Source: an uncultured Verrucomicrobiota bacterium (GTDB lineage: Bacteria; Verrucomicrobiota; Kiritimatiellia; RFP12; UBA1067). From it: DNA of 45,256 nt. Where the stretch lies: positions 1-45,256 of the forward strand of contig CAMOCC010000016.1 in NCBI GenBank assembly GCA_946610035.1, given 5' to 3'. Of this stretch, positions 1-45,256 are shown piece after piece (position 1 is the stretch's first letter; each line of letters starts with the position of its first letter). The translations under genes were made by a program, and so were the position numbers. The notes beneath the pieces are model-generated. The model was not told the DNA's origin, made no database searches, and saw only the letters and a program-made list of their open reading frames with translations.

Positions 1-546
1 GGCGTTGTTGCGCGGATCCCACGGGAACTCCTTCGAGAAGACGACCTTGCCGTTCTTGAGCGCGGAAATCTTGAAGTCGGACGCGCCGAGGTCGAAGCCG
101 ATGCGGCATCCGTCCGCGACGGTCTTCACCTTCTGGAGCTTCTCGTTCGTCACAGGCATCTGCTTGTAGGGAACGATGACAGCCTCGACGGGGCGTCCGT
201 AGATGGACGTGAAGAAGTCCCAGTCGAACTTGCGCGCGCCCTTCTTGGTGTAGGCGTTGGCGACGGGCTTGACGATCGCATCGGGTCCGGCGAGGTAGAG
301 CTTCCAGCCGCCTGCGGACCAGACGATGAACTTCGCGATGCGGTCCACGACGTACGAGACGTACTTCGTCGCATCCGGGTCCAGTCTCTTCGGAATCGGC
401 AGGTCGTACCGGAAGACCTTGCCGTCCTCGCGCTCCCAGGCGACGGCGACGATGTCCGGCTTGCCAGAGATTCCGTCGTAGACCTTCCAGAGGGCGCTCA
501 TCGGCGCCTGGAAGTCGGATTCACAATGTTTGCACTTGCATGCCAT
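1..546 (-). CDS. ROK-family protein, partial (C-terminus beyond the left edge)
   Basis: The first 182 residues of a gene that runs off the left edge. The start ATG at 546 follows a GGGGAGA ribosome site. Residues 149-157 read IGFDLGASD, the ATP-phosphate loop that opens ROK/ASKHA sugar kinases and repressors. Unusually, about 147 residues precede it, beginning MACKCKHC (Cys3, Cys5, Cys8; a possible metal-binding knuckle). ROK proteins normally begin close to this loop or carry a DNA-binding HTH before it, and I see no HTH here. Sugar kinase is the most likely role, but the sugar-binding and zinc motifs lie outside the window, so a non-catalytic ASKHA protein is possible. Confidence 0.7.
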   Translation of the reverse strand, partial: MACKCKHCESDFQAPMSALWKVYDGISGKPDIVAVAWEREDGKVFRYDLPIPKRLDPDATKYVSYVVDRIAKFIVWSAGGWKLYLAGPDAIVKPVANAYTKKGARKFDWDFFTSIYGRPVEAVIVPYKQMPVTNEKLQKVKTVADGCRIGFDLGASDFKISALKNGKVVFSKEFPWDPRNNA

Positions 547-590
547 TTTTTCTCCCCTTTCCTTGTTTTTGTTGAATGTTGTTTTCCCCG

Positions 591-1448
591 TCAAACTGAA
601 TCGTACGCGGCGAGTATCGTCCCCGTCACATCCTGAAGCGACTCCACTCCGTCGCGGATCTGCTTCTCGTGCGGACCTATCGCGATGAACGGGACGGGGT
701 TTCGCGTGTGCCCCCTGTCGTCCATGCACTCGATGTTTCCGTGGTCCGACGTCATTACAACCGTAATTCCCGCCGCCTCCGTCAGCCGTACGAGCGAGGC
801 CAGGAAGCGGTCGTACGTGCGGAGCACCGCGCACGCGCGCGCGTAGTCCATTGAGTGGCCCGAGACGTCCGTCTGGAAGAACTCGTATAGCGTGAAGTCG
901 TAGTCCCTCGCCAGAGCGAAGAGATGCTCCGCCGCGCGCTGCGGCGGGATGACGCGGATGTCGGGGTAGCGGTCCTGAATCGTCTCGCGCGTGAGGTCCT
1001 GCATGAGCGCGCGGTCCTCCATGAGGTCGTCCGCAGTCGTTATGACCTCCGGCGTCGTCAGCGCCATCACGGTCGTCACCGACTTGTACCTGCGCGACAC
1101 CAGCTCGTCCGGGGATTCGACAAGGTACGCGTCCGCGAACTTCACCCTCTTTCCACGCTTCTTGAGCTGGAGGAAGAGGTTGTTCTCCTCGATTATCTTC
1201 CTGAGCGCCGGACCGGGGAACCCCTCGCAGTGCTTGCCCATGGCCTTCGAGCAGTTGACTCCTGTGAACATCGTGGCCTGTCCGGTGGCGGACTGCGGCA
1301 GCCCCTCGACGCCCAGGCAGGCGTCGACTGGCTTCGCGTGCTTTTCGATGAGACGGCACAGCGTCGGGCAAACCTCGGGGTTTACCGGGTTGTCCGCCGC
1401 AGCCTCTCTCATCCCCACGCCGTCTATGAACAGAAATATGATTTTCAC
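591..1448 (-). CDS. Alkaline-phosphatase-superfamily metalloenzyme (phosphoglycerate mutase/phosphopentomutase-like)
   Basis: 285 aa. The N-terminus MKIIFLFIDGVG carries the first metal-binding Asp of the alkaline phosphatase superfamily, and TSDHGN near residue 235 is the second metal-binding signature (Asp-His). QSATGQATMFTG near residue 53 resembles the catalytic Ser/Thr region. The length is shorter than cofactor-independent phosphoglycerate mutase (about 510 aa), so this is a stand-alone metalloenzyme-domain protein (PF01676-like) whose substrate I cannot name. The start is GTG at 1448, ten bases after a TATAAT on the minus strand with no Shine-Dalgarno, suggesting a leaderless mRNA. It lies downstream of mnmG, on the same strand but with its own promoter. 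Confidence 0.75.
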   Translation of the reverse strand: MKIIFLFIDGVGMREAAADNPVNPEVCPTLCRLIEKHAKPVDACLGVEGLPQSATGQATMFTGVNCSKAMGKHCEGFPGPALRKIIEENNLFLQLKKRGKRVKFADAYLVESPDELVSRRYKSVTTVMALTTPEVITTADDLMEDRALMQDLTRETIQDRYPDIRVIPPQRAAEHLFALARDYDFTLYEFFQTDVSGHSMDYARACAVLRTYDRFLASLVRLTEAAGITVVMTSDHGNIECMDDRGHTRNPVPFIAIGPHEKQIRDGVESLQDVTGTILAAYDSV

Positions 1449-1458
1449 AGTTGATTAA

Positions 1459-1489
1459 ATTATAGCATATTTCGTTCCCCTTGTTGTAA
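1459..1489 (-). promoter_or_regulatory. Promoter of the metalloenzyme gene (leaderless geometry)
   Basis: On the minus strand TATAAT (1464-1459) lies exactly 10 nt before the GTG start at 1448. A TTACAA (1489-1484) sits 19 nt upstream as a possible -35. No ribosome-binding sequence separates the -10 from the start. Confidence 0.55.
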
Positions 1490-1516
1490 AAAAGTGCACG
1501 AAAGTTCAGTCCACTT

Positions 1517-3733
1517 TCAGTGATGTCCTCGCTTGATGATTATTGCGAGGACGGCTACATCGGCGGGGTTGACGCCTGGAATGCGGCCCGCCTGTCCAAG
1601 GGTCTCGGGGCGGAACCTTTTCAGTTTCTCCCGGCTCTCGTACCTGACTGCCGGACACTTGTCGTAGTCCAGCCATGCAGGTATGACAACCGCCTCGTCC
1701 CTCTTCGCCCTTTCCGCCGCCTCAAGCTCCTGCCTTATGTATGGTGCGTAATGTCGCATAATCCTTAATTCTTCCTCAATGTCCTTTCTTGAGAAAAATT
1801 GCAAGGGGCGATCAGATTCTTTATCATCGACTTTTGTTTCTACCTTCTCGGCTAACGCTCCTACAGACCGATCATTTCCAAAGCCATGATTCTCGAATTC
1901 TTTCAGGAATTCGGACACCAACTTATCCGGTTCATCCTTTGTTTCCACGTTCTTCTCAAGAAATTCAGATACTATCCTCGTCTCTTCTATCTGACGCTTC
2001 GAAACTATTTCCACCTTTTCAGCTGCATCAAGTAGTCTGAATCTTGCATTGTCCTGCCTCAGTATCAGCCGCCTTTCAGCCCTGCTTGTAAATATGCGAT
2101 ATGGTTCATCCGTTCCCTTAGTCACCAGATCGTCTATCATCACACCTATATAGGCATCCTGTCGACTGAGAACCAACGGCTTTTCTTTTCGGACGCTTAA
2201 TGCCGCATTGATTCCTGCAATAATTCCCTGAGCGGCCGCCTCTTCATATCCCGTCGTACCGTTGATCTGTCCGGCAAAATACAAACCCGATACTCTCTTC
2301 GATTCCAATGTATGCTTCAACTCACGCGAATCTATGCCGTCGTATTCTATCGCGTATGCGTATGCAAGAAACTCCGCATTTTCCAATCCCGGCACAGAAT
2401 GAACCATCCGCTCCTGCACGTCACGCGGTAGGCAGCAACTTAATCCGTTTGGATAAATGATATTACCTTCTGAATCCTCCGGCTCAAGCATTACATGATG
2501 GTGCTGCGCATCCTTGAATCTAACTATTTTGTCCTCTATGGACGGACAATACCTCACACCAGTAGCATGAATTGAACCACCATACAAGGCAGATTTATCA
2601 AGGTTGCCTCGTATTATATCATGAGTTTCTGGCGTTGTATATGTCAACCAACAGGGATACTCGGGCAGATTATTATTTTCAACGCTTGAATTGTTCCACG
2701 TGGAACAAAATTCGCCATTTTCCGAGTGTTCCACGTGGAACATTTTAGTATTAAATCTATTGTCGTTCTGTGAAAAGTGTTCCACGTGGAACATTTGCTG
2801 TAAACCAGCTTTGCTACTAGTAGATTGTTCCACGTGGAACAATGGGCGCGGATTCTCTCCGTCTTGACGCTGACACTTGGTAAAATCACAGGAAGCAGCC
2901 TTCAAGCGAGGTGGAGTACCTGTCTTCAGTCTAATTAGATCAAAACCGAGACGAATAAGTGCGTTTGAAAGCTCGTTTACAGCCGGGCGTCCGTCTCCTC
3001 CGCTTTCCTCGGACTCCTTGCCAATCCAGATTTTGCCGCGCAAGGTTGTCCCTGATGTGATGACAACAGCTTTAGCTAAATATCGATTACCAGATGATGT
3101 AACCACACCATGGCAAACTAAATTGCCTTGTGAAAGCGTCATACTGGTATATCTATCTTTACTCAAGCAATCACATTGACATATCGTAGAATTTCTTGGT
3201 GTATTCTGATTCTGCCTTGGTTCAACAATTAAAGGGGAAGTGAGGGTAATACTATCACTTGATGTTGCAGAATCAGATGAAATTACTTTATCATTGTTCT
3301 TGCCATCCTCATGTGTCGTCGAGTTTACGACTGAATGATCGTCTACAATCAAATCTACAACAGCTTCTTCCACTACAGAAAGGTTGGGTTGATTCGCAAC
3401 AACATACTGCATACGCTCGGTGTATTCACGTTTGGCGCACTGTGTACGGGTAGCGCGGACGGCGGGTCCGCGACTTGAATTGAGAGTCTTGGACTGAAGG
3501 GCCGTCGCATCCGCATTGCGTCCCATCTCCCCGCCGAGAGCGTCAAGCTCGTAGACAAGGTGACTCTTGGCGAGTCCGCCTATGGACGGATTGCACGGCA
3601 TTCTGGCGATTGCGTCCTTTCTGGCGGTGACGAGAAGGGTGTTAAGACCCATGCGGGCAGAGGCTAGGGCCGCTTCGGACCCGGCGTGTCCGCCTCCTAC
3701 AACTATCACTTCAAAACTGTTGTCTCTTTTCAT
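1517..3733 (-). CDS. mnmG: tRNA uridine-5-carboxymethylaminomethyl modification enzyme MnmG (GidA), with insertions
   Basis: 738 aa against the usual roughly 620-630. MnmG with MnmE installs the cmnm5/nm5 group at U34 of certain tRNAs, using FAD and methylene-THF. Visible hallmarks are the FAD loop GGGHAG (13-18), NPSIGG (48-53), KTGTPPR (270-276), [41 protein letters not shown] and the C-terminal GQAGRIPGV. Three stretches are extra relative to E. coli MnmG: about residues 135-205 (Ser/Thr/Asn-rich), about 299-352 (three FHVE[QH] and one CSTWN, encoded by four parS palindromes) and a charged expansion in the C-terminal helical region. All are in frame and the conserved motifs are intact, so the enzyme is probably functional. 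The inserts are visibly AT-richer than the rest. It is divergent from dnaA across the candidate oriC and appears leaderless. Confidence 0.96.
2692..2707. promoter_or_regulatory. parS: parS site 1
   Basis: Perfect TGTTCCACGTGGAACA. In mnmG it is translated in the frame giving CSTWN (residues 343-347). Confidence 0.88.
2727..2742. promoter_or_regulatory. parS: parS site 2
   Basis: Perfect TGTTCCACGTGGAACA, translated in mnmG as FHVEH. Confidence 0.88.
2778..2793. promoter_or_regulatory. parS: parS site 3
   Basis: Perfect TGTTCCACGTGGAACA, translated in mnmG as FHVEH. Confidence 0.88.
2826..2841. promoter_or_regulatory. parS: parS site 4
   Basis: Perfect TGTTCCACGTGGAACA, translated in mnmG as FHVEQ (residues 299-303). 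Confidence 0.88.
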
Positions 3734-3743
3734 TTCAAGGCAG

Positions 3744-3773
3744 ATTATACCAAATTATCTACTGATTTGTGAA
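3744..3773 (-). promoter_or_regulatory. mnmG promoter (leaderless geometry)
   Basis: Minus-strand TATAAT (3749-3744) lies 10 nt before the ATG at 3733, and TTCACA (3773-3768) is an 18-nt-spaced -35. No Shine-Dalgarno is present between them and the start. Confidence 0.65.
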
Positions 3774-3999
3774 CAAAAAAATATGTATGGTTATTAGTCA
3801 ATGATATTTGCATAAAAATACAAAAAACTCAATAAATTCGCTAAAAATTGATTGTTAGCAATGTGTGTCAATGAATAATTTATCAAATGATATTTACACT
3901 TATCTAAAAGTTATCAACATAGTAGATAACTTAATGAAATTTAGCAAAAACCGCTCATTTATACTTTTAAGACTAAAAACGGCACGAAGCGGCCCAATT

Positions 4000-4055
4000 G
4001 ATGTGGCAAGGACGACTCGGTCTTGCTGCAAGGGCGAGGGCACCCTTGCCACATC
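4000..4055. repeat. Dispersed hairpin repeat, copy A (in candidate oriC)
   Basis: Arms GATGTGGCAAGG (4000-4011) and CCTTGCCACATC (4044-4055) are perfect reverse complements of 12 bp. Positions 4003-4026 match 29793-29816 at 21 of 24 bases, so this is a related copy of the element at 29793-29908. Its GC content contrasts with the AT-rich gap around it. Confidence 0.75.
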
Positions 4056-4187
4056 ATCGGCATTGGTGGAAGGGCACTTGCCACAACTCAAAACTAATAC
4101 TGCTATTTCTTATAACTGTCTAGGTGTTGTTAAAAGTTATCTACATAAAATGTTGATAAGTTGAAAATATCCGTTTATATGTGTCTA

Positions 4188-4217
4188 TTGCAGAAGCGGA
4201 CCAAACTATGGTATTAT
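4188..4217 (+). promoter_or_regulatory. Putative dnaA promoter
   Basis: TTGCAG (4188-4193) and TATTAT (4212-4217) are separated by 18 nt. Predicted initiation near 4224 gives a leader of about 25 nt to ATG 4249. A reversed TTATCAACA at 4151-4159 lies just upstream, suggesting DnaA autoregulation. Confidence 0.45.
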
Positions 4218-4248
4218 TATGTTCCATAATTTCGCAAAAGACAAAACA

Positions 4249-5679
4249 ATGAGCAACGACACAATAGACATAGCTTCGAAGGAGTTGTGGGAAAGGGCGA
4301 AGACCATATACCTTTCCACACTCTTCAACGAGCAGGAGAAGAGTCAAGCCGAAAATTACTTCTCCATGATCACTTCAGTGTCTGTCGAAGGCAACGTCTT
4401 CCTCGTCAGGGCCACAAACAAGTTCGCCGCCGATTTTCTTCGCGACAAATATGCAGGAAAACTGAAGAGCGCACTCGACCTTGCGGGCGGTGACAAGGAG
4501 CAGGTGATTGAATTCAAGGAAGATGAGCGCTCACGGCCTGCAATCATCGTTCCTACATACGAACCCAAGCCCCAGCCTCAGTACCAGTCCTACGCTCCCA
4601 CGCCGGCAAAGCCCAATCAATACATATCGACTCTGCCGCTTGAGGAAAACTACACATTCGAGGAATTCGTACAGGGAGCATCTAACAGCTGGGCGTATGC
4701 AGCCGCGAAAGGCGTCGCAAAGCATCCGGGTCTAAAGAACTCCAATCCGCTTTTCATTCACGGCGGAACCGGCCTTGGAAAGACACACTTGATGCAGGCG
4801 ATAGGCAACGACCTCAGGAAGACGAATCCGCAGATGTCCATATGCTATCTCACTGCTGAAACATTCCTTAATGAATACATCAACTCCCTGCAGACGAAGG
4901 ACATGTCCGTCTTCAGGGAGAAATACAGAAACTTCGACGTATTGCTGGTGGACGACATACAGTTCCTCCAGAAGGGAAAGCAGTGTCAGGAAGAGTTCTT
5001 CAACACCTTCAACTACCTCACCACAAACCACAAGCAGATAGTGATGACGTCCGATGTGGCCCCAAAGAACCTTCCGGCCCTCGAGGAAAGGCTCATCTCA
5101 CGTTTTGAAGGCGGAATGGTGCAGGAGATCGAAGCTCCCGGATACGAGACGCGACTCGCCATCCTTCAGAAGAAGGCTGAGGGGATGACACCTTCCGTAC
5201 CTCTTTCCACCCTTCAGTTCCTGGCGGAGAACATCAAGAGCCATGTCAGGGCCATAGAAGGAGCCCTTGCCAAGGTGCACGTCACAATGCAGATCAATCC
5301 TACTCAGGAGCTGACGCCGGAATTCCTCGCATTCCTTCTCAAGGACGTGATAGAGAAGGAACAGTCCATGCGCAACATAACTCTGCGCGAAATACAGGAA
5401 AGGGTCGCAAGGAAGTACGGCGTCACTGTTAAGCAGATACTTTCTGCGGACCGCACGCAGTCCCTTGTGACGCCTCGCCAGCTTGCCATGTACATTTCAA
5501 GGAAGTACTCAAACAAGAGTCTTCAGGAAATATCGAAGGAGTTCGACAAGAAGCACGCGACGATAATACACGGTGTGAAGACAATACAGAACAGGCTTGA
5601 CGTCGACGCCAACCTCAAGAACGTCCTGGAGGAAATTCTCCATGAATTCGGCTATAAAATCACGGACAACCAGGAGTGA
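4249..5679 (+). CDS. dnaA: Chromosomal replication initiator protein DnaA
   Basis: 476 aa from ATG 4249; an in-frame ATG at 4219 would add 10 residues but overlaps the proposed -10 region. DnaA binds boxes in oriC as an ATP form, oligomerises and melts the origin. Domain I is residues 1-90, followed by a Pro/Gln-rich linker and the AAA+ domain with Walker A GGTGLGKTH (172-180) and Walker B LLVDDIQFL (Asp235-Asp236). The C-terminal helix-turn-helix includes TPRQLAMYISRKY and SLQEISKEF. The family signature normally reads GGRDHTTV; here it is DKKHATII (433-440), changing the Asp and the first Thr that contact bases in E. coli DnaA while keeping the His and second Thr. This coincides with local boxes mostly reading TTATCAACA. 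No clear Shine-Dalgarno precedes the start. Confidence 0.97.
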   Translation: MSNDTIDIASKELWERAKTIYLSTLFNEQEKSQAENYFSMITSVSVEGNVFLVRATNKFAADFLRDKYAGKLKSALDLAGGDKEQVIEFKEDERSRPAIIVPTYEPKPQPQYQSYAPTPAKPNQYISTLPLEENYTFEEFVQGASNSWAYAAAKGVAKHPGLKNSNPLFIHGGTGLGKTHLMQAIGNDLRKTNPQMSICYLTAETFLNEYINSLQTKDMSVFREKYRNFDVLLVDDIQFLQKGKQCQEEFFNTFNYLTTNHKQIVMTSDVAPKNLPALEERLISRFEGGMVQEIEAPGYETRLAILQKKAEGMTPSVPLSTLQFLAENIKSHVRAIEGALAKVHVTMQINPTQELTPEFLAFLLKDVIEKEQSMRNITLREIQERVARKYGVTVKQILSADRTQSLVTPRQLAMYISRKYSNKSLQEISKEFDKKHATIIHGVKTIQNRLDVDANLKNVLEEILHEFGYKITDNQE

Positions 5680-5929
5680 ACATTGATGTCGACATGCGTG
5701 TCGGCAACCGTGCTAGTTGTCGACACTCATCGACAAAAGCGGAAGTTGTCAAACATGTCTTCAGACGAACCTACTTTCAATCAACATCCAAACGTGAGTT
5801 TCAACCAATAAAACAAGGGGTGCAATCAGTTATCTACCATATCAACAACTCTATTATACATTAAATACGCACTTTCAATTAATAAGAGTATTTGATACAA
5901 TTGATGGCAGTCGATAAAAGGAGAATAAA
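5680..5929. other. dnaA-dnaN intergenic region with DnaA-box-like words
   Basis: A 250-bp gap, AT-rich in its right half. TTATCTACC (5830-5838) and ATATCAACA (5839-5847) abut and resemble the boxes upstream of dnaA. TACAAT at 5896-5901 could be the -10 of dnaN. The first part contains scattered TTGTCGAC/GTCGACA words (about 5690-5735) that I cannot assign. No gene is visible. Confidence 0.4.
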
Positions 5930-7027
5930 ATGAAGTTCAACATCATACGATCCAAGTTCCTCGACGGGTTGAAGGCCGTGCAGAACGTTGTCGCCGGAAA
6001 AGGGTCCCTCGCAGTCCTCCAGAACGTGCTGATCGAGGCGAACGGACACGAATTGAAGATGACCACTACCGACCTAGACCTTTCGATAACATGCACGGTC
6101 GAGTGTACTGTAGTGGAACAGGGTGCAACCACTCTTCCGGTGAAGCTTCTCTTCAACGCAGTCGCCAAGGCTGCTGAGGGTGAGGTGGAGGTGAGCGTTG
6201 ATGCCACGGACGTCGCCGCCATATCGGCTGCATCCGCCCGCTTCCGCATTACCGGTCTTGGAGAGAAGAACTTCCCGCGTCCGCCCGAGGACGAGGAGGC
6301 GTACGGATACAAGATTCCTTGCCAGACGTTCAAGGAGATGATAAGGAAGGTGGCCTACGCGGCCTCCCAGGACGACACGCGCCGCGCTCTCAGGGGTGTT
6401 CTCATCAGCTTCAAGGACCAGAAGCTTACCATGGTCGCTACCGACGGACGCCGCATGGCGCTTGTCGAGAACGAAATGGAGTTTCCCAAGGAGGCCGAGA
6501 GGGACATCGTCCTTCCCGCGAAGGCAGTCCAGGAGATTCAGCGCTCCCTCGGGTCAGGAGAGGAAAACATAAACCTCAAGGTTTGCAAGAGCCAGATATG
6601 CTTCGAGTTCGGCAACATAATGATCTACTCGAAAATGGTGTCCGAAAACTACCCCAACTACATCCAGGTCATTCCGAAGGAATGCCGCGAGAAGGTTGTT
6701 GTAGACAGGCAGCTGCTCCTCGACGCTCTCGACAGGGCGAGCGTCATGACTATGGACGAGGCGCATTCGACGAAGCTCATTTTTGACTCCAACAAGCTTA
6801 CGGTGACGTCGGCGGCGAGCGAGATCGGGTCCGCAAGCGACGAAGTGCCGATCAAGTACGTTGGAGAGAGGCTTGAGATAATGTTCAATCCCTCGTACAT
6901 GATGGATCCGCTTAAGGCGATCGACGACGACGAGGTGAAGATCGAGCTGATTGACGGACACTCTCCGGCGGTCATCAGGTGCTCCATACCGTTCCTGTAC
7001 GTGCTAATGCCCCTCAGGACGAACTGA
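5930..7027 (+). CDS. dnaN: DNA polymerase III beta subunit (sliding clamp)
   Basis: 365 aa, the usual length. The dimeric ring tethers replicative polymerase and other clamp-binding proteins to DNA. The sequence shows the three repeated clamp folds: the start MKFNIIRSKFLDGLKAVQNVV, the middle domain with SQDDTRRALRGVL and MVATDGRRMAL, and the C-terminal end FLYVLMPLRTN matching the canonical YVLMPMR tail that lines the protein-binding pocket. The start ATG follows an AAAAGGAG ribosome site at the usual distance. It lies immediately downstream of dnaA, the classical dnaA-dnaN order, and has its own upstream region with DnaA-box-like sequences. Confidence 0.97.
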   Translation: MKFNIIRSKFLDGLKAVQNVVAGKGSLAVLQNVLIEANGHELKMTTTDLDLSITCTVECTVVEQGATTLPVKLLFNAVAKAAEGEVEVSVDATDVAAISAASARFRITGLGEKNFPRPPEDEEAYGYKIPCQTFKEMIRKVAYAASQDDTRRALRGVLISFKDQKLTMVATDGRRMALVENEMEFPKEAERDIVLPAKAVQEIQRSLGSGEENINLKVCKSQICFEFGNIMIYSKMVSENYPNYIQVIPKECREKVVVDRQLLLDALDRASVMTMDEAHSTKLIFDSNKLTVTSAASEIGSASDEVPIKYVGERLEIMFNPSYMMDPLKAIDDDEVKIELIDGHSPAVIRCSIPFLYVLMPLRTN

Positions 7028-7077
7028 CAGGATGCTTTCACAGGGTTGCCGTGGGGGAAAAGTAGAAAGGTAGACTT

Positions 7078-8307
7078 ATGAGGCTGTTCACGGACAAGAA
7101 CTATCCCATTATAATATCGTGCGCCAAGGAGCTCGCCCCTTGGACGGAGCGCGAGGTGCACAAGATGGGATACAAGGTAATAGACTCGACTGAGAACACA
7201 GTTGTCGTGCGCGGGGACATGAGGGACGTCATGAAGCTAAACTTGAAGCTTCGGACTGCTCATCGCGTACTCGTGCCGCTGGTGAGGTCGGATTGCAGGA
7301 ACATAAGGGACCTCTACGAGATTGCGAAGAGCATAGACTGGGAGAACATACTGGAGGCTGACGGATACTTCTCCGTCTCATCCATAGTACACAATTACAC
7401 GATCCGCGACACGCGCCTTCCGGCCTTGTACACGAAGGATGCGATTGCTGACCGCATGCGCGAGAAGTGCCAGAGGCGTCCCGATTCCGGCGGCGAGAAC
7501 AAGGGAGCGGCCGTCTTCGTGTACTGGGAGCGCGACCAGGTCATCATATACCTCGATACGTCGGGCGAACCTCTATCCAAGCGCGGGTACAGGAGGATTC
7601 CGGGATCCGCCCCTATGCAGGAGACTCTTGCGGCCGCCTGCATTCAGGCGCTTGACTGGGACGGGAAGTCGCCGTTCCTTTCACCCATGTGCGGAAGCGG
7701 AACACCCGCCATCGAGGCGGTGATGATTGCGATGAACAAAGCTCCCGGTTTGCTCAAGGGACACTTCGCGTTCCAGTCCGTCAAGGGATACGAGTCGATA
7801 ATACCCGGTGAATCCGCCCCCAACGTCGCCCCTCGCCAGCATTTCGGCGCAAGCCCTGCGCAAATCTGGAAGGAAATAGTACTTGAGGCAAAGGCGGAGG
7901 AGAGGAAGGACAACCTACCGAAGGTAGTGGCGACGGACATCTCGCCCGAAGCCGTAGAAAACGCCCATTCCAACGCAATTGCCGCCGGTGTTGCGCAGTA
8001 TATTGAATTCAAGGCATGCGACTTCGCCGACTCGCCCATACCCGAGGGAAAGGGAGTCGTGTTCTTCAATCCTGAATACGGCATAAGGCTTGGAACGTAC
8101 GAGGAGCTGGCTCCGCTGTACGAACGCATAGGAAAATTTATGAACGAAAAATGCCACGGCTGGCTCGGAGGGCTCATAACGGGCAATCCAGACCTTGCGC
8201 GGTGTGTAACTCTATACTACAAAGCTCGCGTTCCGTTCTTCAACGGACCGATAGATTGCAGGCTTTTCATCTATCCCGGCTGCGAGCTGAAAGGACAGAA
8301 TGCATGA
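7078..8307 (+). CDS. THUMP-domain class I SAM-dependent RNA methyltransferase (RlmL/YpsC-like)
   Basis: 409 aa. A ferredoxin-like/THUMP RNA-binding part occupies roughly residues 1-165, and the methyltransferase domain follows with motif I SPMCGSGT (about 202-209) and acidic DIS near residue 284. These are features of the RlmL N-terminal half/YpsC family, which methylates guanosine N2 in 23S rRNA or acts on tRNA. The catalytic N-P-P-Y tetrad is here NPEYG (331-335): Asn, Pro and Tyr are kept but the second Pro is Glu. The start ATG is at 7078, 50 nt after dnaN with a purine-rich upstream. The stop overlaps the next ATG (ATGA at 8304-8307), implying translational coupling. Exact target nucleotide is not determinable here. 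Confidence 0.87.
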   Translation: MRLFTDKNYPIIISCAKELAPWTEREVHKMGYKVIDSTENTVVVRGDMRDVMKLNLKLRTAHRVLVPLVRSDCRNIRDLYEIAKSIDWENILEADGYFSVSSIVHNYTIRDTRLPALYTKDAIADRMREKCQRRPDSGGENKGAAVFVYWERDQVIIYLDTSGEPLSKRGYRRIPGSAPMQETLAAACIQALDWDGKSPFLSPMCGSGTPAIEAVMIAMNKAPGLLKGHFAFQSVKGYESIIPGESAPNVAPRQHFGASPAQIWKEIVLEAKAEERKDNLPKVVATDISPEAVENAHSNAIAAGVAQYIEFKACDFADSPIPEGKGVVFFNPEYGIRLGTYEELAPLYERIGKFMNEKCHGWLGGLITGNPDLARCVTLYYKARVPFFNGPIDCRLFIYPGCELKGQNA

Positions 8308-9047
8308 AAAATTCGTCTTTCGACATGAACGAATTCATGAATAACGAGGAAACCCCTGTGGAGGCCAACGTTGAGGCGTCCGCAGAAGCCGAGGAACAGG
8401 CGGAGGCGCCCGAGCTGGACGTACAGAAGGCAGTAGTGGAGTCCCTGGCTGCGGACAAGGCGGAATTGGACAGCAAGCTGGAAGCGATCAAGGCAGAGCT
8501 TGCCGCCAAGAATACCGAGCTTGAAGGAGTCAAGAGTGGATTGGAGGCGAAGGAAGCGGAAATCGTCTCCCTGAAAGAGCAGCTTGCATCCAAAAACGCC
8601 GAAATTGAGGCAAACAAGGCGGAAATTGCATCCAAAAATGCTGAAATAGCAAGAAAAGATGCAGAAATCGCGCAAAACCTTGAAAAAGAGTTTGATATGC
8701 AGGAGCGTAATCCTAACGCTCTGGCGCTGCTCGACCGCGATGTCGATATTCCGGACCGCTTCCCCGGCGAGACGCGTGACCACGTTCTTGAGGTCGTGAA
8801 AGAGGCACGCGAAGCAGCAGAGAAGGAAGGACGCATTCGCCGTGCGCAGGTGCTGGAGGGCGTTCTCGTTGCGAACGAGCCCAATGGAAACCTTGCCAAG
8901 AAGCGCGAGAGCATGGAAAAGCTTTTTAACGACAACGGGAACATTGTGAACGGCACGGTCATTGAAGAGCTCAAGAATCTCGGCATAACGCACAAGAATG
9001 GAGAAGAATACCTTCTCCCTTCCGAAATTATCAAGCGTAATTATTAA
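8304..9047 (+). CDS. Coiled-coil protein of unknown function
   Basis: 247 aa from ATG 8304, which overlaps the previous stop by four bases and follows AAGGACAG; longer upstream extensions run through the methyltransferase in another frame and are rejected. Residues about 1-35 are acidic and Ala/Glu-rich. About 36-135 is a strong heptad coiled coil with repeated AEIxxKNAEI-type units. The C-terminal part (about 140-247) looks globular, begins NPNALALLDRDVDIPDRFPG and ends LLPSEIIKRNY, and I recognise no family. No signal peptide or membrane segment. It is coupled to an RNA methyltransferase and its stop codon touches a dense DnaA-box-like array. A structural or nucleoid role is possible but unsupported. 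Confidence 0.8.
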   Translation: MKNSSFDMNEFMNNEETPVEANVEASAEAEEQAEAPELDVQKAVVESLAADKAELDSKLEAIKAELAAKNTELEGVKSGLEAKEAEIVSLKEQLASKNAEIEANKAEIASKNAEIARKDAEIAQNLEKEFDMQERNPNALALLDRDVDIPDRFPGETRDHVLEVVKEAREAAEKEGRIRRAQVLEGVLVANEPNGNLAKKRESMEKLFNDNGNIVNGTVIEELKNLGITHKNGEEYLLPSEIIKRNY

Positions 9048-9048
9048 C

Positions 9049-9163
9049 TTATCAACTTATATATCAACTTATTAACATATTAACGGATTGATTTATTAAC
9101 TTATCAACAAAATTATCAACATACGGACGATAAGTTGATAACTTAGTTGATAACTGTTGATAA
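9049..9163. repeat. Array of DnaA-box-like 9-mers
   Basis: At least nine copies of TTATCAACA or one/two-mismatch variants in 115 bp. Forward: 9049 TTATCAACT, 9061 ATATCAACT, 9069 TTATTAACA, 9093 TTATTAACT, 9101 TTATCAACA and 9113 TTATCAACA. Reverse: 9133-9141, 9145-9153 (both TTATCAACT) and 9155-9163 (TTATCAACA). Spacings cluster near 8, 10, 12 and 24 bp, and the forward and reverse groups face each other. The same word occurs upstream of dnaA. It may be a second half of a bipartite origin or a DnaA-titration/regulation site. Confidence 0.7.
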
Positions 9164-9207
9164 GACCCCCCTTGTGAATCGGACGGAAAAAGTCCATAAT
9201 ATTCACC

Positions 9208-9699
9208 GTGACAAATCTAAGTCCAGAGTTTTGCAGAAAGTTCAAGGACGCCCGGCGGGAAGCTGGGCTGTCCCAGAGCGTTGTAGCAAATGAAGTCGGC
9301 TGCAAGCAGTCGGCCCTGTCCATGTTCGAGCAGGGCGATGGAACGAAGCTGAACGACGATGCCGTCACAAAACTTTGCGCCAAGTTCGGTATAGAGTTGC
9401 CGAAGGAGGAGAAGGGGCAGGCTGTTTCTGCGGCGGCCGTGCCGCGTCCGCTTGCAGCGGCGGCGACGGGTCCGCACACAGCCTTCTGTCCCAATCCGGC
9501 GTGTCCGTCGCATTTCGAGTATTTTGTAGATGGCAGGCGTTTTCTCAGGCCAGACAGGGAGAAGCAGGATCCAGTCGGCGGCAAGTTCTGCGCGATATGC
9601 GGTGAAGTTCTCGAACATAGCTGTCCGAACTGCGGTGCGCCAGTGCACGAAGGCGGTGTTTGCTCCTACTGCGGCTCGCCCTATGTGGCTGTGCTGTAG
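9208..9699 (+). CDS. XRE-type helix-turn-helix protein with C-terminal zinc ribbons
   Basis: 163 aa from GTG 9208. Residues about 5-62 form a Cro/C1-type HTH (FKDARREAGLSQSVVANEVG then SALSMFEQG), followed by an Ala/Pro-rich linker. The C-terminal half contains CX4C (CPNPAC), CAIC, CPNC and CSYC pairs, arranged like tandem zinc ribbons. It is presumably a DNA-binding regulator with a structural metal module; I do not recognise a named family with this exact architecture. It directly follows the DnaA-box-like array, 45 nt after its last box, so it could regulate or be regulated there, but this is inference. The GTG start is preceded by a purine-rich stretch (GGACGGAAAAAG) at a somewhat long distance. 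Confidence 0.78.
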   Translation: MTNLSPEFCRKFKDARREAGLSQSVVANEVGCKQSALSMFEQGDGTKLNDDAVTKLCAKFGIELPKEEKGQAVSAAAVPRPLAAAATGPHTAFCPNPACPSHFEYFVDGRRFLRPDREKQDPVGGKFCAICGEVLEHSCPNCGAPVHEGGVCSYCGSPYVAVL

Positions 9700-9702
9700 G
9701 GA

Positions 9703-9737
9703 AGTTAAGAGTTGAAAGTTAGGAGTTAAGAGTTTGT
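9703..9737 (+). repeat. Heptanucleotide tandem repeat AGTTNNN
   Basis: Five consecutive 7-mers: AGTTAAG, AGTTGAA, AGTTAGG, AGTTAAG, AGTTTGT. It begins three bases after the stop of the XRE gene. A three-unit relative occurs at 38180-38200. This resembles the degenerate heptamer repeats known from cyanobacteria. Confidence 0.7.
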
Positions 9738-9750
9738 GTTTTTTGGGAAA

Positions 9751-9790
9751 TTATCTCTAATCGACTCTAAAAGACACTAACCGACCCTAA
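9751..9790 (+). repeat. Decanucleotide tandem repeat (CGACCCTAA family)
   Basis: Four 10-mers in register: TTATCTCTAA, TCGACTCTAA, AAGACACTAA, CCGACCCTAA. The same word family recurs in both orientations inside the SNF2 gene at 32944-33070. Confidence 0.7.
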
Positions 9791-9821
9791 TCTTATACTA
9801 GTTTGGCGGACGAAAATGTGG

Positions 9822-9827
9822 TATAAT
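9822..9827 (+). promoter_or_regulatory. -10 element of the ACT-protein gene (leaderless geometry)
   Basis: TATAAT lies exactly 10 nt before ATG 9838 with no Shine-Dalgarno between. No convincing -35 at standard spacing. Confidence 0.55.
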
Positions 9828-9837
9828 TTACATCACC

Positions 9838-10110
9838 ATGAAAAAAGCGATAATTACCGTTGTTGGCAAGGACACCGTCGGAATCCTTGCCAAGACCTGT
9901 ACGTATCTCGCCAAGGCGGATATCAACATCCTTGACATATCCCAGACTGTCGTCCAGGACTACTTCAACATGATGATGATAGTCGACTACTCAAAGTGCA
10001 AGAAGACATTTGAGAAGGTAGGCACCGAGCTTTCAAAGCTCGGCATGGACATGGGCCTCAAGATCCGCTGCCAGAAGAGCGAGATATTCGAGAAGATGCA
10101 CAGGATTTGA
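9838..10110 (+). CDS. ACT domain protein (UPF0237 type)
   Basis: 90 aa, essentially a single ACT domain: [25 protein letters not shown] begins the first beta strand and helix, followed by [22 protein letters not shown]. Proteins of this type are small ligand-binding regulators found next to a UPF0210 gene in many bacteria, as here, where the partner starts 10 nt downstream. The bound ligand is not known from sequence; amino acids are typical for ACT domains. The start ATG lies 10 nt after a TATAAT and lacks a ribosome site, suggesting a leaderless transcript covering both genes. Confidence 0.9.
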
Positions 10111-10120
10111 GGTAGTCGCC

Positions 10121-11485
10121 ATGATCAACCTTTCAGAAGTGCTCGAGACGAACAAGATGGTGAGCGAGCAGACGCTCGACGTCCGCACCATAACCATCGG
10201 CATTTCGCTCCTCGACTGTGCGGACTCCTCCCTCAAGAGGACGTGCGACAACATATACGCGAAGCTCACGCGCATTGCGAAGGACCTCGTGAAGACGGGC
10301 GACGAGATCGGACGCGACTTCGGCGTTCCCGTCGTCAACAAGCGAATCTCCGTCACGCCCGTCGCAATTGTCGGATCCGCCTGCTGCAAGAAGCCGGCCG
10401 ACTTCGTGAAGATCGCGAAGACACTCGACCGCGCGGCGAAGAAGCTCGGCGTCAACTTCATCGGAGGCTACTCGGCAATCGTCTCGAAGGGGATGACACC
10501 CGCCGACGAATTGCTCATCCGCTCCATCCCCGAGGCTATGGCCACGACGGATCTCATCTGCTCCTCCGTCAACGTCGGCTCGACGAAGACCGGCATCGAC
10601 ATGGACGCCGTCAAGCTCATGGGCGAGATCATCAAGAAGACGGCAGAGCGCACGAAGGCGAACGACTCCCTCGGCTGCGCCAAGCTCGTGGTCCTCTGCA
10701 ATGCGCCGGACGACAACCCTTTCATGGCGGGTGCGTTCCACGGCGTGAGCGAAGGCGACGCGGTGATAAACGTCGGCGTATCGGGTCCGGGAGTAGTCCA
10801 CGCCGTCCTCAAGCACTGCCACGGAATGGAGTTCGGCGAACTCTGCGAGACGATCAAGAAGACGGCGTTCAAGATCACGCGCGTCGGACAGCTCGTCGCA
10901 CAGGAGGCGTCCAAGCGCCTCGGCATTCCTTTCGGAATCATCGACCTCTCCCTCGCCCCGACGCCGGCTGTCGGCGACTCTGTGGCGGACATCCTCAAGG
11001 AAATCGGGCTCGAGCACCCCGGCGCGCCCGGTACGACCGCCGCGCTTGCGCTCCTCAACGACAACGTAAAGAAGGGCGGCGTGATGGCGAGCTCCTACGT
11101 CGGCGGACTCTCCGGTGCGTTCATACCAGTGTCCGAGGACCAGGGCATGATCGACGCCGTCGAAGCGGGCGCCCTCACTATCGAGAAGCTCGAGGCGATG
11201 ACTTGCGTCTGCTCGGTCGGACTCGACATGATCGCAATACCGGGAGACACTCCGGCGGAGTCGATTTCCGGCATCATCGCCGACGAGGCGGCGATCGGGA
11301 TGGTCAACCAGAAGACGACAGCCGTCCGCGTCATACCCGTCGCGGGGAAGAAGGTCGGCGACAACGTGGAGTTCGGCGGACTCCTCGGCCACGCGCCGGT
11401 CATGCGCGTTTCGCCGTTCTCGTGCGCGGCGATGGTTTCGCGCGGCGGACGCATCCCCGCCCCGATACATTCATTCAAGAACTGA
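10121..11485 (+). CDS. UPF0210 (PFL) family protein
   Basis: 454 aa, the normal family length. Conserved stretches include [12 protein letters not shown] near the start, [41 protein letters not shown] and [12 protein letters not shown], and the end ISRGG-like [14 protein letters not shown]. The family is related to glycyl-radical-enzyme folds (named PFL family) but lacks an evident glycyl radical motif, and its biochemical function is unsettled. The gene is paired with the ACT protein 10 nt upstream, a widespread arrangement suggesting the ACT protein senses a ligand for it. The start has a weak GAGG about 10 nt upstream. No oddities in length or composition. Confidence 0.92.
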
Positions 11486-11506
11486 CCAGATTGCAAATCC
11501 GGGAAA

Positions 11507-13117
11507 ATGACCCTGATCTCCAACGGAACAATCGTCGACGGCAAAGGCACACCGGCCTTCATAGGCGACGTCTACATAGATGGCGACAGAATCGTCGACG
11601 TCACCAACCACCAACCACCAGCCACCAACCACCAACCACCAACTGTCATCGACGCCACCGGCGCGGTAGTCTCGCCGGGCTTCATCGACGCGCACACCCA
11701 TTCCGACGCATACCTCGTCGTCGAGCCCGATGCGCCGTCGAAGATATCGCAGGGGATCACTACGGAGGTGAACGGACAATGCGGCGGCTCCGTCGCCCCG
11801 CGCTACGGCGAGGCGCGGCTTTCGTCCGACTGGGCCGCGATACTCGGCGAGCGCCTTACGTGGCATTCCCTGGCGGAGTACCGCGAAGCACTGGAGGCGG
11901 CGCGTCCTGCGGTGAACACGGTGCAGTTCATCGGACACAACACCCTGCGCTCGTCGGTGATGGGCTACGCCGCGCGCGAGGCGACGCCGGATGAGCTGAA
12001 GAAGATGGAGAGGCTTCTTGAGGAGTCTCTCGACGAGGGGGGGCACGGCCTCACGACGGGTCTAATCTACCAGCCGGGGCGGTACTCGACTCCGGAGGAG
12101 GTGACGGCGCTCGCCCGCGTCGCCGCGCGCAAGGGAGGCATCTACGCCACACACATGCGGAGCGAGGGCGACAGTATACTCGAGGCGATAGACGAAGTGA
12201 TCGAACTCGCCCGAGCGACGGGAATCAAGGCCGAGATATCGCATCTCAAGACGAGCGGCAGGGCGAACTGGGGCAAGATCGACGCGGTGATAGAGAAGAT
12301 GGAAAAGGGGATGGAGGAGGGTCTGCTCCTGGGAAGCGACCGCTATCCATACTGCGCGGCGGGAACGGACCTCGACGTGGTGCTACCCGACTGGGCGCAG
12401 GAGGGCGCGGCGAAGGCGGAATGCGAGCGCCTTGCGGACCCGGCCATTCGCGCGCGGATCGCGGAGGAGATAAACGCCTCGGCCAGGGACTGGTCGACAA
12501 TAATGATCGGCGGCACCTGGCATCCCGACACGAAGCAGTACAGCGGAAAGACAGTTGCGGAGATTCTGGCAACCATGGGGTCAGACCCCTCGGTTTCACC
12601 GGCGGGGTCTGACCCCGCTGGTCGCCCCTATGGTCGCCCCGGCGAGCTCATTTGCCACATCCTCTCCCTCGACGGCTGCAAGACGGGGGCGTTCTTCTTC
12701 ACGATGAGCGAGGAGAATCTCGACAGGATCCTCGCCCTGCCGTGGATACTGCCGGGGAGCGACGCCTCGCTTCGCGCGCCATGGGGTCCGCTCGGCGCGG
12801 ACCACCCCCATCCCCGCGCCTACGGCACGATGCCCGAGTTCTACCGCCGCGTTCGCGCGCTCGGGGCGACGCGCGAGGAGGCGATAGCGCGCATGACGTC
12901 GAAGGTGGCCGGGCGGTTCGGACTGAAGGGGCGCGGCGTCATCGAGAAGGGCGCCTTCGCCGACATCGTCGTGTGGGATGAAGGCGACTTCGCCGCGAAG
13001 GCGACGTACCTGAATCCCCACCGGTTCTCGACTGGCGTCCGCCTTGCGATGGTCAACGGCTCGATTCCCTACCGCGACGGCGTCTTCACCGGCAATCGCT
13101 CGGGAAGATTCATCTAG
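11507..13117 (+). CDS. N-acyl-D-amino-acid deacylase (D-aminoacylase, amidohydrolase superfamily)
   Basis: 536 aa. This zinc amidohydrolase family removes the acyl group from N-acyl-D-amino acids. Hallmarks: the metal-binding FIDAHTHSD (His63, His65), the Cys-containing NGQCGGS loop, HLKTSG, and GSDA near the C-terminus with the catalytic Asp. Two stretches are not family sequence. Residues 33-46 (NHQPPAT-type) are encoded by a CAACCAC heptamer repeat in an N-terminal beta loop, and residues about 357-378 (GSDPSVSPAGSDPAGRPYGR) come from a GGGGTCAGACCCC palindromic insertion before the helix that starts ELICHIL. Both keep the frame and spare catalytic motifs. The gene starts 21 nt after UPF0210 and probably shares its transcript. 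Confidence 0.88.
   Translation: MTLISNGTIVDGKGTPAFIGDVYIDGDRIVDVTNHQPPATNHQPPTVIDATGAVVSPGFIDAHTHSDAYLVVEPDAPSKISQGITTEVNGQCGGSVAPRYGEARLSSDWAAILGERLTWHSLAEYREALEAARPAVNTVQFIGHNTLRSSVMGYAAREATPDELKKMERLLEESLDEGGHGLTTGLIYQPGRYSTPEEVTALARVAARKGGIYATHMRSEGDSILEAIDEVIELARATGIKAEISHLKTSGRANWGKIDAVIEKMEKGMEEGLLLGSDRYPYCAAGTDLDVVLPDWAQEGAAKAECERLADPAIRARIAEEINASARDWSTIMIGGTWHPDTKQYSGKTVAEILATMGSDPSVSPAGSDPAGRPYGRPGELICHILSLDGCKTGAFFFTMSEENLDRILALPWILPGSDASLRAPWGPLGADHPHPRAYGTMPEFYRRVRALGATREEAIARMTSKVAGRFGLKGRGVIEKGAFADIVVWDEGDFAAKATYLNPHRFSTGVRLAMVNGSIPYRDGVFTGNRSGRFI
11605..11639 (+). repeat. Heptanucleotide repeat CAACCAC inside the deacylase gene
   Basis: Five tandem 7-mers (CAACCAC x2, CAGCCAC, CAACCAC x2). 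Translated as NHQPPxT units. A four-unit array of the same word interrupts the SNF2 gene at 33576-33603, and two reversed units flank this gene's stop codon at 13118-13131. Confidence 0.85.
12577..12616. repeat. Palindromic insertion GGGGTCAGACCCC / GGGGTCTGACCCC
   Basis: Two 13-bp near-palindromes (12577-12589 and 12604-12616) that are reverse complements of each other, separated by 14 bp. They are followed by a direct duplication of GGTCGCCCC (12620-12628, 12632-12640). The block adds about 22 residues to the deacylase in frame. It has the form of a REP-like doublet. Confidence 0.75.
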
Positions 13118-13131
13118 GTTGGTGGCTGGTG
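13118..13131 (-). repeat. Two heptamers of the CAACCAC family (reverse orientation)
   Basis: GTTGGTG and GCTGGTG directly follow the TAG stop of the deacylase; on the minus strand they read CACCAGC CACCAAC, the same family as 11605-11639. Confidence 0.5.
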
Positions 13132-13153
13132 ACCCCCCAATCTCATTCCGTGC

Positions 13154-13183
13154 TTGTCAAAGTCGCCTCGTCTGTGCTATAAT
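13154..13183 (+). promoter_or_regulatory. Sigma70-type promoter of the prepilin operon
   Basis: TTGTCA (13154-13159) and a perfect TATAAT (13178-13183) with 18-nt spacing. Initiation near 13190 leaves a leader of about 47 nt containing an imperfect GCGGGC/GTCCGC hairpin before gspF. Confidence 0.75.
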
Positions 13184-13236
13184 CTTGACAACACTACTAA
13201 AAGGGCGCGGGCATAATGTCCGCGATATGACTAGAC

Positions 13237-14565
13237 ATGGCGACATTCCAGTACATCGCGAAGGACGCCTCGGGCAACGAGACCCGCGGCGTGGTTGAGG
13301 CAGGCGACCGCAATGCGGCGATTGCGAGCGTGAGGGCGCAGGGGCTGATGCCCACGGCCATCGGTCAGGTGAAGTCGTCCGCCCCGGCGGCGGCGCCGTC
13401 GAAGAAGCCGGCTAAGAAGGGGCGCGCGCACGCGCCGGCGGACGACGGCGGCAAGAAGAAGTCCAAGGGCCTCAACATGGAGATCAAGCTCTCCATGCCG
13501 AAGTTCCTGCGCGGCAAGGTGAAGACCAAGATACTCACGCAGTTCACGCGCCAGCTCGCGACGCTGGTGAACGCGGGCCTTCCGCTCATGCGCGGCATCG
13601 ACGTCCTCAAGCGCCAGACGAAGGACCAGCAGATGCTGGAGGCGCTGAACGGCATATCCGAGAACATCGCCTCGGGCGGAACGTTCTCCGAGGCGCTGAC
13701 GCAGTATCCGAAGATCTTCGACCACCTGTACATCAACATGGTTAAGGCCGGCGAGGCGGGCGGCGTCCTCGAAGTCGTCCTCGGGCGACTGGCCGAGTTC
13801 GCCGAGAAGTCGGAGAAGATCAAGAACAAGGTGAAGGGCGCGATGATCTACCCGATCGTCGTCCTCTGCGCGGCCGTCGGCATCACGGCGTTCCTCCTCG
13901 TCACGGTCATCCCGAAGTTCAAGCAGGTGTTCGCCGACATGATGGGCGGTGCGGAGCTTCCGGGAATCACCCAGTTCGTCATCGACGCGTCCGAGTACGT
14001 CCAGCACAACGGCCTCACGATCGCGGCCGCCGTGGCGGTGGTCGTCGCGCTGAAGAAGATACTCGGCAAGACGGAGAAGGGAGCGTACTTCTTCGACGTC
14101 CTTTCGCTGAAGATGCCGGTCACGGGGACTCTCGTCCAGAGGACGGCGGTCTCGCGCCTCACGCGCACGCTCGGAACGCTTCTCTCCTCGGGCGTCCCGA
14201 TCCTCCAGTCGCTGGTGATCGTCCGCGACACCTCCGGGAACCGCGTCGTCGCGAACGCCATACAGTCCGTGCACGACGCCGTGAAGGAGGGCGAGGGGAT
14301 GACCCAGCCGCTCTCCCAGTGCTGGGTGTTCCCGCCGATGGTCATCTCGATGGTCGAGGTCGGCGAGGAGACGGGCGCGCTGGCGGACATGCTGACGCGA
14401 ATCGCGAACACGTACGACGACGAGGTGGACAACGCTGTCGCGGGCATGACGGCGGCGATCGAGCCTGCGCTCATCATCGTCCTCGCCGTGGTCGTCGGCA
14501 CGATCGTCGTGGCGATGTTCCTCCCCATGATCAAGATCATCTCGTCCGTCTCGGGCGGGGCCTGA
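13237..14565 (+). CDS. gspF: Type II secretion / type IV pilus inner-membrane platform protein (GspF/PilC-like)
   Basis: 442 aa. GspF/PilC forms the inner-membrane platform that the assembly ATPase drives to polymerise pseudopilins. The N-terminus MATFQYIAKDASGNETRG is the typical cytoplasmic start, followed by a Lys/Ala/Pro-rich linker (about 50-80) and two T2SSF domains: QFTRQLATLVNAGLPL with AGEAGG (about 105-170) and RLTRTLGTLLSSGVPI with EVGEETGALADML (about 305-390). Three hydrophobic segments (about 207-230, 262-275, 408-430) fit the usual topology. First gene of a cassette of prepilin-like genes. No GspE ATPase, GspD secretin or prepilin peptidase accompanies it here. The start lacks a strong Shine-Dalgarno. 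Confidence 0.93.
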   Translation: MATFQYIAKDASGNETRGVVEAGDRNAAIASVRAQGLMPTAIGQVKSSAPAAAPSKKPAKKGRAHAPADDGGKKKSKGLNMEIKLSMPKFLRGKVKTKILTQFTRQLATLVNAGLPLMRGIDVLKRQTKDQQMLEALNGISENIASGGTFSEALTQYPKIFDHLYINMVKAGEAGGVLEVVLGRLAEFAEKSEKIKNKVKGAMIYPIVVLCAAVGITAFLLVTVIPKFKQVFADMMGGAELPGITQFVIDASEYVQHNGLTIAAAVAVVVALKKILGKTEKGAYFFDVLSLKMPVTGTLVQRTAVSRLTRTLGTLLSSGVPILQSLVIVRDTSGNRVVANAIQSVHDAVKEGEGMTQPLSQCWVFPPMVISMVEVGEETGALADMLTRIANTYDDEVDNAVAGMTAAIEPALIIVLAVVVGTIVVAMFLPMIKIISSVSGGA

Positions 14566-14605
14566 TGCGGTTGCGGGGTCGCTCAAGGGAAATACGGGGC
14601 AAGAA

Positions 14606-15814
14606 ATGAAAAAGGCGTTTACACTCATAGAGCTGCTCATCGTGATCGCGGTCCTCGTGATCCTGATGGGGCTTGTGTTCAAGTTGACGACCGTCGGCGG
14701 CGCGTCGTGGCGGCGCATGGCCACGATATCGCGCCTCCAGCGCCTGGAGAACTGCCTTTCGGGCTACCACGCCGCCTTCGGGACGTATCCGCCCGTGAAG
14801 CTGCACGGCTCGCGCGACATCTACAGGAAGGTCGGCGGCCACGGACTCCAGACCGATGACGTGAACAAGTCGATATGGGGTTGGCGCAACATCGGCGAAC
14901 AGGCCGAGCGATACGCGTGGGAGCAGGTGAAGGCCGCCTGCAAGGCGCAGCCGATGGACTGCCGATTCCCGTACCCCGAGGGGTACGACGTCCTCGTGCA
15001 GCAGGTCTCCGAGGAGATGAAGCGCAGGGCGACGTCGGGCGACAACCACTTCAAGAACTACTGGGAGAACGACGCCGTACGCGCGCGCCTTACTGCCGGC
15101 TTCGACGACGGCGTCACCCAGAACAGGAACAGGCACTCGAAGAACAAGGGCAAGACGGCGTGGAACGACATCCAGCTCTTCAAGTTCGGCGTGATGAGCT
15201 TCCTCCTTCCGCGCTACCTCGTCATGATGAACACGTCGAGCGGCATGGACGACCTCTACACCGAGTACGCGCAGTGGACGGGCAACAACCAGATGCCGTC
15301 CAATCCGTTCACCGGCAACTCCTACGAGTCCGAGGGCGGCTGGACGCGCGTGAGGGAGCTCGCCTCCAGCCAGCAGGCGACGGACCTCGCGAAGATCGCG
15401 AACATCCCGTCCCAGGCGGTGTGCGCGAGGTGGATGCCGAATCTCGAGGGCATCTGCCAGTGCAACCACAACACGAAGCTCTTCGGCATCAGCATAAGGG
15501 ACACGATATGGTCGGCGAGCGAACTCGACCCCGACAACTACAACATCGAGATATACTCGCCCGGGTCGGCGGACTCCAACTCGACGGCGACGCAGTACGT
15601 CCTCGACGGAGTGACGGTGCGCGACGGCTGGTGGAACGAGTTCTACTACTACTCGCCCGCCCCGTACCAGCACTACACGCTGTGGAGCGGCGGACCGAAC
15701 GGGCGTACCTTCCCGCCGTGGGTCGATCGCGAGAACGGGGACGGCATGAGCGCCGCCTCGCGTCGCTGCATCGCCCTCTGGACCGAGGACGACTACATTC
15801 ACATGAGCAACTGA
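14606..15814 (+). CDS. Prepilin-like protein with large C-terminal domain
   Basis: 402 aa. MKKAFTLIELLIVIAVLVILMGLVF is a class III prepilin leader: a short basic segment, cleavage before Phe (Ala rather than Gly at -1), Glu5 of the mature protein, then one hydrophobic helix. Mature pseudopilins are usually 120-200 aa, so the roughly 375-residue exported domain is unusually large. It is rich in Trp, Tyr and Asn and has several Cys (for example near residues 111, 116 and 270-290) that could form disulfides. I recognise no domain. Second gene of the cassette, 40 nt after gspF. Probably a minor pseudopilin or prepilin-anchored surface protein. Confidence 0.85.
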   Translation: MKKAFTLIELLIVIAVLVILMGLVFKLTTVGGASWRRMATISRLQRLENCLSGYHAAFGTYPPVKLHGSRDIYRKVGGHGLQTDDVNKSIWGWRNIGEQAERYAWEQVKAACKAQPMDCRFPYPEGYDVLVQQVSEEMKRRATSGDNHFKNYWENDAVRARLTAGFDDGVTQNRNRHSKNKGKTAWNDIQLFKFGVMSFLLPRYLVMMNTSSGMDDLYTEYAQWTGNNQMPSNPFTGNSYESEGGWTRVRELASSQQATDLAKIANIPSQAVCARWMPNLEGICQCNHNTKLFGISIRDTIWSASELDPDNYNIEIYSPGSADSNSTATQYVLDGVTVRDGWWNEFYYYSPAPYQHYTLWSGGPNGRTFPPWVDRENGDGMSAASRRCIALWTEDDYIHMSN

Positions 15815-15830
15815 AGAAGGGGGAGCAGAA

Positions 15831-16442
15831 ATGAAAAAAGGCTTTACGTTGATCGAACTGCTGGTGGTGATAGGAATCATCTCCATCCTCATGGCCGTGC
15901 TGGTGAGCGGCTTCAAGAACGCCCCGGAGAAGGCGGAGCTCGCCAAGTGCCAGGAACTCGTCAAGAACACCGAGACCGCCCTCGTGGCGCTCTTCGACGA
16001 GACGGGCGCGTGGCCGAAGTGCCTCATAGCGAACAACAACGCGGCGCCCGGGCTCGACGCCACCGCCGCATATCCGCTCGCCTCGAGGGCAGGCATGTCG
16101 CTGACATACGACAGCAACACCAAGAAGCTCTCCGGCATCGACAGGCTCGGCATCGTGACGCCGTGGGCGGCGGCCGTCGTGAAGCAGAACGGAACGTCCG
16201 CCTCCGACAACGACAGGGTCCCGATCGGCGGTACCATCGCCGAGCACAGGCTCTTCTACGCGCTCGACCTCGACGGCGACGGCGCGATCGAGGGCGTCAA
16301 CCCCGCATCGACGGTGGAGGGGCTCCCCTCGAAGCTCGCGAAGCCGGTCAACGTCCGCGCGACAGCCGCGGTCTGGTGCCGCGGACCCAAGGGCAAGCTC
16401 GTCACCAGCTGGACGGATGGCCAGACGGAGGGCGTAAGATAA
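15831..16442 (+). CDS. Type II secretion-like pseudopilin
   Basis: 203 aa with leader MKKGFTLIELLVVIGIISIL (Gly at -1, Phe +1, Glu +5), one transmembrane helix and a periplasmic domain with ETALVALFDETGAWP, the amphipathic region seen in GspG-like proteins. The start ATG follows GGGGGAG. The stop TAA shares its last base with the next ATG (TAATG). It likely forms part of a pseudopilus with its neighbours. The C-terminus includes DLDGDGAIEG, a possible Ca-binding loop reminiscent of the calcium site in major pseudopilins, but I would not call it major or minor. Confidence 0.87.
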   Translation: MKKGFTLIELLVVIGIISILMAVLVSGFKNAPEKAELAKCQELVKNTETALVALFDETGAWPKCLIANNNAAPGLDATAAYPLASRAGMSLTYDSNTKKLSGIDRLGIVTPWAAAVVKQNGTSASDNDRVPIGGTIAEHRLFYALDLDGDGAIEGVNPASTVEGLPSKLAKPVNVRATAAVWCRGPKGKLVTSWTDGQTEGVR

Positions 16443-17014
16443 TGAAACGCGGATTCACTCTGATAGAGCTGATCACGGTGGTCGGCATCATCGGCATCCT
16501 CCTCGGGATCGTCATGACGGCCGCCGCGAACTCGATCAAGCTCGCGAGGACCCAGAAGGCGAACGCCATCTGCGCCTGCGTGAAGCAGGGCCTCGAGACG
16601 TACCACGCCCAGCAGGACAGGTGGCCGGGGTCGATAGGGGACAAGATAGAGTCTGGCAGCATCGGCGGGCGCTCCAACACCGAGGGCTACAACGGCAGGA
16701 CGGACCCAGACATCTACGTCCTCAACGGCACCGAGGTCAGGGACATGATCCGCGCCGTCGTCGAGGAGTCGGTCCTGAGGAACAACCCGCTCATGGACGT
16801 CTCGGGCCTCTTCGTCTCGCGCGACTCGGGCGAGGCGGGCACGCGCTCGTACGGCATGGACTTCTTCGAGGCCGTGCGCGGCACCAAGAAGAGCCCGAAG
16901 AAGATGTCCATATCCGAAATGTACTTCGGCTATCCCGAGAAGGAGACGGGCAGGTTCCGCCGGCTCCAGATCAAGTATTCAATCCCAACGGACTCGATGG
17001 AGGTGACGCAGTGA
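16442..17014 (+). CDS. Type II secretion-like pseudopilin
   Basis: 190 aa. MKRGFTLIELITVVGIIGILLGIV is a prepilin leader with Gly at -1 and Glu5. The helix continues into IKLARTQKANAICACVKQGLETYHAQQDRWPG, the pattern of GspG/PilE-like N-terminal helices. The remaining domain is Asp/Gly-rich and unrecognised. ATG overlaps the preceding TAA by one base and the stop TGA overlaps the next ATG by one base, so translation is coupled on both sides. Confidence 0.86.
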   Translation: MKRGFTLIELITVVGIIGILLGIVMTAAANSIKLARTQKANAICACVKQGLETYHAQQDRWPGSIGDKIESGSIGGRSNTEGYNGRTDPDIYVLNGTEVRDMIRAVVEESVLRNNPLMDVSGLFVSRDSGEAGTRSYGMDFFEAVRGTKKSPKKMSISEMYFGYPEKETGRFRRLQIKYSIPTDSMEVTQ

Positions 17015-17850
17015 TGAAACGCCGGGCCTTCACACTTCTGGAGCTTCTCCTCGTTGTCGCGATCATGGGCTTCATGGGCACCGTGACAGTGAACGGCTAC
17101 CGCGCGATGCGGCGCGGCATGGAGGATCGCGGGGCGATGCAGAACGCGAACCAGTTCATCCGGGCGGCCTACCAGCGCGCGCAGATCGACCGCCAGCCGG
17201 TCGCGGTCTACTACTGGAACGAGATGCTGAGGCAGGAGGAGAACGACGCGCCGGCGATCGTCGTCGGCAGGGCCGTCGCAGTCCGCCGCGCAGGCAGGTT
17301 CTCCCGCGTCGACGGCAAGTTCCTGTACGACGAGTTCGGCGACCTCATAGTGGACGACGGCGTCGACACGGCGGACGAGGGGACTGTCTCCTCCTCCGGC
17401 TCAGGGTCCGGCGTCTTCGTCTACAGGATGAACGGCGACGAGACGAAGCCCCGCCGCTCGACGGTGTACGAGGTACCCGTCGGGAAGACGCTCGCCATCC
17501 AGATACCCTCGCGCACGACGACGGAGAGGCTCGAGGGCTGCTACGCCTACGAGATCAAGTCGTCCGACTTCTCCTGGAATCCCGGCGACGCCTACGGCTT
17601 CGAGTTCGAGGCGATACAGCTTCCGCACGGATACCTCTTCGACTCCAGCATCCCGTCTACGGCGGGCTCGTCCACTCAGCCCAAGTCTCTCCTCTTCGGC
17701 GTCGGCAAGAACTCCGGCAGCGGCGCCCAGGGCGGCGTCGAGGGGAACTCGACAATCGCGATCTACAGCATGAGGCCTGACGCCTCCGGCGGAGTGTCCG
17801 CCCAGCGCGTCGGCATGACAACCAACCCCACACAGGATGCGAACGACTGA
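17014..17850 (+). CDS. Pseudopilin, GspH/FimT-like
   Basis: 278 aa. Leader MKRRAFTLLELLLVVAIMGFMG (Ala at -1, Glu5), followed by MRRGMEDRGAMQNANQFIRAAYQRAQIDRQPVAV-type sequence. A helix of small and basic residues leading to strands is the GspH/FimT pattern (AlaxxxxARxxAxxxxxPV). The exported domain is longer than a usual GspH (about 150-200 aa) and contains Ser/Gly-rich loops (about residue 128-135 and 225-245). It starts on the last base of the previous stop. Confidence 0.85.
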   Translation: MKRRAFTLLELLLVVAIMGFMGTVTVNGYRAMRRGMEDRGAMQNANQFIRAAYQRAQIDRQPVAVYYWNEMLRQEENDAPAIVVGRAVAVRRAGRFSRVDGKFLYDEFGDLIVDDGVDTADEGTVSSSGSGSGVFVYRMNGDETKPRRSTVYEVPVGKTLAIQIPSRTTTERLEGCYAYEIKSSDFSWNPGDAYGFEFEAIQLPHGYLFDSSIPSTAGSSTQPKSLLFGVGKNSGSGAQGGVEGNSTIAIYSMRPDASGGVSAQRVGMTTNPTQDAND

Positions 17851-17851
17851 C

Positions 17852-18382
17852 ATGAAAAAGGGATTCACACTTCTTGAGATAAACCTCGCCGTCATGATCA
17901 TGGCGGGAGGCGTCCTCTCGGTCCTCGGCCTGTACGGCCTCGGCTACCGGGAGAAGCGGCAGAGCCGCGAGGACGTCGCGGCGGCCGCGTATGCGGACGC
18001 GGTCCTCTCGCCGCTCGTCATGGCGCTTTCGGCGACCAACGTGACCTGGAGTTCGTTCAACTCCATCGACAACTACCCCGGGAACAACGGATGGGGCGAG
18101 TACATCGACTCGAACGGAATAGTCTCGCAGGACCCGACGGGCATGGCGAAGAACGCGTTCAACCGGACCGTGAAGGCCGTCGGCGGCAACGCGAGCTGGC
18201 CGTCCTCCAGCGCGAGCGGCGGGCTCCTCCCGGGGCTTGTCGTCCTCCACAAGCGCGACTCCGGCGTCGTGAAGATAGGCTTCAGGGCCACGCGCCACGA
18301 ATCGGAGCTCCTCTCGATGCCGCTCTTCTACACCGAGGTGCGCTTCCAGGGCCCCACAAGGAAAGCGAGCGAAAACAAATGA
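17852..18382 (+). CDS. Pseudopilin, GspI/PilV-like
   Basis: 176 aa from ATG 17852; an in-frame ATG 15 nt upstream would overlap the previous gene and place extra residues before the leader. MKKGFTLLEINLAVMIMAGGVLSVLGLY has Gly -1 and Glu5, and the LLExxxAxxIxxxG pattern typical of GspI/PilV minor pseudopilins. In the family, GspI nucleates the GspI-J-K tip complex. The stop overlaps the next ATG as ATGA. The product is a likely tip component alongside the next genes. Confidence 0.84.
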   Translation: MKKGFTLLEINLAVMIMAGGVLSVLGLYGLGYREKRQSREDVAAAAYADAVLSPLVMALSATNVTWSSFNSIDNYPGNNGWGEYIDSNGIVSQDPTGMAKNAFNRTVKAVGGNASWPSSSASGGLLPGLVVLHKRDSGVVKIGFRATRHESELLSMPLFYTEVRFQGPTRKASENK

Positions 18383-18876
18383 AAAGGGGATTCACCATTC
18401 TCGAGCTCCTCGTGGCGAGCCTCCTCCTCGGGATGCTCGTGACGATACTAACCATGCTCTTCAACCAGTCCTCCATCGCATGGCGCACCGGCGTCGCCGG
18501 CGTGAACGCCCTGGAGGACGTCCGCGAGAACATCGCCGAGGTTCGCGACGAGGCGGACAACGCCTACATCTGGAACAACCAGATCCACCGCATCGTCGGC
18601 CTCTGGGACAAGAACGGCGAGTTCCGCAAGCGCGCCTGGAGCGGCGCCTCGGGCAGCGGCGCGGGCGGCGAGTCGCTCAAGGCCGACTACCTCTCCGGCA
18701 ACGGCGCCGTCAACCGCGACGACCAGAATCCGAACCAGTTCAAGGAGATGAGCGTCGGCAGCGCGAAGGCGCTCGGCTCGAAGAAGACCTACACAGTCAA
18801 CGTGAAGAGCGCGGGACCCGACCGCGAGTTCAACACGTACGACGACATCTGGAGCTACCCCGATGAAATCAACTAA
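18379..18876 (+). CDS. Pseudopilin, GspJ/PilW-like
   Basis: 165 aa. Leader MKRGFTILELLVASLLLGMLV (Gly -1, Glu5). The ILELLVAxxLLGMLV and FNQSSIAWR following the helix fit the GspJ/PilW type. The domain beyond is short, with a Gly/Ser-rich loop (about 95-105). ATG overlaps the previous stop by four bases, and its own end overlaps the next gene by 14 bases (18863-18876), the longest overlap in the cassette. Probably a minor pseudopilin of the tip complex. Confidence 0.83.
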   Translation: MKRGFTILELLVASLLLGMLVTILTMLFNQSSIAWRTGVAGVNALEDVRENIAEVRDEADNAYIWNNQIHRIVGLWDKNGEFRKRAWSGASGSGAGGESLKADYLSGNGAVNRDDQNPNQFKEMSVGSAKALGSKKTYTVNVKSAGPDREFNTYDDIWSYPDEIN

Positions 18877-19342
18877 GATAGAGTGCAGGGGAGGTTTCAC
18901 CCTGATAGAGATGATGGTCGTCGTCGGCCTGCTCGCCATACTCATGGCGACGCTGACGACTTCGCTCTCAGGCGCCCAGAAGCGCGCGAAGATAGCCAAG
19001 GCCGAAAGCGAGGTCAAGATCATCACCCAGGCCATCCTCGGCTACGAGAACTGGTCGCAGGGACACGAACTGCCGACCATGAAGGACCGCGACGCCGACC
19101 AGGGCTCGGTCGGGTTCCTGATCGGCAAGGGCGGGGCCGCCGACTCGGGCGGCAAGATACCTGCGCTCCTCATGGGCCAGCTCACGAGCGGAGGGAAGAT
19201 GATGGACCCGTGGAACACGCCCTACAGGATCTCGATCACCCAGGGCAGCATCAACTTCAGGATGGAGACGGCGACGGGGAACCTCATGACCGGCTACCAC
19301 TACCCCAACTACCACAGGCTTACGGCGGAGGAACGTCAATGA
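18863..19342 (+). CDS. Pseudopilin, GspG/PilA-like
   Basis: 159 aa. The leader MKSTKIECRGGFTLIEMMVVVGLLAILMATL has Gly -1 and Glu5 but a longer basic N-terminal segment than its neighbours, since the start is embedded in the previous gene. AQKRAKIAKAESEVKIITQAILGYEN is close to the GspG alpha-helix spine and MMDPWNTPYRISI resembles the DPWGxPY signature of major pseudopilins. Length fits the major pseudopilin GspG (about 140-150 aa). This is therefore the best candidate for the main filament subunit. The stop overlaps the next ATG (ATGA). Confidence 0.87.
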   Translation: MKSTKIECRGGFTLIEMMVVVGLLAILMATLTTSLSGAQKRAKIAKAESEVKIITQAILGYENWSQGHELPTMKDRDADQGSVGFLIGKGGAADSGGKIPALLMGQLTSGGKMMDPWNTPYRISITQGSINFRMETATGNLMTGYHYPNYHRLTAEERQ

Positions 19343-22300
19343 AGCTATCGTCTCCAAGAAGGGGCAGCGCTCTGCTCATAGTCCTCGGCATGCTTTCGTT
19401 CATGGTCATCTCGGCCGTCGCCTTCGCGGCGTTCATGCGCTACACGCGCCTGCCGTCGAGCTACCTGAGGCGCACGAGCTCCACGCGCCAGCTCGTGAAG
19501 GCCGCCCTCGCCGAGGCGATAGAGACGGTGGACAGGGCGATCAACAACAATCCCCACCCGGGCATCGGCACGGCGGCGACGACACTCACGGGCGGACGCT
19601 CCCGCAACCACTGGGCGAACCACGTCTTCATCGGGACGAACGTCCCGCCCGAGTCCGTGGACGAGGCGAACACCGTCTCGCCGCTGTGCGTCGAGGCGCT
19701 CGCCTACATGCCGCCCGCCCTCGTCAACGCCGCGCGCTACTACTCGCGCCACTCGCCTTCCGCGCACTGGCAGTCGATGGGCTTCGACGCCGGGCGCTAC
19801 GTGTGGTGCGCCCTGGACGTGTCGGACTACTTCGACATCAACAGGCTCGTCGCGAACGAGCGGCGCTCCTCGGCGGGTCCGAGGCTCATCACCCTCGCGT
19901 CCAACTTCGAGGACCTCGAGCACACCAGGGCGGCGGACGCCTCGGTGACCAAGAAGTGGGACGACTTCATGAAGGAGTACCGCGGCGACTTCGACCCGAA
20001 GACGCTCAGGTTCAAGGACATAAAGTCCGAGTACCCGCTCATCTCCATGGCCGACTTCAACCTCGCGCTCTACGACTACGGCGACATCGGCAAGTTCAAG
20101 AGCCCGTTCTGCTCCTACTTCAAGCCGGGCGGGTCCGAGAGCGGATGGGAGGACGCGGGCGCGAACTCCAGCACCGAGCTCAACAAGACGACAGTCGCGC
20201 GCATGACATACGTGACTGACAGCCTCTACGCGCCCGAGGACGAGGAGCTGCGCAGGAGCGACGACTTCTTCGACCTCTCCAATTCCGAAGACCAGCCGTT
20301 CCCGCTTTCGCGGATGAAGAAGGAGTCGCCCCTCAACTTCGGCGCGCTCGTCGAGAACGAGGACGGACTCAACGACGACATGTGGGCGCGCTGGCTCAGC
20401 GGACTCGGCGTCGCGAACCTCGCCGACTACCTCGACGAGGACAGCGTACCGCTCTCGCTCGCCATCCCCACCACCGAGCGCATAGCCATGATCTGCGGCA
20501 TCCAGCCCCAGGGCGGCTCGAAGCAGTCCGTCGCGATCAAGATGACCATCCAGTCGAACGAGGAGGAAATGGGCGACGGATTCGTCCACTGCAACTACGT
20601 CGTGGAGTTCGGCATCGACGGCGAGACGTTCGTAGGCGCCCTCCCGCAGGCGTTCAAGGCCCTTGTCGTATACCCGTTCAGCCACGTCGACGACAGCGAG
20701 GGGCGGACGTATGAAATGGACGGCCAGTTCTCCATGTTCCTCTCCTCCGGAGACGCAATGGGCCTGAGGACGGGGAACGCGAACGACGTCATCCACGTCT
20801 CCAAGGGCGAGTTCAAGGACAGGTCGGCCGACGGCGGCGCGGGACTCCTCTCGGCCTCCATGCAGAAGTCCTCCGTGTCCTTCTCCGATTCGATCAAGAA
20901 GCCGTCCGAATGCGTGAACGCCGTCAAGTCGAAGGCCATGACGATGAACGACGTCCGCTCCTGGGCGAGCCGCCTCAGCAACAAGAAGCTCTTCACTCTC
21001 ACCTACGACTGGAAGTACAAGGCGAAGGAGGGATCCGTCACCGTCCCGAACGCAGGCCCGAGATGGGACGACGTCAAGGCGAACCCTGCGCTCTGCGCTC
21101 AGAACCAGGGCAGCTTCACGGCAGTCTGCAACTTCGCCCCGCTTCTCAGGGACGGAACGATCGACCCCGACTACAAGAACAACTTCCAGACGCTGATGGA
21201 GCAGGGGTACAATCTCAACAAGCCCCTTCGGTTCAACGGCGCGGTCTGGCTCAAGCTGAAGCACACGAGGGACGGGGTGGTCGACATGGTCCCCGCCTGC
21301 TACAACAACGACGACGCCATGCTCGCAGGGCGCGTGATGGGCGGCGGCCGCATCGGCAACCAGATAAGCGGCGACCCGTATCCGCTCATGCGCATGGACG
21401 GCAGCGACGCGTTCAACATCAACATCGGCGACATGATCAAGAACGGGACGGAGGAGATGACGGTGGACGTCGAGTTCAAGTTCGCCGGCTGCGCAGCCGG
21501 CGACGGCGTCATCTGCGGCGACCCGCGCTTCAACCACGCGCCCGAGAACTGGTTCAAGTGCTCGGACGTGAGCGAGCAGGGGTGGATCGACAACTGCGGC
21601 GCGAAGGACCGCGACGGCGACATCTTCATGGCGACGAGCGACGCCGGCTACCTCCAGAGCAAGTACGAGCTCGCGTTCCTCCCCGCAATCGCCGCGCTCA
21701 AGGGGAACGGGGGGCTGTCCGGCAGACTCTACTCGCCTTCGCGCTACGACGGCACGAAGGGCTTCCCGCAGAGCATCGACAACTGCGCGAACGGGGAGTT
21801 CATGTGGACGACCTATTCGCCGTACGCGGCCTACCGCGACGACTCGGCTGCGTTCGACGACCTCAACATCGTGGGCGGCGGAGGCGGATTCAGGGTCAAC
21901 CCCTACTCCGATACGACGAACGTCATCCTCTCGGTGTTCCTCAACACGCCCCTCGACTGGAGGTATGCGGCTACGAACGACACGCAGTTCCTGCGCGACT
22001 CGGGAGTCCTCAACATGAAGGCGAAGGAGTTCAACGAGGACTACGCGTGGAACTCCTACGGCGCCGAGGACGCGCAGATCGACTGGGAGGACTTCGAGGG
22101 CTTCGCCGCGACGTTCATCTCGACGATGCGCAATGCGAAGAACGACCCCGAGGAGTGGAAGACGCTCTGGAAGAACATGGACTGGGACTACGAGGAGAAG
22201 TCGCTCTGGGGTCGGACGCTCGCCGGCAACACGTCGGAGATATGGACGGCCGACCGCAAGTACTTCTACGGATACTGGAGCGAGTGCTTCGCCGCGAGGC

Positions 22301-22476
22301 AGCAGCTCTTCCTCATATTCGTCCGCGCGGAGCCCGCCATGATGGGCGGCGAGGGGCAGACCCCGCCGCAGCTCGGCGCGCGCGCGGTTGCGCTTGTGTG
22401 GCGCGATCCCACGAAGGCGGAGGATCCGCTCTATCCGCACCAGACGCGAATCCTCTTCTACAGGCAGTTTGAATAA
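19339..22476 (+). CDS. Giant PilX/GspK-like prepilin-anchored protein (cassette protein A type)
   Basis: 1045 aa. The N-terminus MKLSSPRRGSALLIVLGMLSFMVISAVAFAAFMRY lacks the FTLIE motif but has the GSALLIVLGML pattern of PilX/GspK N-terminal helices. The rest (about 1000 aa) is a very large exported domain rich in Asp, Asn, Trp and Tyr; I recognise no domain in it. Verrucomicrobia encode a Verru_Chthon cassette in which protein A is likewise very long and stands with three prepilin-like genes; architecture here suggests a relative, which I infer from layout rather than alignment. ATG overlaps the previous stop by four bases, so it belongs to the same operon. It could cap a pseudopilus or be the exported cargo. 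Confidence 0.8.
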   Translation: MKLSSPRRGSALLIVLGMLSFMVISAVAFAAFMRYTRLPSSYLRRTSSTRQLVKAALAEAIETVDRAINNNPHPGIGTAATTLTGGRSRNHWANHVFIGTNVPPESVDEANTVSPLCVEALAYMPPALVNAARYYSRHSPSAHWQSMGFDAGRYVWCALDVSDYFDINRLVANERRSSAGPRLITLASNFEDLEHTRAADASVTKKWDDFMKEYRGDFDPKTLRFKDIKSEYPLISMADFNLALYDYGDIGKFKSPFCSYFKPGGSESGWEDAGANSSTELNKTTVARMTYVTDSLYAPEDEELRRSDDFFDLSNSEDQPFPLSRMKKESPLNFGALVENEDGLNDDMWARWLSGLGVANLADYLDEDSVPLSLAIPTTERIAMICGIQPQGGSKQSVAIKMTIQSNEEEMGDGFVHCNYVVEFGIDGETFVGALPQAFKALVVYPFSHVDDSEGRTYEMDGQFSMFLSSGDAMGLRTGNANDVIHVSKGEFKDRSADGGAGLLSASMQKSSVSFSDSIKKPSECVNAVKSKAMTMNDVRSWASRLSNKKLFTLTYDWKYKAKEGSVTVPNAGPRWDDVKANPALCAQNQGSFTAVCNFAPLLRDGTIDPDYKNNFQTLMEQGYNLNKPLRFNGAVWLKLKHTRDGVVDMVPACYNNDDAMLAGRVMGGGRIGNQISGDPYPLMRMDGSDAFNINIGDMIKNGTEEMTVDVEFKFAGCAAGDGVICGDPRFNHAPENWFKCSDVSEQGWIDNCGAKDRDGDIFMATSDAGYLQSKYELAFLPAIAALKGNGGLSGRLYSPSRYDGTKGFPQSIDNCANGEFMWTTYSPYAAYRDDSAAFDDLNIVGGGGGFRVNPYSDTTNVILSVFLNTPLDWRYAATNDTQFLRDSGVLNMKAKEFNEDYAWNSYGAEDAQIDWEDFEGFAATFISTMRNAKNDPEEWKTLWKNMDWDYEEKSLWGRTLAGNTSEIWTADRKYFYGYWSECFAARQQLFLIFVRAEPAMMGGEGQTPPQLGARAVALVWRDPTKAEDPLYPHQTRILFYRQFE

Positions 22477-22489
22477 AAGGAGCACGGCA

Positions 22490-23386
22490 ATGAGAAAAGC
22501 GTTTACAATGATTGAGCTGCTGGTCGTAATCGGACTGATCGGCGTGTTGATGGCGACACTGGCGGTGTCGTTCTCGGGCGGCACGGAGTCCGCCAGGGCG
22601 GCGCAGTGCCTCGCGAACATGAAGAGCCTCGCGAACGGAGTGCAGGCGTACGTCGGCGGAGAAGGCAGGTATCCGCTTGCGGGGTCGCTCGAGGCCCTCG
22701 GCTTCGACGAGAGCCAGGGCGTCAGGAACGTGAAGAAGGTATACAGGGAGTGGAAAGGCTGGATCAGCTGGAACTCGCGGGAGACGTACAAGTCGCGTCC
22801 CCAGAACCACTCGTCTAGCATGAGCTGGTTCACCTCGACGTACAGCACCGACCTCGACGCGCGCGAGTTCGCGCTCACGAACGGCGCGATATGGACGGCG
22901 ATGAGCGGGAGCGCCACGTGCTACAGGTGCCCGAACCACACGCGGGTCCTCAAGGGGTCCAACCCGAACTGGAGCTACGTGATGAATGCGTTCTTCGGCT
23001 GGGACTACTCGCTCGGGTCGGACGCAGTCGCCGTGAACGACCCGCGCCTTTTGCGCGAGTACGTCACGCGCGCCGACAGGCGGCTTCTCTTCGCGGAGAT
23101 CCCCTTCGCGTCGTACACGGGCGACACGCCGAACACTGATTCCGGCTCGGGGACGGCGTGCGACTGCGTCCTCCAGTACAAGGGCACGGGTCCGAACCCC
23201 GAGTCCATCGGATTCAACCACAAGTCGGGGCGCGACATAACCGCGCACATAGTCTTCGCAGACGGACACGCCGAGAAGCTGCTGTACAAGGAGAAGCAGG
23301 ACGTGCAGGAGCTTACGAGGTGGCTTTGCGAGGCGAGGGACGTCGCCTACAATGCGTCCTCCGGAAGGTACGAGGAGTTGAAGTGA
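22490..23386 (+). CDS. Prepilin-like protein with DUF1559-style C-terminus
   Basis: 298 aa from ATG 22490 after AAAAGGAGC; the reading frame extends upstream through the previous gene but the leader fixes the start. MRKAFTMIELLVVIGLIGVLMATL has Ala -1 and Glu5. CLANMKSLANGVQAYVGGEGRYP and the C-terminal HIVFADGHAEKL are the pattern of the prepilin-associated H-X9-DG (DUF1559-like) proteins abundant in Planctomycetes, Verrucomicrobia and Lentisphaerae. There is a CYRCPNH motif in the middle. Its TGA overlaps the GTG start of the response regulator, so filament and regulator are translationally coupled. Confidence 0.85.
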   Translation: MRKAFTMIELLVVIGLIGVLMATLAVSFSGGTESARAAQCLANMKSLANGVQAYVGGEGRYPLAGSLEALGFDESQGVRNVKKVYREWKGWISWNSRETYKSRPQNHSSSMSWFTSTYSTDLDAREFALTNGAIWTAMSGSATCYRCPNHTRVLKGSNPNWSYVMNAFFGWDYSLGSDAVAVNDPRLLREYVTRADRRLLFAEIPFASYTGDTPNTDSGSGTACDCVLQYKGTGPNPESIGFNHKSGRDITAHIVFADGHAEKLLYKEKQDVQELTRWLCEARDVAYNASSGRYEELK

Positions 23387-23982
23387 TCTCGATAATGATT
23401 GTTGACGACCACCCGATGGTGAGGGAGGGTCTGGCGGCGATGCTCGAAAGCGAAGAGGGCTTCGAGGTCGTCGCGCTCGCGCCAAACGGTGAGGCGGCGC
23501 TCGGCATTGCGGAGGAGAAGCGCCCCGGCGTCGTGCTGAGCGACGTGAGGATGCCGAAGATGGACGGCTTCACGATGCTCGGGCACTTGAAGAGGCTTCT
23601 GCCCGAGGTGAAGGTTCTGCTCCTCGCCGGAATGCCGCTCAAGGAGGAGGAGGAGCGCGCGCGCCAGGGCGGTGCGAGCGGATACCTCCCGAAGGACGTG
23701 GACCAGGACAGGCTCTCGCAGACGATCAGGGACATCGCCGAGAAGCCTGACTACTTCGCCGCCGAGGAGTTCCAGGCCGCGCCGTCGCCGCTCACGTCGC
23801 GCGAGATGGACGTCCTCAAGCTCGTCGCGCAGGGCAGGCAGCGCGACCAGATCGCGACGGCGCTCGGCATCGGCGCCGAGTCGGTGAAGACCCACCTGAA
23901 GGGCATCATGACGAAGCTCAACTGCCCGAACGCGACGTCCGCCGTGGGCCGGGCCTACGAGCTCGGCATACTCAGGGCGTAG
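23383..23982 (+). CDS. NarL/FixJ-type response regulator
   Basis: 199 aa from GTG 23383, which overlaps the previous stop (GTGA) and follows GAGGAG. The receiver domain (1-120) has the acidic pair Asp8-Asp9, the phosphoacceptor Asp54 (VVLSDVRMPKMDG) and the conserved Lys in GYLPKD. The switch Thr/Ser that normally follows beta-4 (LT/LS) is replaced: the strand reads VKVLLLAGM, with Ala. The C-terminal LuxR-type HTH (about 135-199) includes LTSREMDVLKLVAQGRQ and SVKTHLKGIMTKL. Its partner kinase starts 17 nt downstream. It probably regulates the prepilin operon in which it lies, though this is inference. Confidence 0.92.
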   Translation: MISIMIVDDHPMVREGLAAMLESEEGFEVVALAPNGEAALGIAEEKRPGVVLSDVRMPKMDGFTMLGHLKRLLPEVKVLLLAGMPLKEEEERARQGGASGYLPKDVDQDRLSQTIRDIAEKPDYFAAEEFQAAPSPLTSREMDVLKLVAQGRQRDQIATALGIGAESVKTHLKGIMTKLNCPNATSAVGRAYELGILRA

Positions 23983-23999
23983 CGCGCCTCTACAGGGAC

Positions 24000-25388
24000 A
24001 TGACATTTCCCCTTCTTTTGCTGGTGGCGGCGACTAACCTCACGGGCGTGATTACGTTCGAGAGGGAGGGGCTCGGCTTCTACTTCATGACGGACGACGC
24101 AGGCGCGCACTGGCGCGTCGAAAGGCCGTCCGACTCGAAGGCGACCGTCGGCGACAGGGTCGTCGCAACGGGCGAGAAGGAACCGTCGTCCGTCAAGAAC
24201 CGCCTTGCGACTTCGTCCCTTGAGGTGCTCGGGAAGGTGGCGCCGCCTCCGCCGAAGGCCGTCACGATAGAGGAGCTTTTCGAGAACATCATGCCGTTCG
24301 GCAACTCCGACTGGTACGGCGGGACGTTCGTCACGGAGGGGCTTCTGCGGGACATCAACCGGCGGCAGACGACGACGCAGCTCCTCGTCGGCGAAGGCGA
24401 GCGGAACATCCAGGTGGAGATTCCGCTCCCTCTCGAGAGCGCGCTTCCGGAGCGGCTCGTCCAGGGGGCTACGGTGCGCGTCACGGGTGCGCTCGCCTAT
24501 ACGTCGATAGAGAACTACGAGGAGGCGCTTTTCGGACGCATCGAGAACATCGAGTTGATACCGATGACGGTGGATGCGGTGGAGGTCGTAAAGCGCGCGC
24601 CGAAGCCGCCCTTCTGGACGGGCGAGCGCGTCGCGGGAGTGCTCGGGATCGCCGGCGGGGTCGTCGCTATACTGTTCATCTGGGTTGCGACGCTGAGGCG
24701 GATGGTCCGCCGGCGCACGAACGAACTTGCGGAGTCGATTCGCCTTCGCGAGACGGCGCGTATCGAGGCGGACGCCGCGCGGCGCGAGCGCCTGAGGCTT
24801 GCGGCGGACCTCCACGACGGCTTCCAGCAGTACCTTGCCGGCGCGATGTTCCGGCTCAAGGCGGCGAGGAACTACCTGCCGAAGGACGCTGAGCGCAGCC
24901 GCGACCAGCTGGAGAAGGTGCAGGAGGCGCTGCAGCACACGCAGGCGGGGCTGAGGTCGACTCTGTGGGCGATGAACGAGGAGAGCGAGGGGCCGGAGTC
25001 GCTGATGGCGCTTTTCAGCTTTGCGGCTCGGCGCATGGCGCACTGGGAGGGGAAGGTCGACATCAAGAGCGAGGGCGCGGAGAGGTCGGTCGCGCGCAAG
25101 AGCGCGGGGACGCTCCTCCTCATCATGCAGGAGGCGGTCGGCAACGCCCTAAAGCACGGCAAGGCGGAGCATGTGAGGGTGAGGCTCGTGTTCGGCGAGG
25201 GGCGGCTCAGGATGTCCGTCATCGACGACGGCGAGGGCTTCGACACGGCCGCGGCTTCCGGCGAGGGCCACTACGGCATGAGTTCGATGGAGCGCCGCTG
25301 CACGGAACTAGGCGGGGAGATGACGGTATGGTCCAAGCGCGGCCTCGGTTCCCGGCTCGACTTCTCCATCCCGTGCGGGGAGAGCTGA
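24000..25388 (+). CDS. Membrane histidine kinase, HisKA_3/NarX type
   Basis: 462 aa. A short hydrophobic N-terminus (MTFPLLLLVAATN) looks like a signal peptide, followed by an extracytoplasmic domain (about 16-200) of beta-strand character with OB-fold-like repeats (GVITFEREGLGFYFMTDDAG and a second copy near 105-160). A transmembrane helix (about 212-235: VLGIAGGVVAILFIWVATL) leads to the HisKA_3 dimerisation domain with DLHDGFQQYLAGAMFRL (phosphoacceptor His in LHD) and an HATPase domain (N-box EAVGNALKHG, G-box DDGEGFD, GHYGMSSMERR). It partners the upstream response regulator. The periplasmic domain suggests sensing a soluble ligand, which I cannot name. Confidence 0.92.
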   Translation: MTFPLLLLVAATNLTGVITFEREGLGFYFMTDDAGAHWRVERPSDSKATVGDRVVATGEKEPSSVKNRLATSSLEVLGKVAPPPPKAVTIEELFENIMPFGNSDWYGGTFVTEGLLRDINRRQTTTQLLVGEGERNIQVEIPLPLESALPERLVQGATVRVTGALAYTSIENYEEALFGRIENIELIPMTVDAVEVVKRAPKPPFWTGERVAGVLGIAGGVVAILFIWVATLRRMVRRRTNELAESIRLRETARIEADAARRERLRLAADLHDGFQQYLAGAMFRLKAARNYLPKDAERSRDQLEKVQEALQHTQAGLRSTLWAMNEESEGPESLMALFSFAARRMAHWEGKVDIKSEGAERSVARKSAGTLLLIMQEAVGNALKHGKAEHVRVRLVFGEGRLRMSVIDDGEGFDTAAASGEGHYGMSSMERRCTELGGEMTVWSKRGLGSRLDFSIPCGES

Positions 25389-25404
25389 AAGTTAACCCTT
25401 CGCC

Positions 25405-25433
25405 TTGCGGCTGTTGGGGAAAAATGGTAGAAT
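25405..25433 (+). promoter_or_regulatory. nagA promoter
   Basis: TTGCGG (25405-25410) and TAGAAT (25428-25433), 17-nt spacing, about 25 nt before the GAGGAGGT ribosome site of nagA. Confidence 0.6.
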
Positions 25434-25464
25434 ACTCGTAAACCAACACCGAGGAGGTAAAGTT

Positions 25465-26622
25465 ATGCAGAAGACGATCATCAGGAACGCCCATGTCATC
25501 TCGCCCGACGTGGATATCGAGAACGCCGTCGTAGTGCTCGAGGGCGGCAGGATAAAGTCCGTCGGCAGGAAGGACGTCAAGGCGAAGACCGGCGACACTG
25601 TTGTGGACGTGAAGGGACAGTACCTCATGCCCGGCTTCATCGACGTCCACACCCACGGCGCCCTGACGTACGACTTCTGCGACGCCGACCCCCAGGCCGT
25701 CTTCAAGCTCGCCGAGGCGAAGCTCGCCGAGGGCGTGACGACCGTCCTCCCGACGACACTCACCGTAAGCCACGAGGAGCTGGAGGTCGCGGCGAAGAAC
25801 GCGAAGGCCTACGCCGAGGCGGGGATGCCCTACGCCAAGGTGCCCGGAATCCACCTCGAAGGCCCCTTCATCAACGTGAAGTGCTGCGGCGCGCAGAACC
25901 CCAAGTTCGTCCGCAAGCCCGACATCAAGGAGGTGAAGGCCATCGCCAGGATCTACCCCGTGAAGCTCATCAGCTACGCCGTCGAGACCGAGGGCGGGGA
26001 CAAGTTCGCGAAGGAGTGCTTCAAGATCGGAGTCGTCCCGAGCTGCGGACACACCGGGGCGAAGTTCGCGGACCTGAAGCGCGCCTACAAGAACGGCCTC
26101 AGGCACATGACGCACTTCTGCAACCAGATGACGCCGCTCCACCACCGCGAAATCGGCATGGTCGGCGCGGGCTTCCTCGTCGAGGACCTCAACACCGAGG
26201 TCATCTGCGACAAGATTCACCTCTGCCCCGACATGCTGAACCTCATCTTCACGCGCCGCAACCTCGCGCATGTGCAGATGATCACGGACTCTCTGCGCTG
26301 CTCGCACTGCAAGGACGGCTACGCGTTCGAGATGGGCGGACTCAAGGTTCTCCTCAAGAACGGCGAGGCGCGCCTCGTCGAGGGCGGCAACCTCGCCGGC
26401 TCCACGCTCTGGATGGGAATGGGCCTCAAGAACGTCCACGAAGTGACTGGCATCCCGCTCAAGGACCTCGTCCGCACGACCTCCTGGAACCAGGCGATAG
26501 AGCTCGGCTGGGGCGACACGCTCGGCAAGGTCGAGAAGGGCTACACGGCCGATCTCGTCGTCATAAACCCGAAAACCTGGAAACCGTCGGCCGTCTTCGT
26601 TGACGGCGAGCAGAAAATTTGA
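25465..26622 (+). CDS. nagA: N-acetylglucosamine-6-phosphate deacetylase
   Basis: 385 aa from ATG 25465, which follows a near-perfect GAGGAGGT; an upstream in-frame start is rejected because it precedes that site. NagA converts GlcNAc-6-P to GlcN-6-P and acetate. Motifs: MPGFIDVHTHG (His62, His64), GIHLEGPFIN (metal-ligand Glu), SCGHTGAKF, THFCNQMTPLHHR and the catalytic ITDS (Asp275). The length matches the family. It has its own promoter and no nagB in the window. Together with the glycoside hydrolase across the tRNA gene it fits amino-sugar use, for example mucin or peptidoglycan turnover. Several Cys residues (CHTG replaced by CGHTG, CCGAQ, CSHC) are notable but non-catalytic. Confidence 0.93.
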   Translation: MQKTIIRNAHVISPDVDIENAVVVLEGGRIKSVGRKDVKAKTGDTVVDVKGQYLMPGFIDVHTHGALTYDFCDADPQAVFKLAEAKLAEGVTTVLPTTLTVSHEELEVAAKNAKAYAEAGMPYAKVPGIHLEGPFINVKCCGAQNPKFVRKPDIKEVKAIARIYPVKLISYAVETEGGDKFAKECFKIGVVPSCGHTGAKFADLKRAYKNGLRHMTHFCNQMTPLHHREIGMVGAGFLVEDLNTEVICDKIHLCPDMLNLIFTRRNLAHVQMITDSLRCSHCKDGYAFEMGGLKVLLKNGEARLVEGGNLAGSTLWMGMGLKNVHEVTGIPLKDLVRTTSWNQAIELGWGDTLGKVEKGYTADLVVINPKTWKPSAVFVDGEQKI

Positions 26623-26647
26623 TAAACTATACGAAGATTTTCGCGTT

Positions 26648-26741
26648 GGAGAGATGGCCGAGTGGCTGAAGGCAGCGGTTTGCTAAATCGCCGTACGGGT
26701 TAACTCCCGTACCGAGGGTTCGAATCCCTCTCTCTCCGCCA
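26648..26741 (+). tRNA. tRNA-Ser(GCT)
   Basis: Acceptor stem GGAGAGA (26648-26654) pairs with TCTCTCC (26731-26737), with discriminator G and encoded CCA. The anticodon loop TTTGCTAAA gives GCT, reading AGC/AGU. A long variable arm (GTACGGG/CCCGTAC) is typical of class II serine tRNA. The T-loop GTTCGAATC is present. Confidence 0.97.
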
Positions 26742-26759
26742 GCAATGGCGCAAGACTCT

Positions 26760-26789
26760 CAGAACGGAGGTTCTGGGGGTTTTCTTTTT
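26760..26789 (+). terminator. Intrinsic terminator after tRNA-Ser
   Basis: Stem CAGAAC (26760-26765) and GTTCTG (26770-26775) with loop GGAG, followed by GGGG and a T-rich tract (26780-26789). Confidence 0.7.
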
Positions 26790-26844
26790 GTGGCAACGGG
26801 GGAACGGGGTGCCCGGCCCCCCTGTGTGCTCTCGTGCACCAGAC

Positions 26845-29565
26845 TCAGCGGACGATCTCGTAGAGGAATGTCGCGTCGGAGGGGTCGCGCGCGGTGTCGG
26901 CCGTGAACCGGAGCGCGCCGTCCTTGAACACGGACACCACCTCGCCGCGGCGCGAACCGTCGGAGCGCAGCGCGTATACCTTCGGACGGGAGGATGAAAA
27001 GCCTTCAAGCTTCAGCGATACCTCGGCGCGCCCCGCGCGCATCAGATGCGGAAGACGCCCCCACTTGAGAAGCACGGTCTTGCGTCCGTCGGCATACGTC
27101 GTCCCCTCGTCCTGCACATCCGTCACGTGCGTGAGGAGAATGCGGCCCGAGCGCGCCAGCGGACGCCCGTCGAGCGAGCTGGCCCAGACCGCTGCGGGCG
27201 CGCCCGAAACGTTCGCCGCCAGGACCTTTGTCCCGTGGATCCCTTTCTCGATGAAAAAGCCCTGCGTCCGCTCCGTCTGGACGGAGAACAAGCCCGATTC
27301 GGAATCTATCGAGACCTGTCCGTTCCCCGGCTTTATCGCGTGCTCGGAGACAAGCCCGAGAAAATCGCCTAACTTCATCGAACTGGCTTTCGTATACTCG
27401 ACCGCATCCGCAAACGAAGGCTCGCCGCCGCCCGCCCATGTGCCGAACCGCGCGTACCATCCGTACCACATCTCGCCGACGTCGGCGTGCGGGCCGCAGT
27501 CGAAGTTCGAGCGCACCGTGCTTTCCGGAACCTTCACCGCAAACGTCCGTTCGAGCGGCTTCATGTCGCGGCGCATGTAGAGCGCCAGCACCGCGCGCTC
27601 GGTGGCGCGCTGAAGCGGATCGCGCGCGACGTCGAAGTACCCTATCGGCTGGGGCTTTAGAACGCCGTCCCTGGAATGGCTCCACGCGAAGCGCCAGATT
27701 CCGTCGTACTCCTGGAGCGCTGCCTGCGCGCCGAGCATCATTCCGCCGACGCCTCGGAACTGTCCTGGCGCGGAGTAGTTGAACTCCGTGACCGTGAACG
27801 GCCTGTCGAGCAGGCGGTGGCGCGCGACGCCCTCGAAGCCCCTGTCCGCCCGGCGGACGGGATTGGCGTTCGCGCACTTCGACGGAAGGCGCCATGAGTG
27901 CTCGATGAACTGCGGGTGGTCGACGTAGAAATGGTCGTCGACGTAGTCGTAGTGCGTGCGAACAAGCTGGTAGGCGACGGGATTCTTCCAGCTCGACATG
28001 TCGGAGACAAGAACGTCGGTTTTGATCTCCTCCTTGAGGAACTTGCGCATCCTGTCGCAGAACTCGATCTCGAGGTCCGCAAGGAACAGCGTGAAGGCGC
28101 AGTTCTGGCGCGTGTTCTCCCATGTGTTCGCGGGGAACTCCTCGGTTATGTCCGCATACTGCGTCGGCGACTCGGCCCTGCGCTTCGCGAGCCATTCGGT
28201 CCACTTTGCGCGCAGCGCGCTCTGGCTCTCCATGAAGGCGTAGCCGTGGTTGCCGGCGTTGCCTTCGTTGACGAGGGCGAGGAACGCGAGCGCCGGCTCG
28301 TCCGCCCAGCGGCGTCCGGTCTTCGGATTGACGTGTCCGAGAAACGCGCGCGCGAAGGCGGTGTAGTTGGAGTAGGCGCCTTCGTCGAAGAGAACCAGGT
28401 CCTTGTAGTTGTCCATCGGAATCTCCCCGTCGCGGTCAACTCCGATGGAGCGCCACGGAACCGCGCGCGAGACGAACAGGTCGGTGGTGAGGTATATTCC
28501 GTTCTTGATGCACGCGTTCAGCAGGTTGTCGAGCTCCGCCATCTTCGCTGGGAGAATCGTCGTTCCGTCTTTCCTGTCGCAGAGCTCGCGCTCGTAGTGG
28601 TGAATCCTGAGCGCGTTGTATCCTAGGCGCGCCATGCGCGAACAGAGCGCGTTCGCCTCGGACTCCGAAAGGAAGTTTGCCGAGAAGCACAGGTTGCATC
28701 CGTAGAAGCGCTGCGCAACGTCGGGCTTCTTCTCGAACTCGAAATGCGCGCCTCTCGCGACTACGCGTCCGTGCTTCCCGGCGGGCGCGTCGATCCAGCC
28801 TAGCTTCGAGAAGTCGAGCGCGGACCCCGGAATGACGTCCGTGGTGTCGCTCAGCGGAACCCACCCCGCGCCGGCGGAAATCACGACCGGCCCGGTCGCA
28901 AGCTCGCCGACGCCTCCGTCTGCGGAAAGCGCAAGTTCCACCGTGCGGCGCTCGCCCGCCTTGAGCTTCGCGTCGCCGGCCTGGATGCGGAGCGTGAAGA
29001 CGTCCGTCTTCCACTCGCGGTTGTCCTGCAGCATCATCCTGCGCGCGCCGCCGGAAGAGAGCGCGAACCATCCGCCCTTTCCGTCCTCGACGCGCGCCTC
29101 GGCGCACGTCGCGCCGCCGATCCACGGCTTCTCGCCCTTTTGGGACGGAAGATCGAAGGACTTGTCGCCGAGAGCGGCGCGACCGCCGGCGAAGGCGGCC
29201 GTCGGGAAGTCGGCCGAGACTGCGATCGCGGCAGCCTCCCAGTCCCTGCGCACATCGAACGTCCAGCACAGCTTCGCCTTGTCCCCGTCGAGCGAGTGGC
29301 GCGCGACGACCGCCGCCACGACGCCGTCCTTGTCGCATAGCTCGGAGGAGTACGACCCGTCCGCGCCCGGATGCCATCCGCCTTTCACCTTGCAGGCGGA
29401 CCAGGACTTGTCGAACAGCTTCGGCGCGAGCGTCGCGCCGCACCTTTCAAGGATGACGTTTCCCGCCAGCCCGACGGAAACGCTTTCGCCGCCGAACGCG
29501 GTCTCCCCGGAGCAGAAGAGCGCACAGACTACGGACGCAACGGCGCCGAAAACAGACTTCTTCAT
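26845..29565 (-). CDS. Secreted glycoside hydrolase (clan GH-A-like, beta-galactosidase/cellulase type)
   Basis: 906 aa from ATG 29565. The open frame continues upstream to about 29907, but the signal peptide MKKSVFGAVASVVCALFCSG fixes the start here. An N-terminal beta-rich region (about 25-290) precedes a TIM-barrel core with LGYNALRIHHYE (about 345), LVNEGNAGNHG (putative acid/base Glu434, in the N-E motif) and FTVTEFNYSAPGQFRG (putative nucleophile Glu594). The spacing of about 160 residues is typical for clan GH-A. The C-terminal part is again beta-rich. Family number and substrate cannot be assigned; a beta-galactosidase, mannanase or cellulase-like role is possible. On the opposite strand from nagA, convergent with it around the tRNA. 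Confidence 0.85.
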   Translation of the reverse strand: MKKSVFGAVASVVCALFCSGETAFGGESVSVGLAGNVILERCGATLAPKLFDKSWSACKVKGGWHPGADGSYSSELCDKDGVVAAVVARHSLDGDKAKLCWTFDVRRDWEAAAIAVSADFPTAAFAGGRAALGDKSFDLPSQKGEKPWIGGATCAEARVEDGKGGWFALSSGGARRMMLQDNREWKTDVFTLRIQAGDAKLKAGERRTVELALSADGGVGELATGPVVISAGAGWVPLSDTTDVIPGSALDFSKLGWIDAPAGKHGRVVARGAHFEFEKKPDVAQRFYGCNLCFSANFLSESEANALCSRMARLGYNALRIHHYERELCDRKDGTTILPAKMAELDNLLNACIKNGIYLTTDLFVSRAVPWRSIGVDRDGEIPMDNYKDLVLFDEGAYSNYTAFARAFLGHVNPKTGRRWADEPALAFLALVNEGNAGNHGYAFMESQSALRAKWTEWLAKRRAESPTQYADITEEFPANTWENTRQNCAFTLFLADLEIEFCDRMRKFLKEEIKTDVLVSDMSSWKNPVAYQLVRTHYDYVDDHFYVDHPQFIEHSWRLPSKCANANPVRRADRGFEGVARHRLLDRPFTVTEFNYSAPGQFRGVGGMMLGAQAALQEYDGIWRFAWSHSRDGVLKPQPIGYFDVARDPLQRATERAVLALYMRRDMKPLERTFAVKVPESTVRSNFDCGPHADVGEMWYGWYARFGTWAGGGEPSFADAVEYTKASSMKLGDFLGLVSEHAIKPGNGQVSIDSESGLFSVQTERTQGFFIEKGIHGTKVLAANVSGAPAAVWASSLDGRPLARSGRILLTHVTDVQDEGTTYADGRKTVLLKWGRLPHLMRAGRAEVSLKLEGFSSSRPKVYALRSDGSRRGEVVSVFKDGALRFTADTARDPSDATFLYEIVR

Positions 29566-29692
29566 ATTATTGCGGACCTTCCGGTCCCTTCCTTTCTCTT
29601 TTGCCGTTTGATGAATGGAGAGAAATCTCAAGGACGGATTATACCAAATGCGCATCCGAATTGCTACACTTATGCCTGAAGAGCCTTTTCTT

Positions 29693-29715
29693 GTTGCGTC
29701 GCGGAGCGACGCAAC
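29693..29715. repeat. Perfect hairpin GTTGCGTCGC/GCGACGCAAC
   Basis: A 10-bp perfect stem (29693-29702 and 29706-29715) with a 3-nt loop GGA. No T-run on either side, so not an ordinary terminator. Confidence 0.65.
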
Positions 29716-29792
29716 CTCCTGTACGGGATGGCGCCATCGGGGCATGTGAATGCCCGTGGAGCGGGGGAGCGGGAGTTGTAAGATGACAGTGC

Positions 29793-29908
29793 GTGGCAAG
29801 GCCGCCTCGGCCTTGCTCTGTCCACGCCTAAACTGGCGCGGCGTACCTGACACTCTGCGCCAGTTTTGCCGCGGCTTCCGCGCAAGGCCGGGGCGGCCTT
29901 GCCACATC
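29793..29908. repeat. Dispersed hairpin repeat, copy B
   Basis: Outer arms GTGGCAAGGCCG (29793-29804) and CGGCCTTGCCAC (29894-29905) are 12-bp perfect complements. Inside are GCAAGGCCG-cct-CGGCCTTGC (29796-29816) and AAACTGGCGC/GCGCCAGTTT (29830-29839, 29857-29866). The first 24 bases match copy A (4003-4026) at 21 positions, and both copies end in CCTTGCCACATC. Confidence 0.75.
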
Positions 29909-29953
29909 CGGTGCGCCGTGTCGCCTCTCTGGATGCGACGGTGAAGATGCGAC

Positions 29954-29982
29954 TTAACATATCAATGTGTTTTTGATATAAT
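29954..29982 (+). promoter_or_regulatory. Promoter of the lipoprotein gene
   Basis: TTAACA (29954-29959) and TATAAT (29977-29982) with 17-nt spacing. The inter-element segment contains the direct/inverted ATATCAA...TTGATAT. Confidence 0.65.
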
Positions 29983-30023
29983 GTCGGCGGTGAAAAACGA
30001 ACAACAAGAAAGGACAGGTAAAC

Positions 30024-30812
30024 ATGCCCAAAGCAAATCATCTTCTCGCACTGGCTGCGCTCCTCGCGCTCGTCGGATGCAAGTCGACCCTGACGTCATG
30101 GATGCGCGCCGATCCGGTTCCGCTGACGGACTTTGTTCCGCACCACGAGAAACTGCGGCGCATGGACGACTCCTGTCCGTTCCACTACTACTGGGCCGAT
30201 CTTGACAAGCTCATGGCAGCGGACATCAAGCATGTCTACATCGCGCCGGTTGAAATGGGCTATCTTCAGAAGGGCGGTGTATGGGACGAGTTCGCAAAGA
30301 GCGTCACGACCGCCGAAGAGGACCTAAAGGATCTCGCCGAGTTCGCGCGCAAGGCCTACTACAAGGCGTTCAAGTCGCAGGAGAAGGCAATAGGCGTTAC
30401 CGTCGTCGACAGCCCGGACGTGCCGAACACGCTTGTCGTCGAATCAGCGATCGTCGCGTTCGCGCCGACGAAGTCGAGCGTCTATGCCGCCGGTGTCGTC
30501 GGTGACTTCGTAGTCCCGTGCCTCGGCCTCGTCACGAGTGCGATCTCCTCCGGAACAATTGCGGTGGAGTCCCGCGCGCGCATCGGCAGGGACGGTCCGA
30601 TCGTCGCGGTGCTGGCGGACACGGAGAACGATCCTGACGCGCTTGTGTCGCTGGCGAAGTTCACTTGGACGACGCCGGCGAAGATCAATCTCAAGCGCAT
30701 AGCCATCCAGACGGCCAGCAGCTGCACGGTTGACAAGATGGAGGATCTCGATCGAGGCTATCCGATTGAAGTGTTCTCCACCTTTTCGGATGCCGACCTC
30801 GACGACATGTAG
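30024..30812 (+). CDS. Lipoprotein of unknown function (DUF3313-like)
   Basis: 262 aa. Lipoprotein signal peptide MPKANHLLALAALLALVGC with the lipobox LVGC (Cys19), so probably anchored in the outer or inner membrane. The body resembles DUF3313 lipoproteins: HVYIAPVEM near residue 72, a helical central segment (AEFARKAYYKAFKSQ) and ESAIVAFAPTKSS followed by a Gly-rich hydrophobic stretch and SRARIGRDG. Function is unknown in that family. ATG follows AAAGGACAG. It has its own sigma70 promoter. The product is convergent with the next gene, with a short GC hairpin (30859-30879) between them. Confidence 0.75.
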   Translation: MPKANHLLALAALLALVGCKSTLTSWMRADPVPLTDFVPHHEKLRRMDDSCPFHYYWADLDKLMAADIKHVYIAPVEMGYLQKGGVWDEFAKSVTTAEEDLKDLAEFARKAYYKAFKSQEKAIGVTVVDSPDVPNTLVVESAIVAFAPTKSSVYAAGVVGDFVVPCLGLVTSAISSGTIAVESRARIGRDGPIVAVLADTENDPDALVSLAKFTWTTPAKINLKRIAIQTASSCTVDKMEDLDRGYPIEVFSTFSDADLDDM

Positions 30813-30879
30813 TCTAGGCGCAAAGGTTGAAAGGTGGAATGAATTGACGGTAAGATGCGGCGCGCTCGGTGATCGCGCC

Positions 30880-31662
30880 CTACCTCAGTTCGCCTTCATA
30901 GATGAACGGGGTGATCTTTTCGTTTGCCTTGTCCTTGTTGCAGCCCATTACGAGGAGTCCGAGCTTGGAGTCGCCGGAGTCGCCGTAGAGCGGGATGACC
31001 TGCGAGGCGGCGAAGCGCTTCTTCGCGGACGCCTTGAGCGACATGAGCTTCCCCGGACGGCCGACCTCCTTAGGGACGCACACGCCGCCGTCCACGTAGT
31101 TCTTTACGGCGCGGAAGTTCTCCTCCGCCGAGATGTCGCCCGTGCATGAGACGTAGATGTCGACGTAGACGAGGACGCCCGACTTGCGTATGCCGTTAAG
31201 GTCCCGGTAGGTGAAGTTCTGCGCTATCTCGAACTCGTCCCGCGGATACGCGAATGTGATCCCCGCGTGGGTGAGCGAATACTGCGTCGTCGTTATGTCG
31301 TACCCGACGTGTGCGCCGGTCCTCGCGTCGAAGCGCGGAGTCAGATGCTCCATGAAGTACGAGTATGTCTCGCCGCGGGATGTCGCATTCGCGACGAAGG
31401 TTCCGTTCGGACGCTTCTCGAACGTCTTGCGCGCGACTGCGGCCGACTTGAAGAACGGATCCCTGCGCTTCACCGGCGGAGCCGGATTCGCCTGCGCTGG
31501 CGCGGGCTGGAGCACTGCGGGTGCGGGCTGTTGCGCGGCGGGCCGCTGCACTGCTGGCGCGGGCTGCTGGACGGCGGGCCGGAGCGCCGCAGGTCCGTCG
31601 CCCGCGGCTGTGAAGGCGACTAGGAGCGCCGCCGCGGCGAATAGGTCTCTTGTCGTGTTCAT
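30880..31662 (-). CDS. Secreted protein with Pro/Gln/Ala repeats
   Basis: 260 aa from ATG 31662; the frame is open further upstream but the start that gives the signal peptide MNTTRDLFAAAALLVAFTAAG lies 7 nt after a TATAAT, so the mRNA is probably leaderless. After the signal comes a low-complexity linker of repeated QQPAPAV/QRPAA units (about 30-68), then a roughly 190-residue globular domain with no family I recognise. It contains three Cys. The linker length could vary by repeat slippage. Probably periplasmic or surface. It is divergent from the Cys-motif protein gene with back-to-back promoters in a 62-bp gap. Confidence 0.75.
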   Translation of the reverse strand: MNTTRDLFAAAALLVAFTAAGDGPAALRPAVQQPAPAVQRPAAQQPAPAVLQPAPAQANPAPPVKRRDPFFKSAAVARKTFEKRPNGTFVANATSRGETYSYFMEHLTPRFDARTGAHVGYDITTTQYSLTHAGITFAYPRDEFEIAQNFTYRDLNGIRKSGVLVYVDIYVSCTGDISAEENFRAVKNYVDGGVCVPKEVGRPGKLMSLKASAKKRFAASQVIPLYGDSGDSKLGLLVMGCNKDKANEKITPFIYEGELR

Positions 31663-31669
31663 GTCCGCT

Positions 31670-31675
31670 ATTATA
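31670..31675 (-). promoter_or_regulatory. -10 element of the secreted protein gene (leaderless geometry)
   Basis: Minus-strand TATAAT (31675-31670) lies 7 nt before ATG 31662, with no ribosome-binding sequence. Confidence 0.5.
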
Positions 31676-31711
31676 TCAAACTTTGCCTCATGACGCACGG
31701 CCTTATTATGG

Positions 31712-31717
31712 TATAAT
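31712..31717 (+). promoter_or_regulatory. -10 element of the Cys-motif protein gene (leaderless geometry)
   Basis: TATAAT lies 7 nt before ATG 31725, with no ribosome-binding sequence. It is back-to-back with the -10 of the divergent secreted-protein gene. Confidence 0.5.
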
Positions 31718-31724
31718 ATCCTCC

Positions 31725-32339
31725 ATGTCACAGGAATGGAACATTAGATCGCGCGGACACGTCTGCAGCTTCTGCGGGAAGCCGCTTGTGGACCGCGCAC
31801 CGGTTGTGAGCGCGCTCAAGGAGACTTCGGGCGGCTACGAGCGCTTCGACGCGCATCCCGAGTGCTGGAAGACGGCCGAGAGGGACTGGACGCCGTTCTC
31901 GCAGTGGGACGGCGTATACTTCGCCCCCGCGAAGGAGGAGAAGAAGGAGGCGCTCAAGAAGGAGGACGCGGGCGAGCTCCTGCGGAAGCTCATGACGCTC
32001 GACGATCCGGCGATGAAGAACGTCGTCTACGTGCTCGCCGTGATGCTCGAGCGCTCGAAGATTCTCGTCGAGCGCGATTCGAAGGAGCAGGAGGACGGGT
32101 CGATACGAAGGGTTTACGAGGACCGCAAGCAGGGCGACACGTTCGTCATACTCGATCCGCGCCTGAGGCTGGAGAACATCGGCGAGGTGCAGCAGCAGGT
32201 CGTCGCGCTCCTCTCGGGGACGAAGACCCTGGGCGAAGTCGCCGGCGAGGAGGACGCGGCCGAGGCGGAGGCGCAGGCCGCAGAGGAGGCGCAGACGGAG
32301 ACGCCCGGAGGCGATGCGGCGGAGTCCGAGACAGCTTGA
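31725..32339 (+). CDS. Small Cys-motif (zinc-binding-like) protein
   Basis: 204 aa from ATG 31725; longer upstream starts lie upstream of the -10. Residues 13-17 CSFCG (CX2C) with HPEC further on (His and Cys near 48-51) suggest a small zinc site (SRGHVCSFCGKPL). The remainder is helical, with a Lys/Glu-rich segment (about 67-85), LMTLDDPAMKNVVYVLAVMLERSKIL and an acidic Ala/Glu-rich tail overlapping the next gene. Proteins of this appearance recur in Planctomycetes and Verrucomicrobia, but I know no function. The last 26 bases overlap the SNF2 start, so the two are co-translated. Confidence 0.75.
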   Translation: MSQEWNIRSRGHVCSFCGKPLVDRAPVVSALKETSGGYERFDAHPECWKTAERDWTPFSQWDGVYFAPAKEEKKEALKKEDAGELLRKLMTLDDPAMKNVVYVLAVMLERSKILVERDSKEQEDGSIRRVYEDRKQGDTFVILDPRLRLENIGEVQQQVVALLSGTKTLGEVAGEEDAAEAEAQAAEEAQTETPGGDAAESETA

Positions 32340-34797
32340 GGCCCTCCGGCTCATCGCCGAGGGGCGGATGTACCCCGCGCTCCAGCGCGAGGAGGACGGG
32401 TGGCATGCGCGCTGGTGCGCGCTGGGGACGGACAACCCGTGGGTCGACGCATACGTCCGCGAGGCGGCCGTCACACCGCTCAGCGCGGACGCGGAGGACC
32501 AGCGCCACGAGACGCTCCACGACGCATGGCTCATGGCGCTCAGGAGCGAGACGGGCCTTGTCCGCTGGAACGACGCGGAGTGCGCCGCATTCGCCGCGGA
32601 GCTGGCGGAGTGGAGCGGCGCCGCGGAGGAGGACGTCGCGGCGCGGACGGCGGTGAATTTCCGCTTCTCGGCGGAAGGCGCGGGGGATTTCAGGATAAGG
32701 ACGGCGATGCCGAAGGGGCGGCGCGGACTCAGGGCGCTCGGCCAGGCGGCCTTCGTGTTCGGTGCGATAAGGGCCATGCACCGCGAGCGCGCGGCGGACG
32801 GCGCTGGCGGCGGGGGGCTTGTTGTGGAGCTTTCGCGCGCCGAGGCGGAGAGCTTCCTGCGGTCGGGTGCGCGCGAACTCAACGAGGCGGGGTATTCGGT
32901 CTCCGGCTGCGACATCAAGGCGTCCGTCAACGCATCTGTGGAGATAGGGTCGGATAGGGTCGATTTAGGGTCGGATAGGGTCGGGTTGGAGTCAAGAGCT
33001 CATTCTTCGACCTTAAAAGACTCTACATCGACCCTAAGCGACCCTAAACCGACCCTAAAAGACCCTAAAATCGCCACCAGGCTTATCGTGAGGGTGGCGG
33101 GGGAGGTCGTCGATGCTGAGGAGGTGAGGTTCCTACTTGAGCAGAAATCCACGCTCGTCTTCTTCAGGGACCGCTGGATTGACGTCGACCGGAACGTCCT
33201 CAAGGAGGCGCTTCGCGCCCTTGAGCGGAGCGAGTCGCGGACCCTGTCCACGACAGCCGCGCTGGGATTCGCCATGGGGGTGGGCGCGGTCGGGCGCATG
33301 GAGGTGGAGGAGGCGCGCTCCCACGGCTGGCTGAGGGGGCTCGTCAACGAATTGCGACAACGCATCGCCGCGGCGAATGGAAACGGCTCCACCGCCCCCC
33401 GGTCGCCGGAGGCCGCCCGGCAATCACCGCTAACCGCCGTCCTGCGTCCGTACCAGGCGCGCGGCGTATCGTGGATTCGCTTCCTGACCAACCACGGATT
33501 CGGTGCGCTTCTTGCGGACGACATGGGCCTCGGCAAGACAGTCCAGACGATAGCGTGGATAGCGTCGCTGCGCGGCAACCACCAACCACCAACCACCAAC
33601 CACCCTTTTCTAATAGTCTCGCCGCTCACGCTCGTGAGCAACTGGAGGCATGAATTCGCGAAGTTCGCGCCCGGGATGAAGGTCTACGTCCATCAAGGGG
33701 ACAACAGGGCGCTTGAGACCGGGTTCCGGCGGGAGGCGGATGCGGCGGACGTCGTACTCACGAGCTATTCGCTGCTTGTGCGCGACTATCAGATCATACG
33801 TCGCGTCGAATGGGCGGGACTCGTCCTGGACGAGGCGCAGGCGGTGAAGAACCCCGATACGCAGGTTGCGCGCGCCGTCCGCGCGCTCGGCGCGCCGAAG
33901 CGACTTGCGCTCACGGGCACGCCGGTTGAGAACACGGTTTCGGACATCTGGAGCCTTGAGGAGTTCCTCAATCCGGGGTTCCTCGGGGACCGCAAGTCGT
34001 TTGTCGAGCGGTTCGTGAAGCCGATAGCGCTGGACGAGAGGAGCGCGGCGGCCAAGAGGCTCCGCCACGCACTGGAGCCGTTCGTCCTCAGGCGGCTCAA
34101 GAGCGACCCGGAGATCGCGGCGGAGCTGGGGGTGAAGCGGGAGATAAAGGAGTACTGCGTCCTTTCGCCGGGCCAGCGCCGCGAGTACGAAGCGGCTCTG
34201 GCGGACTACAGGGCGAGCGAGAGGAGGCGCGGCGACGTCTTCGCGCTCATAACGAGGCTGAAGCTCATTTGCGACGGCGCGGGGAAGGTCGAGCGGCTCG
34301 TTGAGCTGGTTGGGTCCGTCCTCGCCGCCGGCGAAAGCGTCCTCGTCTTCACGCAGTACGCGAAGGTCGGCTCGGAGCTGAAGAAGGTGCTCGACGCGAA
34401 GTTCGCATGCGACACGCCGTTCCTGCACGGATCGCTCCCGGCGCGCCAGCGCGAGGAGGAGATTGCGCGCTTCAACGACGCGGGGCCGTCCGCGTTCGTG
34501 CTGTCGCTGAAGGCGGGCGGATACGGACTCAACCTCGTCAAGGCGACGCACGTCGTCCATTTCGACCGCTGGTGGAATCCGGCGGTCGAGGCGCAGGCGA
34601 CGGACCGCGCGCACAGGATCGGGCAGGCGCGGACGGTCTTCGTGCACGCCTTCATTTCGGAGGGGACGCTTGAGGAGCACGTGGACGAGATACTGGAGAG
34701 GAAGTCGCGCGTCGCGGGTACGCTTGTCGCAAGCGGCGAGGGCTTCCTCATGCAGTTGCAGCCGGACGAACTGGAGGCGGCGCTTGCGCTGACGTAG
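32314..34797 (+). CDS. SNF2-family DEAD/DEAH-box ATPase/helicase
   Basis: 827 aa. Motif I ADDMGLGKT (about 400-408), Ia, motif II DEAQ (VLDEAQAVKNP), III (LTGTPVENTVSDIWSLEEFLNPGFLG) and the C-terminal helicase domain with LSLKAGGYGLNL, FDRWWNPAVEAQATDRAHRIGQ are intact. Bacterial members of this type act with a SWIM-domain protein, encoded here immediately downstream; their cellular role is unresolved (DNA translocase, repair or transcription-linked remodelling are possible). Two stretches are not family sequence: about residues 211-253, encoded by inverted decamer repeats, and about 421-430 (NHQPPTTNH), encoded by CAACCAC heptamers between motifs I and Ia. The N-terminal 380 residues are poorly conserved. 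The start overlaps the preceding gene by 26 nt. Confidence 0.93.
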   Translation: MRRSPRQLEALRLIAEGRMYPALQREEDGWHARWCALGTDNPWVDAYVREAAVTPLSADAEDQRHETLHDAWLMALRSETGLVRWNDAECAAFAAELAEWSGAAEEDVAARTAVNFRFSAEGAGDFRIRTAMPKGRRGLRALGQAAFVFGAIRAMHRERAADGAGGGGLVVELSRAEAESFLRSGARELNEAGYSVSGCDIKASVNASVEIGSDRVDLGSDRVGLESRAHSSTLKDSTSTLSDPKPTLKDPKIATRLIVRVAGEVVDAEEVRFLLEQKSTLVFFRDRWIDVDRNVLKEALRALERSESRTLSTTAALGFAMGVGAVGRMEVEEARSHGWLRGLVNELRQRIAAANGNGSTAPRSPEAARQSPLTAVLRPYQARGVSWIRFLTNHGFGALLADDMGLGKTVQTIAWIASLRGNHQPPTTNHPFLIVSPLTLVSNWRHEFAKFAPGMKVYVHQGDNRALETGFRREADAADVVLTSYSLLVRDYQIIRRVEWAGLVLDEAQAVKNPDTQVARAVRALGAPKRLALTGTPVENTVSDIWSLEEFLNPGFLGDRKSFVERFVKPIALDERSAAAKRLRHALEPFVLRRLKSDPEIAAELGVKREIKEYCVLSPGQRREYEAALADYRASERRRGDVFALITRLKLICDGAGKVERLVELVGSVLAAGESVLVFTQYAKVGSELKKVLDAKFACDTPFLHGSLPARQREEEIARFNDAGPSAFVLSLKAGGYGLNLVKATHVVHFDRWWNPAVEAQATDRAHRIGQARTVFVHAFISEGTLEEHVDEILERKSRVAGTLVASGEGFLMQLQPDELEAALALT
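32944..33070. repeat. Inverted decamer-repeat block inside the SNF2 gene
   Basis: Left half (about 32944-32984) has about four TAGGGTCGGA-type units; the right half (about 33007-33070) has about six reversed units (TCGACCCTAA, GCGACCCTAA and similar). The two halves form a large imperfect hairpin, with about 20 bp between. Same word family as 9751-9790. Confidence 0.8.
33576..33603 (+). repeat. Heptanucleotide repeat CAACCAC inside the SNF2 gene
   Basis: Four tandem CAACCAC units, coding for NHQPPTTNH. Same family as 11605-11639. Confidence 0.85.
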
Positions 34798-34799
34798 GC

Positions 34800-35390
34800 A
34801 TGTCGAAGAAGAAGAGATATCCGGTACGGGTGCCGCGCTTCGCGGCGGGGATACGCGCGCAGGAGCTGCGCGCGGGGTCGGGCCGCAGCTGGTGGGCGAA
34901 GCGGTTCATCGCGTCGCTGGAGGCGATGGGTCTGGGCGGACGCTTCGCGCGGGGGAGGAACTATGCGATGTCCGGCCAGATCACGGCAATCCGCCTGGAG
35001 GGTCCGCACGTCGAGGCGACGGTCGTCGGGAGCCGTCCGGACCCATACACGGTGACGGTGGACTTCCGCGTTCCCGACCCGGCGGCGCACGGCCGCATCG
35101 TCGCGGGGCTTCGTGCGGAGCCGATGCTGGTGGCGAGGCTGCTGACGGACGACATGCCGCTTGAGGTCGAGGGGCTGTTCCGCGCGGAGGGGTACGACCT
35201 CTTTCCGGGCGGAAAGCTGGGTCAGGGGAGGTACGACGTGACGACGAAGTGCTCGTGTCCGGACTGGGCGAACCCGTGCAAGCACTCGGCGGCGGTTCTG
35301 CTCGTCCTGGGCGAGGAATGTGCAAGAAAACCATCGACTTTGCTCGAATTGCGCGGAATAACGATGGAGGAGCTGTACGATGAAGATTGA
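34800..35390 (+). CDS. SWIM zinc-finger protein, SNF2 partner
   Basis: 196 aa, starting 2 nt after the SNF2 stop. The SWIM motif CxCx(n)CxH is visible as CSCPDWANPCKH (about residues 151-162), where the zinc-binding Cys and His typically mediate DNA or protein contact. N-terminal part has GGRSWWAKRF-like and the RGRNYAMSGQI motif typical of this family. The pair SNF2-SWIM is a known arrangement. The gene ends with GAT GAA GAT TGA, and a small ORF begins 11 nt before the stop in another frame. Family members often have a longer C-terminus, so this protein may be slightly short. Confidence 0.9.
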   Translation: MSKKKRYPVRVPRFAAGIRAQELRAGSGRSWWAKRFIASLEAMGLGGRFARGRNYAMSGQITAIRLEGPHVEATVVGSRPDPYTVTVDFRVPDPAAHGRIVAGLRAEPMLVARLLTDDMPLEVEGLFRAEGYDLFPGGKLGQGRYDVTTKCSCPDWANPCKHSAAVLLVLGEECARKPSTLLELRGITMEELYDED

Positions 35391-35547
35391 AACCCCGGTC
35401 CTGAAGAGGCTCGGCCCCGTGCCGTTCTGGCGCGGGGGCGAGCGCTGCCTAGACTCCCTGGAGGCGATCTACCGCCGTGCGGCCGAGAGGGCGAGGAAGG
35501 CTCTGGCTGCACCTCCCACTTGCGAAAAACGCCGTTTTTCGCTATAA
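35380..35547 (+). CDS. Small ORF downstream of SWIM gene, possible C-terminal extension in another frame
   Basis: 55 codons from ATG 35380, overlapping the SWIM gene by 11 nt in a different frame. Sequence begins MKIETPVLKRLGPVPFWRGG and continues RCLDSLEAIYRRAAERARKAL. This resembles the C-terminal tail found in SWIM-family proteins (LGPxPFW then a helix), so it may be the tail encoded as a separate, coupled small protein, or the two may be one protein split by a frameshift in this genome or assembly. The stop codon lies inside the citrate synthase -10 element. AGGAG precedes the ATG. Confidence 0.55.
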   Translation: MKIETPVLKRLGPVPFWRGGERCLDSLEAIYRRAAERARKALAAPPTCEKRRFSL

Positions 35548-35548
35548 T
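35520..35548 (+). promoter_or_regulatory. Citrate synthase promoter with overlapping operator-like palindrome
   Basis: TTGCGA (35520-35525) and TATAAT (35543-35548) with 17-nt spacing. GCGAAAAAC-gcc-GTTTTTCGC (35522-35542), a perfect 9-bp inverted repeat, fills the whole spacer and part of the -35. Confidence 0.7.
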
Positions 35549-35580
35549 AGCGGTTCGTTTTCGACTGATTAGGAGAAGAA

Positions 35581-36948
35581 ATGATGACAGACAACGAATG
35601 GCTCGTGAAGCAGGCGGAGAGGATCCGCAAGGCCGACTACATCGACCCTGCGCTCTACCGCAAGTACGGCGTCAAGCGGGGCCTCCGCAACGACGACGGC
35701 ACCGGCGTGCTTGTGGGCCTCACGACGATAGGCAACGTGCACGGGTACGTCGTATCCGAGGGCGAGAAGCAGGCCGTCCCCGGCGAGCTCTTCTATCGCG
35801 GAATCAACGTGAAGGACATTGTCGCGGCTGACAAGCGCGAGCACCGCTACGGCTACGAGGAGGTTGCTTACCTGCTCATGTTCGGGGATCTGCCGACGGG
35901 CCGCCAGCTCGTCGACTGGAACCGCCGCCTCGGCGCGTGCCGCAGGCTTTCGGACGGGTTCAAGGAGAACGCGATCATGCGCCATCCGTCCATCGACCTC
36001 ATGAACGCCATCGCGCGGGCGGTGCTCTTCGCCATGGCCTTCGACGACATCCCCGACCAGGAGCAGATCAACGACATATCCATCGAGAAGTGCCTTGCGC
36101 ACTCGATCGACATCATCGGCGCCATGCCGACGATCGCCGCGTACGCCTACCAGGCGAAGGCCCACTACCACCTGGGCGATTCGCTGATGATCAGGAACCC
36201 CGACCCGACGAAGTCCGGCGCGGAGAACTTCCTCATGCTCATCAGGAACGACGGCAGGTACACGAAGCTGGAGGCCGAGACGCTCGACCTCTCGCTCATC
36301 CTCCACGCGGAGCACGGCGGCGGCAACAACTCGTCCTTCACGACCCACGTGGTGACGAGCGCGCACACCGACATCTACTCGTCGATCGCGGCGTCCGTCC
36401 TCTCCCTCAAGGGCTCCCGCCACGGCGGCGCGAACCTTCGCGTCATGCGCCAGATGGACGAGATAATGGCCAAGGTGGGCGACTGGACGAATGCGGACAA
36501 GGTGACGGCCTACCTCGAGAAGATCGCGGACAGGAAGGCCGGCGACGGCACGGGCCTCATCTACGGACTCGGCCACGCCGTCTACACGATATCCGACCCG
36601 CGCGCGCAGCTCCTCAAGAAGAAGGCGCGTGCGCTCGCGAAGGAGAAGCACCGCGAGCAGGAGATGGCCCTCTTCGAGCTGATCGAGGAGCGCGGCCCCG
36701 CAATCATCAAGTCGCGCCACCCGCGCGCGGAGGACGTGTGCGCGAACGTGGACCTCTACTCGGGCTTTGTCTACGACATGCTGGGCATCCCGCGCGACCT
36801 CTACACGCCGCTCTTCGCGGTCGCGCGCTGCGTGAGCTGGTGCGCGCACCGCATGGAGGAGCTCGTCAACCAGGGGCCGATCATCCGCCCCGCGTACAAG
36901 CCGCTCTACCGTCCGCGCCACTACGTGCCGCTTAGCGAAAGAAGGTAA
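35581..36948 (+). CDS. gltA: Citrate synthase
   Basis: 455 aa. Condenses oxaloacetate and acetyl-CoA to citrate. The sequence shows LHAEHGGGNNSSF (His242, His245), GSRHGGAN (catalytic His281), GLGHAVYTISDPRA (His332) and VDLYSG (Asp391), which align with the catalytic His-His-Asp of E. coli (264, 305, 362). The C-terminus, PRHYVPLSERR, is slightly long. It has ATG ATG at 35581; AGGAGAAGAA precedes the first. Its own promoter carries a palindrome. The stop is only 8 nt before argJ, suggesting co-transcription and linking TCA carbon to glutamate/arginine formation. No other TCA gene is in the window. Confidence 0.95.
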   Translation: MMTDNEWLVKQAERIRKADYIDPALYRKYGVKRGLRNDDGTGVLVGLTTIGNVHGYVVSEGEKQAVPGELFYRGINVKDIVAADKREHRYGYEEVAYLLMFGDLPTGRQLVDWNRRLGACRRLSDGFKENAIMRHPSIDLMNAIARAVLFAMAFDDIPDQEQINDISIEKCLAHSIDIIGAMPTIAAYAYQAKAHYHLGDSLMIRNPDPTKSGAENFLMLIRNDGRYTKLEAETLDLSLILHAEHGGGNNSSFTTHVVTSAHTDIYSSIAASVLSLKGSRHGGANLRVMRQMDEIMAKVGDWTNADKVTAYLEKIADRKAGDGTGLIYGLGHAVYTISDPRAQLLKKKARALAKEKHREQEMALFELIEERGPAIIKSRHPRAEDVCANVDLYSGFVYDMLGIPRDLYTPLFAVARCVSWCAHRMEELVNQGPIIRPAYKPLYRPRHYVPLSERR

Positions 36949-36956
36949 TCGATTCC

Positions 36957-38177
36957 ATGAAGAAGCCGAAGGCTGTCAGGGGCGGCGTCTGCGCCGCGAA
37001 GGGATTCCGCGCGGCGGGCGTCGCCGCGGAGATAAAGTACAAGGGCAGGAAGGACGTCGCGCTCATCGTGGCGGACGCCCCGTGCGCCGCGGCCGCCGTC
37101 TTCACGACGAACAAGGTCGCCGCCGCCCCCGTCCTCTTCGACCGCGAGGTCGTGAAGGGCGGGAAGGTGCAGGCCATCCTCGCGAACTCCGGGTGCGCGA
37201 ACGCGTGCACGGGCGAGGACGGGCTGAAGGACGCGCGCGTATCCGCGCTTGTCACGGCGGGCGAGCTGGGCGTCGACCCGAGGCACGTCCTCGTCGCCTC
37301 GACAGGCGTCATAGGGCGGCGCCTTCCGATGGACCGCCTCCTGGACGGCATGAAGAAGGCCAAGGCGGCGCTCGGCTCGACGCCCGCCCACGCGCTCGAC
37401 GCGGAGCACGCCGTCATGACGACGGATACGCGCCCGAAGGAGGCGGCCTTCAGGACGACGATCGGCGGGAGGACCGTCACCGTCGGCGGCATGGCCAAGG
37501 GGTCCGGCATGATCGAGCCGAACATGGCGACGATGCTGGGCTTCGTGACGACGGATGCGGCGATATCCGTCCCCATGCTCAGGCGCGCCCTCGGCCTCGC
37601 CCTCAACAAGAGCTTCAACCGCGTCGTCGTGGACGGCGATGAATCGACGAACGACTCGCTCTTCCTCCTCGCCTCCGGCGCTGCGGGGAACGCGGCGATC
37701 ACAAAGGCGGGCGCGGACTTCGACGCCTTCCGCGAGGCGCTTGAGGCCGTGTGCGTCTCGCTCGCGAAGCAGATGGCGACGGACGGCGAAGGCGCGACGA
37801 AGTTCGTGACCGTGACGGTCAGGGGCGCGAAGAGCGCGAAGGACGCCGAAAGGGCCGCGCGCGCCGTCGCGAAGAGTCCGCTCGCGAAGACCAGCTGGTT
37901 CGGGCGCGACCCCAACTGGGGGCGCGTGCTCGCCGCCGTCGGCTACTCCGGCGCGGAGGTCGTCGACCTCGAGACGGAGGTCTTCTACGACAAGGTGTGG
38001 GCGTTCAGGCGCGGGAGGATTGCGGACGAGAGACAGCTCGCGAAACTCGCCGACGTCATGAAGAAGGACGAGTTCACGGTCACAGTGGACCTGCACCTCG
38101 GCGAGTTCGAGGACACGATCTACACTTGCGACATCTCGCTCGACTACGTCCACATCAATGCGGACTATACTACGTGA
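36957..38177 (+). CDS. argJ: Bifunctional glutamate N-acetyltransferase/amino-acid acetyltransferase ArgJ
   Basis: 406 aa. ArgJ transfers acetyl between N-acetylornithine and glutamate, and in bifunctional forms also uses acetyl-CoA. It self-cleaves before the nucleophile Thr in the ATML motif: here GMIEPNMATMLGF, with the predicted cut between Ala191 and Thr192. NSGCANACTG, STGVIGRRLP and GDPNWGR-like GRDPNWGRVL are present, and the C-terminal end YVHINADYTT is family-typical. Sits 8 nt after the citrate synthase stop; no other arginine gene is in the window. Start ATG 36957 has AGAAGGT inside the end of gltA. Confidence 0.95.
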   Translation: MKKPKAVRGGVCAAKGFRAAGVAAEIKYKGRKDVALIVADAPCAAAAVFTTNKVAAAPVLFDREVVKGGKVQAILANSGCANACTGEDGLKDARVSALVTAGELGVDPRHVLVASTGVIGRRLPMDRLLDGMKKAKAALGSTPAHALDAEHAVMTTDTRPKEAAFRTTIGGRTVTVGGMAKGSGMIEPNMATMLGFVTTDAAISVPMLRRALGLALNKSFNRVVVDGDESTNDSLFLLASGAAGNAAITKAGADFDAFREALEAVCVSLAKQMATDGEGATKFVTVTVRGAKSAKDAERAARAVAKSPLAKTSWFGRDPNWGRVLAAVGYSGAEVVDLETEVFYDKVWAFRRGRIADERQLAKLADVMKKDEFTVTVDLHLGEFEDTIYTCDISLDYVHINADYTT

Positions 38178-38179
38178 GA

Positions 38180-38200
38180 AGTTGGTAGTTGACAGTTGAT
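38180..38200 (+). repeat. Heptanucleotide repeat AGTTGNN
   Basis: Three units AGTTGGT, AGTTGAC, AGTTGAT between argJ and the TolB-like gene; related to the five-unit array at 9703-9737. Confidence 0.6.
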
Positions 38201-38238
38201 GGTTTTGTAGCTGAAAAAAACAGAAAGGAAAGACAGAA

Positions 38239-39387
38239 GTGAGATTTAATGCGGTATTGGCAATGGCCCTTGCGGCGTGCACGGCGTGCGCTGAGACGGT
38301 GATCGACATTTCCGGGGCGGGCGCGGAGAAGCGCCTCGTCAGCGTGGACGTCGAGTGCAGCGCGACTTTCACGAAGACGCTTGAGCGCAACCTGATACTC
38401 TCGGGCGCGTTCAGGATCGCGAAGGGCGCGCCGATCAAGGTGTCCGGGCGGGTCGGCGAGTCCGTCACCGTGTCCGGCGGCGGCAAGCGCCTCACGATGA
38501 GCTCCGTCGCGATGGACGACAAGGCGGCGCGCACGGAGGCGCGAATCCTTGCGGACAAGATGTGCGAGGCGTATGCGGGCCAGAAGGGCTTTGCAAACGA
38601 CAAGCTCGCGTTCGTCGTGAAGCGTGGGCGCAGCGAGGAGCTGTGCGTCGGCTACGCGGACGGCGGGGACGTGAAGCAGCTCACGAGCGACGGCAAGGCG
38701 TCCGTCGGCCCGCGCTGGAACCTGAAGGGGAACGCCTCGCTCTACTACACGGGCTACCTCAACAATGCGCCGGAGGTCTTCGAGATCGACGTCGCCTCGG
38801 GCAGGCGCCGCCGCGCGTGGGGCTTCGGCGGACTCACCGCCGGCGCGACGGTCGCGCCGGACGGGACGACGGTCGCGCTCATCATCTCCAAGCCGTTCCG
38901 CAACCCGGAGCTCTGCACGATCGACCCGAGCGGCGGGACGTGGAAGAGGCTCACGACGACGAAGTCCGCGAACGAGGGCCAGCCCTCGTGGGCGCCGGAC
39001 GGCAGGAAGATCGTCTACGTGTCCGACGAGTCGCGCCGCCAGCACCTCTACGTCATCGATCCGTTCACGCGCGACAAGCGCCGACTCACGTCGCAGGGGC
39101 AGAACGTGGACCCCGACTGGGGCCCCGACGGCCGCATCGTCTACACGACGCGCAGGGGCGGGCTCTCCCAGATCGCCGTCCTTTCGCCCGCAGACGGCGA
39201 CTCGACCGCCCGACTCGTCACGGAACCCGGCGCATGGGAGCATCCGACATGGACGCGCGACATGAGGCACGTGGTCGCAGAGCGCGACGGCGCGCTCTTC
39301 CTCATCGACACCCTCGAGGGCGGCGACAAGCCGGTGAAGCTCTTCTCGCTCTCGGGCAAGTGCATGACGCCGAGCATGAGCAGGTAA
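38239..39387 (+). CDS. TolB-like periplasmic beta-propeller protein
   Basis: 382 aa from GTG 38239, preceded by AAAGGAAAG. The signal peptide MRFNAVLAMALAACTACA is followed by an N-terminal domain and a PD40/WD40-like propeller with repeated SWAPDGRKIVYVSDE and DWGPDGRIVYTT blades. TolB, part of the Tol-Pal envelope system, has this architecture (a small N-terminal domain plus a six-bladed propeller). No tolQ, tolR, tolA or pal is nearby, so I leave the symbol blank. The N-terminal domain (about 19-110) is more divergent than in proteobacterial TolB. It lies 14 nt before gatC, with an AAAAAAGGGCG in between. Confidence 0.8.
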   Translation: MRFNAVLAMALAACTACAETVIDISGAGAEKRLVSVDVECSATFTKTLERNLILSGAFRIAKGAPIKVSGRVGESVTVSGGGKRLTMSSVAMDDKAARTEARILADKMCEAYAGQKGFANDKLAFVVKRGRSEELCVGYADGGDVKQLTSDGKASVGPRWNLKGNASLYYTGYLNNAPEVFEIDVASGRRRRAWGFGGLTAGATVAPDGTTVALIISKPFRNPELCTIDPSGGTWKRLTTTKSANEGQPSWAPDGRKIVYVSDESRRQHLYVIDPFTRDKRRLTSQGQNVDPDWGPDGRIVYTTRRGGLSQIAVLSPADGDSTARLVTEPGAWEHPTWTRDMRHVVAERDGALFLIDTLEGGDKPVKLFSLSGKCMTPSMSR

Positions 39388-39401
39388 AAAAGGGCGAACA
39401 A

Positions 39402-39692
39402 ATGAAGATCGATGTCGGGTATGTCGCCGAGCTGGCGAGGCTGGAGCTGACGGACGAGGAGAAGTCCGTCTTCCAGCCCCAGCTCGAAAACATCGTCAAG
39501 TACGTGGAGAAGATCTCCGAAGTGGACGTCGAGGGCGTCGAGCCGATGATGCACGGGCGTCCGCTTGTGAACGCGTTCCGCGAGGACGAGGTGCGTCCCT
39601 CGCTGGACCGCGAGGCGGCGCTCGCCAATGCGCCGGCGCGCGTCGGCGAGGAGTTCCTCCTGCCGAAGATCGTTGAAGGAGCGGAGTCATGA
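39402..39692 (+). CDS. gatC: Glutamyl/aspartyl-tRNA amidotransferase subunit C
   Basis: 96 aa. GatC stabilises and helps assemble the GatCAB complex that converts Glu-tRNA(Gln) and/or Asp-tRNA(Asn) to amide forms. [41 protein letters not shown] is the family core, with [29 protein letters not shown] as the C-terminal tail. ATG overlap with gatA (ATGA at 39689-39692) implies translational coupling. gatB is not in the window. Confidence 0.93.
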
Positions 39693-41098
39693 GCGAACTT
39701 TTCGAACTTGGAGTCAAGGAGGCGCAGGCGGGGCTCGCGAAGGGCGAGTTCACGTCCGTCGACCTCGTCAAGGCCGTGATCTCGCGCTACCACGAGAAGG
39801 ACGGCGAGATCGGCGCGTACCTCACCTTCGACGAGGAGGGGGCGTTGAAGCTCGCCGAGGAGAACCCGAAGGCGGTGCCGATCGCGATCAAGGACCTCAT
39901 CAACGTGAAGGGCCAGCCCTGCACGTGCGCGTCCAGGATCCTCAAGGGCTACGTCTCGCCCTACGACGCGACGGTCGTGAAGAACCTCAAGGCCAACGGC
40001 TTCATCCCGTGCGGACGCGTCAACATGGACGAGTTCGCGATGGGATCGTCGACAGAGAACTCGGGGCTCGGCGTCACGCGCAACCCCTACGACACGACGC
40101 GCGTCCCCGGCGGCTCCTCGGGCGGAAGCGCGGCGGCGGTGGGCGGCGACCTCTGCATCGCGGCGCTCGGAACCGACACGGGCGGTTCGATCCGCCAGCC
40201 CGCCAGCTTCTGCAACTGCGTGGGCGTGAAGCCGAGCTACGGACGCGTCTCGCGCTTTGGCGTCACGGCGTTCGCGAGCTCGCTCGACCAGGTCGGGCCG
40301 ATGACGAAGTCCGTCGAGGACGCGGCGATCCTCCTCAAGGCGCTTGCCGGGCACGACGAGATGGACGGCACGACGCCGAGGGACCCCGTCCCCGACTACG
40401 TGGCCGAGCTCGCGGGCGCGTCCATGAAGGGCGTGAAGATCGGCCTCCCGAAGGAGTACCTGGAGGTTTCGGGCCTCGACCCGGAGGTGAAGCGCATCAC
40501 GGACGAGGCGATCGCGAAGTGCGAAGGGGCGGGCGCGGAGCTCGTCCCCGTCTCGCTCCCGCACACGGAGTACGCGATGGCCGTCTACTACATCATCGCG
40601 CCCGCGGAGGCGAGCGCGAACCTCGCGAGGTTCGACGGGGTGCGCTACGGACACCGCAGCGCGTCCGCGAAGGACGTCTACACGCTCTACACGAAGTCGC
40701 GGGCCGAGGGGTTCGGACCCGAGGTGAAGCGCCGCATCATCATGGGCACCTACGTCCTTTCGAGCGGCTACTACGACGCGTACTACGGGCGTGCGCAGAA
40801 GGTGAGGACGCTCATAAAGCGCGACTTCGACGAGGCGTTCGGGAAGGTGGACGTGCTGCTCACCCCCTGCGCGCCCACGCCGGCGTTCAAGTTCAAGGAG
40901 CTCCAGGACCCGCTCACGATGTACCTGAACGACCTTTTCACAATCCCGTCGTCGCTCGCGGGCGTCTGCGCCGCGTCCGTCCCGGCGGGCTTCACGCGCC
41001 CCGGGAACCTTCCCGTGGGCGTGCAATTCATCTGCGGAGGCTTCGAGGAGTCCAGGCTCCTCAGGATCTGCAGGGCATTCGAGGAGGTAAACGCATGA
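39689..41098 (+). CDS. gatA: Glutamyl/aspartyl-tRNA amidotransferase subunit A
   Basis: 469 aa. GatA is the amidase that releases ammonia from Gln for the GatB-catalysed amidation. The Ser-cisSer-Lys triad is visible: Lys68 (PIAIKDLI), Ser143 (GGSSGGS) and nucleophile Ser167 (DTGGSIRQP), with spacing identical to S. aureus GatA (79, 154, 178). Length fits the family (about 485). The stop overlaps the start of the cyclophilin gene (ATGA at 41095-41098). Confidence 0.96.
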
Positions 41099-41589
41099 AG
41101 GCAGTAATGGAGACGAGCCTCGGGACGATCACGCTCGAGCTCGACGAGGGGAAGTCGCCGGAGACGGTCCGCAACTTCGCAGAGTACGCCAAGTCGGGCC
41201 ACTACGACGGCACGATATTCCACCGCGTCATCGACGGATTCATGGTCCAGGGAGGCGGCTTCACGAAGGCGATGGACCAGAAGCCGACCCGCGCGCCCAT
41301 ACGCAACGAGGCGGCGAACGGACTCAGGAACGAGCGCGGGACCATCGCGATGGCCCGCACGATGGTGGTCGATTCGGCCACCAGCCAGTTCTTCATCAAC
41401 CTCGTCGACAACGACTTCCTCAACTTCAGCTCCCCCACCCCGCAGGGCTTCGGATATGCGGTTTTCGGGCGTGTAACGGACGGTATGGACGTCGTGGACG
41501 CCATCGCGAAGGTGAAGACCGGCTTCCGCGGACCGCACCAGAACGTGCCCGAGGAGGCGGTGGTCATCCGAAAAGTTACAGTATGTTGA
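41095..41589 (+). CDS. Cyclophilin-type peptidyl-prolyl cis-trans isomerase
   Basis: 164 aa, cytoplasmic by lack of signal peptide. It has [34 protein letters not shown] and [16 protein letters not shown], the core of the PpiB type. Cyclophilins catalyse proline isomerisation in protein folding. It follows GAGGAGG and overlaps gatA by four bases, placing it in the gatCA transcript. Confidence 0.93.
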
Positions 41590-41592
41590 GAC

Positions 41593-41621
41593 TTGTCAAA
41601 ACGCGAAAAAAAGCATATAAT
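41593..41621 (+). promoter_or_regulatory. Promoter of the repeat surface protein
   Basis: TTGTCA (41593-41598) and a perfect TATAAT (41616-41621), 17-nt spacing. Confidence 0.7.
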
Positions 41622-41655
41622 TACCCACATAAACAATCATAGGAGATTCCGAGTC

Positions 41656-42234
41656 ATGAAGAAACTGCTCACGTTCGCCGCCGTAGCCGCCCTGTCCTTC
41701 TCCGTTTGCGCCCAGGATGTCGCAGACGATGAATCGGTCGAAGACGAATTCGCCCTCTCCGACGCCGAGCCGCCGCACAAGCAGGTCGCCGCGTGGCCGG
41801 CCTTCTTCGCGATCGCCGAGATCCCCGAGACGCCCGATCTCGTCGGCATCCGCCTCACGATTCCATTCTCCACCAAGCAGGAGAACGTGACAGGCTTCGA
41901 CATCGGCCTCTGGGGCCGTTCGCAGTACTTCGAGGGCTTCCAGCTCAACATCCTGCGCAACGACGTCAAGGACCAGCTCACCGGCGTCCAGGTCGGCCTC
42001 TACAACTCCGCGGCGCAGGCCGACATGCTCGGCGTGCAGGCCGGCCTCTGGAACGAAGTCGGTTCGATCCGCGGCGCCCAGGGCGGCCTCGTCAACATCG
42101 CCGGCCAGGTGCAGGGCGTCCAGTTCGGCCTCATCAACCGCGCCGAGGAGCTCTACGGCTTCCAGGTCGGCATAGTGAACGTCATCCGCGACGCCGAGCT
42201 CGCCTTCTGCCCGATCGTCAACGTCGGCTTCTGA
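41656..42234 (+). CDS. Secreted protein with GxQxG[LIV]xN repeats (LA_2272-type)
   Basis: 192 aa from ATG 41656, after AGGAG; a longer start at 41593 overlaps the promoter and is rejected. The signal peptide MKKLLTFAAVAALSFSVCAQ is followed by an acidic stretch and then at least five copies of a roughly 17-18-residue repeat: GVQVGLYN, GVQAGLWN, GAQGGLVN, GVQFGLIN and GFQVGIVN, each followed by a small-residue spacer. Such repeats occur in outer-membrane or surface proteins annotated as LA_2272-family. A beta-solenoid or beta-barrel structure is plausible. Role unknown; it has a strong sigma70 promoter and leads into DUF1015 after 10 nt. Confidence 0.75.
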   Translation: MKKLLTFAAVAALSFSVCAQDVADDESVEDEFALSDAEPPHKQVAAWPAFFAIAEIPETPDLVGIRLTIPFSTKQENVTGFDIGLWGRSQYFEGFQLNILRNDVKDQLTGVQVGLYNSAAQADMLGVQAGLWNEVGSIRGAQGGLVNIAGQVQGVQFGLINRAEELYGFQVGIVNVIRDAELAFCPIVNVGF

Positions 42235-42244
42235 TAGACAGCAC

Positions 42245-43441
42245 ATGAACATTCGTCCTTTTGCGGCCGTCAGGCCGAATCCTGCGGACGCGGCCCTGGT
42301 CGCGTCCGTTCCGTATGATGTGGTGGACACCGCCGAGGCAAAGGCCCTCGCGGAGGGGAACCCCAAGAGCTTCCTCCACGTCTCGCGCCCCGAAATCGAC
42401 CTCGCGCCGGGCACGGACTGCTCGTCGCCCGAGGCGTATGCGCAGGCGCGCAGGGCCCTCGACGCCCTCGTGGCGAACGGGACTCTCGTGCGCGACGCGG
42501 AGCCGAAGTTCTACGCCTACCGCCAGACGATGGGCTCTCACTCCCAGACCGGCATCGTCGCCTGCTTCGACACCAAGGAGTACATCTCCGGCGTCCTCAA
42601 GCAGCACGAGAGGACGCGCAAGGACAAGGAGGACGACCGCACGCGCCACATCGAGACACTCGCCGCGCACACCGGACCCGCCTTCCTCACCTACCGCGAG
42701 GACCCGGCCATCGACGCGCTCGTCCGCGAGGCGTGCCGCAAGGCCCCCCTCTACGACTTCACAGCGCCGGACGGCATCGGCCACACCGTCTGGGAGATCG
42801 GCCCCGCGACGAGCTGCATGGCGGACGAGCTCCAGGAGCTCTTCGCGCGCATCCCCGTCGCCTACATCGCCGACGGGCACCACAGGAGCGCCGCCGCCGC
42901 CCGCTACGCCGAGGCGCACGGCTTCGAGGGCGAGAGCCGCTGGTTCATGGCGGTCATATTCCCCGCGAACCAGCTGAAGATACTCGCCTACAACAGGCTT
43001 GTGAAGGACCTGAACGGCCTTTCGGACTACGAGTTCATGTCCGCCCTGAGCGAGCACTTCACCATCGGACAGAAGGGCGAGCGCAACTGCCGCATGTACT
43101 TCAGGGGCAGCTGGACCGACCTTTCGTGGAGCATCCCGAAGGGGACGGACCCCGTTTCGGCGCTTGACGTGAGCTACCTCCAGGACAGGCTCCTCGCGCC
43201 GGTCCTCGGCATCGGCGACCCGAGGACGAGCCCGAGGATATCCTTCATGGGGGGCATCCGCGGCGACGCGGCGCTCGCCGCCAAGGTCGATTCGGGCGAG
43301 GCCGCCGTCGCGTTCGCGATGGAGCCCGTCACCGTCGGCGAGATGATGGCGATCGCGGACGCCGGCGCGATAATGCCACCGAAGTCCACCTGGTTCGAGC
43401 CGAAGCTCCGTTCCGGGCTTTTCGTACATCCCGTGTCGTGA
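42245..43441 (+). CDS. DUF1015 family protein
   Basis: 398 aa. MNIRPFAAVRPNPADAALVASVPYDVVDTAEAKALAEGNPKSFLHVSRPE is the classic start of DUF1015 proteins, and YIADGHHRSAAA is its most conserved block. Biochemical function has not been settled from sequence. The gene sits 10 nt after the surface-repeat gene, and its TGA overlaps the GTG of the following DUF2062 gene. No missing motifs were noticed; the length (about 400) is normal. Confidence 0.92.
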   Translation: MNIRPFAAVRPNPADAALVASVPYDVVDTAEAKALAEGNPKSFLHVSRPEIDLAPGTDCSSPEAYAQARRALDALVANGTLVRDAEPKFYAYRQTMGSHSQTGIVACFDTKEYISGVLKQHERTRKDKEDDRTRHIETLAAHTGPAFLTYREDPAIDALVREACRKAPLYDFTAPDGIGHTVWEIGPATSCMADELQELFARIPVAYIADGHHRSAAAARYAEAHGFEGESRWFMAVIFPANQLKILAYNRLVKDLNGLSDYEFMSALSEHFTIGQKGERNCRMYFRGSWTDLSWSIPKGTDPVSALDVSYLQDRLLAPVLGIGDPRTSPRISFMGGIRGDAALAAKVDSGEAAVAFAMEPVTVGEMMAIADAGAIMPPKSTWFEPKLRSGLFVHPVS

Positions 43442-43935
43442 AGAAGCTTCGCGCCTATTTCCGCCTCCTGAGGGAGAAAATGGTGCGCGATCCGCTTTCC
43501 CCGGATCGCGTGGCGGCGGGATGGGCGATCGGGATGTTCTGCGGCTGCGCGATACCGTTCGGCTTCCAGCTGATCGTGTCAATCCCGGCCGCAGTCCTCA
43601 CGAAGACGAGCAAGATCGGGGCGACGGTCGGGACGTTCATCACGAACCCTGTCACGATATTCTTCATCTATCCGGCGCAGACATGGGCCGTCCACAGGGT
43701 GCTATTCGGGTCGAACCCGGCTCTGCCGGACGTCTGGACGTTCGAGAGCGTGAGCCACCTCGCGGGGAAGACGATTGCGTCGTTCCTCCTTGGCGGACTC
43801 GTCATCGCGCTCGTAGCGACGCCGGTGACATACGTCGTCGTCCGCCGCCTCGTCGTGGTCGCGCGCAGGGCGCGGGAAAGGTTCAAGGCGCATATCGCGG
43901 CGAAGCGCGCCGCGCGCAGGGAGGCCGTGGAATGA
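43438..43935 (+). CDS. DUF2062 membrane protein
   Basis: 165 aa from GTG 43438, overlapping the previous stop by four bases. Features DPLSPDRVAAGWAIGMFCGCAIPFGFQL (the DUF2062 hallmark), TNPVTIFFIYPAQTWAV, and a second hydrophobic stretch (about 108-132), followed by a basic, Arg/Ala-rich tail. Two to three membrane helices are expected. Its function is unknown in the family. It overlaps the next ATG (ATGA at 43932-43935). Confidence 0.85.
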   Translation: MKKLRAYFRLLREKMVRDPLSPDRVAAGWAIGMFCGCAIPFGFQLIVSIPAAVLTKTSKIGATVGTFITNPVTIFFIYPAQTWAVHRVLFGSNPALPDVWTFESVSHLAGKTIASFLLGGLVIALVATPVTYVVVRRLVVVARRARERFKAHIAAKRAARREAVE

Positions 43936-44333
43936 TCTCGCCGGAGACCATAGCGCGGATAAGGGAGCTGATGCAGGAGGCGTCCGTATTCGAGGAGGAC
44001 CTCGACGAGAGCTTCATCCTCGGCGGCGGACCGGGCGGACAGAAGACAAACAAGACCTCCTCGGTCGTGCGACTCTCGCACGAGCCGAGCGGACTCATGG
44101 TGAAGTGCGGCGAGACGAGGAGCCGCGAGACGAACCGCTGGCTTGCGCGAAGGACGCTAGCCGAGATGATCCTCGAGCGCGAGCGCGGCAGGAAGTCCGC
44201 CGAGCGGCAGCGCAGGGAGAAGGTCCGCAGGCAGAAGCGCCGCCGCTCGCGGCGCCAGAAGCAGAGGATGCTCGACGACAAGCACGCGCACTCCGAGAAG
44301 AAGGCGGCGAGGCGTCCGGTGGAGTGCGACTGA
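43932..44333 (+). CDS. RF1-domain peptide-release-factor-like protein (C12orf65/MTRFR-like)
   Basis: 133 aa. The GGQ tripeptide (residues 35-37, in GGGPGGQKTNK) reaches the peptidyl transferase centre in release factors and hydrolyses peptidyl-tRNA. The order DLDESFILGGGPGGQ, NKTSSVVRLSHEPSGLMVKC and TRSRETNRWLARR is the pattern of the human MTRFR (C12orf65) family rather than of ArfB. The tail (about 85-133) is strongly basic, expected for ribosome binding in the mRNA channel or tRNA/ribosome rescue. No stop-codon-recognition domain. It is coupled to the DUF2062 gene by ATGA. Confidence 0.9.
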   Translation: MISPETIARIRELMQEASVFEEDLDESFILGGGPGGQKTNKTSSVVRLSHEPSGLMVKCGETRSRETNRWLARRTLAEMILERERGRKSAERQRREKVRRQKRRRSRRQKQRMLDDKHAHSEKKAARRPVECD

Positions 44334-44365
44334 CGCCGGCTGGGTTTTAACTTGGAGACTGGGAA

Positions 44366-45154
44366 ATGAAAGAGCTCAAGGAGATTCTGGGGGAAGTCAA
44401 TGCCAAGATCGCAGCCGCCTGCGCGCGCGCGGGGCGCGATCCTTCCGAGGTGGAGATTGTCGCCGTCACGAAGACGCACGGCGCGGACGTCGTGGCGGAG
44501 GCGTGGGAGAACGGACTTCGCATAGTGGGCGAGAACAAGGTGCAGGAGGCCGCGTGGAAGAAGCCGGCGAGCGTGTCCGGCCCGAGCTGGCACCTTATCG
44601 GACACCTCCAGGGCAACAAGGTTCGCCATGCGCTGGAGCTTTTCGATTTCATCCACTCCGTCGACTCGGCGAGGCTTGCGGACAGGATCAATTTCATTGC
44701 CGACGAGACGGGAGCTGCGCCGCACATCCTCCTGGAGGTGAACGTCTCGGGCGAGAAGTCGAAGAGCGGAATGAAGCCCGAGGACGTCTCCCCGACTGTC
44801 CGCCACATAATGGAGCAGTGTCCGCGCATCACGCTCGAGGGCCTCATGACGATGGCGCCGTTCAGCGAGAACCCGGAGGATGCGCGTCCGTACTTCCGCC
44901 GTCTGCGCGAGCTGCGCGACGAGGTCGAGAGGGAGCTTTCCGTCGGCCTTCCGCGCCTGTCCATGGGCATGAGCGGCGACTATGAGGTCGCAGTGGAGGA
45001 GGGCGCGACGTGGATCCGCCTAGGCACGGTCCTCTTCGGCGAGCGTCCGAAGGTGAAGAAGGCGGCGGTGCAAGGCGACGACGGAGTCGAGTCCGCCGGA
45101 GGCGGCCTCGACTCGTACTCCGGCGCAGGCCCGACCGTCCGCATCCTCGACTGA
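44366..45154 (+). CDS. YggS-family PLP homeostasis protein
   Basis: 262 aa. YggS-type proteins carry pyridoxal phosphate and influence amino-acid and vitamin B6 balance. The PLP Lys is Lys36 (IVAVTKTHGA), and WHLIGHLQGNK, HSVDS, LLEVNVSGEKSKSG, LEGLMTMAPF and LSMGMSGDYEVAVEEGATWIRLGTVLFG are standard. The normal length is about 225-235. Residues about 230-262 (KKAAVQGDDGVESAGGGLDSYSGAGPTVRILD) are an extension not seen in the family core. Starts 32 nt after the RF-like gene, with GGAG upstream. Confidence 0.94.
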   Translation: MKELKEILGEVNAKIAAACARAGRDPSEVEIVAVTKTHGADVVAEAWENGLRIVGENKVQEAAWKKPASVSGPSWHLIGHLQGNKVRHALELFDFIHSVDSARLADRINFIADETGAAPHILLEVNVSGEKSKSGMKPEDVSPTVRHIMEQCPRITLEGLMTMAPFSENPEDARPYFRRLRELRDEVERELSVGLPRLSMGMSGDYEVAVEEGATWIRLGTVLFGERPKVKKAAVQGDDGVESAGGGLDSYSGAGPTVRILD

Positions 45155-45213
45155 TCCGCCCGCTCAGTGTCGGCCCGACCGCAATTGGGAGACAGTCCCC
45201 GTGGGGTTTTGGA

Positions 45214-45234
45214 GACGCGGCTTCCAGCCGCGTC
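45214..45234. repeat. Perfect hairpin GACGCGGCT/AGCCGCGTC
   Basis: A 9-bp perfect stem with TCC loop, downstream of the YggS gene. Preceded by GGGGTTTT rather than followed by T-run. Could be a REP-like unit or part of a bidirectional terminator. Confidence 0.5.
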
Positions 45235-45256
45235 ATGTGCGCTAATGTAGTCGCAG

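Follow-up and report, generated by a model that had tools for sequence, protein, structure and literature searches.

Candidate chromosomal parS sites within the mnmG gene of an uncultured Verrucomicrobiota bacterium and its relatives

Four palindromes inside mnmG, next to dnaA

Why should a conserved enzyme gene carry, within its coding sequence and a short distance from dnaA, four identical copies of a palindrome resembling a chromosomal partition site? The question is raised by a stretch of 45,256 nucleotides (hereafter the window) from an uncultured Verrucomicrobiota bacterium (assembly GCA_946610035.1, contig CAMOCC010000016.1). The host gene, mnmG (gidA), occupies positions 1517..3733 of the minus strand and encodes a protein of 738 aa, identified by a TIGR00136 score of 716 bits for a curated cut-off of 525; the KTGTPxR and RYCPSIEDK motifs were invariant in 10 out of 10 aligned MnmG sequences. 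Among its close relatives are MnmG proteins named Kiritimatiellae RGIG6720 and Lentisphaerae SIG88, and a more distant one is named Verrucomicrobia; on these names, the class is read as probably Kiritimatiellia and the phylum as probably Verrucomicrobiota. A pattern scan of the window detected four exact copies of TGTTCCACGTGGAACA, at 2692..2707 (site 1), 2727..2742 (site 2), 2778..2793 (site 3) and 2826..2841 (site 4), all within the open and conserved mnmG frame. Read on the minus strand, site 1 encodes CSTWN, sites 2 and 3 encode FHVEH and site 4 encodes FHVEQ, the TTC codon of the latter being that of the near-invariant residue F299 of MnmG. The scan and the translation agreed with the first-pass annotation, which had described four perfect parS sites inside this gene, three of them read as FHVE[QH] and one as CSTWN. 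We take the 16-bp palindrome to be the parS of ParABS systems, the consensus used being TGTTNCACGTGNAACA.

When up to three mismatches were allowed, no match to TGTTCCACGTGGAACA beyond these four was found in the window. Shuffled versions of the window contained 0.12 copies on average and four copies were reached in 0 of 100 shuffles. The 3.03-Mb draft genome of the bacterium (191 contigs, 88% complete; the missing part may hold more) contains TGTTCCACGTGGAACA four times, always in mnmG, and the reversed control pattern gave 0 matches in it. A chance origin, or the expansion of low-complexity repeats by slippage, has a negligible probability in our view. Regular in-frame repeats, spaced by 66, 66, 66 and 60 in the related genome G051 and by 39 and 39 in G050, would suit slippage, but the start-to-start spacings in the window are 35, 51 and 48, with spacers unlike in sequence and in length, and both the shuffles and the absence of any copy elsewhere in the draft speak against chance.

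The gene dnaA (4219..5679, plus strand; TIGR00362, 458 bits) is divergent from mnmG and dnaN is found at 5930..7027 on the plus strand (TIGR00663). The gap between mnmG and dnaA (3734..4218) is AT-rich, with GTTATCAACA-like repeats, and constitutes a candidate oriC; a perfect 13-nt inverted repeat, TGATGTGGCAAGG, is also present in it at 3999-4056. The four sites are located 1.4-1.5 kb from the start of dnaA. With the origin placed by dnaA, they would be clustered near the replication origin and rare elsewhere in the draft, and the whole-genome scan indeed confined the motif to this one place adjoining dnaA, in keeping with what the first-pass annotation had supposed. The ParB gene that it had also supposed was found in the same genome as a single TIGR00180 match (180 bits), together with a ParA/Soj-like gene (PF13614, 192 bits) in an ORF containing KGGVGKTT. 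The locus is thus similar to known chromosomal parS of ParABS systems in its 16-bp palindrome, in the clustering beside dnaA and in a genome that encodes ParB and a ParA-like protein. It differs from them in that all the sites found lie in the coding sequence of one enzyme and in that parB is on another contig, which yielded no match when searched for the ParA family. The ParA-like gene does not share a contig with parB (L126 G000:C5:46000-58000; L302 G000:C3), so that parA and parB are split. We regard the four sites as real chromosomal parS that look functional.

Placement of the sites in relatives and length of the host loop

mnmG was found in 79 of the 114 genomes of the family (match at E 1e-60), and 76 of these 79 genes carry the site, either exact (72) or with one mismatch (4), the other three being cut by contig ends. 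The 74 family genomes that have mnmG and at least one exact site, wherever located, contain 174 such sites, of which 170 are within mnmG. Two of the four others are downstream of mnmG in G023 and two are beside an extra ParB in G014; the mnmG of each of these genomes carries a one-mismatch site. Five family genomes have mnmG and yet no exact site anywhere: in three of them the gene is truncated by the end of a contig, and in G043 and G082 it contains one-mismatch versions of the site. The second ParB of G014 (L124, G014:C173:3500-9500) is adjoined by two copies of TGTTTCACGTGAAACA, separate from the TGTTCCACATGGAACA sites in the mnmG of that genome. The 35 family genomes without an mnmG match comprise 32 without an exact site and 3 with an isolated one. 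One contig (L115, G049:C38:1) begins exactly at a parS copy. Because of this contig start and of the 35 genomes without an mnmG match, we consider that repeated parS may break assemblies and leave origins absent from drafts.

Beyond the family, the motif was present in 176 of 240 genomes of a class sample and in 151 of 288 genomes of a phylum sample, both of which include the family genomes. Sites were inside mnmG in 30 of the 30 loci listed for other families of the class, and an exact site was inside mnmG in 41 of 44 further order, class and phylum loci (L208-L251), that is 71 of 74 class and phylum loci beyond the family, all chosen for having the motif; these counts, like all the others on relatives, are raw and ignore kinship. 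The three exceptions are L237 (an asymmetric match, without mnmG), L249 (no mnmG near) and L250, where an exact site is found just upstream of the mnmG match and a one-mismatch site inside it.

In the alignment of MnmG proteins, 307 of the 316 sites that could be placed, with one mismatch allowed, fall between F299 and C361. In the window, the loop delimited by these two residues covers 2651..2839 on the minus strand. It is an insertion when aligned with the MnmG of E. coli and Aquifex, and in this comparison the in-frame insertion that the first-pass annotation had described as lacking in orthologues is confirmed. The description fails for the relatives in the family, class and phylum, much of which share the loop: the 76 site-bearing family genes have the site there or nearby, and likewise the 30 listed class loci. 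Only site 4 overlaps a conserved residue, F299, so that this site is not wholly inserted sequence; it probably marks the ancestral parS position. An AlphaFold2 model of MnmG, built on 10 sequences (mean pLDDT 71), gave pLDDT values below 50 for residues 303-355, as would fit a disordered excursion. Because pLDDT also drops under 50 in other segments, including some in conserved regions (386-396, 543-557), and the model relies on 10 sequences, we regard this low value as weak evidence of disorder.

Loop length, measured between alignment anchors in 71 of the 79 family MnmG (proteins with X were dropped; G049, G102, G020, G023, G041, G106, G112 and G012, which do not have both loop anchors, were left out), tended to rise with site number (Spearman 0.57, n=71, p 1.7e-7). 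Median lengths were 23 aa with one site, 56.5 aa with two, 109 aa with three and 136 aa with four, and the loop of the window, with four sites, has 61 aa. Outside the family, two-site genes have a median loop of 47.5 aa (n=46), one-site genomes beyond the class have loops of 29-32 aa (n=10), and 9 of 14 site-free genes have loops of 13-21 aa, the other five measuring 31, 40, 69, 94 and 107 aa; the two longest belong to the class genomes G269 and G292 and contain no recognisable site. The link between length and copy number is a loose one: a longer loop helps two sites to fit and is not required for it, because 9 of the 42 family genes with two sites make do with a loop of 18-27 aa, a length not above that of some site-free loops.

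The order of the genes around the origin varies within the family. mnmG and dnaA diverge from each other in 6 of the 79 genomes (the window, G050, G051, G090, G107 and G111), and mnmG is followed by a co-directional dnaA in 26; no dnaA was present in the stretch in 31 genomes and the stretch was too short in 16. The two arrangements reflect a rearrangement beside the origin, and the sites remain inside mnmG despite the changed orientation relative to dnaA. These observations bear on the possibility that the palindromes are real parS which reached mnmG by passive drift, parS often lying beside gidA near oriC, either because a gene border moved or because a site arose inside the gene. We give this possibility a probability a little below even. 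Four named relatives that belong to other phyla (L069-L072) have a pair of parS or one-mismatch sites immediately upstream of mnmG; in an Oscillospiraceae bacterium (L075), an exact parS lies inside mnmG at a different place, near codon 508, with a second one downstream; nine of the ten parS of Pseudomonas aeruginosa are predicted within coding sequences, according to the portion of PMC4368675 consulted; and a loop of 18 aa already has room for two sites. Passive drift accounts less readily for the occupation of the same loop across many families in spite of the change in mnmG orientation. The shared position argues for long retention and not for an advantage of the intragenic placement. Passive drift concerns the origin of the sites and is compatible with their being a centromere.

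Selection on the DNA word and joint changes with ParB

The palindrome is free of stop codons in every frame, and the exact canonical sites of the family are distributed over all three frames (82, 42 and 13 sites). Where the peptide FHVE occurs in family proteins, it is encoded by TTC-CAC-GTG-GAA in 83 of 88 cases for 2.0 expected from codon usage, in a set of genes fetched irrespective of parS and with kinship ignored. Synonymous destruction of the DNA word under an unchanged peptide, which the first-pass annotation had named as an observation that would count against it, was absent from these 83 peptides and was seen in the other five (three in G082, one in G064 and one in G096), each of which differs by one synonymous base. 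In a small number of genomes, G082 and G174 among them, the palindrome is no longer perfect owing to a synonymous base, with the peptide kept. G082 carries the same variant four times, three times in one orientation and once reverse-complemented, where it reads as a different peptide. In sister lineages, the unrelated peptides VSTWK or CATWH stand at the same place and are encoded by other palindromes.

Because three frames are used and the exact parS codons are so much in excess of expectation, selection appears to act on the DNA, and the statement of the first-pass annotation that it does so and not on the peptide was upheld. It is very improbable that the motif is kept for its peptide, with FHVE[HQ] or the loop being part of MnmG function. 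A single frame, frame 1, accounts for 99 of the 119 exact sites outside the family (named loci included), and site 4 includes the near-invariant F299, both of which would suit such a role; the majority of one frame leaves room for some peptide preference at the ancestral position. Against a role of the peptide stand the use of all three frames, the exact codons, the unrelated peptides of the sister lineages and the short loops, of just 13-21 aa, in most site-free genes outside the family.

The palindromes and the ParB proteins of the same genomes were compared at residues 162, 178 and 181, numbered by alignment to the GKxR motif of Caulobacter ParB, after removal of three distant or extra copies (G030x, G014b and G014c). 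A ParB with Q, N and R at these positions (QNR) was associated with the TGTT-type palindrome in 49 of 49 genomes with a readable site (46 exact, 3 with one mismatch). One genus (g15) carries GTTTCCACGTGGAAAC or TGTGCCACGTGGCACA at this place in the mnmG loop, as does one neighbour, G005, for which the search gave no ParB. The ParBs of g15 differ from the rest either by QR to YG at 162 and 181 or by N to H at 178; YNG was found with GTTTCCACGTGGAAAC in 6 of 6 genomes and QHR with the TGTGCCACGTGGCACA type in 3 of 3, one of them with one mismatch. On the tree, the switch of palindrome and ParB requires two changes, the minimum, i.e. two events within one clade, this single genus. The passages available from PMC7383237 describe Q162 and N178 as parS contacts conserved between ParB and Noc, and residue 181 is absent from the contacts named in them. 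The situation recalls the ParB-to-Noc specificity switch reported there, in which DNA-contact residues likewise change together with a new palindrome. It differs in the residues and the sites, R173, T179, A184 and G201 with NBS in the part of that report considered, Q162Y with R181G, or N178H, with two other palindromes here. Because contact residues and palindromes switch together in the sister lineages, the sites of the window are very probably recognised by the ParB of their own genome.

ParB and the sites also tend to be present or absent together over the phylum. Beyond the class, 21 genomes with mnmG in hand were compared at a threshold of E 1e-15, which more divergent ParB could escape. 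A ParB match was obtained in 13 of the 13 genomes with an mnmG site (exact or with one mismatch) and in 1 of the 8 without, the exception being G410, whose ParB is divergent; conversely, the 7 genomes without a ParB match are all without a site in mnmG (7 of 7). Six further phylum genomes without exact parS gave no ParB match either at the same threshold. The ParBs read from beyond the class are QNR in 16 of 17, G410, which has no site in mnmG, being again the exception. Besides the 21 genomes compared, ParB was found in G328, whose parS is in a stretch free of long ORFs, and in G409 and G436, neither of which has an exact parS. Joint absence may reflect the loss of both partners or lineages that never had the system. 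G349 (L253), whose reduced genome of 0.9 Mb gave no ParB match, still has a decayed parS in the MnmG loop, TGCTTCACGTGAAACC, read as FHVKQ.

We finally considered whether the palindromes act in the mnmG mRNA, where copies would pair and thereby control translation or decay. The 171-nt stretch folds at -68.9 kcal/mol for a shuffle mean of -34.6 (z -8.4), but self-complementary repeats necessarily fold in this way, in many genomes the only site has no partner to pair with, and RNA pairing explains neither the joint switch with ParB residues nor the absence of sites where the search gave no ParB. As the main function, we hold this to be a highly improbable explanation; as a side effect, mRNA pairing could coexist with a parS role. 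Conservation driven by the peptide, chance and mRNA structure as the main role were all rejected, on the basis of the frames, the codons, the shuffles and the co-switch with ParB.

A proposed intragenic centromere and its history

In ParABS systems, ParB bound to parS closes into a CTP clamp, which then slides away from the site and brings in ParA and SMC. We propose with high confidence that this bacterium has its origin-proximal chromosomal centromere in the four palindromes, with the following workings and history. ParB dimers would bind the four palindromes and load there as CTP clamps. From this loading point, 1.4-1.5 kb from the dnaA start, the clamps would slide across mnmG as well as the dnaA/oriC region, and ParB would then recruit ParA, along with SMC, so that the new origins are moved apart. 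In an ancestor, one parS would have sat in, or entered, the variable surface loop that follows the KTGTPxR motif. The sites would lie inside mnmG because this ancestral parS was in a variable loop where the palindrome creates no stop in any frame. Further copies would have been added in the loop, often with in-frame growth that the enzyme appears to tolerate, and duplication is a plausible way of adding them. We infer the order of these events, as well as the toleration of the loop owing to its disorder and the use of all four copies. In the data, the centromere proposal has its basis in the position of the sites, their exclusivity in the draft, their conservation, the loop-length trend, the selection at the DNA level and the co-switching with ParB; clamp loading, sliding and segregation would operate here by analogy with established ParABS knowledge. 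Against the proposal weigh the looseness of the relation between loop length and copy number, the two parS-free insertions elsewhere in this MnmG, the weakness of the structure model, the palindromes broken by a synonymous base, the prevalence of one frame outside the family, the presence of a ParB in G410 with a site-free mnmG, and the limitation of the ParB/palindrome switch to two events.

A further proposal, which we put forward tentatively and consider less likely than not, is that the mnmG of the phylum has become a dedicated centromere gene: parS could not be lost without touching the gene, would have been carried through inversions near oriC, and the protein would have been re-coded at each change of the ParB/parS code. 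In a stronger, purely hypothetical form, ParB loading might also tune mnmG expression and link tRNA modification to origin segregation; the coupling to mnmG transcription put forward in the first-pass annotation is likewise a hypothesis.

Intragenic parS as such are already known from the portions of PMC4368675 and PMC9040568 consulted. The P. aeruginosa sites of the former are similar to ours as centromere sites inside genes and compatible with coding; the present case differs from what is described there by a single host gene, the same loop over the phylum and a loop length that tends to rise with copy number. In alphaproteobacterial plasmids, parS occur in or near repABC modules, and the authors of PMC9040568, in the passages at hand, hypothesize a positive selection of extra parS even within coding sequences; those replicons are plasmids and the genes belong to the partition module or are incoming, whereas the host here is a conserved housekeeping enzyme. 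Among the literature matches listed, the titles and the beginnings of abstracts contained no description of parS inside mnmG/gidA, nor of a centromere kept phylum-wide in one enzyme loop and re-coded with ParB changes. Over the class and much of the phylum, the locus would represent a protein shaped by a centromere, in that the loop sequence follows the type of parS and the loop length tends to follow their number. The two natural switches of ParB/parS specificity, in which mnmG itself again hosts the new site, allow the evolution of a centromere code to be tested directly on purified proteins. In uncultured genomes of the Verrucomicrobiota type, the sites provide a practical handle for locating the origin and the centromere.

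The MnmG of the window contains two further insertions without parS, at about 1790-1972 (residues ~588-648) and 3113-3334 (residues ~134-207). The middle of the gene (about 1650-3450) has a GC content of 0.34-0.50, most of the flanking coding sequence being near 0.6.
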